Source: Pseudolabrys sp. (GTDB taxonomy: Bacteria; Pseudomonadota; Alphaproteobacteria; Rhizobiales; Xanthobacteraceae). Taken from it: DNA of 64,000 nt. Position numbers and translations under genes: made by a program. Below are positions 1-64,000 of this stretch, piece after piece. The stretch is from contig JAFIGS010000028.1 of assembly GCA_017849615.1 (NCBI GenBank), positions 53,908-117,907 of the forward strand, given 5' to 3'. Each line of letters begins with the position of its first letter. Within the stretch, counting starts at the first letter, position 1. The notes below the pieces were generated by a model. The model was not told the DNA's origin. It saw only the letters and a program-made list of their open reading frames with translations, and made no database searches.

Positions 1-2
1 GT

Positions 3-1376
3 TTCGAGGCCGCCGGCTGGGCGTCCTGGCGCATCGACGGCCACGATCACAAGCAGATCGCCGACGCGCTGGCGAAGGCACAATCGTCCGACAAGCCGGT
101 CATGATCGCGTGCCGCACCACGATCGGATTCGGCGCGCCGACCAAGGCCGGCAAGTCGTCGGCGCATGGTTCGCCGCTCGGCGCCGACGAAATCAAGGGC
201 GTGCGCGAAGCGCTCGGCTGGACCGCCGCGCCGTTTGAAGTTCCCGCCGATATTCTGAGCGCATGGCGCAAGGCCGGCGAACGCGGCATGCCGGTGCAGG
301 CCGAATGGCAGAAGCGCTTCGGTGCTCTGGATTCCGCCAGGCGTGCCGAGTTCACCCGCCGCATGAATGGCGAACTGCCGAAGGCCGCGCTCGAGGCCGC
401 CGTGAAATCGGTGAAGGAAGAACTCGCCGCCACGCCGAAGGACATCGCGACGCGCTCGTCGTCGGAATTCGCCCTGCAAACTTTGACCGCGGCGTTGCCG
501 GAAATGATCGGCGGCTCGGCCGATCTCACCGGCTCGAACAACACCCGCGCCAAGGCGATGAAGACGCTCGATGCGTCGAACTACGCCGGCACCTTCATTC
601 ACTACGGCATCCGCGAGCACGGCATGGCCGCGGCGATGAACGGCATGACGCTGCACGGCGGCATCATCCCCTATTCCGGCACGTTCCTCGTGTTCTCGGA
701 CTACGCGCGCCCGGCCATCCGCCTCGCCGCGCTGATGCATACGCGCGCCATTCACGTCATGACCCATGACTCGATCGGCCTGGGCGAAGACGGCCCGACG
801 CATCAGCCGGTCGAGCACTTCGCGGCGCTGCGCGCCATTCCGAACCTGCGCTTCTTCCGCCCGGCCGACGCCGTCGAAGTGGTCGAGTGCTGGCAGCTGG
901 CGCTCGAACATGCGCACGGCCCGAGCGTGCTGGCGCTGACGCGTCAGAACACGCCGCAGGTGTCGAAGGATTTCCTCGGCGCCAATCGCTGCGCCGCCGG
1001 CGCCTATGAGATTCTCGCCGCCACCGGCGAGGCGCAGGTGTCGATCTTCGCCTCGGGCTCGGAAGTCGCCATCGCCATCGACGCCGCCAAATTGCTGGCC
1101 GCCAAGGGCATCCCGGCGCGCGTCGTCTCGGTGCCGTGCTTTGAATTGTTCGCCGCGCAGCCGGAAGCCGTGCGCCAAGCCGTAACCGGCAATGCCGTCG
1201 TTAATGTCGGCGTAGAAGCCGGCATCCGCCAAGGCTGGGATCCGATCATCGGCGTCGATGCCCCGTTCATCGGCATGAGCACGTTCGGCGCCAGCGCGGC
1301 GTACAAGGAACTCTACAAGAAATTCGGCATTACCGCAGAGGCCGTGGCCGACGCAGCGATGCAGAAACTGAAATGA
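3..1376 (+). CDS. tkt: Transketolase, C-terminal two thirds (5' end outside window)
   Basis: Transketolase moves two-carbon ketol units between sugar phosphates in the pentose phosphate and Calvin pathways, using thiamine diphosphate. The open frame runs in from the window edge, so about 457 of the usual ~660 residues are present. The end of the thiamine-binding domain, the pyrimidine-binding domain and the C-terminal domain are seen. REHGM, within HYGIREHGMAAAMNGM, carries the glutamate that activates the cofactor, and GLGEDGPTHQPVEH is the usual substrate loop. gap, pgk and an aldolase follow on the same strand, the common alphaproteobacterial tkt-gap-pgk arrangement. No RubisCO or phosphoribulokinase is visible, so a cbb operon cannot be claimed. 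Confidence 0.95.
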   Translation, partial: FEAAGWASWRIDGHDHKQIADALAKAQSSDKPVMIACRTTIGFGAPTKAGKSSAHGSPLGADEIKGVREALGWTAAPFEVPADILSAWRKAGERGMPVQAEWQKRFGALDSARRAEFTRRMNGELPKAALEAAVKSVKEELAATPKDIATRSSSEFALQTLTAALPEMIGGSADLTGSNNTRAKAMKTLDASNYAGTFIHYGIREHGMAAAMNGMTLHGGIIPYSGTFLVFSDYARPAIRLAALMHTRAIHVMTHDSIGLGEDGPTHQPVEHFAALRAIPNLRFFRPADAVEVVECWQLALEHAHGPSVLALTRQNTPQVSKDFLGANRCAAGAYEILAATGEAQVSIFASGSEVAIAIDAAKLLAAKGIPARVVSVPCFELFAAQPEAVRQAVTGNAVVNVGVEAGIRQGWDPIIGVDAPFIGMSTFGASAAYKELYKKFGITAEAVADAAMQKLK

Positions 1377-1505
1377 TTTCGTCGCGCCCGGGCATACCTC
1401 CCCGGGCGTCTGCGTCTTTGGACAGAATTTCGACGTGGATGGCCGCCATAAGACCGGCCGTGACGGATTTGAACGAACGGGTTTTTGACCGGGAGCGACT
1501 GAAAA

Positions 1506-2513
<1,008 letters not shown>

Positions 2514-2520
2514 TCGATTC

Positions 2521-2574
2521 CGCTCGTCCTTCGAGACGCCGGCCACGAAAGTGGCCGGCTCCTCAGGACGAGGA
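2521..2574. repeat. Intergenic palindromic repeat between gap and pgk
   Basis: Nested inverted repeat: outer arms CTCGTCCT (2523-2530) and AGGACGAG (2565-2572), inner arms GCCGGCCAC (2538-2546) and GTGGCCGGC (2551-2559) around GAAA. It has the 'TCCTTCGAGACG ... CTCCTCAGGA' form of scattered intergenic repeats known in Bradyrhizobium-like genomes. It could fold in the gap-pgk mRNA and affect processing. Confidence 0.6.
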
Positions 2575-2590
2575 CCGAAGTATTCCAAAC

Positions 2591-3784
2591 ATGTCCAACT
2601 TCAACACCCTCGATCACGTCGACGTCAAAGGCAAACGCGTGCTGGTGCGCGTCGATCTCAACGTGCCGGTCGACAATGGCGTCGTCACCGACGCGACGCG
2701 CATTGAGCGCATCGGCCCGACCATCACCGAACTCGCCGACAAGGGTGCCAAGGTCATCCTTCTCTCGCATTTCGGCCGCCCCAAGGGCGTCGATCCCAAG
2801 CAATCGCTCAAGCCGGTCGCCGCCGAAGTGGCGCGCGTCATCAAGCGCAAGGTCGGCTTCGCATCCGACTGCGTCGGCGAGGTTGCTGAAAAGGCCGTCG
2901 CCGCCATGCAGTCGGGCGCCATCCTCTGCCTCGAGAACACCCGCTTCCACGCCGGCGAGGAAAAGAACGATCCGGCCTTCGTCGAGCAGTTGGCGAAGCT
3001 CGGCGACATTTGGGTCAACGACGCCTTCTCCGCCGCGCACCGCGCCCACGCCTCGACAGAGGGCCTTGGCCACAAGCTGCCGGCCTATGCCGGCCGCGCC
3101 ATGCAGGAAGAGCTGGTGGCGCTGACCCGCGCGCTCGAGCATCCGGAGCGCCCGCTGGCCGCCATCGTCGGCGGCGCCAAAATTTCGACCAAGCTCGAAC
3201 TCATCGGCAATCTGCTCGCCAAGGTCGATTTCCTGATCATCGGCGGCGCCATGGCCAATACCTTCCTGCTCGCCCAGGGCAAGAACATAGGCAAATCGCT
3301 GGTCGAGGCGGACCTCGTCCCGACCGCACAGAAGATCATGGCGCAGGCCAAGGCCGACAAGCGCGATATCGTGCTGCCGGTCGACGTCGTCGTGGCGGAG
3401 AAATTAGAAGCTAATACGCCCTCGCGCGTGGTCGGCGTCGGCGACGTCGGCGATGCCGACATGGTGCTCGATATCGGGCCGAAGAGCGTCGAGCACGTTG
3501 TCTCGGTACTGGCCCGCGCCAAGACTTTGGTATGGAACGGCCCGTTCGGCGCCTTCGAGATGGAACCCTTCGACAAAGGCACCGTTTCCGTTGCCGAAGC
3601 GGCCGCCGAACTCACCCAGGCCGGCAAGCTGGTCACCGTCGCGGGCGGCGGCGATACCGTCGCGGCGCTCAACGCCGCGAACGTCACTGACCGCTTCACT
3701 TACGTTTCCGCCGCGGGCGGCGCCTTCCTCGAATGGCTCGAGGGCAAAGCCCTGCCGGGGGTTGAGGTTTTACGCGCCAAATAG
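2591..3784 (+). CDS. pgk: Phosphoglycerate kinase
   Basis: Transfers phosphate from 1,3-bisphosphoglycerate to ADP in glycolysis, or the reverse in gluconeogenesis. The ATG at 2591 gives 397 residues, the expected size, and begins [20 protein letters not shown]. The frame is open further upstream to 2456, but that part overlaps gap and the palindromic repeat and has no family similarity. Visible motifs are VRVDLNVP near the N-terminus, [19 protein letters not shown], and the nucleotide-binding GGGDTVAA near the C-terminus. It lies between gap and the aldolase on the same strand. Confidence 0.97.
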
Positions 3785-3790
3785 CCAATG

Positions 3791-3883
3791 GTCATTCCGG
3801 ACGCCGCGCAGCGGCGATCCCGAATCCGGCGGCACAGTTTGTATCTGGATTCCGGGCTCGGCCTGCGGCCGTCCGGGAATGAC
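3791..3883. repeat. Intergenic palindromic repeat between pgk and fba
   Basis: Outer arms GTCATTCCGGAC (3791-3802) and GTCCGGGAATGAC (3871-3883) are inverse complements apart from one extra G. The inner part holds shorter GC-rich inverted repeats and a copy of TGGATTCCGGGCTCG, which recurs at 62046-62060. This is the 'GTCATTCCGG' class of dispersed repeats common in Rhizobiales intergenic DNA. Confidence 0.65.
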
Positions 3884-3906
3884 GAATGAGAGAGGGGAGA
3901 CACCTG

Positions 3907-4932
3907 ATGAATCTCGCTGACCTGAACAAAGTCGCGATCGCCATGACCGCCAACGGCAAGGGCATCCTGGCCGCCGACGAATCCACCGGCACCATCAAGA
4001 AGCGTTTCGATGCGATCGCCACCGAGAACACCGAAGACAATCGTCGCGATTATCGCGAGCTGATGTTCCGCACCGCCGAGGCCATGAAGAGCTACATCTC
4101 GGGCGTCATCCTCTACGACGAGACCATCTGGCAGAAGGCGAAGGACGGCACGCCGCTCGTGAAGCTGATCGAGCAGGCCGGCGCCATCCCCGGCATCAAG
4201 GTCGATGAAGGCACCAAGCCGCTGCCGAACTGCCCGGGCGAACTCATCACCATGGGCCTCGACAAGCTACCCGATCGCCTGCCGAAGTATTACGAGGCCG
4301 GCGCGCGCTTCGCCAAATGGCGCGCGGTAATCGATATTGGCGCCGGCATTCCGAGCTACGCCGCGATCTCGACCAACGCGCATGCGCTGGCCCGCTACGC
4401 GGCGCTATGCCAGGCCAATCAGATCGTGCCGATCGTCGAGCCGGAAGTGCTGATGGACGGCGAGCACGACGCCGACCAGTGCTACATGGTCACCGAGTTC
4501 ATGCTCAAGGAAACCTTCCAGCAGCTCTATTATCAGAAGGTCGCGCTCGAAGGCATCGTGCTCAAGCCGAACATGGTCGTGCCCGGCAAGAAGTCGTCGA
4601 AGAAGGCTTCGGTGCAGGAAGTCGCCGAGAAGACCGTGAAGCTGCTCAAGGCCTGCGTGCCCGGCGCGGTGCCAGGCATCGCCTTCCTTTCCGGCGGCCA
4701 GTCGGACGAAGAAGCCACCGCCCATCTCGACGCCATGAACAAGATCGGCAATCTGCCCTGGAACCTGACCTTCTCGTACGGCCGCGCCCTGCAGGCGGCG
4801 CCGCAGAAGGCCTGGTCGGGCAAGGCCGCGAATGTGGGCGCCGCGCAGGCCGCGTTCATCCACCGCGCGAAGATGAATTACCTTGCCGCCAAGGGTGAGT
4901 GGAAAGCGGACCTCGAGAAGAAGGCGGCGTAA
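3907..4932 (+). CDS. fba: Fructose-bisphosphate aldolase, class I
   Basis: Reversibly cleaves fructose-1,6-bisphosphate to two triose phosphates through a lysine Schiff base, with no metal. The ATG at 3907 gives 341 residues and follows a GAGAGGGGAG ribosome site; an in-frame ATG at 3886 would place that site inside the gene. LAADESTGTIKKRF near residue 22 is the class I signature, and GIVLKPNMVVPG carries the Schiff-base lysine. This is the eukaryote-type class I enzyme, not the zinc-dependent class II enzyme often found in cbb operons. It closes the tkt-gap-pgk-fba block and is followed by a double hairpin. Confidence 0.95.
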   Translation: MNLADLNKVAIAMTANGKGILAADESTGTIKKRFDAIATENTEDNRRDYRELMFRTAEAMKSYISGVILYDETIWQKAKDGTPLVKLIEQAGAIPGIKVDEGTKPLPNCPGELITMGLDKLPDRLPKYYEAGARFAKWRAVIDIGAGIPSYAAISTNAHALARYAALCQANQIVPIVEPEVLMDGEHDADQCYMVTEFMLKETFQQLYYQKVALEGIVLKPNMVVPGKKSSKKASVQEVAEKTVKLLKACVPGAVPGIAFLSGGQSDEEATAHLDAMNKIGNLPWNLTFSYGRALQAAPQKAWSGKAANVGAAQAAFIHRAKMNYLAAKGEWKADLEKKAA

Positions 4933-4974
4933 TCTTAATCCGTCACCCTGAGATGGCCGCCGCAGGCGGCCCAT

Positions 4975-5040
4975 CACAAGTCGGCTTCAGCCGACTTGTG
5001 CGGATCACAAAAAAGGCCGCCCTCACCGGGCGGCCTTTCT
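4975..5040 (+). terminator. Double hairpin terminator after fba
   Basis: Two stem-loops in series. The first has perfect 11-bp arms, CACAAGTCGGC (4975-4985) and GCCGACTTGTG (4990-5000), around TTCA. The second, AGGCCGCC / GGGCGGCCT at 5014-5036, is followed by a T-rich run and preceded by A residues. The second can therefore stop transcription in both directions, including for the reverse gene ending at 5088. Confidence 0.8.
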
Positions 5041-5087
5041 TCTACGCGTCGGCGTTTCCCGCAAGCGCGGGAAGCGCCGCGCTAACT

Positions 5088-5276
5088 TTACGGGCAGTCG
5101 GTCTTGGTCACCGCGGTGTCCGCGCCGAGAGCGCGCTCCTTGGTCGTCACGGTGGTCGATGTCTCCGGCGCGACAACGGCGGCCGGCTGGTCGGTCGTGA
5201 CGACAGTAGTCTGGGCGTACGCGGCAACGGCGCCGAGCGCGGTCGCGAGAACGATGGCAGTCAGTTTGAATGTCAT
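5088..5276 (-). CDS. Small exported protein of unknown function
   Basis: A 62-residue protein with a clear signal peptide (MTFKLTAIVLATALGAVAAYA, cut after AYA) and a mature part rich in Thr and Val that ends in a lone Cys (KTDCP). The start at 5276 is chosen because an AGGAGG ribosome site sits just upstream on the reverse strand; the frame is open further but without a better start. I do not recognise the mature part. It is probably periplasmic. It is transcribed away from the GST gene and converges on fba. Confidence 0.65.
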   Translation of the reverse strand: MTFKLTAIVLATALGAVAAYAQTTVVTTDQPAAVVAPETSTTVTTKERALGADTAVTKTDCP

Positions 5277-5443
5277 CGGTCGCCTCCTGTGGGCTTTCAT
5301 GCTCGCCCTAACGCGTCCATCGCCTTCCTGTTCCGGCGCATCGGGCGGAAATGCCGCAGCTCTGCGGTGCCGCCATTGAACGGAGGGCGTCAACGCCTTA
5401 CCGTGACCGCCGCTCCAAACAACGAATGAATTGAGGAAATGCC

Positions 5444-6076
5444 GTGATCGATCTCTACACCTGGACCACACCCAATGGCCGCAAGGCCTCCATCATGCTC
5501 GAGGAAACCGGCCTGCCCTACACCGCCCACGCGATCGATATCGGCAAGGATGAGCAGTTCAAGCCGGAGTTTCTCAAGATCGGTCCGAACAACCGCATCC
5601 CGGTGATCGTCGATCGCGACAATGGCATGTCGCTGATGGAATCGGGCGCGATCCTGATCTGTCTCGCCGACAAGACCGGCAAGTTCATGCCGAAGTCCGG
5701 CGAAGGCCGCTACAAGGTCATCGAATGGCTGATGTGGCAGATGGGCGGCCTCGGGCCGATGGTCGGCCAGGCGCATCATTTCCATAAGCAGAATCCCGGC
5801 AAGGTGCCTTACGCCGAGGAGCGCTATCTCAAAGAAACGCAGCGGCTCTACAAGGTGCTCAACACCCAGCTCGCCAAGGGCGACTATGTTGCCGGCGATT
5901 ATTCGATCGCCGATATCTCGATCTGGCCGTGGGTGTCGCGCTTCGAATGGCACGGCGTCGATCTCAACGACTTTCCCGACGTCAAGCGCTGGTATGTGAC
6001 CGTCGCCGGCCGTCCGGCGGTGCAGAAGGGCTATCAGGTGCCCAAGAACACGGGCGCGATTCCGATGCCGACGTAG
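5444..6076 (+). CDS. Glutathione S-transferase family protein (YfcG/YghU-like)
   Basis: A 210-residue two-domain GST. The N-terminal thioredoxin-like domain has WTTPNGRKASIMLEE and IGPNNRIPVIVD, with the cis-proline in RIPVI and ESGAIL for glutathione binding. The helical C-domain contains DYSIADISIWPW. The TPNG(R)K motif is typical of the YfcG/YghU group, disulfide-bond oxidoreductases that bind two glutathiones. The start is GTG at 5444 with TTGAGGAAAT upstream. It is monocistronic, with its own terminator. The substrate cannot be read from sequence. Confidence 0.9.
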   Translation: MIDLYTWTTPNGRKASIMLEETGLPYTAHAIDIGKDEQFKPEFLKIGPNNRIPVIVDRDNGMSLMESGAILICLADKTGKFMPKSGEGRYKVIEWLMWQMGGLGPMVGQAHHFHKQNPGKVPYAEERYLKETQRLYKVLNTQLAKGDYVAGDYSIADISIWPWVSRFEWHGVDLNDFPDVKRWYVTVAGRPAVQKGYQVPKNTGAIPMPT

Positions 6077-6097
6077 CGGCGAAGCAGGCGCAGACAA

Positions 6098-6124
6098 AAA
6101 AGCCCCGGCTTGCGCCGGGGCCTG
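6098..6124. terminator. Convergent terminator between GST and the reverse small gene
   Basis: Stem GCCCCGGC / GCGCCGGGGC (6102-6121) with an A run before it and TGTCATTT after it. It can serve both the forward GST gene and the reverse gene ending at 6145. Confidence 0.7.
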
Positions 6125-6144
6125 TCATTTCTATCGCCGTTTGC

Positions 6145-6483
6145 TTACGGGCAGAACCACACCGGCTCGACCATGATGCAGCCGCGGCGATTCCAGTCGC
6201 GCGGACGCGCCTGGTAGCGATGCCAGCCGCGCGGCGCCGAGCCGTAGCGATGACCGGCGCGATAACGCGGCGGCGGCGAGCCGTAGCGATGGCCGGCGCG
6301 ATAACGCGGCGGCGGCGCTGCGTGGCGGCGATAATGACGGCGGTCATCGCGGCGATATTGCACATCGATGACGTGCGTCTGCTGCTGACTGACGCCCTTC
6401 ATCGGCGCGGCCGGGGCCGCGGAAGCTGTCGAGACGGCAAAACCGCAAATCAACAGTGCGCCAGCGATAAGAATGGCTTTCAT
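6145..6483 (-). CDS. Exported basic repeat protein
   Basis: A 112-residue protein starting at 6483 after a GGAGGAG ribosome site. A signal peptide ends near STASA. The mature part is rich in Arg, His, Tyr and Pro and holds two identical 13-residue repeats of the form PPPRYRAGHRYGS, then ends CIMVEPVWFCP with two cysteines. This resembles the many small basic periplasmic or surface proteins of Rhizobiales, which have no assigned role. The isolated pair of cysteines near the end could form a disulfide. Confidence 0.7.
   Translation of the reverse strand: MKAILIAGALLICGFAVSTASAAPAAPMKGVSQQQTHVIDVQYRRDDRRHYRRHAAPPPRYRAGHRYGSPPPRYRAGHRYGSAPRGWHRYQARPRDWNRRGCIMVEPVWFCP
6241..6318 (-). repeat. Two 39-nt tandem repeats inside the coding sequence
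   Basis: Units at 6241-6279 and 6280-6318 differ at only two or three bases and encode the 13-residue repeats of the exported protein. The frame is kept, so this is a coding repeat likely to vary in copy number between strains. Confidence 0.8.
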
Positions 6484-6856
6484 GAAGCTCCTCCACTTCA
6501 AATGTCGGGACGACGTCAACGCTCGTACCCGAAGAATGTTCAGTGACGAATGCCACTGATCATTCAACGCGGCTACGCCACGAACCCTGCGGGCAACCGA
6601 ATGAATGCCGCATATCGACGGGAAACAGTTAACAAGCCGTCTCCCGGCATGGCCCCGATGAATGGCTGTTCAGGCCGCACTCTCGCGCATCGAAAAGACT
6701 ATATTCCCTTCCACAGGTTGTCCGTCGGCCGCAGGCCGGCATATTGGCCACACCATTGTCGGGTCGCGATCAGGCTGATATCCGGAGACCCGCCGCGCGC
6801 AGAACGGCCCGTTCGCACGCCCCTTTTCCGCCCGATTGAGCTAGCATCCCGCCCCC
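6484..6856. other. Intergenic region with no recognised feature
   Basis: 373 nt between the reverse small gene and the ThiE-like gene. It must hold divergent promoters. I found no confident -35/-10 pair, riboswitch or RNA gene. In particular there is no recognisable TPP (THI) element before the ThiE-like gene. Confidence 0.4.
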
Positions 6857-7516
6857 ATGGCCCAGCGTCCGAAAAATCCCGAGCCACGCCCGCAGCCGCG
6901 GCTCTATCTCGTCACGCCGCCGGTCGGCGACGCCGACGCCTTCGCACCGGGGCTTGAGGCAGCGCTGGGTGCCGGCGATGTCGCGGCCGTGCTGCTGCGC
7001 CTGACCGACGGCGACGACCGCACGCAGATCAACCGCGTCAAGGCGCTCGCCCCAACGGCTCAGACGTCGGGCGCCGCCCTGCTGCTCGACGGCCACGCCG
7101 CATTGGTCGCGCGCGCCGGCGCTGACGGTGTCCACGCAGCGGCGGCGGATGTCTCCGATGCGCTGGAAGCGCTCAAACCCGATTGGATCGTGGGCGTCGG
7201 AGCGGCCACGAACCGCCACGACGCCATGACCGCGGCCGAGGCCGGCTGCGACTACGTCATGTTCGGCGAGCCGGACGCGCGCGGGCACCGTCCGCCGTTC
7301 GACGCCGTGCTCGAGCGCGTGTCGTGGTGGGCCGAAGTGTTCGAAATGCCATGCGTCGCCTATGCCGGCGCCGCCGAGGACATCGCACCGCTGATCGCTG
7401 CCGGCGCCGATTTCATCGCGGTCGGATACGAGGCCGGCGACTGGATCTGGCGCGATCCCGCCCGCGCAATCGCGGCGCTGAAGCCGCACCTGGCCCTCCC
7501 CGAGACAGCGTCATGA
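6857..7516 (+). CDS. Thiamine-phosphate synthase-like protein (ThiE/TenI fold)
   Basis: A 219-residue TIM-barrel protein of the ThiE/TenI family, which condenses HMP-PP with thiazole phosphate or is a related isomerase. Seen: RLYLVTPP at strand 1, LLLDGHAALVARAGADGVHA (the family's 'DGVHLG' region), VGVGAATNRHDAMTAAEAGCDYVMFGE, and GAAEDIAPLIAAGADFIAVG. It departs from classical ThiE: the usual HLGQ and GPIFPT motifs are changed to VHAAA and FGEPDA, so catalysis is not assured. It overlaps the next gene by ATGA. Such divergent copies are common in alphaproteobacteria. Confidence 0.8.
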   Translation: MAQRPKNPEPRPQPRLYLVTPPVGDADAFAPGLEAALGAGDVAAVLLRLTDGDDRTQINRVKALAPTAQTSGAALLLDGHAALVARAGADGVHAAAADVSDALEALKPDWIVGVGAATNRHDAMTAAEAGCDYVMFGEPDARGHRPPFDAVLERVSWWAEVFEMPCVAYAGAAEDIAPLIAAGADFIAVGYEAGDWIWRDPARAIAALKPHLALPETAS

Positions 7517-8490
7517 GTTGCTTTCGCGTCGCGCTGGCCCTCTCGTTCGCGCTTCTGGCCGCGCAGGCGCAGGCGCAGAGCAGGCTGCCCGCCTCGCCGC
7601 CGCTGCCGCCGCCCGCTCCGCAGGGCCAGGCGCCGGCGGTCGATCCGAACGCCGATCTCGCTTATGGCGCATTTCAGCGTGGCTACTTCATGACCGCCTT
7701 CAATGAGGCCTCGAAGCGCGCGCAGCAGAATGACCCGGCCGCGATGACCCTGCTCGGGGAGCTCTACGCCAATGGTTACGGTGTCGGGCGCGACGACGCC
7801 AAGGCCGCGCAGTGGTACAAGAGCGCCGCGGCGCAGGGCAACCGCGATGCGCTTTTTGCACTCGCCATGTTCGCCTTCGAAGGCCGCGCCGGATCGAACA
7901 ATCCATCCGAAGGGACGCGCCTGCTCGGCGAGGCCGCCAGGCTTGGTCATCCCGCGGCCAACTACAATCTCGGGCTGCTCTATTTGCAGGGCCAGCAATT
8001 CGCGCAGGATTTCGGTCGCGCCGCCGAGCTGTTCAAGGTCGCCGCCAGTGCCGGCAGTTCGGAAGCGCAATACGCGCTCGCCACCATGTACAAGGAAGGC
8101 CGCGGCGTCCCGAAAGACGCCAAGCAGGCCGCGCTGCTGATGGCGCGGGCCTCGATCGCCGGCAATGTCGACGCCATGGTTGAGTTCGCCATCATGCAGT
8201 TCAACGGCGAAGGCACCGACAAGAGCGAACCTGCCGCCGCCGAGACCTTCCTGCGCGCCGCCCGCCGCGGCTCACCGATCGCGCAAAACCGCCTCGCCCG
8301 TATTCTTATGGCAGGCCGCGGCCTGCCCGCCGACCCTGTTGAAGCCGTCAAATGGCACACCATCGCCAAGGCAGCGGGCGCCGGCGATCCCGAACTGGAT
8401 GTCTTCGTGTCCAAACAAACCCCGCAGGTCCGCGAGGCGGCCGACAAGGCCGCCAAGCGATGGCTGTCCACGACGGTCGAAGCGCCTTAA
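7513..8490 (+). CDS. Exported Sel1-like repeat protein
   Basis: A 325-residue protein that starts with an ATGA overlap on the ThiE-like gene, so the two are probably translated together. The signal peptide ends AQAQA, a Pro-rich linker follows, then at least five Sel1-type repeats, for example LLGELYANGYGVGRDDAKAA, YNLGLLYLQGQQFAQDFGRA and YALATMYKEGRGVPKDAKQA. Sel1 repeats are alpha-solenoid protein-binding scaffolds. The periplasmic location suggests an envelope role, but no partner can be named. Confidence 0.88.
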   Translation: MSCFRVALALSFALLAAQAQAQSRLPASPPLPPPAPQGQAPAVDPNADLAYGAFQRGYFMTAFNEASKRAQQNDPAAMTLLGELYANGYGVGRDDAKAAQWYKSAAAQGNRDALFALAMFAFEGRAGSNNPSEGTRLLGEAARLGHPAANYNLGLLYLQGQQFAQDFGRAAELFKVAASAGSSEAQYALATMYKEGRGVPKDAKQAALLMARASIAGNVDAMVEFAIMQFNGEGTDKSEPAAAETFLRAARRGSPIAQNRLARILMAGRGLPADPVEAVKWHTIAKAAGAGDPELDVFVSKQTPQVREAADKAAKRWLSTTVEAP

Positions 8491-8545
8491 CCCCCCTTCG
8501 GCGCGCCGCTTGACGAGCGGCAACGAGCCGGGCAGACCCACCGCC

Positions 8546-9334
8546 ATGCACCACTCCGCTTTGTTGAACGTCATGATTGCCGCGGCGCGCAAGGCCGCCC
8601 GCTCGCTCAAGCGCGATTTCGGCGAGGTCGAAAACCTGCAGGTCTCGCTCAAGGGGCCGGCCAATTTCGTCTCGGCCGCCGACCGCCGTGCCGAAGAAAC
8701 GCTCTATGCCGAGTTGAGCAAGGCGCGCCCGGGCTACGGCTTTCTCGGCGAGGAAGGCGGTATCCGTGAGGGCGATGACAAAACGCATCGCTGGATCGTC
8801 GATCCGCTCGACGGCACCACCAATTTCCTGCACGGCATCCCTCAGTTCGCGATCTCGATCGCACTTGAGCGCGAAGGCGCGATTGTCGCCGGCCTCGTCT
8901 ACAATCCGGCGAACGACGAACTGTTTATTGCCGAGAAGGGCAAAGGCGCCTTTCTCAACGATCGCCGCATCCGCGTCAGTGGCCGCAAGCAGCTGCGCGA
9001 GGCTGTGCTCGCCTGCGGCCTCGCCCATATCGGCCACGGCGATCACGCGGTGGTGAAGCGCGAGACCGGCGCCATGCTCGGCGAGGTCGCGGGCCTGCGC
9101 CGGCTCGGCGCCGCCGCGCTCGATTTGGCCTGGGTCGCGGCCGGCCGGTTCGACGGATACTGGGAACGCAGCCTCAGCCCCTGGGACGTTGCGGCCGGCA
9201 TTATTCTGGTGCGCGAGGCCGGCGGCTTCGTCTCGGACTGCGAAGGCGCCGACGAGATGCTGGAAAAAGGCGCCGTTGCCGCCGGCAACGAGACCATCTG
9301 CAAGGAAATCGTGCGGGTGCTCAAGGCGGCGTGA
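8546..9334 (+). CDS. suhB: Inositol monophosphatase family protein (SuhB)
   Basis: A Mg2+-dependent phosphatase of 262 residues. The N-terminal AARKAARSLKRDFG, the metal site FLGEEGG, the signature DPLDGTTNFLHG (about residues 88-99) and the second signature WDVAAGIILVREAGG are all intact. The ATG at 8546 matches the usual SuhB N-terminus; the frame is open upstream but without family similarity. Substrates may include myo-inositol-1-phosphate. The E. coli homologue also acts in rRNA antitermination. Confidence 0.92.
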   Translation: MHHSALLNVMIAAARKAARSLKRDFGEVENLQVSLKGPANFVSAADRRAEETLYAELSKARPGYGFLGEEGGIREGDDKTHRWIVDPLDGTTNFLHGIPQFAISIALEREGAIVAGLVYNPANDELFIAEKGKGAFLNDRRIRVSGRKQLREAVLACGLAHIGHGDHAVVKRETGAMLGEVAGLRRLGAAALDLAWVAAGRFDGYWERSLSPWDVAAGIILVREAGGFVSDCEGADEMLEKGAVAAGNETICKEIVRVLKAA

Positions 9335-9499
9335 TTTTGCCCGCCTGCGAAGCGACCGTAATTTCAGCCCAATCCGCGCTTTTATGAGTTCCGGCGGCCC
9401 TGCCGGATCATTTTTCCTTGCCACCGGTCTGTGCCATATTGATCGGCGATATTGACGCGCCGGATTCGCCGGCTCTGGCAAGCAAGGCCTCGCAACCTG

Positions 9500-10480
9500 A
9501 TGGCAAAAGACGTCGATCCGCTCAAATTGTCTTCGCCCCGCATCTTCCTGTTCCGGATGTCGGTGTTCATCATTCTGGGCGGCTTGATCGCCTTCCTGCT
9601 CTACAAGCAGATCCACATCGCCTTCATGGCCAATCCGGGCCTCAACGGCGTGATCATCGCGGTGCTGCTGATCGGCATCGTGCTGGCGATCCGCCAGGTG
9701 GTCCGGCTCTATCCGGAAATCGCCTGGGTCAACAATTTTCGCCTCGCCGATCCCGGCCTCGCGGTCGAGCGCCCGCCGGTGCTGCTGGCGCCGATGGCCG
9801 CCATTCTCGGCAGCCGCGTCGGCCGCATGGCGATGTCGCCGCAACTGATGCGCTCGATCCTCGATTCGATCGCCACCCGTCTCGACGAGGCGCGCGACAT
9901 CCTGCGGTATATGACGGGCCTGCTCGTCTTCCTCGGTCTGCTCGGCACATTCTGGGGTCTGATCGAAACCGTCGGCTCCGTCGGCAATGTCATCCAGAGC
10001 CTCAAGCCGGGCGGCGATGCCGCCGCGACGTTCGACACCTTGCGCGACGGCCTTGCCGCGCCATTGTCCGGCATGGGCATCTCGTTCTCGTCCTCGCTGT
10101 TCGGCCTCGCCGGTTCGCTGGTGCTCGGCTTCCTCGACCTGCAGTCGAGCCAGGCGCAGAACCGTTTCTACACCGAGCTTGAAGATTGGCTGTCCACCAC
10201 CGTCTACGATCAGGCCGCCGAGCCGTCGGGCGCGGTGACCGCGATGCCGATGGAAATGCGCGGCGCCATCGAGAAGCTGCGCGACGCCGTTGAGCAGACC
10301 GGCTCCGGCAAGCAGGCTTCCGTCGCAATGGCCAATCTCGCCGAGGCCATTCAGGGCCTTGTTCATCACATGCGCACCGAGCAGCAGATGATCCGCGACT
10401 GGGTTGACGGCCAGGCCGAGCAGCAGCGCGAAATCAAGAAGCTTCTCGAAGTCATGGTGCGCGAGCGCGCCGAACGCTAA
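9500..10480 (+). CDS. MotA/TolQ/ExbB-type proton channel protein
   Basis: A 326-residue membrane protein starting at ATG 9500; an in-frame TTG at 9452 is less likely. Two hydrophobic segments lie near residues 18-40 and 50-70. A large cytoplasmic part follows, then the MotA/ExbB core at about 145-215 (GLLVFLGLLGTFWGLIETVG and SGMGISFSSSLFGLAGSLVLGFL). The C-terminal helix is charged. The next gene, 15 nt on, has a single TM segment and an OmpA domain, so the pair forms a MotAB-like proton-driven machine. No flagellar, Tol or Ton genes are nearby, so its task in the envelope is unknown. Confidence 0.85.
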   Translation: MAKDVDPLKLSSPRIFLFRMSVFIILGGLIAFLLYKQIHIAFMANPGLNGVIIAVLLIGIVLAIRQVVRLYPEIAWVNNFRLADPGLAVERPPVLLAPMAAILGSRVGRMAMSPQLMRSILDSIATRLDEARDILRYMTGLLVFLGLLGTFWGLIETVGSVGNVIQSLKPGGDAAATFDTLRDGLAAPLSGMGISFSSSLFGLAGSLVLGFLDLQSSQAQNRFYTELEDWLSTTVYDQAAEPSGAVTAMPMEMRGAIEKLRDAVEQTGSGKQASVAMANLAEAIQGLVHHMRTEQQMIRDWVDGQAEQQREIKKLLEVMVRERAER

Positions 10481-10495
10481 GCGAGGGAATTGACA

Positions 10496-11527
10496 ATGGC
10501 CCTTGCGAAATACCGGCGCGGCGGCGAAGGAATGAACTATTGGCCGGGCTTCGTCGACGCTCTGTCGACGCTGATCCTGAGCATCATCTTCATCCTCACC
10601 GTGTTCGTTGTCGTGCAATTCGTGCTGCAGCAGGAAATCTCCGGCAAGGACACGGCGCTGCAGCGCCTCAATGCCCAGATCGCGCAGCTAACCGAACTCC
10701 TGTCGATGGAAACGTCGAACAAGGGCGACCTCGAGCAGCAGATGGCGCAACTGCGCGCATCGCTGGCCACCGCCGAGGCCGACCGCGACAAGTTCAAAGG
10801 TATCGCCGAAGGCTCCGGAGCCGGCCTTGCCGATGCGCAAGGCAAGGCCAGCGATCTGGCGAACCAGCTCGAGGGCGAAAAGAAGGTGTCGGCGCGCGCG
10901 CTGGCGCAGGTCGAAATCCTCAACCAGCAAATCGCCGCCTTCCGCCGCCAACTCGCCGCGCTCGAGAGCGCGCTCGACGCCTCGGAAAAGAAGGACAAGG
11001 AAGCACAGTCCCAGATCGCCAATCTCGGCCAGCGGCTCAACCTCGCGCTGGCCCAGCGCGTCGAGGAGCTCAAGAGCTACCGCTCCGACTTCTTCGGCCG
11101 CCTGCGCCAGATCATCGGCAACCGCCCGGATATCCGGATCGTCGGCGACCGTTTCGTGCTGCAGTCCGAGCTGCTGTTCGATGTCGGCAAGGCCGATCTG
11201 AAGCCGGAAGCGCTGCCCGAGATCGACAAGATCGCCGCGGCCATGGCTGAAATCGGCGCCAAGATTCCGGCCGACATTCCGTGGGTGCTGCGCGTCGATG
11301 GCCATACCGACATCCGCCCGATCAGCGGCGCCGGCCAGTTCAAGTCGAACTGGGACCTTTCGGCGGCACGCGCGATCGCCGTCGTGCGCTACCTCGCCAC
11401 CAAAGGCATCGAGCCTCAGCATCTGCTGGCCGCCGGCTTTGGCGAATTCCAGCCGCTCGATACCGGCAACACCGAGGAAGCCTATCGCCGCAACCGCCGC
11501 ATCGAGTTTAAGCTGACGGAGCGGTAG
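10496..11527 (+). CDS. MotB/OmpA-like peptidoglycan-binding partner
   Basis: A 343-residue protein with GCGAGGGA before ATG 10496. One TM segment (about residues 18-41) starts with PGFVDALSTLILSIIF, whose Asp fits the proton-carrying Asp of MotB. A long predicted coiled coil follows (about 45-185, many Ala, Glu, Gln, Leu heptads). The OmpA C-terminal domain is at about 200-343, with LFDVGKADLKPEAL, DGHTDIRPI and NWDLSAARAIAVVRYL. This is the plug-and-anchor partner of the upstream channel. The extended coiled coil is longer than in flagellar MotB. Confidence 0.87.
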   Translation: MALAKYRRGGEGMNYWPGFVDALSTLILSIIFILTVFVVVQFVLQQEISGKDTALQRLNAQIAQLTELLSMETSNKGDLEQQMAQLRASLATAEADRDKFKGIAEGSGAGLADAQGKASDLANQLEGEKKVSARALAQVEILNQQIAAFRRQLAALESALDASEKKDKEAQSQIANLGQRLNLALAQRVEELKSYRSDFFGRLRQIIGNRPDIRIVGDRFVLQSELLFDVGKADLKPEALPEIDKIAAAMAEIGAKIPADIPWVLRVDGHTDIRPISGAGQFKSNWDLSAARAIAVVRYLATKGIEPQHLLAAGFGEFQPLDTGNTEEAYRRNRRIEFKLTER

Positions 11528-11550
11528 AGCGCGGCCGTCACCGCAAACTC

Positions 11551-11640
11551 CGCTCCTTCCCGCGAAGGCGGGAATCCAGTGAATGTGCAGCGGTACAGGG
11601 TTGAGAGAAAGACTGGGTCCGCGCTTTCGCGGGGACGAAC
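11551..11640. repeat. Intergenic palindromic repeat
   Basis: Short stem TTCCCGC / GCGGGAA (11557-11574) and a second stem around GCGCTTTCGCGGGG (11621-11634). 'GGAATCCAG ... CTGGGTCCGCG' is the form of dispersed Rhizobiales intergenic repeats, related to those at 3791 and 62001. Confidence 0.55.
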
Positions 11641-11668
11641 GGAAAGAACCAAGTTCACGGAGTAAACC

Positions 11669-11944
11669 TTGTCCGTCTACGTCGACGACCCGATCTGGAG
11701 CCGCTGGGGCCGCAAGTGGTGCCACCTGCTCGCCGACGACATTGACGAGTTACACCGCTTCGCCCGTGAGCTTGGGCTTCACCGTTCGTCCTATCAGGGG
11801 CCGCCGAAGACGACGAAACCGCATTACGACCTGACGGCCGTCGAGCGCGAGCGCGCGCTGCGTTACGGCGCTGTCCGGACCGACCGCACCGGCATCATCA
11901 TCGTGTTGCGGCAACTACAGGCGCAGCTCAAGCGCGCAGCGTGA
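11669..11944 (+). CDS. DUF4031 domain protein
   Basis: A 91-residue protein that begins SVYVDDPIWSRWGRKWCHLLAD and contains HRSSYQGPPKTTKPHYDLT, the pattern of the short DUF4031 family. The start is TTG at 11669 after CACGGAGTAAACC. It overlaps the following acetyltransferase gene by a few bases, so the two are probably co-translated. No biochemical function is established for the family. The conserved His, Asp, Tyr and Trp residues suggest a small enzyme or binding domain. Confidence 0.85.
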   Translation: MSVYVDDPIWSRWGRKWCHLLADDIDELHRFARELGLHRSSYQGPPKTTKPHYDLTAVERERALRYGAVRTDRTGIIIVLRQLQAQLKRAA

Positions 11945-12384
11945 TGGCCCTTCGCCTTTACACCGCCGCCGACGAAGCCGCCGCCATCGAGCTGTGGCGG
12001 CGTACCTGGTCGCAGCATTACCCGCACATCGACTTCGATGCCCGTGTCGGCTGGTGGCGCGAGCGCTGGCGCAATGAGCTGGTGCCGGCCTGCGATATCG
12101 TGGTGGCGGAGAGTGGCGGCGCCCTCGCCGGATTCGTCACCGTCGATCCCAACACCCAGTATCTCGACCAGATCGTGGTTGCCCCGGAGCACTGGGGTTC
12201 CGGCGTTGCCCGCGACTTGCTCGACGAAGCGAAGCGACGCTCCCCCGGCGGCCTCACCTTGCTCGTCAACAAGGACAATGCCCGCGCCATCGGTTTCTAC
12301 GGCAGACACGACTTCGTCTATGACGGCGAGGACAAGAACCCGGTCTCCGGCATCGCCGTCAACCGGATGCGCTGGCGGCCGTGA
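11944..12384 (+). CDS. GNAT family N-acetyltransferase
   Basis: A 146-residue acetyl-CoA-dependent acyltransferase. The fold is read from RLYTAADEAAAIELWRRTW at the N-terminus, VVAESGGALAGFVTVD, and the acetyl-CoA loop region DQIVVAPEHWGSGVARDLLDE, followed by LLVNKDNARAIGFYGRHDF. ATG 11944 overlaps the DUF4031 stop (TGATG); GTG 11941 is also possible. The acceptor substrate is unknown. It could act on a small molecule or on a protein N-terminus. Confidence 0.88.
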   Translation: MALRLYTAADEAAAIELWRRTWSQHYPHIDFDARVGWWRERWRNELVPACDIVVAESGGALAGFVTVDPNTQYLDQIVVAPEHWGSGVARDLLDEAKRRSPGGLTLLVNKDNARAIGFYGRHDFVYDGEDKNPVSGIAVNRMRWRP

Positions 12385-12552
12385 AAAGCCGTCGCTCGCT
12401 TTGTGACAGCCACTTGTCACGCAGTGAGTTGTGCGGAATTGCCCCCAGCTCCTTGCGCCGCGCATTTATTCGCTGATGGCGCGGCCTGTTTTTTGCTAAA
12501 CCGAATCGGCTTCCGGCGCGCCAATGAAGGCGCGGCCGGCGGGAGCGAAAAC

Positions 12553-13239
12553 GTGACGGGGAAGACCGTAGAGGCGGCAGGCGGCATTGTCTTGCGCAAG
12601 CACGCCGGCAAGCTCATCGCCGTGGTCCAGCGCGCGAAGGATGACGCCTGGGTGCTGCCGCGCGGCAAGCTCAAGCGCGGCGAAAAGCCGATCGCCGCAG
12701 CGCGCCGCGAGGTCGTCGAGGAAACCGGCCACCGCGTTGAGGTCCATGAATATCTCGGTGCCATCACCTACCGTGCCGGGGGGCGGCCCAAAGTGGTGCT
12801 GTTCTGGCGCATGGAAGCCGACACGGAATCCCGCCACGAACTGATGCCGGACATCATCGCGGTCGATTGGCTGCCGCTGAAGGCCGCCATCCGGCGCCTG
12901 AGCTATCCGCTGGAGAAATTGTTTCTGCGCCATGCCGTCGCCCGCGCACTCAAGAAGCGGCCGGTCAAACCCGGCAAGGCTGGCGCGGGCAACGCTGGCG
13001 CAGCCAAGGCCGGCAAAGGCAAAACGCGCCCCCGCAAAGCGCGGTCGGCGAAGGCCGTCGAGCCGGCCAAGGCTGCGCGGAAGAGAGAACTCGCTAAAGC
13101 CCGCGAGAAGGCGCGCGCCAAGGAACTGGCAAAGAGCCGAGCGAAGGAAAAGAAAAAGGACAAGGCCGAACGTCAGCGCCACAAAGCCGGGCATAAAAAG
13201 AACAAGTCCAAAAAGAACAAGAACAAACGTAAGAGTTGA
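12553..13239 (+). CDS. Nudix hydrolase with lysine/alanine-rich histone-like tail
   Basis: A 228-residue protein with GTG start at 12553 and GGGAG upstream. The Nudix domain covers about residues 5-135 and has a complete Nudix box (G-KLKRG-E-x7-REVVEETG), so it should hydrolyse nucleoside diphosphate-linked substrates with Mg2+. From about residue 140 to the end it becomes very rich in Lys, Ala and Arg (KARAKELAKSRAKEKKKDKA), like histone H1 or AlgP tails, which bind DNA or RNA. The tail is in frame without a break. An upstream ATG at 12403 adds a Cys-rich stretch with no family similarity and was rejected. Confidence 0.85.
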   Translation: MTGKTVEAAGGIVLRKHAGKLIAVVQRAKDDAWVLPRGKLKRGEKPIAAARREVVEETGHRVEVHEYLGAITYRAGGRPKVVLFWRMEADTESRHELMPDIIAVDWLPLKAAIRRLSYPLEKLFLRHAVARALKKRPVKPGKAGAGNAGAAKAGKGKTRPRKARSAKAVEPAKAARKRELAKAREKARAKELAKSRAKEKKKDKAERQRHKAGHKKNKSKKNKNKRKS

Positions 13240-13485
13240 TATCGCGCCGTCGCCTCGCCACGATTTCTCCGCAATTGGACGCGCCCCCGAAAATTCGCGA
13301 GATGTTTCAAGCGTGCAGCGTTCAGTTTGCGTTCACGCGGGAAGCCGGAACATGGTTGCTGTGAAACGCGTTATTTTTTGCGACGATGCGCCGCAGGAAA
13401 GCCGCAACAGGCCCGTTCAATCGACAGGTCCCCATTCCAGCACGCTGGCGCGAGCCAGCAACCCGGCGAACCCAGGAGGTGCGCT

Positions 13486-13812
13486 ATGACCGGTTTCCGT
13501 AAATCCCTGACGGCGCTCGCCGCCGCTGTTGTTCTCACCATCGCCGCCGTCGCGGCGCCGCAGCAGGCCGAAGCGCGCGGCGGGCGTGTCGCCGCCGGCA
13601 TCATCGGCGGTCTCGCCGCTGGCGCCATCATCGGCGGCATCGCCAGCGGCGGTTACGGCTACGGCTATGGTCCCGGCTATGGCTACTACGGCCCGCGCGC
13701 CTATTACGGCCCGGCGCCCGTCTACTACTACGGCCCGCGCTGCTGGTGGCAACGCGAGCGGGTCTGGGACGGCTACGGCTGGCGCCTGCACCGCGTCCGG
13801 GTCTGCAGCTAG
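13486..13812 (+). CDS. Exported Gly/Tyr-rich small protein
   Basis: A 108-residue protein with AGGAGGTGCGCT before ATG 13486. A signal peptide ends near QQAEA. A glycine-rich hydrophobic stretch with GIIGGLAAGAIIGGIASGG resembles the glycine-zipper proteins of outer membranes. A Tyr/Gly/Pro-rich region follows, ending in CWWQRERVWDGYGWRLHRV with two cysteines. The gene at 13981 is a paralogue. The family is widespread in Rhizobiales with no known role. Outer-membrane or periplasmic location is an inference. Confidence 0.75.
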   Translation: MTGFRKSLTALAAAVVLTIAAVAAPQQAEARGGRVAAGIIGGLAAGAIIGGIASGGYGYGYGPGYGYYGPRAYYGPAPVYYYGPRCWWQRERVWDGYGWRLHRVRVCS

Positions 13813-13835
13813 ACATATGACGTTCCGTCATGAAG

Positions 13836-13866
13836 GGCCCGGGTTCCTGAGGAAGCCCGGGCCTTT
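13836..13866 (+). terminator. Terminator after the Gly/Tyr-rich gene
   Basis: Stem GGCCCGGGTTCC / GGAAGCCCGGGCC with one bulge around TGA, followed by TTTT. Confidence 0.85.
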
Positions 13867-13980
13867 TGTGACCCCGGTCACAGCCTGCCCCCTGCCCCTG
13901 TTTTAAGCTTCGCGTAACGGGTTCGGCGCAATCTTCCGTCCGACCCTTTCAACCCGGGCTGACGCCCGAAAGGATTTGTC

Positions 13981-14292
13981 ATGAATATCAAGGTCCTCGC
14001 CCTTGCCGCGACCGTCCTGTCGGTCGCCGCGCTGCCGACCACGGCGGACGCGCGCTGCCGCGGCTGCGGCGTCGCCGCCGGTGTCGCCGGCGGCATCGCC
14101 TTGGGCGCCATCATCGCCGGCGCCGCCAGCGCCCAGCCGCGCTACTACGAGGAGCCGCCGGCCTATTACGCGCCGCGCGGCGCCTATTACGGCGGCCCGG
14201 CCTATGTCGAAGGCCCGGTCTGCCACATCGAGCGGCAGCGCTTCTGGGACGGCTACGGCTGGCGCTCGCGCCGCGTCGAAGTCTGCGACTGA
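13981..14292 (+). CDS. Exported Gly/Tyr-rich small protein, paralogue of 13486 gene
   Basis: A 103-residue protein with GAAAGGATTTGTC before the ATG. Signal peptide ends TADA, then CRGCG, a glycine-zipper-like stretch GVAGGIALGAIIAGAAS, Tyr/Pro-rich middle, and the ending IERQRFWDGYGWRSRRVEVC. The ending matches the upstream paralogue (R-x-F/V-WDGYGWR-x-x-RV-x-VC), so they arose by tandem duplication and then diverged in the middle. The terminator between them implies separate transcripts. Confidence 0.75.
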   Translation: MNIKVLALAATVLSVAALPTTADARCRGCGVAAGVAGGIALGAIIAGAASAQPRYYEEPPAYYAPRGAYYGGPAYVEGPVCHIERQRFWDGYGWRSRRVEVCD

Positions 14293-14310
14293 TCTGAAGC
14301 CCGCCGAGCC

Positions 14311-15546
14311 CTACCGCCGCATATGCGCCAGCACGGCGGCGGTAGGCCAGCAATCGACCTTCAGGCCATTGGCCTTCTGGTACTGGCCGAGCGCGGCGCG
14401 CGTCAGCATGCCGGCCTTGCCGTCGATCTTGTCCTTGTAGATCCCGAGCGCGGCCAGGCGCTGCTGCATTGCCTCGACATCCCTGGTCTTGAGCTGATCG
14501 CTCTTGCTCCACGGCGTCATGAAGGCCTTGGCGCCGGCGATACGGTCGGCCAGATGCCCGACGAACAGCACATAAAGATCGGAAAAGTTGTAGTCCTTGA
14601 TGACGAAGTAGTTCTTCGGCGTCAGGAACGACGGGCCGTAAATGCCTTCCGGCTGCAACAGTGACGCCGGCAGCGCCAGTTCCCGCTCGGTCAGCTTGCG
14701 CGGCGGCGTGAGCAGATAGCCGCGCTTGACCCATTCGCCGATCGGCATCTTCGTCTCCGGCGTGCCGATCGAGCAGTCGCCATTCTCCGGCGCGCGCACC
14801 TCATAGGCCCAGCGCTCGCCGCGCTCCCAGCCGCGGCCGGCAAGCTGGCGCGCCGCCGAGGCGAGCGCATCCGGCACCGAGTTGAAAATATCGATCCGGC
14901 CGTCGCCGTCGAAATCGACGGCGTAACGGTAATAGTCCGACGGCAGGAACTGGGTGAGACCGAGCGCGCCGCCCCATGACGAGCGCAGCGAGGCACGCGG
15001 CACGCCGTCCTGCAGCATCTTCAGCGCCTGAATGAACTCAACCTGATACATCGCCTTGCGACGGCCGACATAAGCCTGCGTCGCCAGCACGCGGATGCCG
15101 TCATGCGGCAGCTTGTAGGAGCCGTAATCGGTCTCGCGCGCCCAGATCGCCAGCACGACATTGCCGGGCACGCCGATCTCCTTCTCGATACGCCGGAGCG
15201 TAGCGCGGTGCTGCACGGCCAGTTCCTGGCCGCGTTTGGCGAGACGGTCGAAACTCGATTCGCGTAGATACTGCGACGGCGTCTGCACGAATTCCGGCTG
15301 GCCGGGCTGCGGCTTCTCCGGCTGACCGGGAATCTCGAGATCGGGCAGCGAATAATCCGGCGTCAATCCCTTGATGGCGGCGTCGAACACCGGCCGCGTG
15401 ACGCCGGCCTGCTGCGCGCGCGGCCAGATCGATTCGAGAAAACGATCGAAGCCGGAATCGGCGAACGCGTGATTCGCGCTCAGCAGCGCGATCAAAAGAA
15501 AAAATGCCGCTAGATGTAGACTGCGCGGAGACATGCGACACAGCAT
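14311..15546 (-). CDS. Lytic murein transglycosylase (MltB family) with peptidoglycan-binding domain
   Basis: Cuts the MurNAc-GlcNAc bond of peptidoglycan to give anhydro ends. The start at 15546 follows GAGAGGATC and gives 411 residues: signal peptide ending AFA, the SLT_2/MltB domain at about 35-330 with catalytic Glu in AIWARETDYGSYKL, GALGLTQFLPSDYYRYAVDF and a calcium-like DFDGDGRID loop, then a C-terminal PG_binding_1 domain (DVEAMQQRLAALGIYKDKID). No lipobox cysteine is evident after the signal, so it is probably soluble periplasmic. A second, shorter MltB-type gene is at 61164. Confidence 0.92.
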   Translation of the reverse strand: MLCRMSPRSLHLAAFFLLIALLSANHAFADSGFDRFLESIWPRAQQAGVTRPVFDAAIKGLTPDYSLPDLEIPGQPEKPQPGQPEFVQTPSQYLRESSFDRLAKRGQELAVQHRATLRRIEKEIGVPGNVVLAIWARETDYGSYKLPHDGIRVLATQAYVGRRKAMYQVEFIQALKMLQDGVPRASLRSSWGGALGLTQFLPSDYYRYAVDFDGDGRIDIFNSVPDALASAARQLAGRGWERGERWAYEVRAPENGDCSIGTPETKMPIGEWVKRGYLLTPPRKLTERELALPASLLQPEGIYGPSFLTPKNYFVIKDYNFSDLYVLFVGHLADRIAGAKAFMTPWSKSDQLKTRDVEAMQQRLAALGIYKDKIDGKAGMLTRAALGQYQKANGLKVDCWPTAAVLAHMRR

Positions 15547-15756
15547 CGGCGATCCTCTCGAACGTTCGGCGAACATCCACGAATCAGAGAACGGATAGTG
15601 GCCGGTAAACCCAAGCTTAATGCGATGCGCCGGGCGCGTCCAAACAAGCGCGATCTCCCGCATGCTTAGCGGCCGGTATACCGCATGTGCCTTGAACGCG
15701 ATGAGCAGCAGCGTCTAAGGAGGCACGCAGTTTCAACGCCGTCACAAGGTTCATTC

Positions 15757-16323
15757 ATGGCCATCAAGCTGAACATCATCGTCTGCAGCACGCGCCCCGG
15801 CCGCATCGGCCTGCCCGTCGCCCGCTGGTTCGAATCCGCCGTCAAGAAGGACAGCCGTTTCGAGCCGGCGTTCGTCGATCTCGCGGAGATCAACCTGCCG
15901 GTTTATGACGAGCCGCGGCATCCGGCGATGCAGCAGTACGAGCACGCCCACACCAAGAAGTGGGCGGAGATCGTGAAGTCCGCCGACGCCTACGCCTTCG
16001 TCATGCCGGAATACAATTTCTTTCCGTCGGCCTCGCTCATCAACGCGCTGACCTATGTATTCAAGGAGTGGAATTACAAGGCGGCCGGACTGGTGAGCTA
16101 TGGCGGCGTATCGGGCGGCCTGCGGGCCGCGCAGGCGGTGAAGCTGATGCTGACCGCCATGAAGGTGATGCCGCTGCCGGAAGGCGTGCCGATCCCGTTC
16201 GCCGGCAAGCAGATCGAAGACGGCGCGTTCAAGTCCAATGAGCTGATCGACGCCAGCGTCAAGACCATGCTGGACGAACTGGCCAAGTGGTCCGGCGCGC
16301 TGGCGCCGCTGCAGGGCAAGTAA
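15757..16323 (+). CDS. NADPH-dependent FMN reductase family protein
   Basis: A 188-residue flavodoxin-fold oxidoreductase. The FMN phosphate loop CSTRPGRIGLPVARWF and the second flavin motif MPEYNFFPSASLINALTY are intact, with SYGGVSGGLRAAQ as the third loop. ATG 15757 follows AAGGTTCATTC. Such enzymes reduce FMN, quinones, azo compounds or chromate. It could in principle supply reduced flavin to a two-component monooxygenase such as the SsuD-like one at 54524, but it is not linked to it. Confidence 0.9.
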   Translation: MAIKLNIIVCSTRPGRIGLPVARWFESAVKKDSRFEPAFVDLAEINLPVYDEPRHPAMQQYEHAHTKKWAEIVKSADAYAFVMPEYNFFPSASLINALTYVFKEWNYKAAGLVSYGGVSGGLRAAQAVKLMLTAMKVMPLPEGVPIPFAGKQIEDGAFKSNELIDASVKTMLDELAKWSGALAPLQGK

Positions 16324-16353
16324 ACACCGCAAGTAAACTCTTCCGCCGAACAA

Positions 16354-16388
16354 AGAGGCCGCCCGTCGTTGAACGGGCGGCCTCTTAT
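16354..16388. terminator. Bidirectional terminator
   Basis: Perfect stem AGAGGCCGCCCGT / ACGGGCGGCCTCT around CGTTGA, flanked by A-rich and T-rich sides, between the convergent FMN reductase and UPF0114 genes. Confidence 0.9.
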
Positions 16389-16404
16389 TTGCGGAGAGAC
16401 CGCG

Positions 16405-16983
16405 TCAGTGGTGCAGCTTGACGTAGGAGTCCTGGCTGAGCTTCTCGACATAGGCGATGCCGATGGCCGAGATGACGAACAGGAAGTGGATGATCGCCTG
16501 CCACATCACGCCGGTCTCGGTGTATTGCGAACCCGACTGGCCGAGCTGGCCCGCATAAATGAATGTGCGCAGCAGGTGGATCGACGAAATGCCGATGATC
16601 GCCATCGCCAGCTTGATCTTCAGCACGCTGGCGTTGACGTGGGACAGCCATTCCGGCTGGTCCGGGTGCCGCTCGAGCTCGAGGCGGGAGACGAATGTCT
16701 CGTAGCCGCCGACGATGACCATGATCAGCAGGTTCGAGATCATCACCACGTCGATGAGGCCGAGCACCACGAGCATGATTTCCTGCTCGGTGAACTTCAT
16801 GGCGCCGCCGATGAGGTGCACCAGTTCCTTGAGGAACAGGAACACATAGACGCACTGCGCGACGATCAGGCCGAGATAGAGCGGCAGTTGCAGCCAGCGC
16901 GAGGAGAAGATGAGCGCCGGCAGCGGACGAAGCCGGCGGGCGAGTTCGGGAGGCGGGGTCGGAACGTCAGCCGACATCGACAT
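16405..16983 (-). CDS. UPF0114 (YqhA/TIGR00645) membrane protein
   Basis: A 192-residue integral membrane protein. It has FSSRWLQLPLYLGLIVAQC at the N-terminus, four hydrophobic segments (about 30-50, 70-92, 120-142, 155-175), VGGYETFVSRLE and the conserved LKIKLAMAIIGISSIHLL, all typical of the UPF0114 family. The function is not established; distant similarity to channel proteins has been proposed for the family. It is monocistronic and shares a terminator with the gene on the other strand. Confidence 0.92.
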   Translation of the reverse strand: MSMSADVPTPPPELARRLRPLPALIFSSRWLQLPLYLGLIVAQCVYVFLFLKELVHLIGGAMKFTEQEIMLVVLGLIDVVMISNLLIMVIVGGYETFVSRLELERHPDQPEWLSHVNASVLKIKLAMAIIGISSIHLLRTFIYAGQLGQSGSQYTETGVMWQAIIHFLFVISAIGIAYVEKLSQDSYVKLHH

Positions 16984-17221
16984 GGCTTGGGATACCTTCA
17001 GGGGAAACCGGATGGCGCGCCGGGCGGGCTGCCGGGCGTCGCGAGCGCAGGATTTATAGGCGATTCGGGCCGCGGCAAGATGGCCCGCCGGGAAGGACCT
17101 GCGCCAAGAGGCCGCGCTGTCCCGTCACAAATTCGCCGGCTGGCGCCGCCTGCGCCGGGCCTTTCCCTCGCCATCGAACAATGGGACCGTGTGGCACCCA
17201 AACTCTTCCGGAGATTTCGAC

Positions 17222-17620
17222 ATGGACATCAAGCGCAGCGGCTCGCGGCCCTCGGCCAAACCCTCGCCCGATTATTTCACCGGCGCCGTGAGGCAGGACC
17301 CGCTCAACGAGGCGCCGGCGCGCGTGCGCGCCGTGCTGGTCACCTTCGAGCCCGGCGCCCGCACCGCCTGGCACACGCATCCGCTGGGCCAGACCTTGAT
17401 CGTCACCTCGGGTCTCGGCTGGGCGCAGAAAGAAGGCGGACCGATCGAGGAGATCAGGCCCGGCGACGTCGTCTGGTTTCCGCCCGGCGAGAAGCACTGG
17501 CACGGCGCCACGGCGACGGTCGCGATGAGCCACATCGCCATTCAGGAGGCGCTCGGCGGCAGCAACGTGACGTGGATGGAGAAGGTGAGCGATGAGGATT
17601 ACGGCAAGGGCAAGAAATGA
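17222..17620 (+). CDS. Cupin domain protein
   Basis: A 132-residue single-domain cupin. Metal-binding motif 1 is seen in [16 protein letters not shown] and motif 2 in [17 protein letters not shown], keeping the His residues expected for a metal site. The pattern and length match the small cupins related to (R)-mandelonitrile lyase and to the cupin part of carboxymuconolactone decarboxylase fusions. GGAG precedes ATG 17222. The reaction is unknown. There is no operon partner apart from the toxin-antitoxin pair downstream, which has its own promoter. Confidence 0.87.
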
Positions 17621-17647
17621 GAGAAAACGAGCCTTTACCAGGCATTA

Positions 17648-17691
17648 TTGACACAGTCGCCAAGAAGTATTACTTTTTTCACAAGTAATAC
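17648..17691 (+). promoter_or_regulatory. Promoter with palindromic operator for the toxin-antitoxin pair
   Basis: TTGACA (17648-17653), 17 nt, then TACTTT (17671-17676) as -35 and -10. Perfect 9-bp inverted arms GTATTACTT (17667-17675) and AAGTAATAC (17683-17691) overlap the -10 and the start region. This is where an AbrB-type antitoxin would bind to repress its own operon. The AT-rich palindrome stands out in the GC-rich surroundings. Confidence 0.7.
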
Positions 17692-17702
17692 CGGAGCCTG
17701 AC

Positions 17703-17990
17703 ATGTCCACGACCGTGACCGTCAAAGGCCAAGTCACTTTACCGAAACAAGTCCGCGACGCCGCCGGCATCAAGCCCGGCGACAAGGTCGAGGTGCGCGC
17801 GACGGCTTCTGGCGGCGTTTATATCGAAAAGGCGGGAAAGAACGACGACTACAAGGCGCGCCTTTACGCCTTGGCCGAGCAGCGCCTGATCAAGGACGAT
17901 CTGACGACGGATGAGTTCATGAAGGAGATGCGGGGCGACCCCGATCTCGATCCCGGGTTCAATCCGCGTCTCAAGCGCAAGCGCGCATGA
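17703..17990 (+). CDS. AbrB/SpoVT-type antitoxin (VapB-like)
   Basis: A 95-residue protein. Residues 1-45 form a swapped-hairpin AbrB DNA-binding domain: TVTVKGQVTLPKQVRDAAGIKPGDKVEV. The C-terminal half is charged (DDYKARLYALAEQRLIKDD) and would wrap the toxin. It overlaps the PIN toxin gene by ATGA, which couples their translation. The palindrome just upstream is the likely autoregulatory site. Antitoxins of this type bind operator DNA together with the toxin. Confidence 0.9.
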   Translation: MSTTVTVKGQVTLPKQVRDAAGIKPGDKVEVRATASGGVYIEKAGKNDDYKARLYALAEQRLIKDDLTTDEFMKEMRGDPDLDPGFNPRLKRKRA

Positions 17991-18385
17991 CGCTGATCGA
18001 TACCAATATCATTTCCGACATCCTGGCGCCCGGCTCCGAATGGCAAACCTGGTCCATCGACCATCTGGACGAACGCCGCCGCAAGGGCGCGCTGTTCAGC
18101 AATGAGATCGTCTTTGCCGAATTGTCTGCCCGGCTGAGCAGCGAAAACGCCGTCCAAAAAGTGTTCGACGACTTCGGGATTGAATTCGAGCGCATGCCGG
18201 TGGCGGCGCTGTTTGCGGCGGGTCAAGCTTACCGAAAGTATCGCGCAGCCGGCGGCTCGCGGTCGAGCGTATTACCCGAATTCTTTATTGGGGCGCATGC
18301 ACAGGCCCGCGGGCTCGTCATTCTCACGCGCGATACGCGGTCGTATCGAACTTACTTTCCGGAAGTGATACTCATCGCACCCTAG
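17987..18385 (+). CDS. PIN-domain ribonuclease toxin (VapC family)
   Basis: A 132-residue PIN domain. Acidic metal ligands are D5 (LIDTNIIS), E45 (VFAELSARL), E98 (LPEFFIGAHA, where Asp is usual) and D116 (ILTRDTRSYRTYFP). VapC toxins cleave tRNA or rRNA. The glutamate at the third position is a conservative change and may alter activity. It forms an operon with the AbrB-type antitoxin by a 4-nt overlap. Confidence 0.92.
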   Translation: MTLIDTNIISDILAPGSEWQTWSIDHLDERRRKGALFSNEIVFAELSARLSSENAVQKVFDDFGIEFERMPVAALFAAGQAYRKYRAAGGSRSSVLPEFFIGAHAQARGLVILTRDTRSYRTYFPEVILIAP

Positions 18386-18392
18386 GCTGCAT

Positions 18393-18453
18393 GTCATCCC
18401 TCAAGCCTAGCGCAAGCGCGTCGTCGACGCGCCTGGCTGCACCTCGGGATGAC
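18393..18453. repeat. Intergenic inverted repeat
   Basis: Outer arms GTCATCCC (18393-18400) and GGGATGAC (18446-18453) around a GC-rich inner palindrome (GCGCGTCGTCGACGCGC). This is another member of the dispersed Rhizobiales 'GTCATCCC ... GGGATGAC' class, between the toxin gene and ettA. Confidence 0.6.
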
Positions 18454-18461
18454 GGCCGCCC

Positions 18462-20117
<1,656 letters not shown>

Positions 20118-20457
20118 GGCCTCTCAAAACCCCTCAAATCCGGCCGCTGCTGGCGGCGCGCAAACCGATACCGGCGCGAAAAAAGACGCCGGCTTCGCCC
20201 CAATGTCGGGAAATCTGCGCTGGATGTAGCGAGCGGAACCCCGGAGGGCAAGCGGCCCCGCGGGGACGGCGGCCGGCGCGCGGCCCCCGCGCCGGTAAAG
20301 GTCTGGAAACGCTGTCGAAGAAAATCTTCGCGATGAGGACAATTGCGAACGCGTCTTTAAGAAGCGGCGCGCATCATCGCTAGCGAAACAGACGGCGCGC
20401 CGCGATGGCCGCCAGAACCAGGCGGGCGATGCCCGTCGCCTTCAAGGACGTCACGTC

Positions 20458-20655
20458 ATGGGTCGGGCGGTCTCGGCCACCTCCGGTTCTGCGGCGGGCT
20501 TCGTGCACCGCCCCTTCGCCAGCCTCGGCCATTCGGCCGCCCGCTTCTGGCGCGATCTGTGGCGCATCATGTTCCAGGGCTACCGGCCGGAGCGGCACTA
20601 CATGCGCGGCCCCGGCCCGGCCTGCGCCAAGAAGCACGGCCAGGCGCAGAACTGA
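20458..20655 (+). CDS. Possible small protein, unknown
   Basis: A 65-residue frame with AAGGACGTCACGTC before the ATG, lying in the 640-nt gap between ettA and the hydroxyacid dehydrogenase. It holds an aromatic/basic core (ARFWRDLWRIMFQGYRPERHY) and a single Cys near the end. I recognise no family. Codons look GC-rich at third positions like neighbours, which favours a real gene, but a longer overlapping frame exists, so this is tentative. The rest of the gap (20118-20457 and 20656-20758) shows no clear feature. Confidence 0.4.
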   Translation: MGRAVSATSGSAAGFVHRPFASLGHSAARFWRDLWRIMFQGYRPERHYMRGPGPACAKKHGQAQN

Positions 20656-20758
20656 TCCGCGCGCCACTCCCCTTTCCTTTCCCGGTTCCGCCCTTAAGGT
20701 GACGCCGCCCGATTTATATCCGGGCCCGCGACACAAGCGCCCTGGGAAGGAACCGACC

Positions 20759-21712
20759 ATGCTCCGCGCCGCCGTTCTCGACGACTATCAGGGCGTGGCC
20801 CTCAAATTCGCCGACTGGTCGCCGATCGCCGGCGATGTCGAGATCACGGTGTTCGAGAAGCCGTTCAAGGATCAGGCCGAGACCATCGAGCAGCTCCAGG
20901 GCTTTGCCATCGTGGCCGGCATGCGCGAGCGCACGCCGTTCCCGCGCGCGGTCATCGAGGCGCTGCCGGACCTGAAGCTTCTGATCACCACCGGCGCGCG
21001 GAACAATTCGTTCGACTTGGCCGCCGCCGCCGAGCGTGGCGTCACCGTGTGCGGCACCGGCACCTTCGGCAACCCGACGGTCGGCGTCGCCTTCGGGCTG
21101 ATGCTGGAACTCACCCGCCACATCGGGTTCGAGAATGCGCGGATGAAGGCCGGCGAGCCGTGGCAGGTCACCATCGGCCGCGACCTCGAAGGCCTGACGC
21201 TCGGCATCGTCGGCCTCGGCAAGCTCGGCAGCCGCGTCGCCGCCGTCGGCAAGGCCTTCGGCATGAACGTCATCGCCTGGAGCCAGAACCTGACGCCCGA
21301 GAAGGCGAAGGAAGGCGGCGTCCAATACGCGACGCGCGAGGAGCTGTTCGCGCAGGCCGACATCGTCACCATCCATCTGGTGCTCGGCGAGCGCTCGCGC
21401 GGCCTCGTCAACGCCGACGACATCGCCCGCATGAAGAAGACCGCCTATCTCATCAATACCGCGCGCGCGCCGATCGTCGATCAGGCGGCGCTCCTGAAGG
21501 CGCTCGACGAGAAGCGCATCGCCGGCGCCGGCCTCGACGTGTTCGAGGTCGAGCCGCTGCCGGTCGATCATCCCTATCGCAAGCTCGACAATGTCGTGCT
21601 GACGCCGCACCTCGGTTATGTCAGCGAGCAGACCTATCGCAAGTTCTATCCCGACATCGTCGAGAACATTCGCGCCTTCCTCGACGGCAAGCCGCTGCGC
21701 GTCATTACGTAA
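20759..21712 (+). CDS. D-2-hydroxyacid dehydrogenase family protein
   Basis: An NAD(P)-dependent oxidoreductase of the D-isomer 2-hydroxyacid dehydrogenase family (317 residues). GGGAAGGA precedes ATG 20759. The Rossmann motif GIVGLGKLGSRVAAVG lies at about 148-163. The catalytic triad fits Arg in INTARAPIVD, Glu in EVEPLPVDHP and His in LTPHLGYVSEQTY. FGNPTVGVAFGLMLELTRHI is the family's substrate-domain helix. The acid substrate cannot be told. The N-terminal LDDYQGVALKFADW is typical of a widespread proteobacterial subgroup of unknown substrate. Confidence 0.9.
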   Translation: MLRAAVLDDYQGVALKFADWSPIAGDVEITVFEKPFKDQAETIEQLQGFAIVAGMRERTPFPRAVIEALPDLKLLITTGARNNSFDLAAAAERGVTVCGTGTFGNPTVGVAFGLMLELTRHIGFENARMKAGEPWQVTIGRDLEGLTLGIVGLGKLGSRVAAVGKAFGMNVIAWSQNLTPEKAKEGGVQYATREELFAQADIVTIHLVLGERSRGLVNADDIARMKKTAYLINTARAPIVDQAALLKALDEKRIAGAGLDVFEVEPLPVDHPYRKLDNVVLTPHLGYVSEQTYRKFYPDIVENIRAFLDGKPLRVIT

Positions 21713-21852
21713 CGGCGGCAATTGAATCGGATTGTAATTGCATTGCCGCGATTAAGTTTAACGCCGTCGATAGCAGTGCACGAATCCGCCGCCGTAACAT
21801 AACCACGCTCGCGGCGTTAGGCTCGGTTCAATCGAAACTCCGAGGCCGAGCC

Positions 21853-23061
21853 ATGATGAACCAGCAGCTATCGCCCAGCGCCGTTTCGCTCCACGAGTTC
21901 GGACGACGGCGTGTCAGACCCAGCGTCCTCATCGCCGACGACAAGCCGCATATCCGCGATTTCGTTCGCGAGGCGCTCGAGGACATGGGCTTCATTGTCG
22001 AGGACGGCGGCGGCGACCGCCTGGTCAATCTCACCGCCGGGCGCAGGATGGATCTGGTGATGCTCGGCCTGTCGGCCGGCGGAATCGCCGCCGGCCGCGC
22101 GCTCGAGACGCTGGCCGCGACCGGCTTCGACGGGCAGGTGATGATCTTCGCGTCGGCCGATCTCCCCATGGTCGATGCGCTGTTCGAACTCGGCACGCAG
22201 CTTGGCCTCGCGATGCTACCGCTGTTGCCGACGCCGTTCAGCGACACGACCTTGCGCAAGGCGGTGGCCTGCCTCGCGCCGCAAGAGCCTGTCGCGCTGC
22301 CGACGCTCGACGCCGCGCAGGCTCTGCGCGCAGGCTGGCTGGAGCTCTGGTACCAGCCGAAGGTCGATGTGCGCTCGCTCACCATCGCCGGCGCCGAGGG
22401 CCTGATTCGCATGCGGCATCCGACCTGGGGCATCGTGCCGCCGGCGAACTTCCTGCCCGACCCGCACGACCCCAATTTCGCCGAACTCTCCTTTTTCGTC
22501 ATGTCCCAGGCCGCCGCCGACTGGAGCGAATTCGCCGCCGACCACGGCCACATCGAGCTCGCCATCAACCTGCCGCTCACCTATTTCAACGATCCGCTCG
22601 CGATCGAATCCCTCGTCCTCCGCCTGCCGCAGCATCACGCTTTCGAAGGACTGATCGTCGAGATCAACGCCAGCGATTTGGCCGGCAATATCGAACTCGC
22701 CAAAAACGCGGCGCGGCAACTGCGCTACTTCAACATCGGCCTGTCGATCGACGATGTCGGCGCCGAATGGCCGCTCCTCATGGAGATCGGCGAATGCCCG
22801 TTCGTCGAGATCAAGGTCGATCGGGCCTTCGTTGACGGCGTGGCCTCCGACCGCCTCAAGCAAACCACCTGCCGCAGCATCGTCGATCTGGCCGATCAGC
22901 TCGGCGCCCGCACCGTCGCCGAAGGCGTCGAGACTCGCGCCGATTTCGTTATGGCGCGCGAGCTCGGCTTCGACCTGATCCAGGGTTTCTTTTTCGGCAA
23001 GCCGACCGAAGCGCGGAAATTCGCGCGGCGCACCTTGCGCGAACCGGTCAAGATCAACTGA
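21853..23061 (+). CDS. EAL-domain protein with degenerate receiver domain
   Basis: A 402-residue protein. Residues ~24-140 form a receiver-like domain: the acidic pair is present (VLIADDKPHIRD, D29/D30), but the phospho-acceptor Asp is Gly (DLVMLGLSAG, G72) and the conserved Lys before Pro-Phe is Thr (LLPTPF). The C-terminal EAL domain (~155-390) keeps the c-di-GMP phosphodiesterase residues: ExLxR as EGLIRM, Asn in INLP, VEINAS, the DD pair in IDDVGAEW, KVDRAF, AEGVET and QGFFFGKP. So the output looks active but the input cannot be phosphorylated in the usual way. The architecture resembles RocR. It is monocistronic. Confidence 0.88.
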   Translation: MMNQQLSPSAVSLHEFGRRRVRPSVLIADDKPHIRDFVREALEDMGFIVEDGGGDRLVNLTAGRRMDLVMLGLSAGGIAAGRALETLAATGFDGQVMIFASADLPMVDALFELGTQLGLAMLPLLPTPFSDTTLRKAVACLAPQEPVALPTLDAAQALRAGWLELWYQPKVDVRSLTIAGAEGLIRMRHPTWGIVPPANFLPDPHDPNFAELSFFVMSQAAADWSEFAADHGHIELAINLPLTYFNDPLAIESLVLRLPQHHAFEGLIVEINASDLAGNIELAKNAARQLRYFNIGLSIDDVGAEWPLLMEIGECPFVEIKVDRAFVDGVASDRLKQTTCRSIVDLADQLGARTVAEGVETRADFVMARELGFDLIQGFFFGKPTEARKFARRTLREPVKIN

Positions 23062-23071
23062 CGCGCCCACG

Positions 23072-23101
23072 AAAAAGCCTGCGCCGGAAGCCGGCGCAGG
23101 C
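23072..23101 (-). terminator. Convergent terminator
   Basis: Perfect stem GCCTGCGCCGG / CCGGCGCAGGC (23077-23101) around AAG. On the reverse strand it is followed by TTTTTC, so it ends the small gene at 23109; it may also stop the forward EAL gene. Confidence 0.8.
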
Positions 23102-23108
23102 CTGAGTT

Positions 23109-23312
23109 TCACATCGTCGCGGCGCGCTGTTTCTTCTTCTTTTCCGCTTCCTTCTCGAGCGGCTCGATGTCGGTCGGCCCGGTCACGCCGGGATTGAACG
23201 ACGGCGGATCGCTCGCCGGGAAACTCTCATCGGAATTGACGACGACCGCGTCTTCTTCCTTCTTGATGCGCTCACGTTCGTCTTCGGCGTGTTTTTTCAC
23301 TTTTCCGGACAC
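23109..23312 (-). CDS. Small acidic/basic conserved rhizobial protein
   Basis: A 67-residue, highly charged, probably unstructured cytoplasmic protein. I choose GTG at 23312 because GGAGGG lies just before it on the reverse strand; the ATG at 23324 lacks a ribosome site. It contains SFPASDPPSF, a motif I know from many short hypothetical proteins of Bradyrhizobium and relatives, and ends in a Lys-rich tail. The function is unknown. It is expressed alone, with its own terminator. Confidence 0.7.
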   Translation of the reverse strand: MSGKVKKHAEDERERIKKEEDAVVVNSDESFPASDPPSFNPGVTGPTDIEPLEKEAEKKKKQRAATM

Positions 23313-23446
23313 AGGACCCTCCATGGCCGCGTTACCGGCGGCCGCTGATGCCCTGTAACAACGGCGCGAGACCTGCCCGGGTTCCCGCGACGAATCTATC
23401 GCCAGCGCCCCCCGGAACGGCCGTTCGCGTCAACGCAGGCGCGGGT

Positions 23447-25348
23447 TCAGGCCGCCGCGCCGCGGAATTCCGGCACCGCGTCGCGCAGCACACCGTAGAT
23501 CACGCCGCGCTCGTTGCGCTCGAGCGCCTGCTCCAGCGTCGCGAGCCAGGCGCGCAATTCCTCCAGCGAGGCCTGCACCGGCTTGGCGGCGACGATGCCG
23601 GGAACGCCGATCTCGGCCATCTCCTCCTCCCGCGAGAACAGGATCTCGTGCAGGCGTTCGCCCGGCCGGATGCCGGTGAAGGTGATCTGGATGTCGCGTC
23701 CCGGCTCGAGGCCGGAGAGACGGATAATGCGCTCGGCAAGATCGACGATCTTCACCGGCTGCCCCATGTTGAGCACATAGACCGAGGCGCGATTTTCTCC
23801 GTCGCCCTGTGCATGCGTGGCGGCGGTGATGACGAGATCGCAGGCCTCGCGAATGGTCATGAAGTAACGCACCATGTCCGGATGCGTGACGGTGACCGGG
23901 CCGCCGGCTTCGATCTGCGCCTTGAACTTCGGCACCACCGAACCGTTGGACGCCAGCACGTTGCCGAAGCGCACCGAGATCAGCCGCATCGGCTTGCGGC
24001 CCGCCGGGGCGCGGCGCCTCAGATCGGCGTCGAGCGCGTCGCAATACATTTCCGCCATGCGCTTGGTCGCGCCGAGCATCGACACCGGCTCGATCGCCTT
24101 GTCGGTCGAGATCATGACCATCGCGGAGGCGCCGGCAGCGGCCGCGGCATCGGCGACATTGACCGAGCCGAGCACATTGGTCTTCACGCCCTCGTCCCAA
24201 TCGCGCTCGAGAAGCGGCACATGCTTGAGCGCCGCGGCGTGGAAGACGATGTCCGGCTTGAACTCGGCGATCAGGCGAGCGATGCGCGCGCGGTCGCGAA
24301 TGTCGGCGATCCGGTCCACGATCTCGGCGTCCGCCATCTGCGTCTTCAGGCGCTCGGTAATGGCGTGCAGCGCCGGCTCGGAGTTCTCGAGGATCATCAG
24401 CCGCGCGGTGCCGAAGGCAATCGCTCGCTCGCAGATTTCCGATCCGATCGAACCGCCGCCGCCGGTCACGACGACGGCCTTGCCGTTCACGAAATCGCGC
24501 AAGCGCTGGTAGTCGATCTTGGCGCTCGGCCGCAGCAGCAGGTCCTCCACCGACACCGGCAGCAACTGCACCGCAGGACCTTCGTCGAGCGACGGCAACT
24601 GGCTGACCGTCACGTCCAGACGGCGCGCGCGCATCAGGATCGACTCCGGCTTGACCTCAGGGGACATGACCGAGGGCGCAAGGACGACACGCGTCACCTG
24701 GGTGCCGCGGCGCTTGAGATCGCTGACGACGCGTTCGAGGTCGCTGAGATCGCCGAGCACCGGGATCGAGCGGATCGACTGACGATGATCCGACGACGAC
24801 GGCGACAGGATGCCGACCGGCCAGATTTTCTTGACCGCGCCGGCTTCGATGGCGCGGATCAGCACTTCGGCATCGGCGGTGCGGCCGAGGATCAGTGTCG
24901 GGGCGGCGTCGGCCACGCGGGCGCGCTGCAAGGTGCGAGCATAGTGCAGATAGCGATAGGCGATGCGCCCGCCGCCGAGAAAAAACATCTGCAGGACCCA
25001 GTACAGCAGGATCGTGATTTTGCCGAAGAAGAACTCGCCATAGAGATTCGGCGACAGCAGCACGTAATCGAGCGCAACCAGCGACACCGCGAGCATGGTC
25101 GAGGCGCGCACGATGTTGAACAGATCGGGCACCGACGTGAAGCGCCACTTGCTCGTATGCAGCTTGAACAGGAAGAACACGACCGCGGCGAACACGGCGA
25201 AGGCGGGCAGGAACAGCTTCAGCCCCGCCACCTTCGTCATGAACATCGCGCCGTCGAAGCGCATCGCGAACGTGACGAGGATCGCCGCGATGGCCGCGAG
25301 GACATCGTGCAGCATGATGAGATACTGGCGCGGCGTCAGGGATGTCAT
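23447..25348 (-). CDS. Membrane nucleotide-sugar 4,6-dehydratase/epimerase (FlaA1/CapD/WbpM type)
   Basis: A 633-residue polysaccharide biosynthesis protein. Four N-terminal membrane segments (about 10-125) are followed by a CoA-binding-like Rossmann domain (LILGRTADAEVLIRAIE) and a second Rossmann domain with TGGGGSIGSEICERAI (NAD site) and MISTDKAIEPVSMLGATKR, where Met replaces the usual catalytic Tyr, as known for WbpM/FlaA1. It acts on UDP-GlcNAc-type sugars at the inner membrane. It overlaps the preceding GT2 gene by ATGA, and the nucleotide-sugar dehydrogenase is first in the operon. Confidence 0.93.
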   Translation of the reverse strand: MTSLTPRQYLIMLHDVLAAIAAILVTFAMRFDGAMFMTKVAGLKLFLPAFAVFAAVVFFLFKLHTSKWRFTSVPDLFNIVRASTMLAVSLVALDYVLLSPNLYGEFFFGKITILLYWVLQMFFLGGGRIAYRYLHYARTLQRARVADAAPTLILGRTADAEVLIRAIEAGAVKKIWPVGILSPSSSDHRQSIRSIPVLGDLSDLERVVSDLKRRGTQVTRVVLAPSVMSPEVKPESILMRARRLDVTVSQLPSLDEGPAVQLLPVSVEDLLLRPSAKIDYQRLRDFVNGKAVVVTGGGGSIGSEICERAIAFGTARLMILENSEPALHAITERLKTQMADAEIVDRIADIRDRARIARLIAEFKPDIVFHAAALKHVPLLERDWDEGVKTNVLGSVNVADAAAAAGASAMVMISTDKAIEPVSMLGATKRMAEMYCDALDADLRRRAPAGRKPMRLISVRFGNVLASNGSVVPKFKAQIEAGGPVTVTHPDMVRYFMTIREACDLVITAATHAQGDGENRASVYVLNMGQPVKIVDLAERIIRLSGLEPGRDIQITFTGIRPGERLHEILFSREEEMAEIGVPGIVAAKPVQASLEELRAWLATLEQALERNERGVIYGVLRDAVPEFRGAAA

Positions 25349-26103
25349 GGCGCGGGATTCCAGGTCGGGCGGAGCGTGACGGTGCTGGCCGGGCGGCCCA
25401 GGAACCTCGTGGCGAAGGCGTAGCTGTACCACCGCAAGTAGGCCGGAATCCAGTGCAGCACGCGAAAGCGGCTGGCGCCCTTGGTGCGCTCGATCCATTG
25501 CGCGGGCACCTCGGCCACCGGCCAGCCGAGACGGTGGCACTTTACCAAAAGCTCGAGGGAGTAGCAGAAGCCGCTATCCGACTCGACAACGATGGCGTCG
25601 ATCACCCGGCGGGAGAACAGCCGGAAACCGCTGGTCGGATCGCGCGTCGGCAGCCCCGCGATATGATGCAGCGTGAAGGCGGCGGTGCGCACCAGGGTCG
25701 CCTTGAGCCAGGGGCAGCCGATCATGCTGCCGCCCGGAATGAAGCGGCTCGCGCAGACCAGATCGGCGCCGGCTTCCGCCTTCGCCACCATGGCGTCGAG
25801 AATGCCGCCATTGAAGTCGTCGTCCGCCGGCAGCACGATCACATAAGGCGCCGTGCTCGCGGCGAAGCCGGCCATCACCGCGCCATGGGCGCCGCGGCCG
25901 GGATTGCGGACATACTCGATGGCCATGCCGCCGAGCGTGTCGCGATGCGCGTCGATCGCGGTCAGCGTGTCGTCGTCGGGCCGGTCGTAGCAGATGAGCA
26001 CGCGGAACGGCGTGCGCACATTGTCCCGCAACGAACCGAGCGTCGAAAGGATGTTCGGGCCTTCGTTGTAGACCGGAATGACAATATCGAGCCGTGCGCT
26101 CAT
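25345..26103 (-). CDS. Glycosyltransferase family 2
   Basis: A 252-residue GT-A fold enzyme. The start IVIPVYNEGPNI, the donor-binding VLPADDDFNGG (DxD region) and RDPTSGFRLFSRRVID are typical of dolichyl-phosphate mannosyltransferase-like GT2 enzymes that load polyprenyl phosphate or act on lipid-linked sugars. There is no C-terminal membrane segment. It lies in a reverse operon: nucleotide-sugar dehydrogenase, this gene, then the CapD-like gene (4-nt overlap), so it probably builds a surface glycan or lipid-linked sugar. Confidence 0.92.
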   Translation of the reverse strand: MSARLDIVIPVYNEGPNILSTLGSLRDNVRTPFRVLICYDRPDDDTLTAIDAHRDTLGGMAIEYVRNPGRGAHGAVMAGFAASTAPYVIVLPADDDFNGGILDAMVAKAEAGADLVCASRFIPGGSMIGCPWLKATLVRTAAFTLHHIAGLPTRDPTSGFRLFSRRVIDAIVVESDSGFCYSLELLVKCHRLGWPVAEVPAQWIERTKGASRFRVLHWIPAYLRWYSYAFATRFLGRPASTVTLRPTWNPAP

Positions 26104-26150
26104 GTCGCCCTATGAACTCTCAGTGTCACCCGGTCGCCCCGCGCCGCGGC

Positions 26151-27392
26151 TCAATAGACCACGTTGGCCTTCGTGAGACAGCCCCAGATATCAACCACCG
26201 GCTTGCCGGAGAAGTCGTGCTCCTTGTAGGCGGAGTGCGGGGTGCAGAGAATGAGCAGATCGCTCCGCTTCACCACCTCGTCGAGCGGCAGCAGCGCCGG
26301 GTCCGTGGTGACGAAGGGATCGGTGGTGAGCACCTCCCGCGCATTGGTCAGCAGCGTGCGCTTGATCTTGTAGCTCAGCGAGGCGCGCACATCGTCGATC
26401 TCGGCCTTGAAGGCCATGCCGAGCAGGCCCACGGTCATGCCCGACAGATCGAACTGGCGCTTGAGATCCTCGATCATGTGAAGGGCGAGCCCTTCATTGA
26501 TCTGCATCGCCGCATGGCCGATGTTGAACTGGTTGCGGGCGAAGGCGGCGAGCTGCATCGTGTCCTTGAACAGGCACGGACCGGCGGCGAAGCCCGGGCC
26601 CGGCAGCGTGCGGGCGCGCGGGTAATTGTGCTTCATCGCCTTCATGATCGCCGTATAATCGGCGCCGGCCGACTTGGCGATCATGTAGAACTGGTTGGTG
26701 GCGGCGAATTCGATGTAGCGATAAGCATTGGCGTAGAGCTTGGCGAGTTCGGCCTCGAGCGGCTTGGTCGTCACGACTTCGGGCGCGATGCGATTGAACA
26801 GCGCCACCGCCTCGGCTTCCGCCTCCGGCGTCGTGCCGGACACGATCTGCGGCATCTCGCGCAGTTCCTTGATGCCGTAGCCCTGCACGACACGCTCCGG
26901 ACAAAAGGCGATGTGGTTCTTGCGCCCGAGCCGCTTGAGATAATCGTGCAGCCAGTCGGTGGTGCCGGGGAACACGGTCGAGCGCAGCACGATGAGCTGG
27001 TCGTCGTTGAGATGCGGCAGCAGGTCGTCGATGCACTTCTGCACGGCCGAGGTGACCGGGTTGAGAAACTCATCGACGGGCGTGCCGATGGTGACCACCA
27101 CCGGGCCGGTGCCGCGGATCGCGCTCGGGGTCGACGAGAACACGAGCTTGTTCTCGGCCAGCGCCTTGGCCAGCACCGGCGCCGCGCCGTATTCGATGAA
27201 GGGCAGCTTGCCGGCGCGCAATGTCGCCAGCGTCGCCTCGTTGAGGTCATTGACGTTGACGGTCAGCCCGGCTTCGGCGAAGGCCAGCACCAGCGGAATG
27301 CCGACATGGCCGGCGCCGCCGACGACGGTGATGTCGGGCGCTGTATGGCCCTGGCGGGCCGAAACCTCGGGTGTGCTCGACGCGTAGTTCAA
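26151..27392 (-). CDS. Nucleotide-sugar dehydrogenase (UDP-glucose/UDP-ManNAc dehydrogenase family)
   Basis: A 413-residue NAD-dependent enzyme that oxidises a UDP-sugar to the uronic acid. The N-terminal VVGGAGHVGIPLVLAFAEAG is the dinucleotide site; its GGAGHVG form differs from the usual GxGYVG. The catalytic cysteine is in AAGPCLFKDTMQL and the conserved lysine in LLGMAFKAEIDD. It resembles WecC-type UDP-N-acetylmannosaminuronate dehydrogenases more than UDP-glucose enzymes, but this is by eye. It is the first gene of a three-gene surface-sugar operon. Confidence 0.9.
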   Translation of the reverse strand: MNYASSTPEVSARQGHTAPDITVVGGAGHVGIPLVLAFAEAGLTVNVNDLNEATLATLRAGKLPFIEYGAAPVLAKALAENKLVFSSTPSAIRGTGPVVVTIGTPVDEFLNPVTSAVQKCIDDLLPHLNDDQLIVLRSTVFPGTTDWLHDYLKRLGRKNHIAFCPERVVQGYGIKELREMPQIVSGTTPEAEAEAVALFNRIAPEVVTTKPLEAELAKLYANAYRYIEFAATNQFYMIAKSAGADYTAIMKAMKHNYPRARTLPGPGFAAGPCLFKDTMQLAAFARNQFNIGHAAMQINEGLALHMIEDLKRQFDLSGMTVGLLGMAFKAEIDDVRASLSYKIKRTLLTNAREVLTTDPFVTTDPALLPLDEVVKRSDLLILCTPHSAYKEHDFSGKPVVDIWGCLTKANVVY

Positions 27393-28016
27393 AGGTCACC
27401 TGTGCTCTGGGGTCCGAACCAATATAGCGAATTTCCCGGTCGGCCGAAGGCGCAAATTGCCTTTGGCCGGAAGGGCATAGGCCCTCCCGGCAGGGGTCGC
27501 AATGGGGTTGGGCAAAACCACCACAGTGATGCCCGACGAAAATGTGGATTGCAACCGCGACGTGCATAACGTAGGCATAGACTGGAGGTCGAGGTGAGCA
27601 AATGCGCAGTTCGGGACCATCTTACAGGTTTGTGCGCCAGAGCCCCATTTCCGGCGGCACGGCCGCCTCGTCGTTGGGCGTTGTCTTGAATTACGATGGC
27701 AGAGAGGTCCGCCTGAGCATCTCGATTGGACGACCGATAAACGGTGCCGAGGCGGAAGAGGAACTCGTTCTTGCCGAACTCAAAAGGCTTCAAAACGCCT
27801 TACAGGCAATTCTGACCTGACCGGATCATCTCGATCTACCGGCCGGCCGGTCCTGGGTCCATTTGAATGTGGCCCTGGAGTTGAGGGGCCGCGCCGGCTA
27901 ACCGGCGGCCATATGGCGACCATTGAACCTCAAACGAGCTCCGGCGTTGGCGCAAAGTATGCGACCGTACAATGGTTTAGCGGCCTCTTGCGCCAGCCGG
28001 AGGAGCGTGCGAAGCG
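27393..28016. other. Divergent intergenic region of the polysaccharide locus
   Basis: 624 nt between the reverse dehydrogenase and the forward flippase-like gene. It contains an imperfect inverted repeat GGCCGAAGGC / GCCTTTGGCC (27442-27451, 27459-27468, one mismatch) close to the dehydrogenase start, and one possible short gene (27602-27820). The last ~190 nt show only a palindrome CCGGCCGGCCGG near 27839. I see no RNA gene. Confidence 0.4.
27602..27820 (+). CDS. Possible small protein, unknown
   Basis: A 72-residue frame with GAGGTGAGCAA before the ATG. Its second half reads as a plausible folded protein (VVLNYDGREVRLSISIGRP, then the helical EAEEELVLAELKRLQNALQ). No family recognised. It sits alone in the divergent region before the flippase-like gene, so it could be the first gene of that transcript. 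Confidence 0.45.
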   Translation: MRSSGPSYRFVRQSPISGGTAASSLGVVLNYDGREVRLSISIGRPINGAEAEEELVLAELKRLQNALQAILT

Positions 28017-29063
28017 ATGCCCATCCCGCCACGGGATGCCACCTCAAGAAGTCGCGCCTACAAGGTCATCTCGCCCAAGGTCATTCTACCCATGCGGCGC
28101 TCGCTGATGCTGCTCGCCAAAGCGGCGATTTCGATCCTCCTGCTCTATCTGTCGCTGCGGTCGGTGCACCTGACCGCGCTCGGCGATCGCCTGAGCCGGC
28201 TGCATGCGGGCTGGATCGCGTTGTCGCTTCTCGTTCTGGCGGCGCAGGTCTTCCTGCTCGCCGCGCGCTGGCGGATGATCGCGCAAGGCTGCGGACTGGC
28301 GCCGCGCTACACCACCATGCTGCGCGTGAACTTCATCGGTACGTTCTTCAATCAGGTGCTACCGTCCACGGTGGGCGGCGACGCCGCGCGCATCTACATG
28401 CTGGCGCGCGACAGCAGCGGCTGGGCCGGAGCGACCTATTCGGTTCTGATCGACCGGGTCGCCGGTATCTTCGCGCTGACACTGATCGTGTTTCTGTGCC
28501 TGCCCTGGACGCTGACGCTGGTGCAGGACCCGGTGGCTCGTATCGTACTGGTGCTGATCGGCTTCGGCGCCATCGCCGGCGCGGCCGTGTTCCTCGCCTT
28601 CGGCCGCTTCCGCTGGCACGCGCTGATGCGCTGGGCGCCGACACGCCATCTCGTGGAGGTGTCGCGCACGGCCTGGCGCATCTGCGGATCGTGGCGCGCG
28701 ATCTCGATCATTCTTGCCTTGTCGTTCGTCGTCCATGTCATGACCGTGCTGGCGGCCTGGTGCATGGTGCAGTCGGTATCGGCCTCCGCGAATTTCGAAC
28801 TGCTGCTGTTCATGGTCCCCCCGGTCATCCTCATCGCCACGGTCCCGGTGTCCATCGCCGGCTGGGGCGTGCGCGAAGGCAGCATGATCGTTGCTTTCTC
28901 CTATGCCGGCCTGCCGCAGAGCGATGGCCTTGTCGTGTCGGTCCTGATCGGCATCACCTTCTTCGCCATCGGCGCATTCGGCGGCCTTATCTGGGTGGCG
29001 AGCGGCATGCGGCAGCCCAAGACGCCCGATCTCGTGCCCAGTTCGGCCCACGAGAGATCCTGA
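28017..29063 (+). CDS. Flippase-like / lysylphosphatidylglycerol synthase TM-region family protein
   Basis: A 348-residue membrane protein with about eight TM segments and the UPF0104/AglD-type pattern: LARRWRMIAQ-like stretch after the second segment, FNQVLPSTVGGDAARIYML, and VPVSIAGWGVREGSMIVAF near the end. Family members move or synthesise lipids or act as flippases for lipid-linked sugars. GGAGGAG lies ~11 nt before ATG 28017. It abuts the GmhB-like gene with no gap, in the polysaccharide region, so a role in glycolipid or LPS assembly is likely. Confidence 0.88.
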   Translation: MPIPPRDATSRSRAYKVISPKVILPMRRSLMLLAKAAISILLLYLSLRSVHLTALGDRLSRLHAGWIALSLLVLAAQVFLLAARWRMIAQGCGLAPRYTTMLRVNFIGTFFNQVLPSTVGGDAARIYMLARDSSGWAGATYSVLIDRVAGIFALTLIVFLCLPWTLTLVQDPVARIVLVLIGFGAIAGAAVFLAFGRFRWHALMRWAPTRHLVEVSRTAWRICGSWRAISIILALSFVVHVMTVLAAWCMVQSVSASANFELLLFMVPPVILIATVPVSIAGWGVREGSMIVAFSYAGLPQSDGLVVSVLIGITFFAIGAFGGLIWVASGMRQPKTPDLVPSSAHERS

Positions 29064-29597
29064 ATGACGCCAGCGGCAGCAGGACCATCGAAGCCCGCCG
29101 CCTTCCTCGATCGCGACGGCGTGCTGAATGTCGATCGGGAATACGTCCACCGGGTGGACCAGCTCGAATGGATCGACGGCGTGCCGGAGGCCATCCGCCA
29201 GCTCAATGACGCCGGCTATCTCGTCATCGTCGTCACCAACCAGTCCGGCGTGGCGCGCGGCTTCTACGACGAGGCGGCGATCGGCGCGCTGCACGATCAT
29301 ATGCGGGTGCATCTTGCCGCCCGGGGCGCGCGCATCGACGCCTTCTACTACTGCCCGCATCACCCGGACGGCACCGTCGCGGCCTATGCGAAAAGCTGCG
29401 ACTGCCGCAAGCCCGGCGCCGGGATGCTGGAGCAGGCCGCACGCGACTGGCCCATCGACCGCGCGCGCAGCTTCATGATCGGCGACAAGGATATCGACGT
29501 CGGAGCCGCCAACGCTTTCGGCATCCGTAGCGCGATGTTCAACAGCGTGACCGATCGCCTGCCCGCGCTGGTGCAGCGGATGATCGCCTCACGCTGA
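29064..29597 (+). CDS. gmhB: D-glycero-D-manno-heptose-1,7-bisphosphate 7-phosphatase-like HAD enzyme
   Basis: A 177-residue HAD phosphatase. Motif I AAFLDRDGVLNVD, motif II VVTNQSGVARGFY, the zinc-loop cysteines and histidine in YYCPHHPDG and CDCRKPGAGM, and motif IV IGDKDIDVGAANAFG are all present and match GmhB. GmhB removes the C7 phosphate during synthesis of ADP-heptose for LPS core. Other heptose genes are not in view, so an equivalent sugar-bisphosphate substrate is possible. The start directly follows the stop of the flippase-like gene. Confidence 0.9.
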   Translation: MTPAAAGPSKPAAFLDRDGVLNVDREYVHRVDQLEWIDGVPEAIRQLNDAGYLVIVVTNQSGVARGFYDEAAIGALHDHMRVHLAARGARIDAFYYCPHHPDGTVAAYAKSCDCRKPGAGMLEQAARDWPIDRARSFMIGDKDIDVGAANAFGIRSAMFNSVTDRLPALVQRMIASR

Positions 29598-29621
29598 GCC
29601 GGTTTCTTGGACCGCGACCTG

Positions 29622-30311
29622 TCACAATTTCAGGAAACGATGTCCGTCGCGTTCGAGCGCGATGCAGGTGAGGAGCCCTGTGGCAAAGGCGCCGGTGTCG
29701 ATGTTGATGCGGTTGGCTTTCACGTCGGGCTCAGGCACCGGGGTATGGCCGTGCACAACAACGCCGCCGAAATCTTCCGCGCTCGATAGAAACTCGTCGC
29801 GGATCCACATCAAGTCGTCATCTCTCTGCCGAGCGAGCGCCACGCCGGGCCGGATGCCGGCATGACAGAAAAAATAGCGTCCGGCAGCGTGCGACGTTGG
29901 CAGATTGTCGAGGAAGTCCCGATGCGTCGCCGGCAGGGCTTTCGAGAGGGCTTGGGCCGCCGCTTCGTAATGCCGGCCGCGAATCATGTCAGCGACTGGC
30001 ACCCCGTAGGAATGCAGCATCTCGATACAGCCGAAGTGCCGCCAATCTTCGGCGATGCCCGGCTGGATGAGAAAGCGCTCGAGCATCGCCTCATGGTTGC
30101 CCTTGAGCGCGACATAAGGCGTGGGAAAGGGGTTGGCCGCAAGCCGATCGATCACACCGAACGAATCCGGACCGCGGTCGATGTAATCGCCGAGTGTCAC
30201 GGTGAGTGCGGCGGGGCCGCTGTCCTCGACATCGCGGCGGATCGCCTCGATGGCACGGTCGAGAAGGTCGAGCCGGCCGTGAATGTCGCCAATGGCGTAG
30301 ATGCGGTCCAT
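29622..30311 (-). CDS. Serine/threonine-type metallophosphatase (PP2A-like, PrpA/ApaH relative)
   Basis: A 229-residue calcineurin-type phosphoesterase with the full metal set: YAIGDIHGRLD, LGDYIDRGPDS, LKGNHEAML, and VVVHGHTPVPEP. Size and motifs match bacterial phage-lambda-type Ser/Thr phosphatases; the diadenosine-tetraphosphatase ApaH is related but longer. Targets are unknown. It is monocistronic and converges on the GmhB gene with a 24-nt gap. Confidence 0.9.
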   Translation of the reverse strand: MDRIYAIGDIHGRLDLLDRAIEAIRRDVEDSGPAALTVTLGDYIDRGPDSFGVIDRLAANPFPTPYVALKGNHEAMLERFLIQPGIAEDWRHFGCIEMLHSYGVPVADMIRGRHYEAAAQALSKALPATHRDFLDNLPTSHAAGRYFFCHAGIRPGVALARQRDDDLMWIRDEFLSSAEDFGGVVVHGHTPVPEPDVKANRINIDTGAFATGLLTCIALERDGHRFLKL

Positions 30312-30366
30312 GGTCTAGAAGTAGATACGAAATGCGCCGTTTCGAGAACAGGTCGAGGTATATTCC

Positions 30367-30765
30367 ATGCGTCCGGTCCCGGTCGGAGCCAAAGGCACCT
30401 ATACGCTGCGCGTGACGCCGGCCCATCTGGCCAGCCAGTTCAAGGACGCGGTTTTGCCTCCTGTTTTCGCCACGCCGATGATGGTGACCATCATGGAGAA
30501 CGCCGCGCTCAACGCCGTGCGCGACTACCTCGAGCCGGGTGAAAGCGTGGTCGGCACCGTGGTCAATGTCAGGCACTTGGCCGCGACGCCCGCCGGCCAT
30601 ACCGTGACGGCTGAAGCCGTGGTGACCAAAGTCGACGGCCGGCGGTTTGAATTCGACGTCACCGCGCGCGACGAGATCGAGGAGATCGGCAAGGGCACGC
30701 ACGAGCGCATGGTGGTGGATCTCGCCCGCATCGCCAAGAAGCTCGACTCCAAGCCGCCGAAATAA
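30367..30765 (+). CDS. Hot-dog thioesterase of the fluoroacetyl-CoA thioesterase (FlK) family
   Basis: A 132-residue hot-dog protein. FATPMMVTIMENAA and VRHLAATPAGHTVTAEA are the FlK-family motifs. Thr36, Glu44 and His70 keep the exact spacing of the FlK catalytic triad Thr42/Glu50/His76. GKGTHERMVVD near the end completes the family pattern. Most family members are not fluoroacetate-specific and probably hydrolyse short acyl-CoAs. It stands alone between a phosphatase and the nadC operon end. Confidence 0.88.
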   Translation: MRPVPVGAKGTYTLRVTPAHLASQFKDAVLPPVFATPMMVTIMENAALNAVRDYLEPGESVVGTVVNVRHLAATPAGHTVTAEAVVTKVDGRRFEFDVTARDEIEEIGKGTHERMVVDLARIAKKLDSKPPK

Positions 30766-30776
30766 TTGCGGGAAGG

Positions 30777-32261
30777 CTAACCCGCGATCAGAAAGCCGTG
30801 CGCGTCGGCAGCGGCTTTCGCTGCGATGGCCAGATCGGACTCGCTGCCGGCGTGGATGACGTAGAGCGGCTCGCCCGCTGTCACCGTGTCCCCCACCCCC
30901 TGCATGAGATCGAGGCCGGAAGAGAGGTTGCTCGGTGCGCCGGCCAGGCGCGCCAGGCCGGCCACGGTCCAGCCGTCGATGCCGGTGATCGTGCCGGATC
31001 GGTCGGCAGTCACCATGTGCGTATACGGCCCCGGCAGCACCGGCGGCTGCCGGCGGCCCTGCGCGTCGATGATACGCTCGAGCGCGTCGTTGCCGGCACC
31101 GGAGGCGAGCAGCTCGCGGGCCAGCGCCTCCCCTGCATGTGCGCCAGGTCGCCGATCCCACGCCAGAATGCGACCGGCGAAGAACAACGCCTTTTCGCGC
31201 AGATCGGCCGGCGCGTCAGGTTCGTTGTCGAGCACCGCCAGCACATCGCGCGCCTCGAGCGCGGCACCGACGCCGCGCCCGACCGGCCTCGATCCGTCGG
31301 TGGCATGGGCCTCGACGACGAGGCCGAGCCCCTCCCCGATGCGCTCGAACAGGCCGGCCAGTTCGGCCGCCTCACCGTGCGTCTTCAGTTTGGTCTGCGG
31401 CCCGTAAGGCAGGTCGATGATGACATGGGTCGAACCGGCAGCCAGCTTCTTCGACAGGATCGACGCCACCGACCAGCGCGATGAGTCGAGCCCCAGCGGC
31501 CGGGTGATGGCATTCATCACATCATCGACGGCCGAATGGTTGAGCCGGCCGTTCCAGGCAACGCAGCCGCGCGCCTCGGCGACGACGCGGCGCACATCGG
31601 CCGCCGTCAGATCGACGCGCGCCAGCGTTTCCATCGCGTCGGCCGTGCCGGCCGCGGAGGTGATGGCCCGCGACGAGGTCTTCGGAATGGCGAGGCCATG
31701 CGCCGCCACCAGAGGCACCACGATCATGGTGATGCGGCTGCCGGGAATGCCGCCCATGGAGTGCTTGTCGACCACCATGGGCTCGTCCCAGGTGATCCGG
31801 TCGGTGAATTCGGCTCTTGCGCGCGCCAGCGCCACCACCTCGCGGTCGGTGAGCCCGCGCGTGGCGGCGACCAGAAACGCCGCCATTTCACGATCGGGAT
31901 AGCGGCCCGCGACCATATCGCGGATCAAGGTGGCGATCTGACCGTCGCTCAGTTCGTCACCCCGCAACTTGGCGCGTAGCGCCTCGGCGCTTTGCGGCGA
32001 CGGCGTCCGCTCGATATGAACCTCGGCGCCTTCCGGCAGCCCGAGCGCCTCGAAGGCGCTGCGCGACAGGCCGATTTCGCGGGCATCGAGCAGACGCGCA
32101 TCGTCCATGACATGAACCGAGGCGCGGATACTGCGCGAACCGCCCGAGATTTCGATGCGGCCCGGGCCGAGGAAATCCGCTGCCGCGACTTCGGTGCTGT
32201 TCGCCGGCAAGTAAGCCATGTGCTCGCGCCAACTGTCGATCGGCAGCGCGCGAAGCTTCAT
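30777..32261 (-). CDS. AMP phosphorylase / type 2 thymidine phosphorylase family enzyme
   Basis: A 494-residue nucleoside or nucleotide phosphorylase of the long (archaeal AMP phosphorylase-like) type, not DeoA (~440 residues). An extra N-terminal domain (~1-85) precedes the phosphate-binding [17 protein letters not shown] (DeoA has KHSTGGVGD), followed by [17 protein letters not shown] and a C-terminal beta domain. The archaeal enzyme splits AMP with phosphate into adenine and ribose-1,5-bisphosphate. The start overlaps the stop of phnN by ATGA, and PhnN uses ribose-1,5-bisphosphate, which strongly supports AMP phosphorylase over thymidine phosphorylase. The final gene of the nadC operon. 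Confidence 0.87.
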
Positions 32262-32812
32262 GGGCGCGGCTCCGACAGAACGGAAACGAGCGTGTCGACT
32301 CCGGTCGCGATGTCGGTGTCATTGAGGACGCGAACAAGCGTTATGCCGTCAGGGACCGGCGGCGCTGCGCGAGACATGCGCTCGGCGACCTGCGCTTCGT
32401 CTTCGCGGCCGCGGGCGCGCAGCCGCGCCGCGACCGCCTCCGGCGAGGCATTGATCTCCACGACGACGAGCTTCGGCACGCGCTCGGCGAGTTCGGCGAT
32501 GGTCGCGCGCGAGCCATTGGCCACCACGGTGCGTCCTTGCGCGAGCGCGTGCGAGAGCGCGGCGGGCAGACCGTATTCAAGGCCATGCGCCGACCAGGTC
32601 ATCAGAAAGTCGCCTGCGGCCCTGCGTCGTGCGAATTCGGCCGGCGTTACCGCTTCGTGGTCTTCGCCGCCCGCGTCGGCGGCGCGGGTGATGACGCGCC
32701 GCGCGAACACAAAGCGCTGGTCACCCGAAAGCCGGGCGCGCGCGCCGTCGAGCAGCGTATCCTTGCCGACGCCGCTCGGACCCACGACCAGAAAGAGCGA
32801 TCCCGCGGCCAT
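32258..32812 (-). CDS. phnN: Ribose 1,5-bisphosphate phosphokinase (PRPP-forming)
   Basis: A 184-residue P-loop kinase of the guanylate-kinase-like PhnN family: Walker [17 protein letters not shown] (~9-24), [20 protein letters not shown], and [15 protein letters not shown]. PhnN phosphorylates ribose-1,5-bisphosphate with ATP to give PRPP. It is normally found with C-P lyase genes, but none are here. Instead it lies 7 nt after nadC and overlaps the AMP phosphorylase-type gene, so its substrate probably comes from nucleotide phosphorolysis, and its product could be used by NadC. Confidence 0.92.
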
Positions 32813-32819
32813 GCCTCTG

Positions 32820-33653
32820 TTATGCTTCGTCCAGACCGATATCGACGGCGGGAGCCGCCTGGGTGATGCGGCTCGTGGAGATGTAATCCACGCCGGTCTC
32901 GGCGATGCCGCGCACCGTCTCGTAGCGTACGCCGCCGGACGCTTCCAGCGGAACGCGGCCGTTCACGAGCTTGACCGCGGCGCGCATGTCATCGAGCGAC
33001 ATATTGTCCAGCATGATGACATCGGCGCCGGCGTCGATGCATTCGCCGACCTGGTCGAGCCTGTCGCATTCGACCTCGATCTTGACCAGAGACGGGATCG
33101 CCGCGCGGGCTCTAGCCACCGCCGCCTTGATGCTGCCGGCGACGACGATGTGGTTGTCCTTGATCATGACGCCGCCGTCGAGGCCGAGACGATGATTGGC
33201 GCCGCCGCCGCAAACGACGGCGTGCTTCTCCAGCATGCGCAAGCCGGGCGTGGTCTTGCGTGTATCGATGAGGCGGGCCCCGGTGCCGGCGATGGCCGCC
33301 ACGAAGCGCGCGGTTTCGGTGGCGATGCCCGACATGTGCTGCACGATATTGAGCGCCGTGCGTTCGGATGTGAGCAGGCTGCGCGCCGGGCCGGACACAA
33401 CCATAAGGCTGGTGCCCTTCACCGCCTTGTCGCCGTCCCTGGCGGTGAGCTTCACCTCCACGGTCGGATCGTAGTGGCGAAAGACGGCGGCGCCGACCTC
33501 GAGACCGGCGACGGTCAAGGGCTCGCGCGCGTTCATGCGGAATGTGGCGGTGGCATCGGCGTCGATCATCGACTGGGCCGTCAGATCGCCGGAACCGACA
33601 TCCTCGGCAAACCACAGGTCGATCAGGCGGCCGGTCATGTAGCGATCAAGCAT
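32820..33653 (-). CDS. nadC: Nicotinate-nucleotide pyrophosphorylase (carboxylating)
   Basis: Joins quinolinate with PRPP to nicotinate mononucleotide, CO2 and PPi in de novo NAD synthesis. The start at 33653 (GGAGAAGAGACAA upstream) gives 277 residues; the frame opens 22 codons further but without a ribosome site. FAEDVGSGDLTAQ, RTALNIVQHMSGIAT, DTRKTTPGLRMLEKHAV, GGGANHRLGLDGGVMIKDNH and SGGVRYETVRGIAETGVD are the family landmarks. nadA and nadB are not adjacent. It is the first gene of an operon with phnN and the AMP phosphorylase-type gene. Confidence 0.95.
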   Translation of the reverse strand: MLDRYMTGRLIDLWFAEDVGSGDLTAQSMIDADATATFRMNAREPLTVAGLEVGAAVFRHYDPTVEVKLTARDGDKAVKGTSLMVVSGPARSLLTSERTALNIVQHMSGIATETARFVAAIAGTGARLIDTRKTTPGLRMLEKHAVVCGGGANHRLGLDGGVMIKDNHIVVAGSIKAAVARARAAIPSLVKIEVECDRLDQVGECIDAGADVIMLDNMSLDDMRAAVKLVNGRVPLEASGGVRYETVRGIAETGVDYISTSRITQAAPAVDIGLDEA

Positions 33654-33705
33654 TTGTCTCTTCTCCACGCTCCAACCGCCCGGACAGGCGGACACCTCCG
33701 GCGAC

Positions 33706-33747
33706 TTGTTTGTACACAAACAATACCCCCGCGCTTTTCAATGTCAA
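33706..33747 (-). promoter_or_regulatory. Promoter and palindromic operator of the nadC operon
   Basis: Read on the reverse strand: TTGACA (33747-33742), 16 nt, TATTGT (33725-33720). An inverted repeat TTGTTTGT-AC-ACAAACAA (33706-33723, 8-bp perfect arms) covers the -10 and the probable start site, 53 nt before nadC. That position suits a repressor. NAD-responsive (for example NadQ-type) or GntR-type repressors are candidates; I cannot tell which. Confidence 0.7.
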
Positions 33748-33809
33748 TCGAGCCGGCGGACGGCTAAATGGCGGGCAGGGCATACTTCAAATATTAGCAC
33801 GCATAACGA

Positions 33810-33839
33810 TTGACACTGGCACCATCGGGCACTGATTAT
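33810..33839 (+). promoter_or_regulatory. Candidate promoter of the TRAP transporter genes
   Basis: TTGACA (33810-33815), 18 nt, GATTAT (33834-33839). It would give a ~120-nt leader before the binding-protein gene at 33969. The -10 matches 4 of 6. Confidence 0.45.
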
Positions 33840-33968
33840 ATGTGTGCAAATGAATAGCCGTCGAGTGACCGCGGCGCTTTCGTTCGAAGCGCGAGCGGCA
33901 TCCAGTTCGCTACTCCACCGTTCAGCGCCTTCATACCGCATGACCAGAACACAGACGGGAGTATTTCG

Positions 33969-34955
33969 ATGCAGCGTTTCGTGAAGACAACAATTCTCGC
34001 CGCCCTTGGCCTGAGCGCCGTTGTCGCGTTCGGCGCGGCCGGCGCCTCGGCCGATCCGCTGAGGATCACGTTGGCCGGCGGTTCGGTCGGCGGCGCGTGG
34101 AGCGCGATGGGCGCGGCGATCGGCCAGACCATCCAGCAACAGGTGCCCGGCTCTTCCTTCACCTACGAACCGGGAGTCGACGCCGCGAACATCCAGCTCG
34201 TGTTCGATGGCCGGGTGCAACTCGGCATCGCCCACGCCCAGATGGCCTTGCGGGCGAGCAAAGGCGAAGCGCCGTTCAAGGCCAAGGTTTCCAGCCTCCG
34301 CGCCATCGCCCTGCTCGACCCGGAAGCAACCATCCAGATCGTGGCGCGCAAGGATGCGCCGTTCACGGGCCTCGAGCAGATCGCCAGGGAGAAGAAGCCG
34401 GTGCGCATCGCGCTCAACAAGCGCGGCACCATGATGCAAATCGCCGGCGAACAGGTATTCGAGGCGGCCGGCATTTCAGTGAAGGACCTCGCTTCATGGG
34501 GCGGCCGCGTCGAATACGTCGCCTATAATGACGGCCTCGATATGCTCAAGGCCGGCCAGGTCGATATCGTTCTCAACATGCTGGCCTTCCCGTCGGCCCA
34601 GCTCAACCGGCTCGCCAATGACGTGCCGCTGAAGATGCTGGCGATCCCGGATGCCGCCATCGCCAAGATCAACGCCGACGCCGGCACCAAGAGCGTCACG
34701 ATCCCGGCGAAGACCTATGGCTTCGAAGCGGAAGACATCAAGACGGTGACCGGCTTCGTCGTGCTCTATGGCTCCGACAAGATGTCGGACGCCGACGCCG
34801 AGACCATTACCAAAAGCCTGCTCACCCATTTCGACTATCTCACCAAGGCCTACCCGTCCTTCGCGCGCATGGGCAAGAAAGGGCTGACCGACGTCGGGCC
34901 GATCCCGCTCGCGCCCGGTGCGGCGAAGGCCTACAAGGACGCGGGGCTGCTCTGA
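33969..34955 (+). CDS. TAXI-family TRAP transporter solute-binding protein
   Basis: A 328-residue periplasmic binding protein with a signal peptide ending GASA. TLAGGSVGGAWSAMGAAIGQ near the mature N-terminus, FDGRVQLGIAHAQMA, and KKPVRIALNKRGTMMQIAGE match TAXI-type TRAP proteins. It delivers an unknown solute, often a dicarboxylate or amino acid, to the fused permease encoded 83 nt downstream. ATG 33969 is preceded by ACGGGAGTATTTCG. Confidence 0.92.
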   Translation: MQRFVKTTILAALGLSAVVAFGAAGASADPLRITLAGGSVGGAWSAMGAAIGQTIQQQVPGSSFTYEPGVDAANIQLVFDGRVQLGIAHAQMALRASKGEAPFKAKVSSLRAIALLDPEATIQIVARKDAPFTGLEQIAREKKPVRIALNKRGTMMQIAGEQVFEAAGISVKDLASWGGRVEYVAYNDGLDMLKAGQVDIVLNMLAFPSAQLNRLANDVPLKMLAIPDAAIAKINADAGTKSVTIPAKTYGFEAEDIKTVTGFVVLYGSDKMSDADAETITKSLLTHFDYLTKAYPSFARMGKKGLTDVGPIPLAPGAAKAYKDAGLL

Positions 34956-35038
34956 ACCCGCGGACCGGCGGCGGCTGAACGCAGCCGCTGCCTCCCCCAC
35001 CTTCAAGTCCAACCGCCGACGCCAAGAGGATCTCCATC

Positions 35039-36886
35039 GTGTTCGCGACAGTCGTGCGAACTTTGGCGCCCGGACGCGCGCGTCAGCTCGGACAAGTCGA
35101 AAACGCCTTCGTGTCGCTGATCGCGGTCGCGACCTCGGCGTTCTTCATCATGCTGGCCTTCGGCGTCTATGTGCAGAGCCAGTACGCGCTGAACTGGTTT
35201 CTCGGCGCGATCCTGGCCGTCACGTTTCTGACCACCACCGGTAATCCCGACCGCCCGACCGGCCGCTCGCTGTTTTCATGGTCGGCCGCGATCGTCTCCA
35301 TCGCCATCTGCGTCTATTTCACGCTGATGCAGCCGATCTACGAAATGCGGCTACCGATGATCGACACGCTGAACGCGGCCGATCAGATCGCCGGTGTTGC
35401 GTTGATCCTGCTGGTGCTCGAAGCGACGCGGCGCGTCATCGGCATGACGCTGGTGATCGTGGTGCTGGCTTTCCTCGTTTACGGCGTCTTCGGCCACCAT
35501 TTAACGGGACCGTTCTGGCACCGCGAGCTCAGCCTCGAGGACATGCTTTACCAGATCGTGTTCACAACCAACGGCCTGTTCGGTCCGGCGCTCAGCGTCG
35601 CCGCACTGCTGGTGTTCGCCTTCGTCGCGTTCGGCACCGTGCTCGACGCCGCGGGCGGCGGCGATTTCTTCTTCGACCTCGCCAACAGCCTCGTCGGCAA
35701 GCAAGCCGGCGGTCCGGCCAAGGTCGCCGTGGTCTCCTCGGGCCTTTATGGCTCGATCTCGGGCTCGCCGACGGCCGATGTCGTCACCACCGGCTCCTTC
35801 ACGATTCCGCTGATGATCCGCACCGGCCTGTCGCGGGTCTATGCCGGCGCCGTGGAGGCGACCGCGTCGACCGGCGGTGCGCTGCTGCCGCCGGTCATGG
35901 GCACCGCGGCGTTCCTGATGTCCGACTTCACCGGCATTCCCTACAGCGAGATCGTCATCGCCGCGACCGTGCCGGCGCTGCTGTATTATCTGTCGGTCTT
36001 CCTTGCCGTGCATCTGCGCGCCAAAAAGGAAAATCTGGCGCCAACCGCCACCGTCACGACGAACATCCTCAAGGTGCTGCGGCGGGATTGGTACTATTTC
36101 GTGCCGATCTTCATTCTGACCTGGTACGTCCTGACGGTGGACCGGCCGGCCTTCTCCGCGGCGCTGGCGCTCGCCTCGCTGCTGCCGATCCTCGCGTTCC
36201 GCCTGCGCAACCCGGTCGTCACCGGCAAAGCCGTGGTCCGCGCGCTCGATGACACCACCCGGCGCATGACCGGCATCGGCGTTGCCTGCGCGGTGGCGGG
36301 ACTGGTCGTCGGCACGCTGGCCATGACCGATCTCACCGGCAAGATTTCGACGGCGCTGTTTATCCTCGCCCAGGGCAGCGGCTTCCTGACGCTGATCATT
36401 GCGACCGTAATCGTTATCGTGCTCGGCATGGGCATGCCGACGCCGGCGGTCTATGCGCTCGCTTCGGTGCTCGCCGCGCCCGCGCTTCTTGCGCTGGATG
36501 TTCCGCTGCTGCCGGCACACCTGTTCATCGTCTATTTCGCATCGATGTCGGCGATCACGCCGCCGGTCGCAGTGGCCGCCTTCGCCGCCAGCACCATCGC
36601 CAATGCCAACCCGCTGGCGATTGCCGTGCAATGCTGCCGGCTCGCCATCGTGGCCTTCATTATTCCCTACATCTTCATCTACAACACCGGCGTCCTTATG
36701 ATCGGCTCGGCGGCGAACATTGCGTTCTCCGTCGTCTCGGCGACCGCGGGCGTGGTGGCGCTCGTCTGCGCTCAGGAAGGTTTCATCGCCAGACCGATCG
36801 GCGCGGCCGCACGTCTCGCATTGGCGGCGTTGGGGCTGGCACTGCTTGCGGGCGAACCGCTGCTGGCGCTGCTGCTCGGACGTTAG
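35039..36886 (+). CDS. TRAP transporter fused permease (DctQM type)
   Basis: A 615-residue membrane protein combining small (4 TM) and large (12 TM) TRAP subunits, as is usual with TAXI systems. The large-subunit signature lies around KVAVVSSGLYGSISGSPTAD and ASTGGALLPPVMGTAAFLM. The C-terminal half has VLGMGMPTPAVYAL and MSAITPPVAVAAFAAS. The start is GTG 35039 after AAGAGGATCTCC. It uses a Na+ or H+ gradient to import the solute bound by the preceding TAXI protein. It converges on the SDR gene with only 14 nt between stops. Confidence 0.93.
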   Translation: MFATVVRTLAPGRARQLGQVENAFVSLIAVATSAFFIMLAFGVYVQSQYALNWFLGAILAVTFLTTTGNPDRPTGRSLFSWSAAIVSIAICVYFTLMQPIYEMRLPMIDTLNAADQIAGVALILLVLEATRRVIGMTLVIVVLAFLVYGVFGHHLTGPFWHRELSLEDMLYQIVFTTNGLFGPALSVAALLVFAFVAFGTVLDAAGGGDFFFDLANSLVGKQAGGPAKVAVVSSGLYGSISGSPTADVVTTGSFTIPLMIRTGLSRVYAGAVEATASTGGALLPPVMGTAAFLMSDFTGIPYSEIVIAATVPALLYYLSVFLAVHLRAKKENLAPTATVTTNILKVLRRDWYYFVPIFILTWYVLTVDRPAFSAALALASLLPILAFRLRNPVVTGKAVVRALDDTTRRMTGIGVACAVAGLVVGTLAMTDLTGKISTALFILAQGSGFLTLIIATVIVIVLGMGMPTPAVYALASVLAAPALLALDVPLLPAHLFIVYFASMSAITPPVAVAAFAASTIANANPLAIAVQCCRLAIVAFIIPYIFIYNTGVLMIGSAANIAFSVVSATAGVVALVCAQEGFIARPIGAAARLALAALGLALLAGEPLLALLLGR

Positions 36887-36900
36887 CGTCCGAGTTCAGA

Positions 36901-37665
36901 TCACAAGGTGCTGACGCCGCCGTCGACGATAAAGGTGCGGCCGGTGATCCAGCCGGCGTCGGGTGACGCCAGAAACAACGCCACGCCCGCGATATCGTCG
37001 GGCTGGCCGATGCGGCCGAGCGGAGTCATCGCCTTGATGCCCTCGCCGCGCTCCGCCAGAATCTTCGTGGTCATCTCGGTCTCGATGACACCGGGGGCGA
37101 TGGTGTTGACGGTGATGCCGCGCGGCCCGAATTCACGAGCCAGTGCGTGGGACAAGGTGTTGATCGCGCCCTTGGACGCCGAGTAGATCGCCGAATTCGG
37201 GATCGGCCGGGTCGCCAGCGCCGATGAGAAATTGACTATGCGCCCGCCGGGCGACGGCAGATGCGGCAACGCCGCCTGAATCACCGCCACTGTGCCGAGC
37301 ACGTTGGTGTTGAAATGCGCGTGGAACAGCGCCGCATCGGTCTTCTCGAATGGCCGGTACTCGGCAATGCCGGCGCAGTTGACGACGACGTCGATGCCGC
37401 CGAATTTCTCCGCCACCTGATCGACCGCGGCCTTGGCCGCGGCGGGGTCGGCGATATCGGCCGACACGGCAAGTCCCTGGCCACCGGCCGCGTTGATGTC
37501 GTTCACGACCTTGGCGGCCGCGTCCGCGCCGCTGCGATAGAACACCGCGACCTTGGCGCCGGCGGCGCCGAAACGGCGCGCCACCTCGGCGCCGATGCCG
37601 CGCGAGCCGCCGGTGACGATGACGCTCGTGCCGGCGAGCGCGTAGGTGTTCTTCTGTCCACTCAT
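36901..37665 (-). CDS. SDR-family oxidoreductase (FabG-like)
   Basis: A 254-residue classical short-chain dehydrogenase. TGGSRGIGAEVARRFG (cofactor), NCAGIAEYRPF (NAG-type motif), catalytic Ser in VNFSSALATR, and YSASKGAINTL (Tyr and Lys of YxxxK) are intact, with PGVIETEM and the ending TGRTFIVDGGVSTL. It oxidises or reduces an alcohol or ketone with NAD(P)(H). As the last gene of the ten-gene IclR-linked operon it probably handles an intermediate of the imported compound. Confidence 0.92.
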   Translation of the reverse strand: MSGQKNTYALAGTSVIVTGGSRGIGAEVARRFGAAGAKVAVFYRSGADAAAKVVNDINAAGGQGLAVSADIADPAAAKAAVDQVAEKFGGIDVVVNCAGIAEYRPFEKTDAALFHAHFNTNVLGTVAVIQAALPHLPSPGGRIVNFSSALATRPIPNSAIYSASKGAINTLSHALAREFGPRGITVNTIAPGVIETEMTTKILAERGEGIKAMTPLGRIGQPDDIAGVALFLASPDAGWITGRTFIVDGGVSTL

Positions 37666-37683
37666 AGCTGCTGCTTCCAGTTC

Positions 37684-38355
37684 CTAGGCCCGCGCCGCCT
37701 CGCGGGCCGCGTTCTCGGCCGCGATGTGCAGGAGCTGCTCGCTCCACTGCGTCAGATACGCCTTGCGCGCAGGCTCGTCGATGCGCGGCGAAGCATAGGC
37801 GACGAAAGGCGGATATGTCTTCATGCCCATGTACTCGACCATCAGATGCTGCGTCGGATAGAGCACCTGCTCGACCGGGCCGTAGACATTGCCCGGCGAG
37901 AAGCGCTCCACCGTGCCGCCGGTGGTCAGGCACAGCATGCCTACCTTGTGCTTGAAAAAACCGGAGTCGAAGCGCTTGCCGTCGGCATAGGCGAAGCCGA
38001 AGGCCATGACGCGATCGAACCAGCCCTTGAGGATCGCCGGAACGCCGCCCCACCAGATCGGAAACAGCCAGACGATCATGTCGGCCTTGAGAATGCGCTG
38101 CTGCTCGCGGACAAGATCGGGCGCAAAGCCGCTATTGGCGTGAGCGTGCCCCTGCTCGTTCTGATAGTGGAAGCGCTTGGGATCGTGCACGCTGGTGAAG
38201 TCGTGCCGGCCGGCGACGGGATTGAAGTTCTCGGCGTAAAGATCCGAGACTTCGACGTGATGACCTGCGGCGGTCAGCGTGTCGCGCGCGGTATCCTTGA
38301 GCGCCGCCGTGAACGAGGTCGGCTCCGGGTGCGCATAGACCAAAAGAACATTCAT
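37684..38355 (-). CDS. NAD(P)H:quinone-type oxidoreductase (flavodoxin_2 family)
   Basis: A 223-residue flavodoxin-like-fold protein. MNVLLVYAHPEPTSFTAAL is the FAD/FMN phosphate loop, FPIWWGGVPAILKGWFDRV is the signature of the MdaB/KefF/NQO family, and LTTGGTVERFSPGNVYG the third loop. It probably reduces quinones or nitro/azo compounds with NAD(P)H. It is the ninth gene of the operon, 18 nt before the SDR gene and 11 nt after livH, so it may protect against, or process, a quinone made during degradation. Confidence 0.9.
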   Translation of the reverse strand: MNVLLVYAHPEPTSFTAALKDTARDTLTAAGHHVEVSDLYAENFNPVAGRHDFTSVHDPKRFHYQNEQGHAHANSGFAPDLVREQQRILKADMIVWLFPIWWGGVPAILKGWFDRVMAFGFAYADGKRFDSGFFKHKVGMLCLTTGGTVERFSPGNVYGPVEQVLYPTQHLMVEYMGMKTYPPFVAYASPRIDEPARKAYLTQWSEQLLHIAAENAAREAARA

Positions 38356-38366
38356 TCGCTGAAACT

Positions 38367-39246
38367 CTACGCTTTCTTCTCAAGGCCGCCGAACAGGCCC
38401 TTGGGGAAGTACATCAGCACGACCAGCAGCACCGTCAGGGAGATGATGTTGCGGAAGCCGGCGCCGAAGAACACGATGGCCTCGGACTGGATGACGCCCA
38501 GCAGGACGCCGCCCACCAGACCGGCGACCGGGCTGCCGAAGCCGCCGATGATCGCCGCGATGAAACCGTTGATGCCGAACGGGGTGCCGATCAGATAGGC
38601 TGTGTATTGCGTCGGGGTGATGAGGATGCCGGCGACGGCGCCGAGCCCGGCGCTCAGCGCAAAGGCGACGATGAGCATGCGCTCGACCGGAATGCCGAGC
38701 AGCGCCGCCGCCTCACGGTTCTGCGCGCAGGCGCGCAGCGCCCGGCCCATGCGGGTGCGGTTGAAGAATTGCGTCAGCGCGAACACCAGCAAGGCGCCGA
38801 CCCCGAGCACCCAGAAGAACTGGTACGGAATGGCGACGGTGCCGATCTTGAGCGGACCACCCGCCGTGAATTCGGGATAGGTACGCGGCCGGTCGCCGAG
38901 CGTGAGGATGATGACCTGCTCGATCAGCAACTGCACCGCCAGGGTCGCCAGAATGATGGCGAACAGCGGCGCATTGCGGCGCCACATCGGGTTGATGACG
39001 AAGATCTGCACCAGCACGCCGACGGCGGCGACCAGAACGGTGGAAATGATCGCCGACAGCCAGATCGGGATGCCGTAGCTCGTCAGCAAAGTATGCGCGA
39101 ACATGCCGCCGAGCATGACGAACACGCCCTGCGCAAAATTGACGATGCCGCTGGCGTTGTAGATGACCGAAAAGCCGATGGCGATCAGGCCGTAAATGAG
39201 GCCGATGCCAACGCCATTGACGAGGCTTTGAGAGAGTTCGGCGACG

Positions 39247-39254
<8 letters not shown>
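38367..39254 (-). CDS. livH: Branched-chain amino acid-type ABC transporter permease (LivH family)
   Basis: A 295-residue inner-membrane permease. The start at 39254 (MPSVAELSQSLVNGVGIGLI) overlaps the livG-like stop by 8 nt; the longer frame upstream lies inside livG. Typical stretches are GVGIGLIYGLIAIGFSVIYN, RMGRALRACAQNREAAALLG (EAA loop) and GINGFIAAIIGGFGSPVAG. With LivM it forms the channel for a substrate delivered by the LivK-like protein. The ligand is likely an organic acid rather than an amino acid, given the neighbours. Confidence 0.93.
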
Positions 39255-40020
<766 letters not shown>

Positions 40021-40022
40021 GC

Positions 40023-41021
40023 TCACGCCTCCTCTTTCTTGCGACGGAACAAGGCGCCGAGCGCCGAAATGCCCTTCGGAGCGTAAATCAGTGTGACCAG
40101 CAGTACGATGGCGTAGGCGACGTCCTGGTAGTGCCCGCTACCGCGGACCACTTCCTGCAACAGCGACGTCACAACCGCGCCGATGATCGGACCGACGATG
40201 GTGCCGACGCCGCCGACGAATAACATCGTGAAGGTCATGATGCTCATCGCCGGGCCGTACACTTCCGGACTGATGAAGCCGATGGTGTAGGCAAACAGCG
40301 AGCCGGCCGCCGAGGCGTAGAGCGCCGCGATGACGAAGGCGATCAGCTTGAAGCGCGGCACACGCACACCGAGCGCGGCGGCGCCGTTCTCCGAACCGGA
40401 GATGGCGCGCAGGCCGCGGCCGAAACGCGAGTCGCGCATCCGCAGCGACAGCCAGAAGCCGAAGGCAACAAGGACGGCGAGCGTCACGAGCTTCCAGCGT
40501 TCGCTTTCAACCGTCCAGTTGCCGATGCCCATCGGCGGAATGCCGGCATACCCCATGTAGCCCTGGGTCACGCTCGTCCACTGGATCGAGATGTCATAGG
40601 TGATGAGGCCGAGCGAGAACGTCGCCATCGCCAGATAGTGGCCGCGCAGCCGCAGGGTCGGATAGCCGATGATCAGCGCGAAGAAGCCGGAGACGGCCAT
40701 CGACGCGAGCAGCGCCGGCAACGGCTCCCAGCCATATTGGACCGTCAGGATGGCGCTGCCATAGCCGCCGACGCAGGCGAAGGCGTTCTGACCGAACGAC
40801 GCCTGCCCCGTATAGCCCATGAAGAAGTTCAGGCCGATACAGAAGATCGCGTAGATCATCGCGAGCTGCATCACGGTCAGCAGGAAGCCGCCGTAAGCGA
40901 GCGCGGCGCAGGTCAAAAGCGCGGCGACAACCAGCAGCCCAACCTGAAACCGGTCGAACCGCGAGGCGAATTTGGCCGCGCCGGCGGGCGGCTTAGCTGA
41001 AATAATAACGGGCGAGGTCAT
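40023..41021 (-). CDS. livM: ABC transporter permease (LivM family)
   Basis: A 332-residue membrane protein with about nine TM segments. FMGYTGQASFGQNAFACVGG and RAISGSENGAAALGVRVPRFK (EAA loop) are LivM landmarks, and FTMLFVGGVGTIVGPIIGA lies near the C-terminus. It overlaps the livF-like gene by 29 nt, showing tight coupling. It forms a heterodimer with the LivH-like permease. Confidence 0.93.
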   Translation of the reverse strand: MTSPVIISAKPPAGAAKFASRFDRFQVGLLVVAALLTCAALAYGGFLLTVMQLAMIYAIFCIGLNFFMGYTGQASFGQNAFACVGGYGSAILTVQYGWEPLPALLASMAVSGFFALIIGYPTLRLRGHYLAMATFSLGLITYDISIQWTSVTQGYMGYAGIPPMGIGNWTVESERWKLVTLAVLVAFGFWLSLRMRDSRFGRGLRAISGSENGAAALGVRVPRFKLIAFVIAALYASAAGSLFAYTIGFISPEVYGPAMSIMTFTMLFVGGVGTIVGPIIGAVVTSLLQEVVRGSGHYQDVAYAIVLLVTLIYAPKGISALGALFRRKKEEA

Positions 41022-41715
41022 GGTGCGACTTGATCTCGTGCGTCGGCAATTCGGCGCGAACGCTGCCAGAGGAAAGGATGTAGACGCGCTGGGCGAGCTT
41101 GAGCGCCAGCGGCGCCTTCTGTTCGACGAGCAGGATGCCGAGGCCCTCTTTGTTGAGAGCGCCGAGCGTCGACAGGATTTCGGTGGCGACGCGCGGCGCG
41201 AGGCCGAGCGACGGCTCGTCGAGAATGAGCAATTTCGGTTCGGCCATCAGCGCGCGCCCGACGGCGAGCATCTGCTGCTCGCCGCCCGACATCGACGACG
41301 ACATCTGGTCGATACGCTCCTTCAAACGCGGGAAGAGCGTGAAGACCTTGTCGAGCCGCCGGTTCATATCGGCCGGCGATCCCGACAGTTTGTAGGCGCC
41401 GAGCTGCAGGTTTTCCCGCACGCTCATTTCGCCGAACAGCCCACGACCCTCCATCACCATGATGATGCCGAGTTCGGCCAGGTCATGCGTCTTCAGGCCG
41501 GAAACATCCTTGCCGTTGAACGTGATCTGCCCCTTCGAGGGGATCAGCCGGGTGATGGCGCGGAGCAAGGTGGTCTTGCCCGCGCCATTCGGGCCCAGGA
41601 TCGTGACGAATTCGCCGGGGGCGACATGGAGGCTCGTCGGACGAAGCGCCTCGATGTGGCCGTAGCTGGCCGCCAGATCCTTGACCGCGATCAGATGGGT
41701 CGTGTCGGCTGACAT
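40993..41715 (-). CDS. livF: ABC transporter ATPase (LivF family)
   Basis: A 240-residue ATPase: Walker [14 protein letters not shown], signature MSGGEQQMLAVGRAL, Walker B LLILDEPSLGLAP, and EQKAPLALKLAQRVYILSSG in the H-loop region, where Glu-Gln replaces the usual His switch motif as is common in LivF. The start at 41715 is 1 nt after the LivK-like stop. It pairs with LivG to power the importer. Confidence 0.93.
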   Translation of the reverse strand: MSADTTHLIAVKDLAASYGHIEALRPTSLHVAPGEFVTILGPNGAGKTTLLRAITRLIPSKGQITFNGKDVSGLKTHDLAELGIIMVMEGRGLFGEMSVRENLQLGAYKLSGSPADMNRRLDKVFTLFPRLKERIDQMSSSMSGGEQQMLAVGRALMAEPKLLILDEPSLGLAPRVATEILSTLGALNKEGLGILLVEQKAPLALKLAQRVYILSSGSVRAELPTHEIKSHHDLARYYFS

Positions 41716-41716
41716 C

Positions 41717-42865
41717 TTATTTCCGCACCAGCTTGTCGTCCTTGACCGAGATCAGGACGTAGGGGTTCTCGGTGATGCCGATGTGGTTCTCGGTGCTGAA
41801 GTTGTAAGTCGCGCCGGCGCCGACATACTGGCCGAGCTTCTCGAACGTGTCGCGCACCTTCTCGCCTTCGGTGGTGCCGGCCCGCTTCATGGCTTCGGCC
41901 ATCATCATCATCGAATCCCAGGCGCGCGAGGCCTGGGCATTGTCACCGCGGCCATACTTGTCGCGCATCGCCTTGATGAAGGGCTCGGCGATCGCGCGGG
42001 CCTTCGGATCGGTGAGAACGCTGATGTCTTCCGACGCCAGCTGGATCATCGGCGTCGGCGCCATGTACTGGTCACCCAGCACCTTGCCGGCGGCGAGATG
42101 GATGTCGAGTTCCTGGATCGAACCCAGCATCAGCATGTTCTTGAGGCCGAGCGAGCGGATGTTGTTGGCGGCGGTGACAACCGCGTTGCCCTGACCCAGC
42201 ATGATGACGGCGCCGGCGCCGGCGGCGTTGATGCGACCGATCTGGACGCTGAAGTCCGAGTCTTCCTGCTGATAGGTCTCGCTGGCGACGACTTCGAGAC
42301 CGAACTCAGCGGCGGTCTTCTCGGCGATGCCCTTCATCAGCGTGACATAGGGGCTCGGATCGGCGAGCAGGCCGATCTTGCGGACCTGGGTCTTTTCCTT
42401 GAGGTACTGGTAGCGGGTGTCCACTTCGTACTTCGGCGGCGGCAGGAACTGGAACGCCCACTTCACCTCTTCCGGCTGACGCGGCAGGATCGAGCACAGG
42501 AACATCGGCAGCTTCGCCTTGGTGACGAAGCTGGCGGCGGCGAAGTTGCCGGCCGAGATGCAGCCGGAGTTGAAGGCCACGACTTTATCCTCGGACATCA
42601 TCTTGCGATAAACGACGACAGCCTGCTGCGGCTGCGACTTGTTGTCTTCGGTGACCAGCTCGAGCTTCTTGCCGAGCACGCCGCCCTTCTTGTTGATGTC
42701 CTCGATCGCCGCGACGAGACCATCGCGCCAGTGCGCGTCGGTCAGCGAGCCGTAGCCGGTCAGGCCGAGCGAGGAGCCGATCTTGATCGTGTCCTGGGCC
42801 TTGGCCGGCAGCGCCGCCGTCAGCGCGAGCGCTGCGGCGAGCATGATCTTCGTGTGAGATTTCAT
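41717..42865 (-). CDS. ABC transporter substrate-binding protein (LivK family)
   Basis: A 382-residue periplasmic protein of the Peripla_BP_6 fold with a signal peptide ending LPAKA. IKIGSSLGLTGYGSLTDAHW, INKKGGVLGKKLELVTEDNK and VVYRKMMSEDKVVAFNSG are the usual LivK-type stretches. AGTTAGGGAGGAAGC precedes the ATG. Homologues bind amino acids, aromatic acids, amides or urea. The surrounding aldolase, cupin and hydrolase genes suggest a carboxylic or aromatic acid, but the ligand is not identifiable. Confidence 0.92.
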   Translation of the reverse strand: MKSHTKIMLAAALALTAALPAKAQDTIKIGSSLGLTGYGSLTDAHWRDGLVAAIEDINKKGGVLGKKLELVTEDNKSQPQQAVVVYRKMMSEDKVVAFNSGCISAGNFAAASFVTKAKLPMFLCSILPRQPEEVKWAFQFLPPPKYEVDTRYQYLKEKTQVRKIGLLADPSPYVTLMKGIAEKTAAEFGLEVVASETYQQEDSDFSVQIGRINAAGAGAVIMLGQGNAVVTAANNIRSLGLKNMLMLGSIQELDIHLAAGKVLGDQYMAPTPMIQLASEDISVLTDPKARAIAEPFIKAMRDKYGRGDNAQASRAWDSMMMMAEAMKRAGTTEGEKVRDTFEKLGQYVGAGATYNFSTENHIGITENPYVLISVKDDKLVRK

Positions 42866-42943
42866 TGCTTCCTCCCTAACTTGCTTTTGATGGTTAGAAT
42901 TTCAGACTTCAGACGAACGCCGGGATGCCCCGCCGTCAGCTCA

Positions 42944-43705
42944 TCAAACCTTTTCCCGGACGTCGCGCAGACCCTGCACGGCCGCCTGACGCAGGAAGCC
43001 CTGATCCGACGACAGCACGAAGACGTTGGCGCCCAGCGAGCGAAGCCACGCGGCCTCGGCGCCATTGCCGACGAAGACGCTGACGGATTTGTTGGCCTTG
43101 CGCGCCGCCGCGGCGATGCGTTCGGTCGCGCGGATCACCGCTGGCGGCTCCTTGGACTCGTCGCCGAAAGCGGCGGTCAGATCGCCGCGACCGATGAACA
43201 GCGAATCGACGCCGTCGACGGCGGCGATCGCCTCGACGTCATCGAGCGCGACCGGATCCTCGATCTGCGCCACGAAAGTCATCTGCGCGTCCTGCTCGGC
43301 GATGTGCTGCCACATCGGCACGCCGGTATAGGCGCCGGCGCGCGTGCTGGTGGCGAAACCGCGCGCGCCGTTGCGATAGCGGAACAGCGCGGCGTATTCG
43401 CGGGCCTCGGCAGCCGTCTTGACGTGCGGCACGAGAACGCCGGTCGCCCCGCAATCCAGCACCGACAGGATACCTTCGGGGCCCGGCACGCGAACCAGCG
43501 CGGGAATGTCATGGCCGCGCGCGGCCATCAGCGCGATATCGGTGGTGGTGCGGTCGAACGGCGCGTGCTCCTGATCGATCACGACGAAGTCGAAGCCGGC
43601 GCCGGCGAGAATCTCGGTGCCGTGGCTCGTCGGCGTCTTGAGGAACGAGCCGACCAGCTTGTCGCCGGCCAGCATGCGCTGACGGAAGGTCGAAGTTTTG
43701 CTCAT
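42944..43705 (-). CDS. HpcH/HpaI aldolase/citrate lyase family protein
   Basis: A 253-residue class II pyruvate-type aldolase. FVVIDQEHAPFDRTTTDIAL carries the family's acid/metal region, VRVPGPEGILSVLDCGATGV and VPHVKTAAEARE follow, and VAQIEDPVALDDVEAI has the metal-binding Glu. VDSLFIGRGDLTAAFG completes the barrel. Such enzymes cleave 2-keto-3-deoxy or 4-hydroxy-2-oxo acids into pyruvate and an aldehyde. It lies between a cupin gene and the transporter, as expected for the cleavage step of a catabolic route. Confidence 0.92.
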   Translation of the reverse strand: MSKTSTFRQRMLAGDKLVGSFLKTPTSHGTEILAGAGFDFVVIDQEHAPFDRTTTDIALMAARGHDIPALVRVPGPEGILSVLDCGATGVLVPHVKTAAEAREYAALFRYRNGARGFATSTRAGAYTGVPMWQHIAEQDAQMTFVAQIEDPVALDDVEAIAAVDGVDSLFIGRGDLTAAFGDESKEPPAVIRATERIAAAARKANKSVSVFVGNGAEAAWLRSLGANVFVLSSDQGFLRQAAVQGLRDVREKV

Positions 43706-43724
43706 CTTGTTCTGTCTTCGCTTC

Positions 43725-44639
43725 TCAGTTCTGGCCAGGCATCGGATAGTCGTCGGCGTTCAGGATCCAGCCGGGCTTCTGCGAGAAATCGAGGCGCGGC
43801 GGACAGAAAATATCGACGAGCTGGTTGCGACCCTTGCCGGACGCTTCAGTCGTGTGGATCGACGGCGGCGGGATGATCGCGATCGACGGCGTGCCGCAGA
43901 CTTCATGGTCGTCCGGCAGCCAGTTGTTCTTGTTGACGACCCACGGCCAGCGGAGGTGGTGAATGAACTCGCCCGAGATGGCGAGCGAGCACTGTTCGAA
44001 GTCGTCGTGGTGATGCGGCGACAGTCTGCTGGGGTCGCGCGGACCGTCGAAATAATCGAGGAAGTTCACCATAATGGTGGTGCAGCGCCAGATGCGGCCG
44101 AAGCGGCCCGGCTCCGGCGGCACGTCGAGGCTGTAGACACGCAGCTTGAAGCCGCCCTTGGGCTCCGGCCAATTCACGACCGGCGCGACATAGGGCTTCG
44201 CGGACTTGAAGTGGTCCTTGTTGCTGCACCTGGCGTTGAGGTCTTCCGAGCGCGTCGTGAACATCGCGTAGATGCGACCCGGCTCGATCACCTTCATCGA
44301 CGACTTGCCCGGCGGCAGGAAAGCCAGGTTGTTGCCGGTCACGCGCTGGGTGCCATCCTTGGTCGTGAACTCGACGACCGTCGAGGCGTCGGGGATGAGA
44401 ACCGCATACTCGTCGGGCTGGGCCTCGCGCGACAGGACGTAGTCCTTTTTCGGTTCGATGCAGACCATGACGAGGTTCTGGCCGCGGGCGATCCAGGTTT
44501 TGCCGGTCGCGTTGTCTTCCTGCGGCGGTTCCTCGTAGAAGCGTACATATTCCGCGGCTCCGAACGGCCCCGTGACGGGGCCCTTGTCGGCGGGCGCCTT
44601 GGCGGCCAGTGCGGCGCGCGGATCGGTGGCGTCATACAT
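43725..44639 (-). CDS. Cupin-like protein of unknown function in the catabolic operon
   Basis: A 304-residue protein. The start at 44639 follows GGGAGTTCGATA. Two beta-rich halves are visible: one with [20 protein letters not shown], and one with metal-type histidines in [19 protein letters not shown] and [14 protein letters not shown], matching the two cupin motifs (HxH...E, G...H). This suggests a bicupin in which the second half holds the metal. I do not recognise a characterised family; isomerase, dioxygenase or hydrolase activity is possible. It is 19 nt upstream of the aldolase gene. Confidence 0.75.
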
Positions 44640-44698
44640 TATCGAACTCCCTGACTTCCTAGGTCTCTCGACCGCGGCCGTGCCGCTGTCGTTTCTTC

Positions 44699-45637
44699 TT
44701 ATGCCTTGCGGGCCGCCTCGACGTCGGCCTCGATGCCCAGCGCGCGCGCCGTGTTGGTCGAAACCATCTGGCGAATTTCGTCGTCGCTGAAGCCGAGATC
44801 CATGCACATCTTGATGCCGCGGCGCATGCCGTCGATCGGATCGAAGGTGCCGACCTGGCCCAGATCGGAGGCAAGAATCGTCTGGCCGACGCCACCGGCC
44901 GTGATCTGATTGCGCAGATCCTCGGCTTCACGGCTCTTGAACTTGCAGCCGTCGAGGAACATGCAGAGCGAGTGCTCGACAAAGGCGCCCATCGAGGCAA
45001 TGCCTTTCACGTCGTTAAGCGAAGCGTCGACGATGTCTTCCGGATGCGTGAAGACCAGGCGCTTGACGCCGCGCTTCTTGGCTTCCTCGAACACGATCCA
45101 GGTCTCGCTGACATGAAGATGGCCACTGGCCAGCACCATGTCGCTCTTGGCGACGATATCGAGGATTTCCTTGGCGTCGTCGCGCAAGGTTCTCTTGTCG
45201 TCCTCCAGCACCTTGACCGGCGTCACCGGGCGCATGCGATCGGTCGAAGCCGGATGCGTCCACTGCGCCTGCGCCTGCCAGCGCAGATGATTCTCAGCGG
45301 CCAGGGTCGGCAGCCAGACGATCTTGCCACCCAGCGCGGCCGTGTGCTCGACGGCGTAGGGGTTGAGGCCGCCGACGACGTTGTTGAGCACGATGCTCGG
45401 ATAGATTCTGGTCTTGAGATCGGGAAAGTGCTTCCGGATCAGCGCCGTCGTCATCACGCTGCTGTAGTCGTGATCCTTGGTCACCACGGCGGCGTAGCCG
45501 ACCTTCGAGGCCTGCTCCAGCATGTCGACGTGATCGAGGGCGCGCGGCGCAATCGAGGGGCCGGTGTGCACGTGCGGGTCGATGGCGCCTTTGAGCAAGG
45601 CGTCGATGCGCTGCTCGGTATCGAGATTTTCGGACAT
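44699..45637 (-). CDS. DUF6282 family amidohydrolase-like protein
   Basis: A 312-residue protein starting at 45637 after GGTGAGGAC. Metal-type motifs typical of the amidohydrolase/PHP superfamily are [38 protein letters not shown] and [10 protein letters not shown], ending with an Asp in [13 protein letters not shown] assign it to the DUF6282 family, whose reaction is not established. It is the first gene of the operon, directly facing the IclR gene, so it likely acts early: a hydrolysis or lactone opening. Confidence 0.82.
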
Positions 45638-45735
45638 GTCCTCACCGGAAACTTGCTGTGCCGCGCGCCGTTTCAGATGTCGTTCGCGAGCACGGAACGC
45701 TGTTTCAGAGCAACGTACTGGAGGACGGGACGTGA

Positions 45736-45845
45736 TGTCAAACGCAACGGCGTTGCATCCGGGAAGTGCCGGTTTGCAGCGCACAATGCGTGTGGCGGGA
45801 TTCGGCAGTTCGTAACGTTGTTTTGCAGTCGCAAACCATGATAAT
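45736..45845. promoter_or_regulatory. Divergent promoters and putative IclR operators
   Basis: Reverse operon: TTGACA at 45741-45736, with the palindrome GCAAC-GGC-GTTGC (45744-45756) just upstream, an activator-like position. Forward iclR gene: TTGTTT (45818-45823), 16 nt, GATAAT (45840-45845). The inverted repeat TTTGC-AGTC-GCAAA (45822-45835) lies between them, as for autorepression. A second TTTGCAG copy is at 45773-45779. The iclR transcript would start within a few bases of its ATG. Confidence 0.55.
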
Positions 45846-45854
45846 CGTCGCCGC

Positions 45855-46685
45855 ATGACCGAAATCGAATCCGGCGGCGTCCGCTCCGTCCAGTTGGCCA
45901 TCGATGTTCTGGAGGCCGTCGCCTTCGCCGACGGCGAACTCGGCGTGACGCAGATCGCCGAGCGCCTGAACGTGACCAAGGGTTCGGTGCACCGGCATCT
46001 GCAGACATTGGTCGATCGCGGCTACCTGGCGCAGAACTCCTCGACGTCGCGTTACATGATCGGGCCGAAAAGCCGTCTGCTGGCGCGGCACGCGCCGGAT
46101 GACGATCTCGTCTTCGTGGCCGAAGGCCCGATGCGGCAGCTACGTGACGCGCTCGATCAGCCCATCGTTCTGTCAGAGATGACGCCGCGCGGCGCGCTGG
46201 TGCTGCACAAGCTAGCCGGCTCCTCGCCGGTCGAGATCGGCGTGCGCTCGGGCAGCGAACTGACGTTCCACGCCTCGGCGCAGGGCAAGGTGATGCTGGC
46301 CTATGCGCCGCAGCCTTTCCGCGAGCGCGTGCTGGCGCGGCCGCTGCAGCGCTTCACCGAAAAGACCATCGTGTCGCCGCGCAAGCTCGAACTCGAGCTT
46401 CAGGAGGTGGCGCGCCTCGGCGTTGCATCCTCGCCGGAGGAAGTTGCACTCGGACTCAACGCCGTCGCGGCGCCTATCTTCAACGCACAGGATGCCTGCA
46501 TTGCCGCGGTTGCCATCGTCGGCTCGATCCACGATCTGCCGGAGAAGGCGCGGCCGAACGATGTCGCCTTGCTGATCGAAGCGGCGCGGCAGATATCGCG
46601 CAAGCTCGGCCATGGCCTCGGCGCCGAACAGCCTTTGGTGGCCGGTCGCGGCATACGGACGTCCCGCTCGCGCAAACGTTTGTAG
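45855..46685 (+). CDS. IclR-family transcriptional regulator
   Basis: A 276-residue regulator. The N-terminal winged helix (~10-75) contains LGVTQIAERLNVTKGSVHRH as the helix-turn-helix. The C-terminal effector domain (~85-255) has TFHASAQGKVMLAYAP and IVSPRKLELELQEVARLG. The last ~20 residues are basic (TSRSRKRL). It has no clear ribosome site, and the -10 lies only ~10 nt upstream, so its mRNA may be leaderless. It is divergent from the ten-gene operon and is the obvious candidate to control it, with an acid intermediate as ligand. Confidence 0.93.
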   Translation: MTEIESGGVRSVQLAIDVLEAVAFADGELGVTQIAERLNVTKGSVHRHLQTLVDRGYLAQNSSTSRYMIGPKSRLLARHAPDDDLVFVAEGPMRQLRDALDQPIVLSEMTPRGALVLHKLAGSSPVEIGVRSGSELTFHASAQGKVMLAYAPQPFRERVLARPLQRFTEKTIVSPRKLELELQEVARLGVASSPEEVALGLNAVAAPIFNAQDACIAAVAIVGSIHDLPEKARPNDVALLIEAARQISRKLGHGLGAEQPLVAGRGIRTSRSRKRL

Positions 46686-46700
46686 GACACCCAATCGAAA

Positions 46701-46732
46701 GCCCGGGAGGCTGCTGCCTCCCGGGCTTTTTT
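46701..46732. terminator. Bidirectional terminator between iclR and Bug genes
   Basis: Perfect stem GCCCGGGAGG / CCTCCCGGGC around CTGCTG, followed by TTTTTT on the forward strand and with A residues before it. Confidence 0.92.
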
Positions 46733-46751
46733 GTTGAGCGAATGCCGCGGA

Positions 46752-47732
46752 TCAGAACTCGATCTTGGCGCCCTTGATGATCGGGCCCCACTTGTCGATC
46801 TCAGCCTGCGTGAAGGCCTTGAGTTCGTCAGGCGTGCCACCGGCGGGCTGAATACCGAGATTGGCCAGGAACTCCTGCGTCTTCGAATCCTTCAGCCAGG
46901 CATTGGTGGCGGCATTGATCTTCGCAATCACGTCGCCCGGCGTTTTGGCCGGCACCAATACGGCGTACCAGACACCGGCCTCGAAGCCCGGAAGCGACTC
47001 GGCGACGGCGGGAACGTCGGGCAGCCGGGACCAGCGCTCCGTCGAGGCGATGGCCAGCGCCTTGATCTTGCCCTCGCGCACGGCGGGCACATAGCCGGCG
47101 AGCGAATCCATGCCGACATCGATGTGGTTGCCGAGCAGATCGGTGAGAATCTGCGCGCTGCCACGATACTGCGTTTTGGCGAAATCGATGCCCGCGTTCC
47201 GCGCAAGCAGTTCGCCGGTGATGTGGCCGAGCGTGCCGTTGCCCGGGAAGCCTCCGGTCGCCTTGCCCGGATTGGCCTTGGCGTAAGCGATGAAATCCTT
47301 GAGCGTGGAATACGGCGCATCCGGCCTGGCGGTGATGATGACGGGCGCCTTGGCGACCAGCACGACCGAGGCGAAATCGCGCTGCGGGCTGTATTCCATT
47401 TGCTTGTACATCAACTGGTTGGTCGCGGCCTGTCCCGTGGTCGCGAACAGAATGGTGTAACCATCGGCATTAGCGCGTGCGACATTCATGGCGCCGATAT
47501 TACCGCCGGCGCCGCCCTTGTTCTCGATGATGAAGGGCTGGCCGAGTTTCTGGTGGAGTTCCTGCGCCAGACTGCGGGCGATCACGTCGGACGTCGTCCC
47601 CGCCGTGAACGGCACCACCATGGTGACCGGGCGCGACGGCCAGGCTTGCGCAAGGGCCGGCGCCGTTTGCATCAATCCGAAAGACGCGCCGATCAGCGCC
47701 AGCGCCGCAGAACGGCGGTTAAACATAAGCAT
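46752..47732 (-). CDS. Bug-family (TctC-like) solute-binding protein
   Basis: A 326-residue periplasmic binding protein with a signal peptide ending ALAQA (NRR near the start). WPSRPVTMVVPFTAGTTSDV, ENKGGAGGNIGAMNVARANA and GFPGNGTLGHITGEL are hallmarks of the Bug/tripartite tricarboxylate receptor family. No TctA or TctB genes are nearby, which is normal for the many orphan Bug proteins. It lies 12 nt after the DHOD-like gene, so the pair is an operon. The ligand is unknown, probably a carboxylate. Confidence 0.93.
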   Translation of the reverse strand: MLMFNRRSAALALIGASFGLMQTAPALAQAWPSRPVTMVVPFTAGTTSDVIARSLAQELHQKLGQPFIIENKGGAGGNIGAMNVARANADGYTILFATTGQAATNQLMYKQMEYSPQRDFASVVLVAKAPVIITARPDAPYSTLKDFIAYAKANPGKATGGFPGNGTLGHITGELLARNAGIDFAKTQYRGSAQILTDLLGNHIDVGMDSLAGYVPAVREGKIKALAIASTERWSRLPDVPAVAESLPGFEAGVWYAVLVPAKTPGDVIAKINAATNAWLKDSKTQEFLANLGIQPAGGTPDELKAFTQAEIDKWGPIIKGAKIEF

Positions 47733-47744
47733 CGCTTCACTCCC

Positions 47745-48794
47745 TCACTTTTCTGGATCGGCAACATATTTTCTCCAGTTGTTCGTGCGCAAGGGCATAT
47801 CGGCAAAAGTCTTGCGCTTATCGGCAGCCAGGCCGATCAGCGAGGCCGCGTCCACATTCTTTCGCTGCAGATACGATTCCAGCTCCACCACCGCGTTCGA
47901 CAGCACCGAAGCTCCGCGCAGCATCACCTCGGACGACATCTCGACCGCGCTCGCGCCCGCCAGCATCATGCGCGCGACATCCAAGCCATTGCGCGCGCCG
48001 TTGGTGCCGATCAACGGCTTGCCGGCGCCGAGTTGCTGGCGCGACACCGACAGCCAGTGACAGGTCAGCGGCAGGTTCCAGTAGCCGCCGACGCCCAGCG
48101 TGGTGCCGAGAAACGGCTGCATGGTTTCGACATCGGGAACGAAACCCAGCAAGCGGCCGGCCATCACCACCGCTTCGCCGCCGGCGGCGAAAGCCGCGGC
48201 AGCAAGATCGGGCACGCGCTCGCTTTGCCCGGTAATCTTCACCCACAGCGGGATTTTGATCGCGTTCCGCACGGCGGAAACGATCGTCGTCACGCGCGCC
48301 GGATCGAGCTCGGTGGCGACCACGCCTTTGGCCTGGCTGGCATAGGGCGTGCCGATGTTGAGCTCGAGCATGCGCAGGCCCGCCTGCTCGATCTGTTTCG
48401 CCATGGCGATCGTCTTGTCGAGATCGGCGACGATCAGGCTGGCGATCGCATAGGAGTCCACCGCCTTGGCTTCGCGGTCGAGCGTCGCCGTCTGCTCCAG
48501 CCAGGCGTCGAAGCTTTGCGGCGTCAGGCCCGAGCGGCAGGCGATGAAGGCCGTCTGCGGCGCCTGCGGCGTCCACGGGATTTCCCGCCACGCCTCGTCG
48601 AGCAGCATGTATTCGGCGCGCTGCAGTTGGTCCTTGCCGCGCTCCATTTCATTGATGGATTTGACGACAACCGCCCCGACACCGGCGCGCAAGGCGCGGC
48701 GAACGCCGTCGGCCTCGATCATGTGCTCGGCCGAGCCGGCGATCACCGGATTCTTCAGCGCGGTTCTGCCCACCGTTACGGCCAGCCGGGTCAT
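47745..48794 (-). CDS. Dihydroorotate dehydrogenase-like flavoprotein
   Basis: A 349-residue TIM-barrel protein of the DHOD/PreA superfamily. The start at 48794 follows GACAGGAGGAAACGC. LKNPVIAGSAEHMIEADGVR is the N-terminal FMN region, LELNIGTPYASQAKGVVAT replaces the usual 'NxSCPN', VWVKITGQSERVPDLAAAAF has the FMN-binding Lys, and LIGTNGARNGLDVARMMLAG is the phosphate site. The usual catalytic Cys/Ser loop is not recognisable, so it may reduce another substrate. It shares an operon with a Bug binding protein, suggesting use of an imported compound, not pyrimidine synthesis. Confidence 0.82.
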   Translation of the reverse strand: MTRLAVTVGRTALKNPVIAGSAEHMIEADGVRRALRAGVGAVVVKSINEMERGKDQLQRAEYMLLDEAWREIPWTPQAPQTAFIACRSGLTPQSFDAWLEQTATLDREAKAVDSYAIASLIVADLDKTIAMAKQIEQAGLRMLELNIGTPYASQAKGVVATELDPARVTTIVSAVRNAIKIPLWVKITGQSERVPDLAAAAFAAGGEAVVMAGRLLGFVPDVETMQPFLGTTLGVGGYWNLPLTCHWLSVSRQQLGAGKPLIGTNGARNGLDVARMMLAGASAVEMSSEVMLRGASVLSNAVVELESYLQRKNVDAASLIGLAADKRKTFADMPLRTNNWRKYVADPEK

Positions 48795-48994
48795 GCGTTT
48801 CCTCCTGTCGTCATCGTAAGGCGCGCGTCTTAGACCATCCGGCGGCCTGCCGATACCGCCCACCGGACATGGCTGGCGCCGCAGCCCACCGCAGCCCACC
48901 GGCCTGCGCGCGACTGCCCCGCCGCGAAGCCGCTTGAGTTCGACCGCGCCGCGCGATAGCGAAAGCCGCCGCCAATCCAAAAAGGCCTGCCAGA

Positions 48995-49864
48995 ATGACC
49001 GCCAGACTCGTCGACGGGGTCGCCGTCGCCGCCAAGATTCGCACCGAGCTCAAAGAGCGGACCGGACGTCTCGCCGCCACCGGCTGCGTGCCGGGGCTGG
49101 CCGTCATCATGGTCGGCAATGACCCCGCCTCCGCCGTCTACGTCCGCAACAAGATCCGCGCCTGCCACGAGGTCGGCATCCACTCGTCGCGCTTCGATTT
49201 CGCCGCCGATGCCGATCCGGCCGATGTGCTGGCGCGCATCAAAGCGCTAAACGCGGACCCGACCGTCCACGGCATCCTCGTGCAGTTGCCGCTGCCGAAA
49301 CACTTCTCGGTGCCGGATATCCTCGAAGCCATCTCGGCCGAGAAGGATGTCGACGGCTTTCATCTTTATAACGTCGGCGGCCTGGTCGTCGGCAGCACGG
49401 TGTTTCCGCCCTGCACGCCTTATGGCGTCGTCAAGCTGCTCGAGCACGAGGGCGTCGAGATCGAGGGCAAGAATGTCGTCGTGGTCGGCGCCAGCAACAT
49501 CGTCGGCAAGCCGATGGCCTTGATGCTGATGCAGCGCGAGGCGACCGTCTGCATCTGCCACGCCAAGACCCGCGACCTTGCCCAGTTCACCATCCTTGCC
49601 GACATTCTGGTGGTTGCGGCCGGCAAGCCGAACCTGATCGTGTCGCAGATGGTGAAGACCGGCGCCGTCGTCATCGACGTCGGCATCAACCGTTTGCCAG
49701 ACGGGCGCCTGGTCGGCGATGTCGATTTCGCCGGCGTGTCGCAGAAAGCGTCGCTGATCACGCCGGTGCCGGGCGGCGTCGGCCCGATGACCATCACCAT
49801 GCTGCTGGCGAATACGATCAGCTCGGCCGAGCGCCGGCTGTCATCGGCGCAGCCCGCGGCATAA
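48995..49864 (+). CDS. folD: Methylenetetrahydrofolate dehydrogenase/cyclohydrolase
   Basis: A bifunctional one-carbon enzyme, NADP-dependent, of 289 residues. Tyr49 and Lys53 in VYVRNKIRACHEVG are the active-site pair; VHGILVQLPLPKH, EKDVDGFH, VVVGASNIVGKPMALML (cofactor) and TPVPGGVGPMTITML are all present. The start at 48995 comes after CTGCCAGA with no strong ribosome site. It is monocistronic, divergent from the DHOD-like gene. The 200-nt gap between them holds no clear feature. Confidence 0.96.
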   Translation: MTARLVDGVAVAAKIRTELKERTGRLAATGCVPGLAVIMVGNDPASAVYVRNKIRACHEVGIHSSRFDFAADADPADVLARIKALNADPTVHGILVQLPLPKHFSVPDILEAISAEKDVDGFHLYNVGGLVVGSTVFPPCTPYGVVKLLEHEGVEIEGKNVVVVGASNIVGKPMALMLMQREATVCICHAKTRDLAQFTILADILVVAAGKPNLIVSQMVKTGAVVIDVGINRLPDGRLVGDVDFAGVSQKASLITPVPGGVGPMTITMLLANTISSAERRLSSAQPAA

Positions 49865-49992
49865 GCAATTAATGCCCGGCGGGGCGACCTCAGACATCGC
49901 AATTCCTATCTCGCGGTCTGCGGCCAAACCTGCTATGGTCTCCCTATGCGATCTATCGGCCGGTCGATGCCGTTTGCCACATGTGAAGCGCC

Positions 49993-50595
49993 ATGAGCAC
50001 TTTCATCTGCGAGCAAAATATCGTCAACTTCCAGAAGCTGCTGGATGTCAATGAAGACGAGTCGCTTCAGCGGACCCTGAAAACGTTGCTGGCTTCTGCG
50101 AAGCGCGATCTGGCGATGCTGAAGTCCCGGACCGAAGGAGCGGGCGGACGTCCGGGCCAGCGACCGCCGGTCGACGCCCAGACCGTCAGACAGGACATCC
50201 AGGCCGAGTTCGACAACTCGCGCAATCCCTACATGCTGCTCGATCCCGGTCCGGGTCTGAAGATTCTCGACGTCAACAACGCCTACGCGCGCGCTACCTT
50301 GATCAACCGGAGCGACGTGGTGGGAAAATCGTTGTTCGACATATTTCCCGACAATCCCAGCGACCAGCTCGCCAACGGCGTCAGCAATCTCTATGCATCT
50401 CTGCAGATCGTCGCGCGAACCGGCCAACCCCACGCCATGGCCGTTCAGCGTTATGACATCCGCAATCCGGCCGGTGAGTTCGTCGAGCGGCATTGGCAGC
50501 CGATCAATTCTCCGATCCACGACAAGGCGGGCCATCTCCTGTTCCTGCTCCATCACGTCGAGGACGTAACCGATCAGGCGACGCGGTTGCTATAG
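49993..50595 (+). CDS. PAS-domain protein without output domain
   Basis: A 200-residue cytoplasmic protein. The N-terminal helix (FQKLLDVNEDESLQRTLKTL) resembles the leader of rhizobial PAS-histidine kinases. The PAS domain runs from about 72 to 195 (YMLLDPGPGLKILDVNNAYA, VVGKSLFDIFPDNP, HHVEDVTDQ). It stops right after the PAS fold, where a kinase domain normally begins, so it is either a single-domain sensor or the remnant of a kinase. The stop is followed 78 nt later by a DadA-like gene in another frame, not by kinase sequence. Confidence 0.85.
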   Translation: MSTFICEQNIVNFQKLLDVNEDESLQRTLKTLLASAKRDLAMLKSRTEGAGGRPGQRPPVDAQTVRQDIQAEFDNSRNPYMLLDPGPGLKILDVNNAYARATLINRSDVVGKSLFDIFPDNPSDQLANGVSNLYASLQIVARTGQPHAMAVQRYDIRNPAGEFVERHWQPINSPIHDKAGHLLFLLHHVEDVTDQATRLL

Positions 50596-50673
50596 GCGTG
50601 CCGAGACTCCCCATGAGGAGGCCACGAGGCTATGCTCGCCGACGTCCATAATCGAAACTGAGCCGGTAGAATC

Positions 50674-51972
50674 GTGAGCGCTGAACAGAAGCTGACCATT
50701 GCCGTGATCGGCGCCGGCATTGTCGGCTTGTGCACGGCGCTCGAACTGCAGCGCGACGGCCACCACGTCATCCTCATCGAGCCTCACGAACCTGGCGGCC
50801 GTCAGGCGGCCTCCTACGGCAATGGCACGTGGCTCAATCCCGGCTCCGTCCTGCCGATGTCGACGCCCGGTTTGTGGAAGCAGGTGCCCGGCTTCCTGCT
50901 CGATCCCGACGGTCCTTTCATCATCCGCTGGCGCCATCTGCCTACGCTCGCCGGCTGGCTCATCCGATTCGTGCTGGCCGGCCGCACCTGGCAGCAGATC
51001 GAAACCTGCGCGGCGCGCCGTTACGAACTGAACCGCACGACGGCGCAGGACCATGCCGCGCTCGCGGCGGAAGCGGGCCGCCCCGATCTCGTCCGCCGCA
51101 ACGGCTTGATGTTCGTCTACCCCGAACAGGCCGCCATCGACGCCGAACAGCAGAGCTGGCGGCTGCGCGCGAAGCTCGGCATCCGTTTCCGCAAAGTTGA
51201 AACTGCCGAATTGCGCGAACGCGTGCCCGAACTCGGCGAGGCCTATCGCTTCGGCATGCAGATTGACGACGGCGCGCAGGTCGCAGACCCGGGTGCCTAC
51301 TGTCATGCGCTCCTCGAGCTTTTGATCCGCCGCGGCGCCGTGCGAAAGACGGCGCGCGCGACCGGCTTCAGCCTCAACGGCGGACGGCTGACAGCGGTCA
51401 TAACCGAATCCGGCGCCGTGCCGTGTGATCGCGCGGTCATCGCCGCCGGCATCGGCTCACGCGACCTGGCGCTGAAGGCCGGCGACAAGGTGCCGCTCAT
51501 CTCCGAGCGCGGCTACCACGTCGTCATCCCCGATCCCGGCTTCGATCTTCCGGCCGGGCTGATGCCGTCGGATGGCAAGATGGGCGTCGTCATGACGCCG
51601 CAAGGCTTGCGACTGGCCGGACAGGTCGAGCTTGCTTCGGTCTCGGCGCCGCCGAACTGGCAGCGCGCGCGCATTCTGCTCAATTATGCGCGGCGCATGT
51701 TTCCCGCGCTTGCCGCCAAAGCCGACGCCGTCGCCCAAACGCTCGGCTCGCCGAACTACTGGATGGGTCATCGTCCCTCGACGCCGGACGGCTTGCCGTG
51801 CATCGGCGCCGCTTCCGCTTCGCCGGATGTCTTTCATGCTTTCGGTCACGGCCATGTCGGCCTGATCCAGGCGCCCGCGACCGGCAGACTGGTCGCGACG
51901 CTGATCGCCGGCCGGCAACCGGCTTATGATGCGACGCCGTTTTCGGCGCGGCGCTTCGGCGGTGTTGTCTGA
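50674..51972 (+). CDS. FAD-dependent D-amino acid dehydrogenase-like oxidoreductase (DadA/DAO family)
   Basis: A 432-residue flavoenzyme with GTG start. The N-terminal IAVIGAGIVGLCTALELQRDG binds ADP of FAD, YGNGTWLNPGSVLPMSTPG and the C-terminal GHRPSTPDGLPCIGAASASP with HAFGHGHVGLIQAPATGRL are the DadA pattern. It oxidises an amine or D-amino acid to an imino acid and passes electrons to a quinone or oxygen. It is the last chromosomal gene before the att-like repeat at 51979. Confidence 0.9.
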   Translation: MSAEQKLTIAVIGAGIVGLCTALELQRDGHHVILIEPHEPGGRQAASYGNGTWLNPGSVLPMSTPGLWKQVPGFLLDPDGPFIIRWRHLPTLAGWLIRFVLAGRTWQQIETCAARRYELNRTTAQDHAALAAEAGRPDLVRRNGLMFVYPEQAAIDAEQQSWRLRAKLGIRFRKVETAELRERVPELGEAYRFGMQIDDGAQVADPGAYCHALLELLIRRGAVRKTARATGFSLNGGRLTAVITESGAVPCDRAVIAAGIGSRDLALKAGDKVPLISERGYHVVIPDPGFDLPAGLMPSDGKMGVVMTPQGLRLAGQVELASVSAPPNWQRARILLNYARRMFPALAAKADAVAQTLGSPNYWMGHRPSTPDGLPCIGAASASPDVFHAFGHGHVGLIQAPATGRLVATLIAGRQPAYDATPFSARRFGGVV

Positions 51973-51978
51973 AAAACC

Positions 51979-51995
51979 GGTGGGTCCGGCAGGAC
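51979..51995 (+). repeat. att-like direct repeat matching the tRNA 3' end (left copy)
   Basis: GGTGGGTCCGGCAGGAC matches GGTGGGCCCGGCAGGAC at 56663-56679 in 16 of 17 bases and in the same orientation. It begins 7 nt after the DadA-like stop codon. The copy at the right is the 3' end of a tRNA gene, the classical integration target. The reading frame of the recombinase remnant runs through this repeat, so chance or gene-internal similarity is not excluded. Confidence 0.55.
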
Positions 51996-52015
51996 GCCAG
52001 CGGCTAATTACCTGG

Positions 52016-52315
52016 CCTGATTTAAGAGAACTCAAGATCGACGTGATCATAGCCTACATGGCCGATCGCCTGACTCGATCGTTCGTCCACTTTGCAAAGT
52101 TCGTTGAGCTGTTTGATAAGCGCAGCGTGTCCTTCGTCTCGGTCACGCAGCAGCTCAACACGACCACCTCGTTGGGCCGGCTGACGTTCAATGTTCCGCT
52201 CTCGTTCGCCCAGTTTGAGCGGGAGACCACGTCAGAGCATAGCCGGGACAATGTCCGCGATCGACAGAATTTCTGTCTCCGCACGATAACATTCTGCGGT
52301 GCGCGCCGTCGTTAG
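52016..52315 (+). pseudogene. Serine recombinase remnant (large resolvase/invertase family)
   Basis: The frame reads LKIDVIIAYMADRLTRSFVH, then VSFVSVTQQLNTTTSLGRLT and LSFAQFERETTSEHSRDN. This is unmistakably the second half of the catalytic domain of 'recombinase family' serine recombinases (usual form VDRLTRSLADF ... VSVTQQFNTTTSMGRLT ... FEREVTGERIRDK). The N-terminal part with the nucleophile serine and all C-terminal DNA-binding domains are missing, and similarity ends near 52262. Only about 80 of 500 or more residues survive, so it is not functional. It marks the left end of the putative island. Confidence 0.87.
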
Positions 52316-52467
52316 AACATCCTGCCATGTCGTCGCCTATAAAAGCGATAGAGAATGGTCGCAATGACTTCTACTCTCCAAGCTTGGCGGCGATCCGCCG
52401 CAGCAGCGATGCGACAAACGTGCGTTGGTTCACGCGCCGCACGATCGCTCAAGTTTGGAGCTTATGC

Positions 52468-53514
52468 ATGTCGAGCCTTGCTGCGGTTAACTCACCCCGC
52501 ACCGATGATGTGCGTGAACTGTGGTACACGCGCTGCCCGGTGCCGACGGCCTCGAGCGTGGCTTTGTCCCTCGGTTGGCTCGAGAAAGAGTTCGGGACGT
52601 CCGGCATTCGCGTGAACTCGCTGCGCGATGGCGACAGCGACGAGGTCAAGAACGCGCACTTTCATCACCGGTTGAAAGGACTGTTCCGCGAGGGCGGCAA
52701 CATTCCGCCGATCTGGGCCAAGGCGCAGGGCCAGGACACCCTTGTCGTCGCCCTCACCTGGGTGGACGAGCGTCAGGCCATCTTCGTGCGTGCCGACTCG
52801 AATATCCGCAAGCTGCCGGATCTGCGCGGGCGCAATGTCGGCCTGCCGCTCCAGGTCGGCGGCCGCGTCGATTTCGCGCGCGCCATGAGCCTGCACGGCA
52901 TCGTTTCCGCCCTCATCTTGGGCGGGCTGCGCAAGTCCGATGTCGCGTTCCACGACATCGTCAGCGAGCAGACCGTCCTCAGCAACACCACCGTTCATGG
53001 GCGCTTCCATCAGCCCGAACTGGACGCGCTCCTCGATGGCCGCGTTGACGCGATCTACGCCAAAGGTGCCTGGGCAGCGGGCATTTCAACCGATCCGCGC
53101 CTGCGTACGCTCGTCGATATCGGCGCGCATCCGGATCCGCTGGTTCGCATCAACAACGGCACGCCGCGGCCGGTCACCGTCGACCGCGATACAGCAGAGC
53201 GGCGTCCCGATATCGTTGCCCGCTATCTCGCGACGTTGTTGCGCGCGGCACAATGGGCGCGCGCGCATGCCGACGAGGTCGTCGATATCGTCGCCCGCGA
53301 AGTGGGCCGCGAGGCCGACGACGTGCGCGCCGGCTATGGCGCCGCGCTCAGCACATCGTTCGGCCTCGATCTGTCGCCGCTGCGGCGTCAGGGGCTGGCG
53401 CTGCAAAAGAACTTCCTCCTCGAGGAAGGCTTCATCACGCGCGACTTCGATGTCGATGCCTGGATCGATCCCCGGCCACTCGCGCTCGCCAGGGCCGAAG
53501 TCGGGCACGACTGA
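52468..53514 (+). CDS. DszB-like desulfinase homologue (periplasmic-binding-protein fold, no signal peptide)
   Basis: The ATG at 52468 follows TTTGGAG and gives 348 residues, near the 365 of DszB, the 2'-hydroxybiphenyl-2-sulfinate desulfinase of Rhodococcus. YTRCPVPTASSVALS aligns with DszB around Cys27 (SNCPVPNA), AHFHHRLKGLFREGGNIPP with the His60-Arg70-Gly region, and AIFVRADSNIRKLPDLRGRN with the following strand. Here they are C23, H64 and R74; the His-Arg spacing is identical. So the catalytic set is retained. There is no signal peptide, as for DszB and unlike binding proteins. The true sulfinate is unknown: dszA and dszC are absent, and an SsuD-like monooxygenase lies downstream. An ABC substrate-binding protein without leader is the alternative reading. 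Confidence 0.75.
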   Translation: MSSLAAVNSPRTDDVRELWYTRCPVPTASSVALSLGWLEKEFGTSGIRVNSLRDGDSDEVKNAHFHHRLKGLFREGGNIPPIWAKAQGQDTLVVALTWVDERQAIFVRADSNIRKLPDLRGRNVGLPLQVGGRVDFARAMSLHGIVSALILGGLRKSDVAFHDIVSEQTVLSNTTVHGRFHQPELDALLDGRVDAIYAKGAWAAGISTDPRLRTLVDIGAHPDPLVRINNGTPRPVTVDRDTAERRPDIVARYLATLLRAAQWARAHADEVVDIVAREVGREADDVRAGYGAALSTSFGLDLSPLRRQGLALQKNFLLEEGFITRDFDVDAWIDPRPLALARAEVGHD

Positions 53515-53640
53515 TTGGAGCGCGCGCGGCGGCGCGGGCCGACGCTCGCACGCCGCCGCCATTCGTTTCCGGCAGGTCGGTGCCTCACGCGCGACCGGCC
53601 AGCGCCATCTGAACGTCCGTTACCCAACCGGAGCCATACC

Positions 53641-54513
53641 ATGACAACCCTTCGCATCGGCATTCATCCCAACAATCCGACCTTGACCGCGCTCAGCCGC
53701 ACGAGCTTCCTGCAGGAGCGTCTTGGCGGCCGCGCCGATGTGCGCTTCGTCGATGTCGGTCCCGGCCCGCGCAGCATCGATTTCATCGGCGCCAACCTCG
53801 TCGATGTCAGCGGTACCGGCGCAACGCCGCCGATCATTGGCCAGGCGGCCGGTGTGCCGCTGGTCTATATCGCCACGTCGGAAGCACGACCGCTTGGCGG
53901 CCTTGTCGTTGCCGCCACAAGCGACATCCGTTCGGTCAAGGACCTCAAGGGCAAGCGCGTGGCGCTTGCGGTCGGTTCCTGGCTGCAGCAACTGGTTTCG
54001 GTGGCGCTCGACCGCGCCGGCCTCGTTTGGACCGACATCGTCCCGCTGAACCTGCCCGACGCGCTCGCGCGCCAGGCGCTTGCGGCCGGCGACATCGACG
54101 CCTGGGCAGCGCCGGCCAACATCGAAGATGCGAAGCTGCGGTTCATTGCTCATACCAAGGATCTGATCAGCAACCGCTCCGTCTTTTTCGCGCGGCGCGC
54201 CTTTGCGGAAGCGCAACCGGAGCTGCTCGACGAGATCGCGCGCGCCCTCGACGATGCCGACCACTGGATCAAGACCAATCCGGCGGAAGCGGCGCGTCTC
54301 TTGTCGACGGGTCCCGCGCCGGACGTGAGCACGGCCGCCTGGGAGCGCGGCGTCAGCGACCGCCCCTGGGGCCTGCAGACGATCTCCGACGCCTTCCTGG
54401 ACGAGCAGCAATACACCGCCGATCTGTTCCACCGCTTCGGCACGCTGGCGCGCAAGATCAATGTGCGCGAAGCGACGCTCAGCCGCGGCGTCCGCCTCCA
54501 CAAGGCCGCGTGA
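53641..54513 (+). CDS. SsuA-like binding-protein-fold protein lacking a signal peptide
   Basis: A 290-residue protein similar to aliphatic sulfonate binding proteins: TLRIGIHPNNPTLTAL at the start, VDVSGTGATPPIIGQAAGVP (ligand loop) and SVKDLKGKRVALAVGSW. The ATG at 53641 follows CCGGAGCCATACC. Unlike normal SsuA there is no signal peptide, and the upstream in-frame sequence (53515-53640) is Arg-rich, not hydrophobic. It would therefore be cytoplasmic, perhaps an enzyme or chaperone-like binder, as in the DszB lineage. It lies between the DszB-like and SsuD-like genes. Confidence 0.82.
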   Translation: MTTLRIGIHPNNPTLTALSRTSFLQERLGGRADVRFVDVGPGPRSIDFIGANLVDVSGTGATPPIIGQAAGVPLVYIATSEARPLGGLVVAATSDIRSVKDLKGKRVALAVGSWLQQLVSVALDRAGLVWTDIVPLNLPDALARQALAAGDIDAWAAPANIEDAKLRFIAHTKDLISNRSVFFARRAFAEAQPELLDEIARALDDADHWIKTNPAEAARLLSTGPAPDVSTAAWERGVSDRPWGLQTISDAFLDEQQYTADLFHRFGTLARKINVREATLSRGVRLHKAA

Positions 54514-54523
54514 GGCCGCCGCC

Positions 54524-55660
54524 ATGGAGGTCTACTGGTATCTCATTCCCCACGACGGCTATTACCCGTGGAAGCGCCAGGGCACGCGGGCGGTCGATTT
54601 CGCCTACGTTTCGCAGGTCGCCCGGGCGGTCGATCATCTCGGCTACACCGGCGCCCTGCTGGCAACAGGCGGCGGCGCGCACGATGCCTGGGTAATGGGC
54701 GCGTCGCTCATTCCGCAAACGACACGGATGAAGTTCATCATCGCCGTTCACCCCGGCATCGTCGCGCCTTTGATGCTGGCGCAGAAGGCCGCAACCTTCG
54801 ACCAGTTCTCGAATGGCCGACTGATCATCAACATCGTCACCGGCGAGGGAAAGCAGATGCCGCCATACGGCATCGAGCTCGACCACGACGAACGCTACGC
54901 ACTGACGGACGAGTACTGGGGCGTTTATCGGCGGCTGATGGCCGGCGAGACGGTCGACTTCGAGGGCCGCTATCTCAAGCTTCGCGACGCCAAGCTGTCG
55001 CTGCCGCCCATTCAGAAGCCCTATCCGCCGCTGTTCTTCGGCGGCTCGTCCGACCCCGCCCTCACGGTCGCGGCCCGCCACACCGACACTTATCTCACCT
55101 GGGGCGAGCCGCCGCCGCTGGCGGGCGAGAAGATCGCCGAGGTTCGCCGCCGTGCGGAAGCGTTCGGCCGCAAGGTTCGGTTCGGTCTGCGCATCAACCT
55201 GATCGTGCGCGAAACCAAAGAAGAGGCATGGGCGGCGGCGCAGTGGCTGTTCGATCGCATCGATCGCGATGTGATCGAGACCACATCCACGCGGCGCACC
55301 CAGACCGATTCGATCGGTCAGCAGCGCATGAACCAGGTGATCGGCGACCGGCTCGGCAACAAGGCGCCGCGCCACGCGCGCGACCTGGAGATCTATCCGG
55401 ATATCTGGGCGGGTTTCGGCCTCATTCGTAACGGCCCTGGCACCGCCATCGTCGGCGATCCAGAGACAGTGGCGGCACGTCTCAAAGAATACGCGGACGT
55501 CGGCTTCGACACCTTCATCGTGTCCGGCCAGCCGCTGCTCGAGGAGGCGTATCGGGTCGCCGACCTGCTTCTGCCGCTTCTTCCTATCGAACGTACGACC
55601 GCCACCGAGAAATTCGTCCGGGGCGGCCCCTTTCTTGCAGCCGTTGGAGCCCGTCCATGA
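54524..55660 (+). CDS. SsuD-like FMNH2-dependent alkanesulfonate monooxygenase family
   Basis: A 378-residue luciferase-like monooxygenase, close to the 381 of SsuD. AVHPGIVAPLMLAQKAATFD, SNGRLIINIVTGEGKQMPPY and FGGSSDPALTVAARHTDTYL followed by TWGEPPPL are SsuD-type stretches, and QQRMNQVIGDRLG keeps the lid arginine region. SsuD splits sulfonates to aldehyde and sulfite. The SsuD active-site cysteine Cys54 (TGRSCEDSW) is not kept: here TGGGAHDAW. The substrate may differ. No flavin reductase (SsuE) is adjacent. Its stop overlaps the next start by ATGA. Confidence 0.9.
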   Translation: MEVYWYLIPHDGYYPWKRQGTRAVDFAYVSQVARAVDHLGYTGALLATGGGAHDAWVMGASLIPQTTRMKFIIAVHPGIVAPLMLAQKAATFDQFSNGRLIINIVTGEGKQMPPYGIELDHDERYALTDEYWGVYRRLMAGETVDFEGRYLKLRDAKLSLPPIQKPYPPLFFGGSSDPALTVAARHTDTYLTWGEPPPLAGEKIAEVRRRAEAFGRKVRFGLRINLIVRETKEEAWAAAQWLFDRIDRDVIETTSTRRTQTDSIGQQRMNQVIGDRLGNKAPRHARDLEIYPDIWAGFGLIRNGPGTAIVGDPETVAARLKEYADVGFDTFIVSGQPLLEEAYRVADLLLPLLPIERTTATEKFVRGGPFLAAVGARP

Positions 55661-56628
55661 AGTCCCTCACATCCCGAGCCATGATCGCCGCCATCGCACT
55701 GACGGCCTCCATCCTCTCAAGCGCGGCGATGGCGCAAACCAAGACGATCCGCATCGGTTACCTGAAAGGCTATGAAGCGCTGAACCTGTCCCGCATCCAG
55801 GGGACCTTGGAGAAAGCGATTGCACCGCTCGGCTATACGGTAGAGTGGAAAGGCCCCTTCGGCGCCTACGCGCCGGCGGCCGAAGCCCTCAACGCCAACG
55901 CGATCGATCTCACGGTCGGCTCCTCGTCGGCCGCGCTGACCTCTGTCGCCGGCGACGCGCCGCTATCGCTGTTCGCCTATCAATGGGAATCGGGCGACAC
56001 CTCGGGAATCATCGTCAAGAAGAACTCCCCGATCAAGTCTCTCGCCGATCTGAAGGGCAAGACCGTTGCCGTCAATCGCGGCGGCACCGGCGAGTATCTG
56101 CTGGCGCTGGCGCTGCAAAAGGCCGGCATCTCCGCCGCCGACGTCAAAAAAGCCTATCTGACGCCGCCGGATTCGGCGGCGGCGCTCACGCAGGAAAAAG
56201 TCGACGCCTGGGCCGCCTGGAGCGTGTTGTACACGGTGGCGCTTGTCGAGTTTGACGCGCGCGTCATTGCCGAAGCCGGCAGCTTCGGCTCCAAGAACGC
56301 GGTCGTGTACGTCGTGCGGACCGATTTCGCGAAGGCGAATGCCGCCCTGCTCAACACCGTCCTCGCGACGCTGCGCGCGGCCAACGAATGGGCGCAGCAG
56401 AACCGCGACGCAGCGGCGCTCATCTGGGAACAGGAACTCAAGGTGAGTCCCACCGTCGCCAGGATCGTGGCCAACTACAAGACGCCGAACCCGAAGGCGA
56501 TCGGCGACCGCGAAATTGACGCGCTAGACCTTCAGAGTGACTGGCTCGTCGGCCAGGGCATCCTCAAGGCGAAGCCCGATCTGAAGGCTCACGTCGTTTC
56601 TGGCTTCGATCCCGCTCTGTCCAACTGA
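55657..56628 (+). CDS. Exported SsuA-like sulfonate/nitrate-type ABC substrate-binding protein
   Basis: A 323-residue periplasmic protein with a signal peptide ending SAAMA. TIRIGYLKGYEALNLSRIQG, GPFGAYAPAAEALNANAIDL, SLADLKGKTVAVNRGGTGEY and KVDAWAAWSVLYTVAL match the SsuA/TauA family. It would bind an organosulfonate and give it to a SsuBC-type transporter, but no permease or ATPase gene is present here. It starts with a 4-nt overlap on the SsuD-like gene and ends 34 nt before the tRNA, at the right end of the putative island. Confidence 0.9.
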   Translation: MKSLTSRAMIAAIALTASILSSAAMAQTKTIRIGYLKGYEALNLSRIQGTLEKAIAPLGYTVEWKGPFGAYAPAAEALNANAIDLTVGSSSAALTSVAGDAPLSLFAYQWESGDTSGIIVKKNSPIKSLADLKGKTVAVNRGGTGEYLLALALQKAGISAADVKKAYLTPPDSAAALTQEKVDAWAAWSVLYTVALVEFDARVIAEAGSFGSKNAVVYVVRTDFAKANAALLNTVLATLRAANEWAQQNRDAAALIWEQELKVSPTVARIVANYKTPNPKAIGDREIDALDLQSDWLVGQGILKAKPDLKAHVVSGFDPALSN

Positions 56629-56661
56629 GCGGGATTCCTCGTTCCTTGTGGAAGCTCCGAC

Positions 56662-56737
56662 TGGTGGGCCCGGCAGGACTCGAACCTGCAACCAGACCGT
56701 TATGAGCGGTCGGCTCTAACCATTGAGCTACGGGCCC
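56662..56737 (-). tRNA. tRNA with anticodon CAU (Ile2 or elongator Met), CCA encoded
   Basis: On the reverse strand the acceptor stem GGGCCCG (from 56737) pairs with CGGGCCC, followed by A73 and CCA (56664-56662). The D-arm is TAGCTCAATGGTTAGAGC, the anticodon stem GACCG/CGGTC encloses CTCATAA (CAU), and GGTTCGAGTCC is the T-loop region. The short D-loop (AATGGTTAGAGC) resembles tRNA-Ile2, whose C34 becomes lysidine, more than elongator Met; the sequence alone is not decisive. Confidence 0.95.
56663..56679 (+). repeat. att-like direct repeat (right copy, tRNA 3' end)
   Basis: GGTGGGCCCGGCAGGAC is the reverse complement of the tRNA 3' end (part of CCA, acceptor strand and start of the T-arm). 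It pairs with 51979-51995 as the probable second att site. Confidence 0.55.
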
Positions 56738-56946
56738 GATGCCGCCTGGGAGACGCGTTGGCGGGCGGCGGCCTCATCTAACAAAGCCCGGGCCGGTCGC
56801 GCAATTGGCGTGTGACCGGCTTCGTATCGAGCCGGAGGCGGCAAGTCCGCCCGACTCGCATTGCGTGCAATTTACAGTTTCACGCATGACAAAGATGAGC
56901 CGCGGCAAGCCTTTGGCGTTTGCCGCGACTCAGTTATGCACAAGCC

Positions 56947-57720
56947 ATGCTGCCGATCTTCCGAATTATTTCAGTGGGCGGCGTAACTCTCGCCATAGCG
57001 ATCTTCTTCCTGGCGCTCAATCCGCCGGGCAGCACGCGTTTGCTGGGCCAGCACGACGTCGCGGCGCGCGGGCCGTTGCTGGACGCCGGCCAGCATCCGG
57101 AGTGGCGGCAGTTTCTTCTGCAGGCCGCGCTGCGCCGCGCCAGCGAACTGGAACGTCTGCGCGAGCTGCGCGACACCATCCTTCGCGAGCCGACGGTGGC
57201 CATGCCGGAGATCGTGATCGAAACGCCGGCGGCTCCGGCCGCGCCGCAGATCGCCGTCCTGCCGGCGACAACCGCGGACGATCGCGACACCGAGGATTTC
57301 ACCGGTTCGATCGGCGGCTCGACGAGCGCCACCATCCCGATCGAGATCGGCGCGGCCTCCTCCACCGAGTTGCCGGTGACGGCCGTCGAAGAAGTGCCGC
57401 CGGTCATTCGCCTGCCGGCCCTGCAGCTGATGTCGATCGAGCCGGCGCCGTTGCCGCCGGAAAGGCCTCAGGCGACGCCGCGACCGGTCGGCGAGCCGAC
57501 GAAAAAGCCGGACGCCCGCAAGCGGACGGCTCAGCAGCGCGCGAAACGCAAGCCGCAGCCGTCGCCGCAGCCGCAGCAGATACCGCCGCCCTTCAACATC
57601 CTCGCTGCTATATTTGGTGGCCTATCGAACGCCGAAGCCGCCAGACAACCGACGGTGCCCGCAGGCAACAGCGCGGCGCAAAGGGCCGGCAAGCCGCACG
57701 CTCCGGCGACGCCGCGATAG
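56947..57720 (+). CDS. Single-pass membrane protein with long Pro-rich tail, unknown
   Basis: A 257-residue protein. The start is probably ATG 56947 (MLPIFRIISVGGVTLAIAIF); TTG at 56920 would add nine residues. One TM helix at ~4-24 is followed by a helical part (QFLLQAALRRASELERLREL) and then a disordered Pro/Ala-rich region with KKPDARKRTAQQRAKRKPQP. It probably lies in the periplasm, anchored to the inner membrane. I recognise no family. Similar low-complexity proteins occur next to tRNA genes in Rhizobiales, without assigned roles. Confidence 0.7.
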   Translation: MLPIFRIISVGGVTLAIAIFFLALNPPGSTRLLGQHDVAARGPLLDAGQHPEWRQFLLQAALRRASELERLRELRDTILREPTVAMPEIVIETPAAPAAPQIAVLPATTADDRDTEDFTGSIGGSTSATIPIEIGAASSTELPVTAVEEVPPVIRLPALQLMSIEPAPLPPERPQATPRPVGEPTKKPDARKRTAQQRAKRKPQPSPQPQQIPPPFNILAAIFGGLSNAEAARQPTVPAGNSAAQRAGKPHAPATPR

Positions 57721-57766
57721 ACTAACGCGACGTCTAGCGGTTCCGCAGCCGCGCTGGCGTGACGTC

Positions 57767-58342
57767 TCAGCGCATATTGATGAAGGCGGCGTCGCGGTAA
57801 CCGGCGGTTTCCGCGGGCGTCGTGTCGTCAGCCGCCTCATCAGCCGCTTCGACCTTGGCGGCCAATGAAGCGTCCGCCGTTGCGATAGTCTTGTCCGTCG
57901 CCGGCATCGGCACGCCCTTGCGCTTGGCGGCATAATAATAACCGGCCGCATAGTAGCGCACGGCGCGGTCGGCATTGCCGCCGGCCACCTTGTAGGCGCC
58001 GGCGAGATACCTCACGGCATACGTCATGTTGGTGTCGGCATCGAGCAGGCCGGACACGTCGCCGCGATAGCCCATGGCACGCGCGGTGCCGAGACGGATC
58101 TGCATCAAGCCGTAATTGCCCTTGGAGATGGCGCGCGGATTTCCGCCGCTCTCGCGCTTGATGACGCGCCGCACCAGCGTTTCGGGGACATCGTGCGCGG
58201 CGGCGTGTTTCGAGATCAGCGTATCGAGATGGCTGCCATTGCCGTCAATCGCGTTGCTGGATTTCTGCGCCAGGGCTGGCGTGGTCGCAACCACGGCGCC
58301 GAGAACAAGGGCGAACGAAAATCCATGCCAGGCAGCGCGCAT
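57767..58342 (-). CDS. Lytic transglycosylase domain protein (SLT family 1)
   Basis: A 191-residue exported protein. The signal peptide ends TPALA. The goose-lysozyme-like SLT domain spans ~35-145: catalytic Glu in VIKRESGGNPRAISKGNYG, then LMQIRLGTARAMGYRG, LDADTNMTYAVRYLAGAYK and VRYYAAGYYY. An Ala/Glu-rich tail follows. It cleaves peptidoglycan, perhaps for insertion of envelope machines; size and exported state match small housekeeping or secretion-associated SLTs. It is monocistronic. Confidence 0.9.
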   Translation of the reverse strand: MRAAWHGFSFALVLGAVVATTPALAQKSSNAIDGNGSHLDTLISKHAAAHDVPETLVRRVIKRESGGNPRAISKGNYGLMQIRLGTARAMGYRGDVSGLLDADTNMTYAVRYLAGAYKVAGGNADRAVRYYAAGYYYAAKRKGVPMPATDKTIATADASLAAKVEAADEAADDTTPAETAGYRDAAFINMR

Positions 58343-58510
58343 TGATCCAGCTCCGGTGTCGTTGGGGTCGGGCGCTTCTGGAGGCCAAGTCCGGCGACTT
58401 TGTGACGCCGATGCGGCGAGAACCTGACCGGTCCAATTTGACCTAAATCAACGGCGTCGTTTTGGTTCCACGGCCTACTCGGGGCATCGGAACCCTGAGG
58501 GAAATCGTCA

Positions 58511-58612
58511 ATGCCGACCGATACCGTCATCGTAGTCACGTCCGTCGTCGCCGCCTTCACCCTCTTCGCCGTAGTCCTCGCCTGGGCCGAGCGCCGCACC
58601 AGCAGGCGCTGA
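58511..58612 (+). CDS. 33-residue single-TM small protein
   Basis: A short gene starting at ATG 58511 after CCTGAGGGAAATCGTCA. It encodes MPTDTVIVVTSVVAAFTLF, then a hydrophobic run to LAWAER and a basic end RRTSRR. One TM helix with the positive end inside (N-out, C-in expected). I have the impression that very similar small ORFs recur in Bradyrhizobium-like genomes, which supports a real gene, but this was not searched. The function is unknown. Confidence 0.65.
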   Translation: MPTDTVIVVTSVVAAFTLFAVVLAWAERRTSRR

Positions 58613-58723
58613 CGTACTGCCCGCAGTTGGCGAAGCGGCTAAATCCGGCTATTCCGGCACGACGTTTTGCTGCGGATGTAAATTCCGCGCCGCGAACTCA
58701 TTTGCCGGGGGCCATCGCGCCGC

Positions 58724-60007
58724 ATGCGGAACAGTCTCGGTCCGATCGCGTCTTTATTGCTGGGCATCGGCTTTCTGCTGGCGGGGAATGGTCTGCTGTT
58801 CACCCTGCTGCCGCTGCGGGGCGCCGCCGAAAACTTCGGCGCGGTCGGTCTCGGCATTATCGGCTCGTCCTATTATGTCGGCTTCGTCGCCGGCTGTGTG
58901 CTGGCGCCTTACGCGATCCTGAGCGCGGGACATATCCGCGCCTTCGCCGCGCTCGTGGCGCTCGCGGTGACGGTGGCGCTCGCCTATGGCCTCGCACCCA
59001 ATGTCTATGCCTGGGTGGGACTGCGCCTGATCAACGGCTTCTGCCTCGCCGGCATCTATCTGGTCATCGAAAGCTGGCTCAACAGCCGGACCACCAACGA
59101 CACCCGCGGCCTCCTGATGTCGGCCTATGTGATGGTGAACTTCGGTGCCTTCACCGTCGGTCAGGCCCTGGTGACGCTCTATCCGATCGAGCAGGCGAGC
59201 AGCTTCATGATCGCCGCGATCCTCGCCTCGCTGGGCATTATCCCGGTCGCCTTGACGCGCTCGGCGCAGCCGGCGCCGATCACCATCGTGCGCTTCCATC
59301 CGGTCCGGTTGTACCGCGCCGCGCCGGTCGGCCTTGTCGCAGCCTTCATGGTCGGCATGGCCAACGGCGCATTCTGGACTCTGGGTCCGATATCCGCCGC
59401 CGGTAGCGGCGTGGACGTCTCCTATGTGGCGATGTTCATGAGCGCGGCGACGCTGGCCGGCGCGCTATCGCAGTGGCCGATCGGACGGCTGTCGGACCGG
59501 GTTGACCGCCGGCTCGTTCTGTTCGGCATACTGACGGGCGCCTCCGTGGTGGGATTGGCTTTATGGCTGTCGGCCGCGTCGGGCACGACCATGATCGTGT
59601 TCGGTCTCTTTTTCGGCGCGCTGACATTGCCGACCTACTCGCTGGCGGCAGCCCATGCCTACGACAAGACGCCGGCCAGCGAGACGGTGCCGACGGCCGC
59701 GACGGTGTTGCTGGCCAACGCGCTCGGCGCCGTCGTCGGTCCGTTGCTCGCGTCCGCCGTCATGCGCGGGCTTGAGCCGCGCGCGTTGTTTCTGTTTATC
59801 GCCGCGACCCAGGCCCTGCTCGCGGCCTATGTATTCTATCGCACCAAGGTGCAGGCATCGCTGCCTGTGGAAGAGAAGACCGGCTTCGAGATGGCCGCCA
59901 GCGCGCCGGGCGGCACGATGCTGACGCCTGACGTGCCGGACCCCAGCGACCCGTCGGTCGTCGTGCCGGAAGACTATGTTGCCGGGCAGGCGCCGGACGG
60001 CCGCTGA
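58724..60007 (+). CDS. MFS transporter (YcaD-like)
   Basis: A 427-residue protein with 12 membrane segments and the MFS A-motif variant in GRLSDRVDRRLVLFG between the halves. LINGFCLAGIYLVIESWLNS and SRTTNDTRGLLMSAYVMVNF are typical of the YcaD-like group. The last ~50 residues are hydrophilic and acidic. The substrate is unknown. It is monocistronic with a strong terminator. Confidence 0.9.
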   Translation: MRNSLGPIASLLLGIGFLLAGNGLLFTLLPLRGAAENFGAVGLGIIGSSYYVGFVAGCVLAPYAILSAGHIRAFAALVALAVTVALAYGLAPNVYAWVGLRLINGFCLAGIYLVIESWLNSRTTNDTRGLLMSAYVMVNFGAFTVGQALVTLYPIEQASSFMIAAILASLGIIPVALTRSAQPAPITIVRFHPVRLYRAAPVGLVAAFMVGMANGAFWTLGPISAAGSGVDVSYVAMFMSAATLAGALSQWPIGRLSDRVDRRLVLFGILTGASVVGLALWLSAASGTTMIVFGLFFGALTLPTYSLAAAHAYDKTPASETVPTAATVLLANALGAVVGPLLASAVMRGLEPRALFLFIAATQALLAAYVFYRTKVQASLPVEEKTGFEMAASAPGGTMLTPDVPDPSDPSVVVPEDYVAGQAPDGR

Positions 60008-60025
60008 ACGCGCCGCTTAAACGAC

Positions 60026-60058
60026 AAAAGCCGGAAGCGCGAGGCTTCCGGCTTTTCG
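60026..60058. terminator. Bidirectional terminator after the MFS gene
   Basis: Perfect 13-bp stem AAAAGCCGGAAGC / GCTTCCGGCTTTT (60026-60038, 60044-60056). It has U-runs in both directions, serving the forward MFS gene and the reverse small genes. Confidence 0.93.
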
Positions 60059-60080
60059 TCGGGAGTATGCGATGGTCTTA

Positions 60081-60242
60081 TCAGACGTCGGCGAAGGGAT
60101 GCTTGCGCCGGGCTTCGCTGGCCTGCTGCAGGCCTTCGGAGAAGGCTTCGGCCAACATCTTCACGTAGTTCAGGAAGCCGCCGGTGGTCTGCGGCGCCGC
60201 CGGCCAGCGGTCGTGCGCAACATGCGCATTGGCAGTAGTCAT
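60081..60242 (-). CDS. 53-residue small protein, unknown
   Basis: Starts at 60242 after GATCCGGAGTTGAATCA. The protein is MTTANAHVAHDRWPAAPQTT, then GGFLNYVKMLAEAFSEGLQQ and ends KHPFADV: a soluble protein with one amphipathic helix. It is 15 nt downstream of the 77-residue gene, so the two are co-transcribed. Small helical proteins of this type are often stress-induced in Rhizobiales, but I do not know this one. Confidence 0.7.
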   Translation of the reverse strand: MTTANAHVAHDRWPAAPQTTGGFLNYVKMLAEAFSEGLQQASEARRKHPFADV

Positions 60243-60257
60243 TGATTCAACTCCGGA

Positions 60258-60491
60258 TCAGAAACGGTTGTTCGACGACAGAAAGCGGCGCTCGATCTCG
60301 CGCTCGGATTCGTCGGTGAACTTGCCGCCGGTTTCGGTGATGTAGCGGGCAACGTCCCGCTCGGCCTGGCGCATGCGCGCCGACATCAGGCCATCCAGGA
60401 CGCGGGCGACGATGCCGCGCTTCGGCGCAGCCTTGGCCGGAGCATAGGTCGCGGAGAAGGCCGCTTCGATGGTCGACGGGGTATAAGACAT
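60258..60491 (-). CDS. 77-residue conserved-looking small protein
   Basis: Starts at 60491 after ATTGAGGAGCGAATTCC. The sequence contains RGIVARVLDGLMSARMRQAE, then RDVARYITETGGKFTDESER and ends REIERRFLSSNNRF. The basic helical part resembles short DUF1127-like rhizobial regulators in style, but I cannot assign it. It heads a two-gene reverse operon with the 53-residue gene. Confidence 0.75.
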   Translation of the reverse strand: MSYTPSTIEAAFSATYAPAKAAPKRGIVARVLDGLMSARMRQAERDVARYITETGGKFTDESEREIERRFLSSNNRF

Positions 60492-60903
60492 GGAATTCGC
60501 TCCTCAATCGGCCCTGAGTCTCGCGAAGCGCGTGCCTTCAAGGGCCTGTTGCAATGCAATATATCTTGCGCTGCGGAATCGACTAGGTGCACCGCAACAT
60601 AAAAGCCTTGCAGAAACTGCATTCCTTTTATTACTTGCTGACGGCCCGGATTGACTGATTTCTCCCGAAATCGACCCGGCTGGTCTACTGGGCGGACCAG
60701 AAACCCTCAAAATCCATGGATTCTTAACGAATCAGCGCTTTGCCGGCGCTTGGATATCGGCCATAAGTGCATAGCTAATCCCTGGGCAGGGGGCCGGCAG
60801 GCGCCTGCGATACCACCCATTTTTTCCGAACCCGCCCGGCCTGGCGCTTGCGCCGTCCATGGCACTTGGGCACGAGGTTCGACGTCTTACGAGGAGCCGG
60901 ATC
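60492..60903. other. Divergent intergenic region
   Basis: 412 nt with lower GC than its surroundings. It carries the palindrome TTGCA-A-TGCAA near 60550 next to TATAT, close to the reverse small genes, and a stem CTGGTC / GACCAG near 60680. These could be promoter elements. No RNA gene recognised. Confidence 0.4.
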
Positions 60904-61158
60904 ATGGCCAAGAAACCGGGCAGCAACCCCAAGGGCGAGTTCGTGATGTTCGACGTCGTGTATGAGGACGGCTCGCAGCGCTCCAACCGCCGCGTCCCCG
61001 CCGACCTGCTCGGCGGCCTCGAGAAGGACGAGCCGGCGCTCGGCTTCCTCATCGAGCAGGACCGCGAGATCGCCGAGAAATCCGGCCGCGCCCCGCTCGC
61101 CATCAAGTCGGTGGCCCGCACCGGCGCCAAGCCGAAGAAGGCGATGCAGGTCAAGTAG
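60904..61158 (+). CDS. 84-residue conserved-type protein, unknown
   Basis: ATG 60904 follows ACGAGGAGCCGGATC. The protein starts MAKKPGSNPKGEFVMFDVVY and contains DGSQRSNRRVPADLLGGLEK, then QDREIAEKSGRAPLAIKSV and a basic end. It is soluble and likely beta-alpha. I believe it is a conserved hypothetical of alphaproteobacteria, from memory only. It converges on the transglycosylase gene with 5 nt between stops. Confidence 0.75.
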   Translation: MAKKPGSNPKGEFVMFDVVYEDGSQRSNRRVPADLLGGLEKDEPALGFLIEQDREIAEKSGRAPLAIKSVARTGAKPKKAMQVK

Positions 61159-61163
61159 CGCCC

Positions 61164-61979
61164 CTAGTAGTTGTTGCCGCCCAGCTTCTCCGCGAACAGC
61201 ACCATGGTCTTGCGGTAGATCTCCGAGCGGTTCCACTCGCGCATGACCTGGAAATTCTCGGTGCCCTCGCCATAGGGCTGCCCGGCGCGCCAGCCATTGG
61301 TGCGCAGCAGGTTCGCCGTCGAGGCCAGCACGTCCGGCACCGAATGGCGCAGATCGACATGGCCGTTGCCGTCGTAATCGACGCCGTACTTGATGTAGGA
61401 CGACGGCAGGAACTGCGTCTGCCCGATCTCGCCGGCGAAGGCGCCGACCAGATCCTTGAGCGGCAGGTCGCCGCGATTGACGATCATCAGCGCCGCGATC
61501 AGCTCACCCTGAAACAGTTCGGTGCGCCGGCAGTCATGCGCGAGCGTCGCCAAGGTGCGCACCACCGAGCGCTTACCCATGTCGCCGCCGCCATTGTCGG
61601 TCTCCAGGGTCCAGATCGCCATGATCAGTTCCTTGGGCACGCCGAACTGCCGCTCGATGCGCGACAACAGTTGCGCGTGCTTCTGCATCAGCGCGGTGGC
61701 GCGCTTGATGCGGGCGGGGATGACGCGCGTCCTGGCGTAATCCTCGAAACTCCGTTTGAAGGTGTAACGCTGGCGCTTGTCGAAGGCCAAAACCTCCTGA
61801 TCGATGGTGACGCCGGACAAAGCTTCGCGCACGACCGCGGCCGACACGCCTTTAGCCTGCGCCTCGCGGCCCATCTGCGACAGGAAGGTATTGAAGTCGC
61901 CGCCGCATTGCGCGGCGTAAGCGGGCGCTGCGAACAGCGAAGTGGCGATGAGAGCGAATGCGGCGATGTGTTTGTTCAT
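61164..61979 (-). CDS. Lytic murein transglycosylase (MltB family, short form)
   Basis: A 271-residue exported enzyme with signal peptide ending PAYA. The catalytic Glu is in MAIWTLETDNGGGDM; GAFAGEIGQTQFLPSSYIKY and GVDYDGNGHVDLRHSVPDVL are conserved. Unlike the enzyme at 14311 it has no C-terminal peptidoglycan-binding domain. Two cysteines remain in the mature part (QCGGDF and HDCRRT), which could form a disulfide. It is monocistronic. Confidence 0.92.
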   Translation of the reverse strand: MNKHIAAFALIATSLFAAPAYAAQCGGDFNTFLSQMGREAQAKGVSAAVVREALSGVTIDQEVLAFDKRQRYTFKRSFEDYARTRVIPARIKRATALMQKHAQLLSRIERQFGVPKELIMAIWTLETDNGGGDMGKRSVVRTLATLAHDCRRTELFQGELIAALMIVNRGDLPLKDLVGAFAGEIGQTQFLPSSYIKYGVDYDGNGHVDLRHSVPDVLASTANLLRTNGWRAGQPYGEGTENFQVMREWNRSEIYRKTMVLFAEKLGGNNY

Positions 61980-62000
61980 GAGTGGCCTTTTATGAACTCG

Positions 62001-62089
62001 TCATTCCGGGACGCGAGCAAAGCTCGCGGACCCGGAATCCAGCACTGGATTCCGGGCTCGCTGCCTTCGGCAGCGCCCCGGAATAACGG
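62001..62089. repeat. Intergenic palindromic repeat
   Basis: Three nested hairpins. The central one has perfect 11-bp arms CCCGGAATCCA (62031-62041) and TGGATTCCGGG (62046-62056) around GCAC; outer arms are TCATTCCGGG (62001-62010) and CCCGGAATAA (62077-62086). It shares TGGATTCCGGGCTCG with the element at 3791. It lies between the transglycosylase and aminotransferase genes and may also end transcription. Confidence 0.7.
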
Positions 62090-62109
62090 GTGATTTGCAT
62101 CCCTCTTAA

Positions 62110-63315
62110 TCACGGCTTCAGCACCTCCGCCAGATACGCAATCGCCGCGGCGGTGCCGCCGGAACCGTGCGGCAGATTGAGCGCCGTCATGCCCATTTCG
62201 ATCGCGCCCAGAGTTCCCAGCACCATCGGCGCGTTGACATGGCCCATATGGGCGATGCGGAAGCCCTTGCCCTCGCTCGAGCCGAGCGCGCGGCCAAGCA
62301 CGACGCCGCATTTGAAGTTGCAGTAATCGACCAGCGGCTGCGCCGAACCGCCGCCGCGCGTGATCACCGTCGTCACCGTGTCGCAACGCTCGGACGCCTC
62401 GATGACATTGAAATCGAAGGTCTGGCCTTCGCTCCACACCGCCACGGCGCGGCGCACCGCTTCGGCCAGCGCGCGATGGCGCGCGAACACGTTGGCCTCG
62501 CCCTCGGTGAACATCATGTCGAGCGCGGCGCGCAGGCCGAACAGCAACTGCTCCGGCGGCGTGCCGCAATATTTGTGGTAATGCACCGGGCCGTCGCGGA
62601 AGGTCCAGTCCCAATAGGGCGTGCGCATGTTGGCGCGCTTGTGCGCTTCCAAAGCACGCGGGCCGGCGGCAACAAAGCCGAGACCCGGCGGCGTCATCAG
62701 GCCCTTTTGCGCGGCCGACATCGACAAATCGACGCCCCACTTGTCCATCTCGAACGGCACGCAGCCGAGCGAGGCGACCGTATCGACGCAAAGCAGCGCT
62801 TCATGACCGGCGGCGCGGATGGCCTGCGCGATCGCGGGAATGTCGTTGATGACGCCGGAGGCGGTGTCGATCTGCGCCACCAGAATGGCCTTGATCTCGC
62901 CCCTGGCATCCTGCTTGAGCCGCGCCTCGACCTCGGCCGGACGCACCGCGCGGCGGAAATCGCCACGCAGGATCTCGACCTCGGCGCCGAGCATCTTCGC
63001 CGCCTCGCCCCAGCCGATGGCGAAGCGGCCGCTCTCCAGCACCAGCACCTTGTCGCCGCGCGACAGCACATTGGTGAGCGCGCCTTCCCAGGCGCCGTGG
63101 CCGTTGGCGGCATAGATGTAACAGCGGCCGGCCTGCGTCGCGAAAACGCGCTTGAGATCGCGCAGCAGGCTGTCGGTCAGTTCGACCAGCGGCCCGGTAT
63201 AAATATCGAGCGCGGGGCGGTGCATGGCCTGCAACACCGCATCGGGCACATTGGTGGGGCCCGGAATGGCGAGGAATTCGCGGCCGTTGGCGAGCGAGGA
63301 GACGGACTGGGGCAT
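62110..63315 (-). CDS. Serine/alanine-glyoxylate aminotransferase family protein
   Basis: A 401-residue fold-type I PLP enzyme. FLAIPGPTNVPDAVLQAMHR is the family start, YIYAANGHGAWEGALTNV binds the cofactor phosphate, CVDTVASLGCVPFEMDKWGV has the PLP-nitrogen Asp, and SAAQKGLMTPPGLGFV the Schiff-base Lys. It moves an amino group from serine or alanine to glyoxylate, as in photorespiration-like or serine-cycle metabolism. The start at 63315 (MPQSVSS) fits homologues; upstream in-frame residues look non-coding. No serine-cycle genes are adjacent. Confidence 0.92.
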   Translation of the reverse strand: MPQSVSSLANGREFLAIPGPTNVPDAVLQAMHRPALDIYTGPLVELTDSLLRDLKRVFATQAGRCYIYAANGHGAWEGALTNVLSRGDKVLVLESGRFAIGWGEAAKMLGAEVEILRGDFRRAVRPAEVEARLKQDARGEIKAILVAQIDTASGVINDIPAIAQAIRAAGHEALLCVDTVASLGCVPFEMDKWGVDLSMSAAQKGLMTPPGLGFVAAGPRALEAHKRANMRTPYWDWTFRDGPVHYHKYCGTPPEQLLFGLRAALDMMFTEGEANVFARHRALAEAVRRAVAVWSEGQTFDFNVIEASERCDTVTTVITRGGGSAQPLVDYCNFKCGVVLGRALGSSEGKGFRIAHMGHVNAPMVLGTLGAIEMGMTALNLPHGSGGTAAAIAYLAEVLKP

Positions 63316-63377
63316 TGGGGGAAGGAACACCTTTCTTGGGAAGGCGGCTGGATAGCATGATTTTCCCGCCCGGATGA

Positions 63378-63716
63378 TCACGATTGTTGATCGATTCCAT
63401 CAGCCTGCCGGGCCAGTTCATCCCTCCGCTTTCTGAGCAGGCGGGCAAATCCCGCGACCACCCGCGCGCCCTCCTCGGCCGACATGGGAGGCGCCGGCGG
63501 AAAGGCCGAACAGAGCGGCTGCGCCATCCGGCACGCGCGCGCGCGGCGGCAGACACGGTGCGGGCAATGACGCCAGGCGCCTTCCATGTCCGCGATGGCG
63601 CTGCTGATGCGTCGCGCCAAGGCATCGCGATGGTCATGAACATCGCGGGGCGCCTCCTTTTGGGGAGGCACCGGCGCTGTGGCTTGACGAAGCGGTTTCT
63701 CCTTCACGCGCGGCAT
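63378..63716 (-). CDS. Small cysteine-motif protein, unknown
   Basis: A 112-residue protein starting at 63716 after CATCAGGAGACTGCTC. The N-terminal 35 residues are Pro/Lys-rich, then a helical core with MEGAWRHCPHRVCRRARACR, a Cys-His-Cys-Cys cluster that could bind zinc or an iron-sulfur centre, and RLLRKRRDELARQADG at the end. The 'C-P-x-x-x-C-R-R-A-R-x-C' pattern seems familiar from rhizobial hypotheticals. It is 62 nt upstream of the aminotransferase gene and may be in the same transcript. Confidence 0.6.
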   Translation of the reverse strand: MPRVKEKPLRQATAPVPPQKEAPRDVHDHRDALARRISSAIADMEGAWRHCPHRVCRRARACRMAQPLCSAFPPAPPMSAEEGARVVAGFARLLRKRRDELARQADGIDQQS

Positions 63717-63866
63717 GAGCAGTCTCCTGATGAAATTGTTCGATGACAGCGCGCTGTTCATGAGGGCGCGCGGCCTCACCCGTATTATTTGGACGGCGCC
63801 GGGTGCGCCGATATTCCCGTTCCGGGCCTTCGCCCCGCGCGCTCTCCCAATAGAGAGTGCGAGGGA

Positions 63867-63957
63867 ATGGAGCGCCGCGAGGCGCCCAACAGATGCACCT
63901 TGCGGTGCCGGCCCCTCCTTGCGATCGGAGAAAGGCCTGCGCCCCGCGGCGCTCCAT
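63867..63957. repeat. Long-range inverted repeat at the window end
   Basis: Perfect 13-bp arms ATGGAGCGCCGCG (63867-63879) and CGCGGCGCTCCAT (63945-63957), 65 nt apart, with a further hairpin inside (GCGCC / GGCGC near 63873-63885). It lies in the ~280-nt stretch after the last gene where I see no coding sequence. A short forward frame crosses it but looks like a by-product of the repeat. Confidence 0.5.
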
Positions 63958-64000
63958 GGTGGCGATTTCTGTCCGCGGGGCCGTAACTTCCGGCGGCCGG

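Follow-up and report, generated by a model that had tools for sequence, protein, structure and literature searches.

Between a DadA-like oxidoreductase gene and a tRNA gene with anticodon CAU, the 64,000-nt stretch of Pseudolabrys sp. DNA analysed here (the window) carries a short block of sulfonate-utilisation genes, which raises the question of whether an element integrated at the tRNA 3' end left behind the segment at 51.96-56.66 kb and, if so, which enzyme placed it there. A preliminary description had proposed a decayed island bounded by a duplicated tRNA 3' end. As it stated, the 17-mer at 51979-51995 (GGTGGGTCCGGCAGGAC) and the tRNA end at 56663-56679 (GGTGGGCCCGGCAGGAC) are identical at 16 of 17 positions in direct orientation, or at 16/18 when the preceding base is counted (C at the left repeat, T at the tRNA copy). 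The tRNA, which we take to be probably of the Ile2 type, lies on the minus strand according to ARAGORN with its 3' end pointing toward the 52.0-56.6 kb segment, also as described. Beyond the 3' end of an intact tRNA, the locus thus presents a displaced tRNA 3' fragment oriented the same way, the arrangement by which a tRNA-integrated island is recognized. The concern that the 17-mer might recur often did not materialise: in its own genome it has one exact match (itself), one with a single mismatch (the tRNA), one with two mismatches (a truncated tRNA end on contig C20) and 16 with three, and 100 dinucleotide shuffles of the window gave no match at one mismatch or fewer. The left repeat begins 7 nt after the point where the DadA-like stop codon ends (51972), and recombinase homology begins at 51998-52019, leaving a gap of 2 to 23 nt and bearing out the reported succession of chromosomal gene, repeat and serine recombinase fragment.

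Table 1. Coordinates of the features at the DadA-like/tRNA(CAU) locus, numbered from the first base of the window. The names of the last two genes are presumptive, and the T-loop was read by eye.
Feature	Position	Strand	Remark
DadA-like FAD oxidoreductase gene, left flank	50674..51972	+	orthologue 84% identical in G033
18-nt att-type flank GGTGTTGTCTGAAAAACC	51961..51978	+	resembles the sequence immediately flanking the intact tRNA of G033 and G013
Probable displaced copy of tRNA(CAU) 3' end, 16/17	51979..51995	+	ends within the T-loop
Large serine recombinase fragment	52019..52255	+	within positions 53-137 of PF00239
Low-GC (about 0.55) stretch, recombinase fragment to cargo	52256..52479	.	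unassigned
DszB-like / SsuA-family substrate-binding protein gene	52480..53514	+	PDB 2de2, E 2.4e-16
SsuA-family aliphatic-sulfonate substrate-binding protein gene	53641..54513	+	
SsuD-like FMNH2-dependent alkanesulfonate monooxygenase gene	54524..55660	+	PDB 7jv3, E 5.5e-117
Second SsuA-family substrate-binding protein gene	55657..56628	+	ends 33 nt before the tRNA 3' end
Intact tRNA gene, anticodon CAU, target site	56662-56737	-	ARAGORN
Right flank, hypothetical	56944-57720	+	
Right flank, lytic transglycosylase-like	57767-58342	-	
Right flank, MFS-like	58724-60007	+	

An open recombinase frame runs through the left repeat, and the preliminary description had cautioned that the match might be fortuitous, with part of the recombinase gene (coding for SGGS...PA, directly ahead of the QRL motif) happening to resemble a tRNA end. 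The closest homologue, L147, indeed reads CCGGTGGGTC there, including both bases at which the window differs from the tRNA. Alignment scores disfavour this reading. Against flank plus tRNA end, window positions 51961-51996 score 43 in G033, 36 in G013 and 30 at the window's own tRNA; for 35 recombinases, aligned at the homologous place, the mean is 13.3 and the maximum 20, with a random background of 12.4 (sd 2.2). Near that place the tRNA 17-mer has 4 to 9 mismatches in 35/35 homologues, and the similarity of the flank would have to be a second coincidence, so we consider a chance match quite unlikely.

The 18-nt flank itself contains the DadA-like stop codon, and the last three codons of that gene (after ...RRFG) together with the stop are not shared by the six relatives compared. 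A 10-nt run in the flank alone was attained by 0.085% of 20,000 random window 18-mers compared with 22 flanks; among 18-mers already containing TGAAAA it was attained by 10/169, which weakens the flank evidence accordingly. The combination TCTGAAAA-N2-5-GGTGGGNCCGGCAGGAC was found in 1/397 genomes of the order, namely our own, which is the sole member of its genus in that sample. Because the flank is similar to the one that borders the intact tRNA of relatives, and the 35 recombinase homologues fit worse, the left repeat is, on these alignments, probably a genuine displaced tRNA 3' end.

The recombinase fragment beside this repeat matches the Resolvase domain PF00239 (E 1.6e-15; profile length 145). 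It has no N-terminal catalytic part, and no Recombinase domain PF07508 was found in the window; a complete catalytic N-terminus and PF07508 were present in 7/7 tRNA-adjacent homologues scanned. The fragment is the only integrase sequence found inside the segment, and contig C13 of this genome (G000), which holds the window, has no PF00589 match. Since no complete recombinase was found in the interval, the segment should now be immobile. The fragment lies at the tRNA-distal end of the segment; its intact relatives adjoin the tRNA.

Among the 44 best homologues listed, 24 have a tRNA 3' end facing the recombinase stop codon at a distance of 204-476 nt, and at six of these loci the facing tRNA is tRNA(CAU). 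These loci are ranks 1 to 45 among the matches listed, without our own match and G151:C1:1215821; removal of L180 as a duplicate of L212 lowered the loci from 45 to 44 and the facing tRNAs from 25 to 24. A facing 3' end at most 500 nt from the stop occurs at 24/43 recombinase ORFs and at 6/223 other ORFs (Fisher 3e-17; stop-to-stop ORFs of at least 300 aa, one recombinase ORF being shorter). At three loci a same-strand tRNA also lies within 900 nt, always in addition to a facing one, and L206 was scored as lacking a close tRNA, though a second recombinase there is near tRNA-Gln. The association thins in 20 further loci (six from the genus, G151:C1:1215821 and 13 from lower ranks, not every rank): a facing tRNA lies within 900 nt in only 5/20, with one more at 955 nt. 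That this clade so often sits at tRNA 3' ends goes beyond what the preliminary description foresaw. Because its clade often has facing tRNA 3' ends, the fragment may derive from the segment's original integrase. Its tRNA-distal position, the sparse pairing in the 20 further loci and the failure to find displaced 17-nt copies near 11 such recombinases (below) speak against this derivation.

On the recombinase tree, in which the window fragment was not placed, target tRNAs are clustered overall (17 changes versus 23.6 when shuffled; 0/200 shuffles as low), while CAU as a target is not (5 changes; 104/500 shuffles as low), and the sisters L176 and L177 sit at tRNA-Val and tRNA-CAU, respectively. 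The element side of 11 recombinase-tRNA pairs (about 6-60 kb) yielded no displaced tRNA 17-mer at up to three mismatches; when the contigs concerned were scanned at up to two mismatches in four of the genomes, the only other copies were three in G039, at distances above 300 kb. Of the 20 recombinases without a close tRNA, two had too little sequence and one of the other 18 showed a displaced copy: at L208, a 17-nt tRNA-Gln 3' end lies 205 nt past the stop. In sequence, the clade member in L177 resembles phage recombinases, being 52% identical over 60% of its length to that of Acidithiobacillus phage AcaML1 and 42% identical over 52% of its length to Wolbachia phage WO gp31. With somewhat better than even confidence, we read these data as a widespread large-serine-recombinase clade that uses tRNA 3' ends as attachment sites and has switched among targets (CAU, Gln, Ser, Ala, Val, Arg), the window being a fossil of this process.

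The tRNA(CAU) site is an integration hotspot in the genus, with truncated copies of the tRNA end of about 46 bp in 8/15 relatives inspected, a set picked partly for extra copies already showing. Gene order beside the tRNA on its right flank (56944..60007) is kept in G004, G033, G027, G010 and G029, and the content 3' of the tRNA differs in each of five relatives, except for one gene pair at 51%. A serine recombinase also occurs at this tRNA in another member of the genus: in G016 a distant ORF (23-27% identical) extends 44 nt into the tRNA(CAU) gene. About 460 nt from the tRNA on G013:C292 lies a weak resolvase match, which at 1e-4 shows no similarity to the recombinase fragment of the window.

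Islands at tRNA genes in this order are usually attributed to tyrosine integrases, and such an enzyme adjoins the intact tRNA(CAU) in G010, runs through a displaced copy in G005 and survives as a remnant beside a displaced copy in G004, so that another enzyme class also uses this site. Our 17 bp could accordingly be the stump of a tyrosine-integrase att site of about 46 bp, the serine fragment being debris of a different element that either inserted there or was brought in by a deletion, and the interval a composite of tandem integrations resembling a decayed cis-mobilizable element. The 46-bp copies at the same tRNA fit this account, as do the segments of 7.5 kb (G004) and 8.1 kb (G033) between displaced copy and intact tRNA, which carry metabolic genes with no PF00589 match. 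We nevertheless rate it as a minority possibility: the absence of PF00589 matches on C13 speaks against it, the sole recombinase found in the interval belongs to the tRNA-associated serine clade, and the window copy is cut at the T-loop, whereas most other displaced copies extend to the anticodon loop. With crossover in the T-loop, 17 bp would be the complete repeat.

The sulfonate genes themselves give a divided answer. The SsuD-like product scores under the cut-off that NCBIfam sets for the equivalog. Across 42 relatives in the genus, a search made with this gene alone of the four, its best match reaches 51%. The GC content and tetranucleotides of the cargo are ordinary, and low GC is confined to the 0.5-kb junction, so that a foreign composition of the cargo is rejected. 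The predicted empty site, with the DadA-like gene directly at the tRNA, also failed to appear: in the three relatives whose contig carries both, the orthologue is 18.7, 33 and 75 kb from the tRNA, which disfavours a simple site of this kind, and the five relatives compared carry other genes at the locus. On these observations the sulfonate genes could be accessory genes of an ordinary sort that have nothing to do with the repeats, joined by chance to the DadA-like gene and att debris through a deletion in a larger variable region. Other genes fill the 75 kb in G033 and the 33 kb in G027, and 12 kb sampled from the G033 interval gave short matches only in six further genomes of the genus, the best of them 177 bp at 72%; native-like composition would also be expected. 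Still, the cargo sits between repeat and tRNA and its SsuD-like gene is the one so poorly matched in the genus, and we hold a chance junction to be very unlikely.

We therefore favour, as the probable though by no means certain origin, site-specific integration of an element at the tRNA(CAU) 3' end. Integration would have rebuilt the tRNA at one end and left a displaced 3'-end fragment at the other, of which 17 bp remain, together with about 12-18 bp of outer flank. The best candidate for the integrase would be the large serine recombinase whose fragment adjoins the left repeat, given that its relatives are often at tRNA 3' ends, tRNA(CAU) included. Later deletions would have taken the recombinase start and the remainder of the element, fusing the left end to the DadA-like gene and leaving the sulfonate-utilisation genes behind as cargo. 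The island first proposed is thus supported in part, by the displaced end, the recombinase fragment, the hotspot and the poorly matched SsuD-like gene; neither the empty site nor a foreign cargo composition was seen.

Known systems share parts of this architecture. Islander, which maps tRNA-integrated islands but needs an integrase ORF and considers tyrosine integrases only, describes the same layout of intact tRNA, direct displaced 3' fragment and element between (PMC4383910); the window differs in retaining only a serine recombinase fragment. Cis-mobilizable elements likewise hold cargo between att-like repeats and no complete recombination gene (PMC5704250), but here one repeat is cut to 17 bp and is probably dead; to judge from its length, the left site looks too short for a functional att. 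A 17-bp direct repeat of a tRNA 3' end also bounds ICEMlSym R7A at tRNA-Phe, although that element is intact and its IntS is a tyrosine recombinase (PMC5882170). Serine recombinases are tied to tRNA or tmRNA genes in phage vB_PamS_Pami6, at a tRNA-Met(CAT) with the same anticodon as the window's (PMC6536676), in Mycobacterium AICEs at tRNA-Leu and phage phiRSM1 at tRNA-Ser (PMC3218068), and in DsiB at ssrA with a 20-bp repeat in the T-loop (PMC3146451). The window holds a fragment alone, and the likeness to these four is drawn from the target site.

Taken by itself, the island shows ordinary decay. tRNA genes have been described as rare targets of serine recombinase integration (PMC3218068), and Islander took tyrosine recombinases to be the only ones known to integrate there (PMC4383910), whereas in this order homologues of a single recombinase are located at tRNAs of six amino-acid types. 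If tRNA use holds for the whole clade, island finders limited to tyrosine integrases overlook a class of elements, and the clade would supply natural target-switching pairs, such as L176 and L177, for the study of how serine integrase specificity changes.

The segment between the DadA-like gene and tRNA(CAU) is probably a decayed tRNA-site island, and this reading has firmer support than the preliminary description, made from the sequence alone, could know. The two 17-nt copies lie where that description had placed them, in direct orientation and identical at 16 of 17 positions, with the 3' end of the tRNA pointing toward the segment. The left 17-mer does not recur: a search of its own genome (4.40 Mb, 35 contigs) at up to one mismatch returned itself and the tRNA and nothing else, and contig C20 has the next-best match, a truncated tRNA end that differs at two positions. 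This second truncated tRNA(CAU) 3' end, about 46 nt long, is common to the own genome and contig C45 of the genus relative G030; it reads GGLGRTRTCSQTVMSD, which is integrase-tail-like, with a stop two codons ahead of the tRNA end.

Coordinates of the features discussed
Feature	Sequence	Position	Remark
PAS-domain (LvrA-like) gene	window	49993-50595	between FolD and DadA-like gene
Low-GC stretch	window	51961-52479	GC 0.557
Aligned flank and left copy	window	51961-51996	
Left 17-mer	window	51979-51995	
Serine recombinase scrap	window	52019-52255	internal piece of Resolvase domain
DszB-like protein	window		cargo; match PDB 2de2
Two SsuA-type binding proteins	window		cargo
SsuD-like monooxygenase	window		cargo; match PDB 7jv3
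Right copy, tRNA(CAU) 3' end	window	56663-56679	
Truncated tRNA(CAU) end	contig C20 (L076)	123761, minus strand (L076 3761)	
Distant serine recombinase ORF	G016 (L125)	6089-7945	

Whether the left copy is genuine was assessed from its flank, from recombinase sequences (the caveat of a fortuitous match) and from the end of the DadA-like gene. The sequence leading into the window copy is ...TGTCTGAAAAACC, and that leading into the intact tRNA is ...GTCTGAAAAATCT in G033, a genus relative with FolD and DadA 95% and 84% identical to those of the window, and ...TGTCTGAAAACGTT in G013, another relative. Against 22 flanks, a run of 10 nt such as this one is attained by 0.085% of 20,000 random window 18-mers and by 10 of 169 18-mers that contain TGAAAA, so the weight of the flank evidence lies mostly in this word. 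Flank and repeat pattern combined occur in one of 397 genomes of the order, namely the own genome, which is the sole member of its genus in that sample. The window stretch aligns with a score of 43 to the tRNA site of G033, 36 to that of G013 and 30 to its own tRNA, compared with at most 20 (mean 13.3) for the corresponding position of 35 serine recombinases, which argues against a left 17-mer that is recombinase coding sequence resembling a tRNA end by chance. The likelihood of such a coincidence is nevertheless not nil, because one of the 35 recombinases (L147) shares CCGGTGGGTC with it, including both bases that set the window copy apart from the tRNA. In five relatives the DadA-like protein closes with ...RFG, RFA or RFT, and that of G029 runs one codon further; the window gene has three additional codons, which fall within the flank together with the stop.

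The tRNA(CAU) locus is a hotspot. Genes to the right of the tRNA keep their order in five relatives, and the content on its 3' side is different in each, except for one gene pair (51%, G033 versus G004). The anticipated empty site, with the DadA-like gene directly next to the tRNA, was not encountered where both stand on one contig, the distances being 18.7 kb (G004), 33 kb (G027) and 75 kb (G033); when a 12-kb sample of the last interval was compared with six other genomes of the genus, all matches were short. FolD and DadA are adjacent in G033, and in the window the PAS-domain gene stands between them. The tRNA 17-mer is present at up to one mismatch in 33 of 43 genus genomes (own counted). 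The site was inspected in 15 relatives selected partly for extra copies (G004, G005, G010, G011, G012, G013, G016, G018, G021, G024, G027, G029, G030, G033 and G065); eight of them, and likewise the own genome on C20, have a truncated copy, in most cases some 46 bp long and reaching from the tRNA end as far as the anticodon loop. Some truncated copies adjoin tyrosine integrases: an integrase frame passes through the copy in G005, and an integrase remnant under the family cut-off lies beside it in G004, while in G010 a tyrosine integrase adjoins the intact tRNA. The segments from truncated to intact tRNA in G033 (L063, 8.1 kb) and G004 (L062, 7.5 kb) have metabolic or transport domains in nine scanned ORFs and no match to PF00589, and resemble cis-mobilizable elements (CIME definition from an excerpt of PMC5704250).

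The cargo concerns sulfonates. Across 42 genus relatives the top match to SsuD is 51%, and one scan found four loci with relatives of all four cargo genes (SsuD 72-75% identical): two are in Bradyrhizobium, and a Bradyrhizobiaceae MAG and a Xanthobacteraceae MAG have one each. In the Xanthobacteraceae MAG the cluster has an ABC ATPase gene next to it. The cargo set looks incomplete, or its transporter borrowed, since a domain scan detected no permease or ATPase domain in the four window ORFs. The proposed comparison with the flanks did not set the cargo apart, as its GC and tetranucleotides are native-like and low GC is confined to the tabulated stretch.

The recombinase scrap is 73% (67 aa) and 68% (79 aa) identical to the two homologues from the same taxonomic family with which it was compared. 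Of the 397 genomes sampled from the order, 102 (own counted) have a match at E 1e-20 or better. Surroundings were read for 44 distinct loci, the best-ranked among the matches listed; in 24 of these a tRNA faces the recombinase from the opposite strand, its 3' end 204-476 nt from the recombinase stop, and none has an upstream tRNA within the stretch read. Among stop-to-stop ORFs of at least 300 aa in six frames of the same loci, a facing tRNA accompanies 24 of 43 recombinase ORFs versus 6 of 223 others; at further recombinase loci such a tRNA was present in only 5 of 20. The targets are CAU (6), Gln (5), Ser (5), Ala (4), Val (3) and Arg (1). Target tRNAs overall are clustered on the recombinase tree, and CAU alone is not, requiring at least five changes, which points to repeated switching. 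Resolvase and Recombinase domains are both present in the seven members next to a tRNA that were scanned. A more distant serine recombinase ORF in G016, of the same genus, ends 44 nt inside the tRNA(CAU) gene, and at L206 in genome G073 two clade members stand in tandem 3' of tRNA-Gln.

Displaced tRNA 17-mers were absent near 11 clade recombinase-tRNA pairs in the roughly 6-60 kb read. The elements may be longer than this, or crossover may occur at the extreme 3' end, in which case no repeat of this kind would remain. Of the loci examined, L208 alone has a displaced copy (tRNA-Gln, 17 nt, exact), and this copy ends in the T-loop, as does that of the window. Since displaced copies were not found near the 11 pairs and the window scrap lies at the tRNA-distal end of the segment, the 17-bp repeat may have been made by a serine recombinase or by a tyrosine integrase. 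Excerpts of published work bear on both enzymes: tyrosine recombinases are the only kind known to target tRNA genes according to Islander (PMC4383910), and the IntS repeat is 17-bp (PMC5882170); for serine recombinases at tRNA genes, PMC3218068 cites Mycobacterium AICEs (tRNA-Leu) and phiRSM1 (tRNA-Ser) and terms such cases rare, that of phage Pami6 at tRNA-Met(CAT) is the sole serine recombinase with a predicted site in PMC6536676, and DsiB inserts in the T-loop of ssrA with 20-bp repeats (PMC3146451). In S. meliloti, all 88 tRNA-integrated elements are reported to have tyrosine integrases, one of which also resembles a serine recombinase (PMC11476347); this counts against the generality of serine recombinases at tRNAs. 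Serine recombinases occur on 6 of 79 Mesorhizobium elements, with sites not itemised in the excerpted text (PMC8627217), and the excerpts of PMC12884075 and PMC10083194 hold no statement about serine integrases at tRNAs. We saw no description of the tRNA association of this clade among the open-licence papers listed, and the greater interest lies in the island's relative rather than in the island itself.
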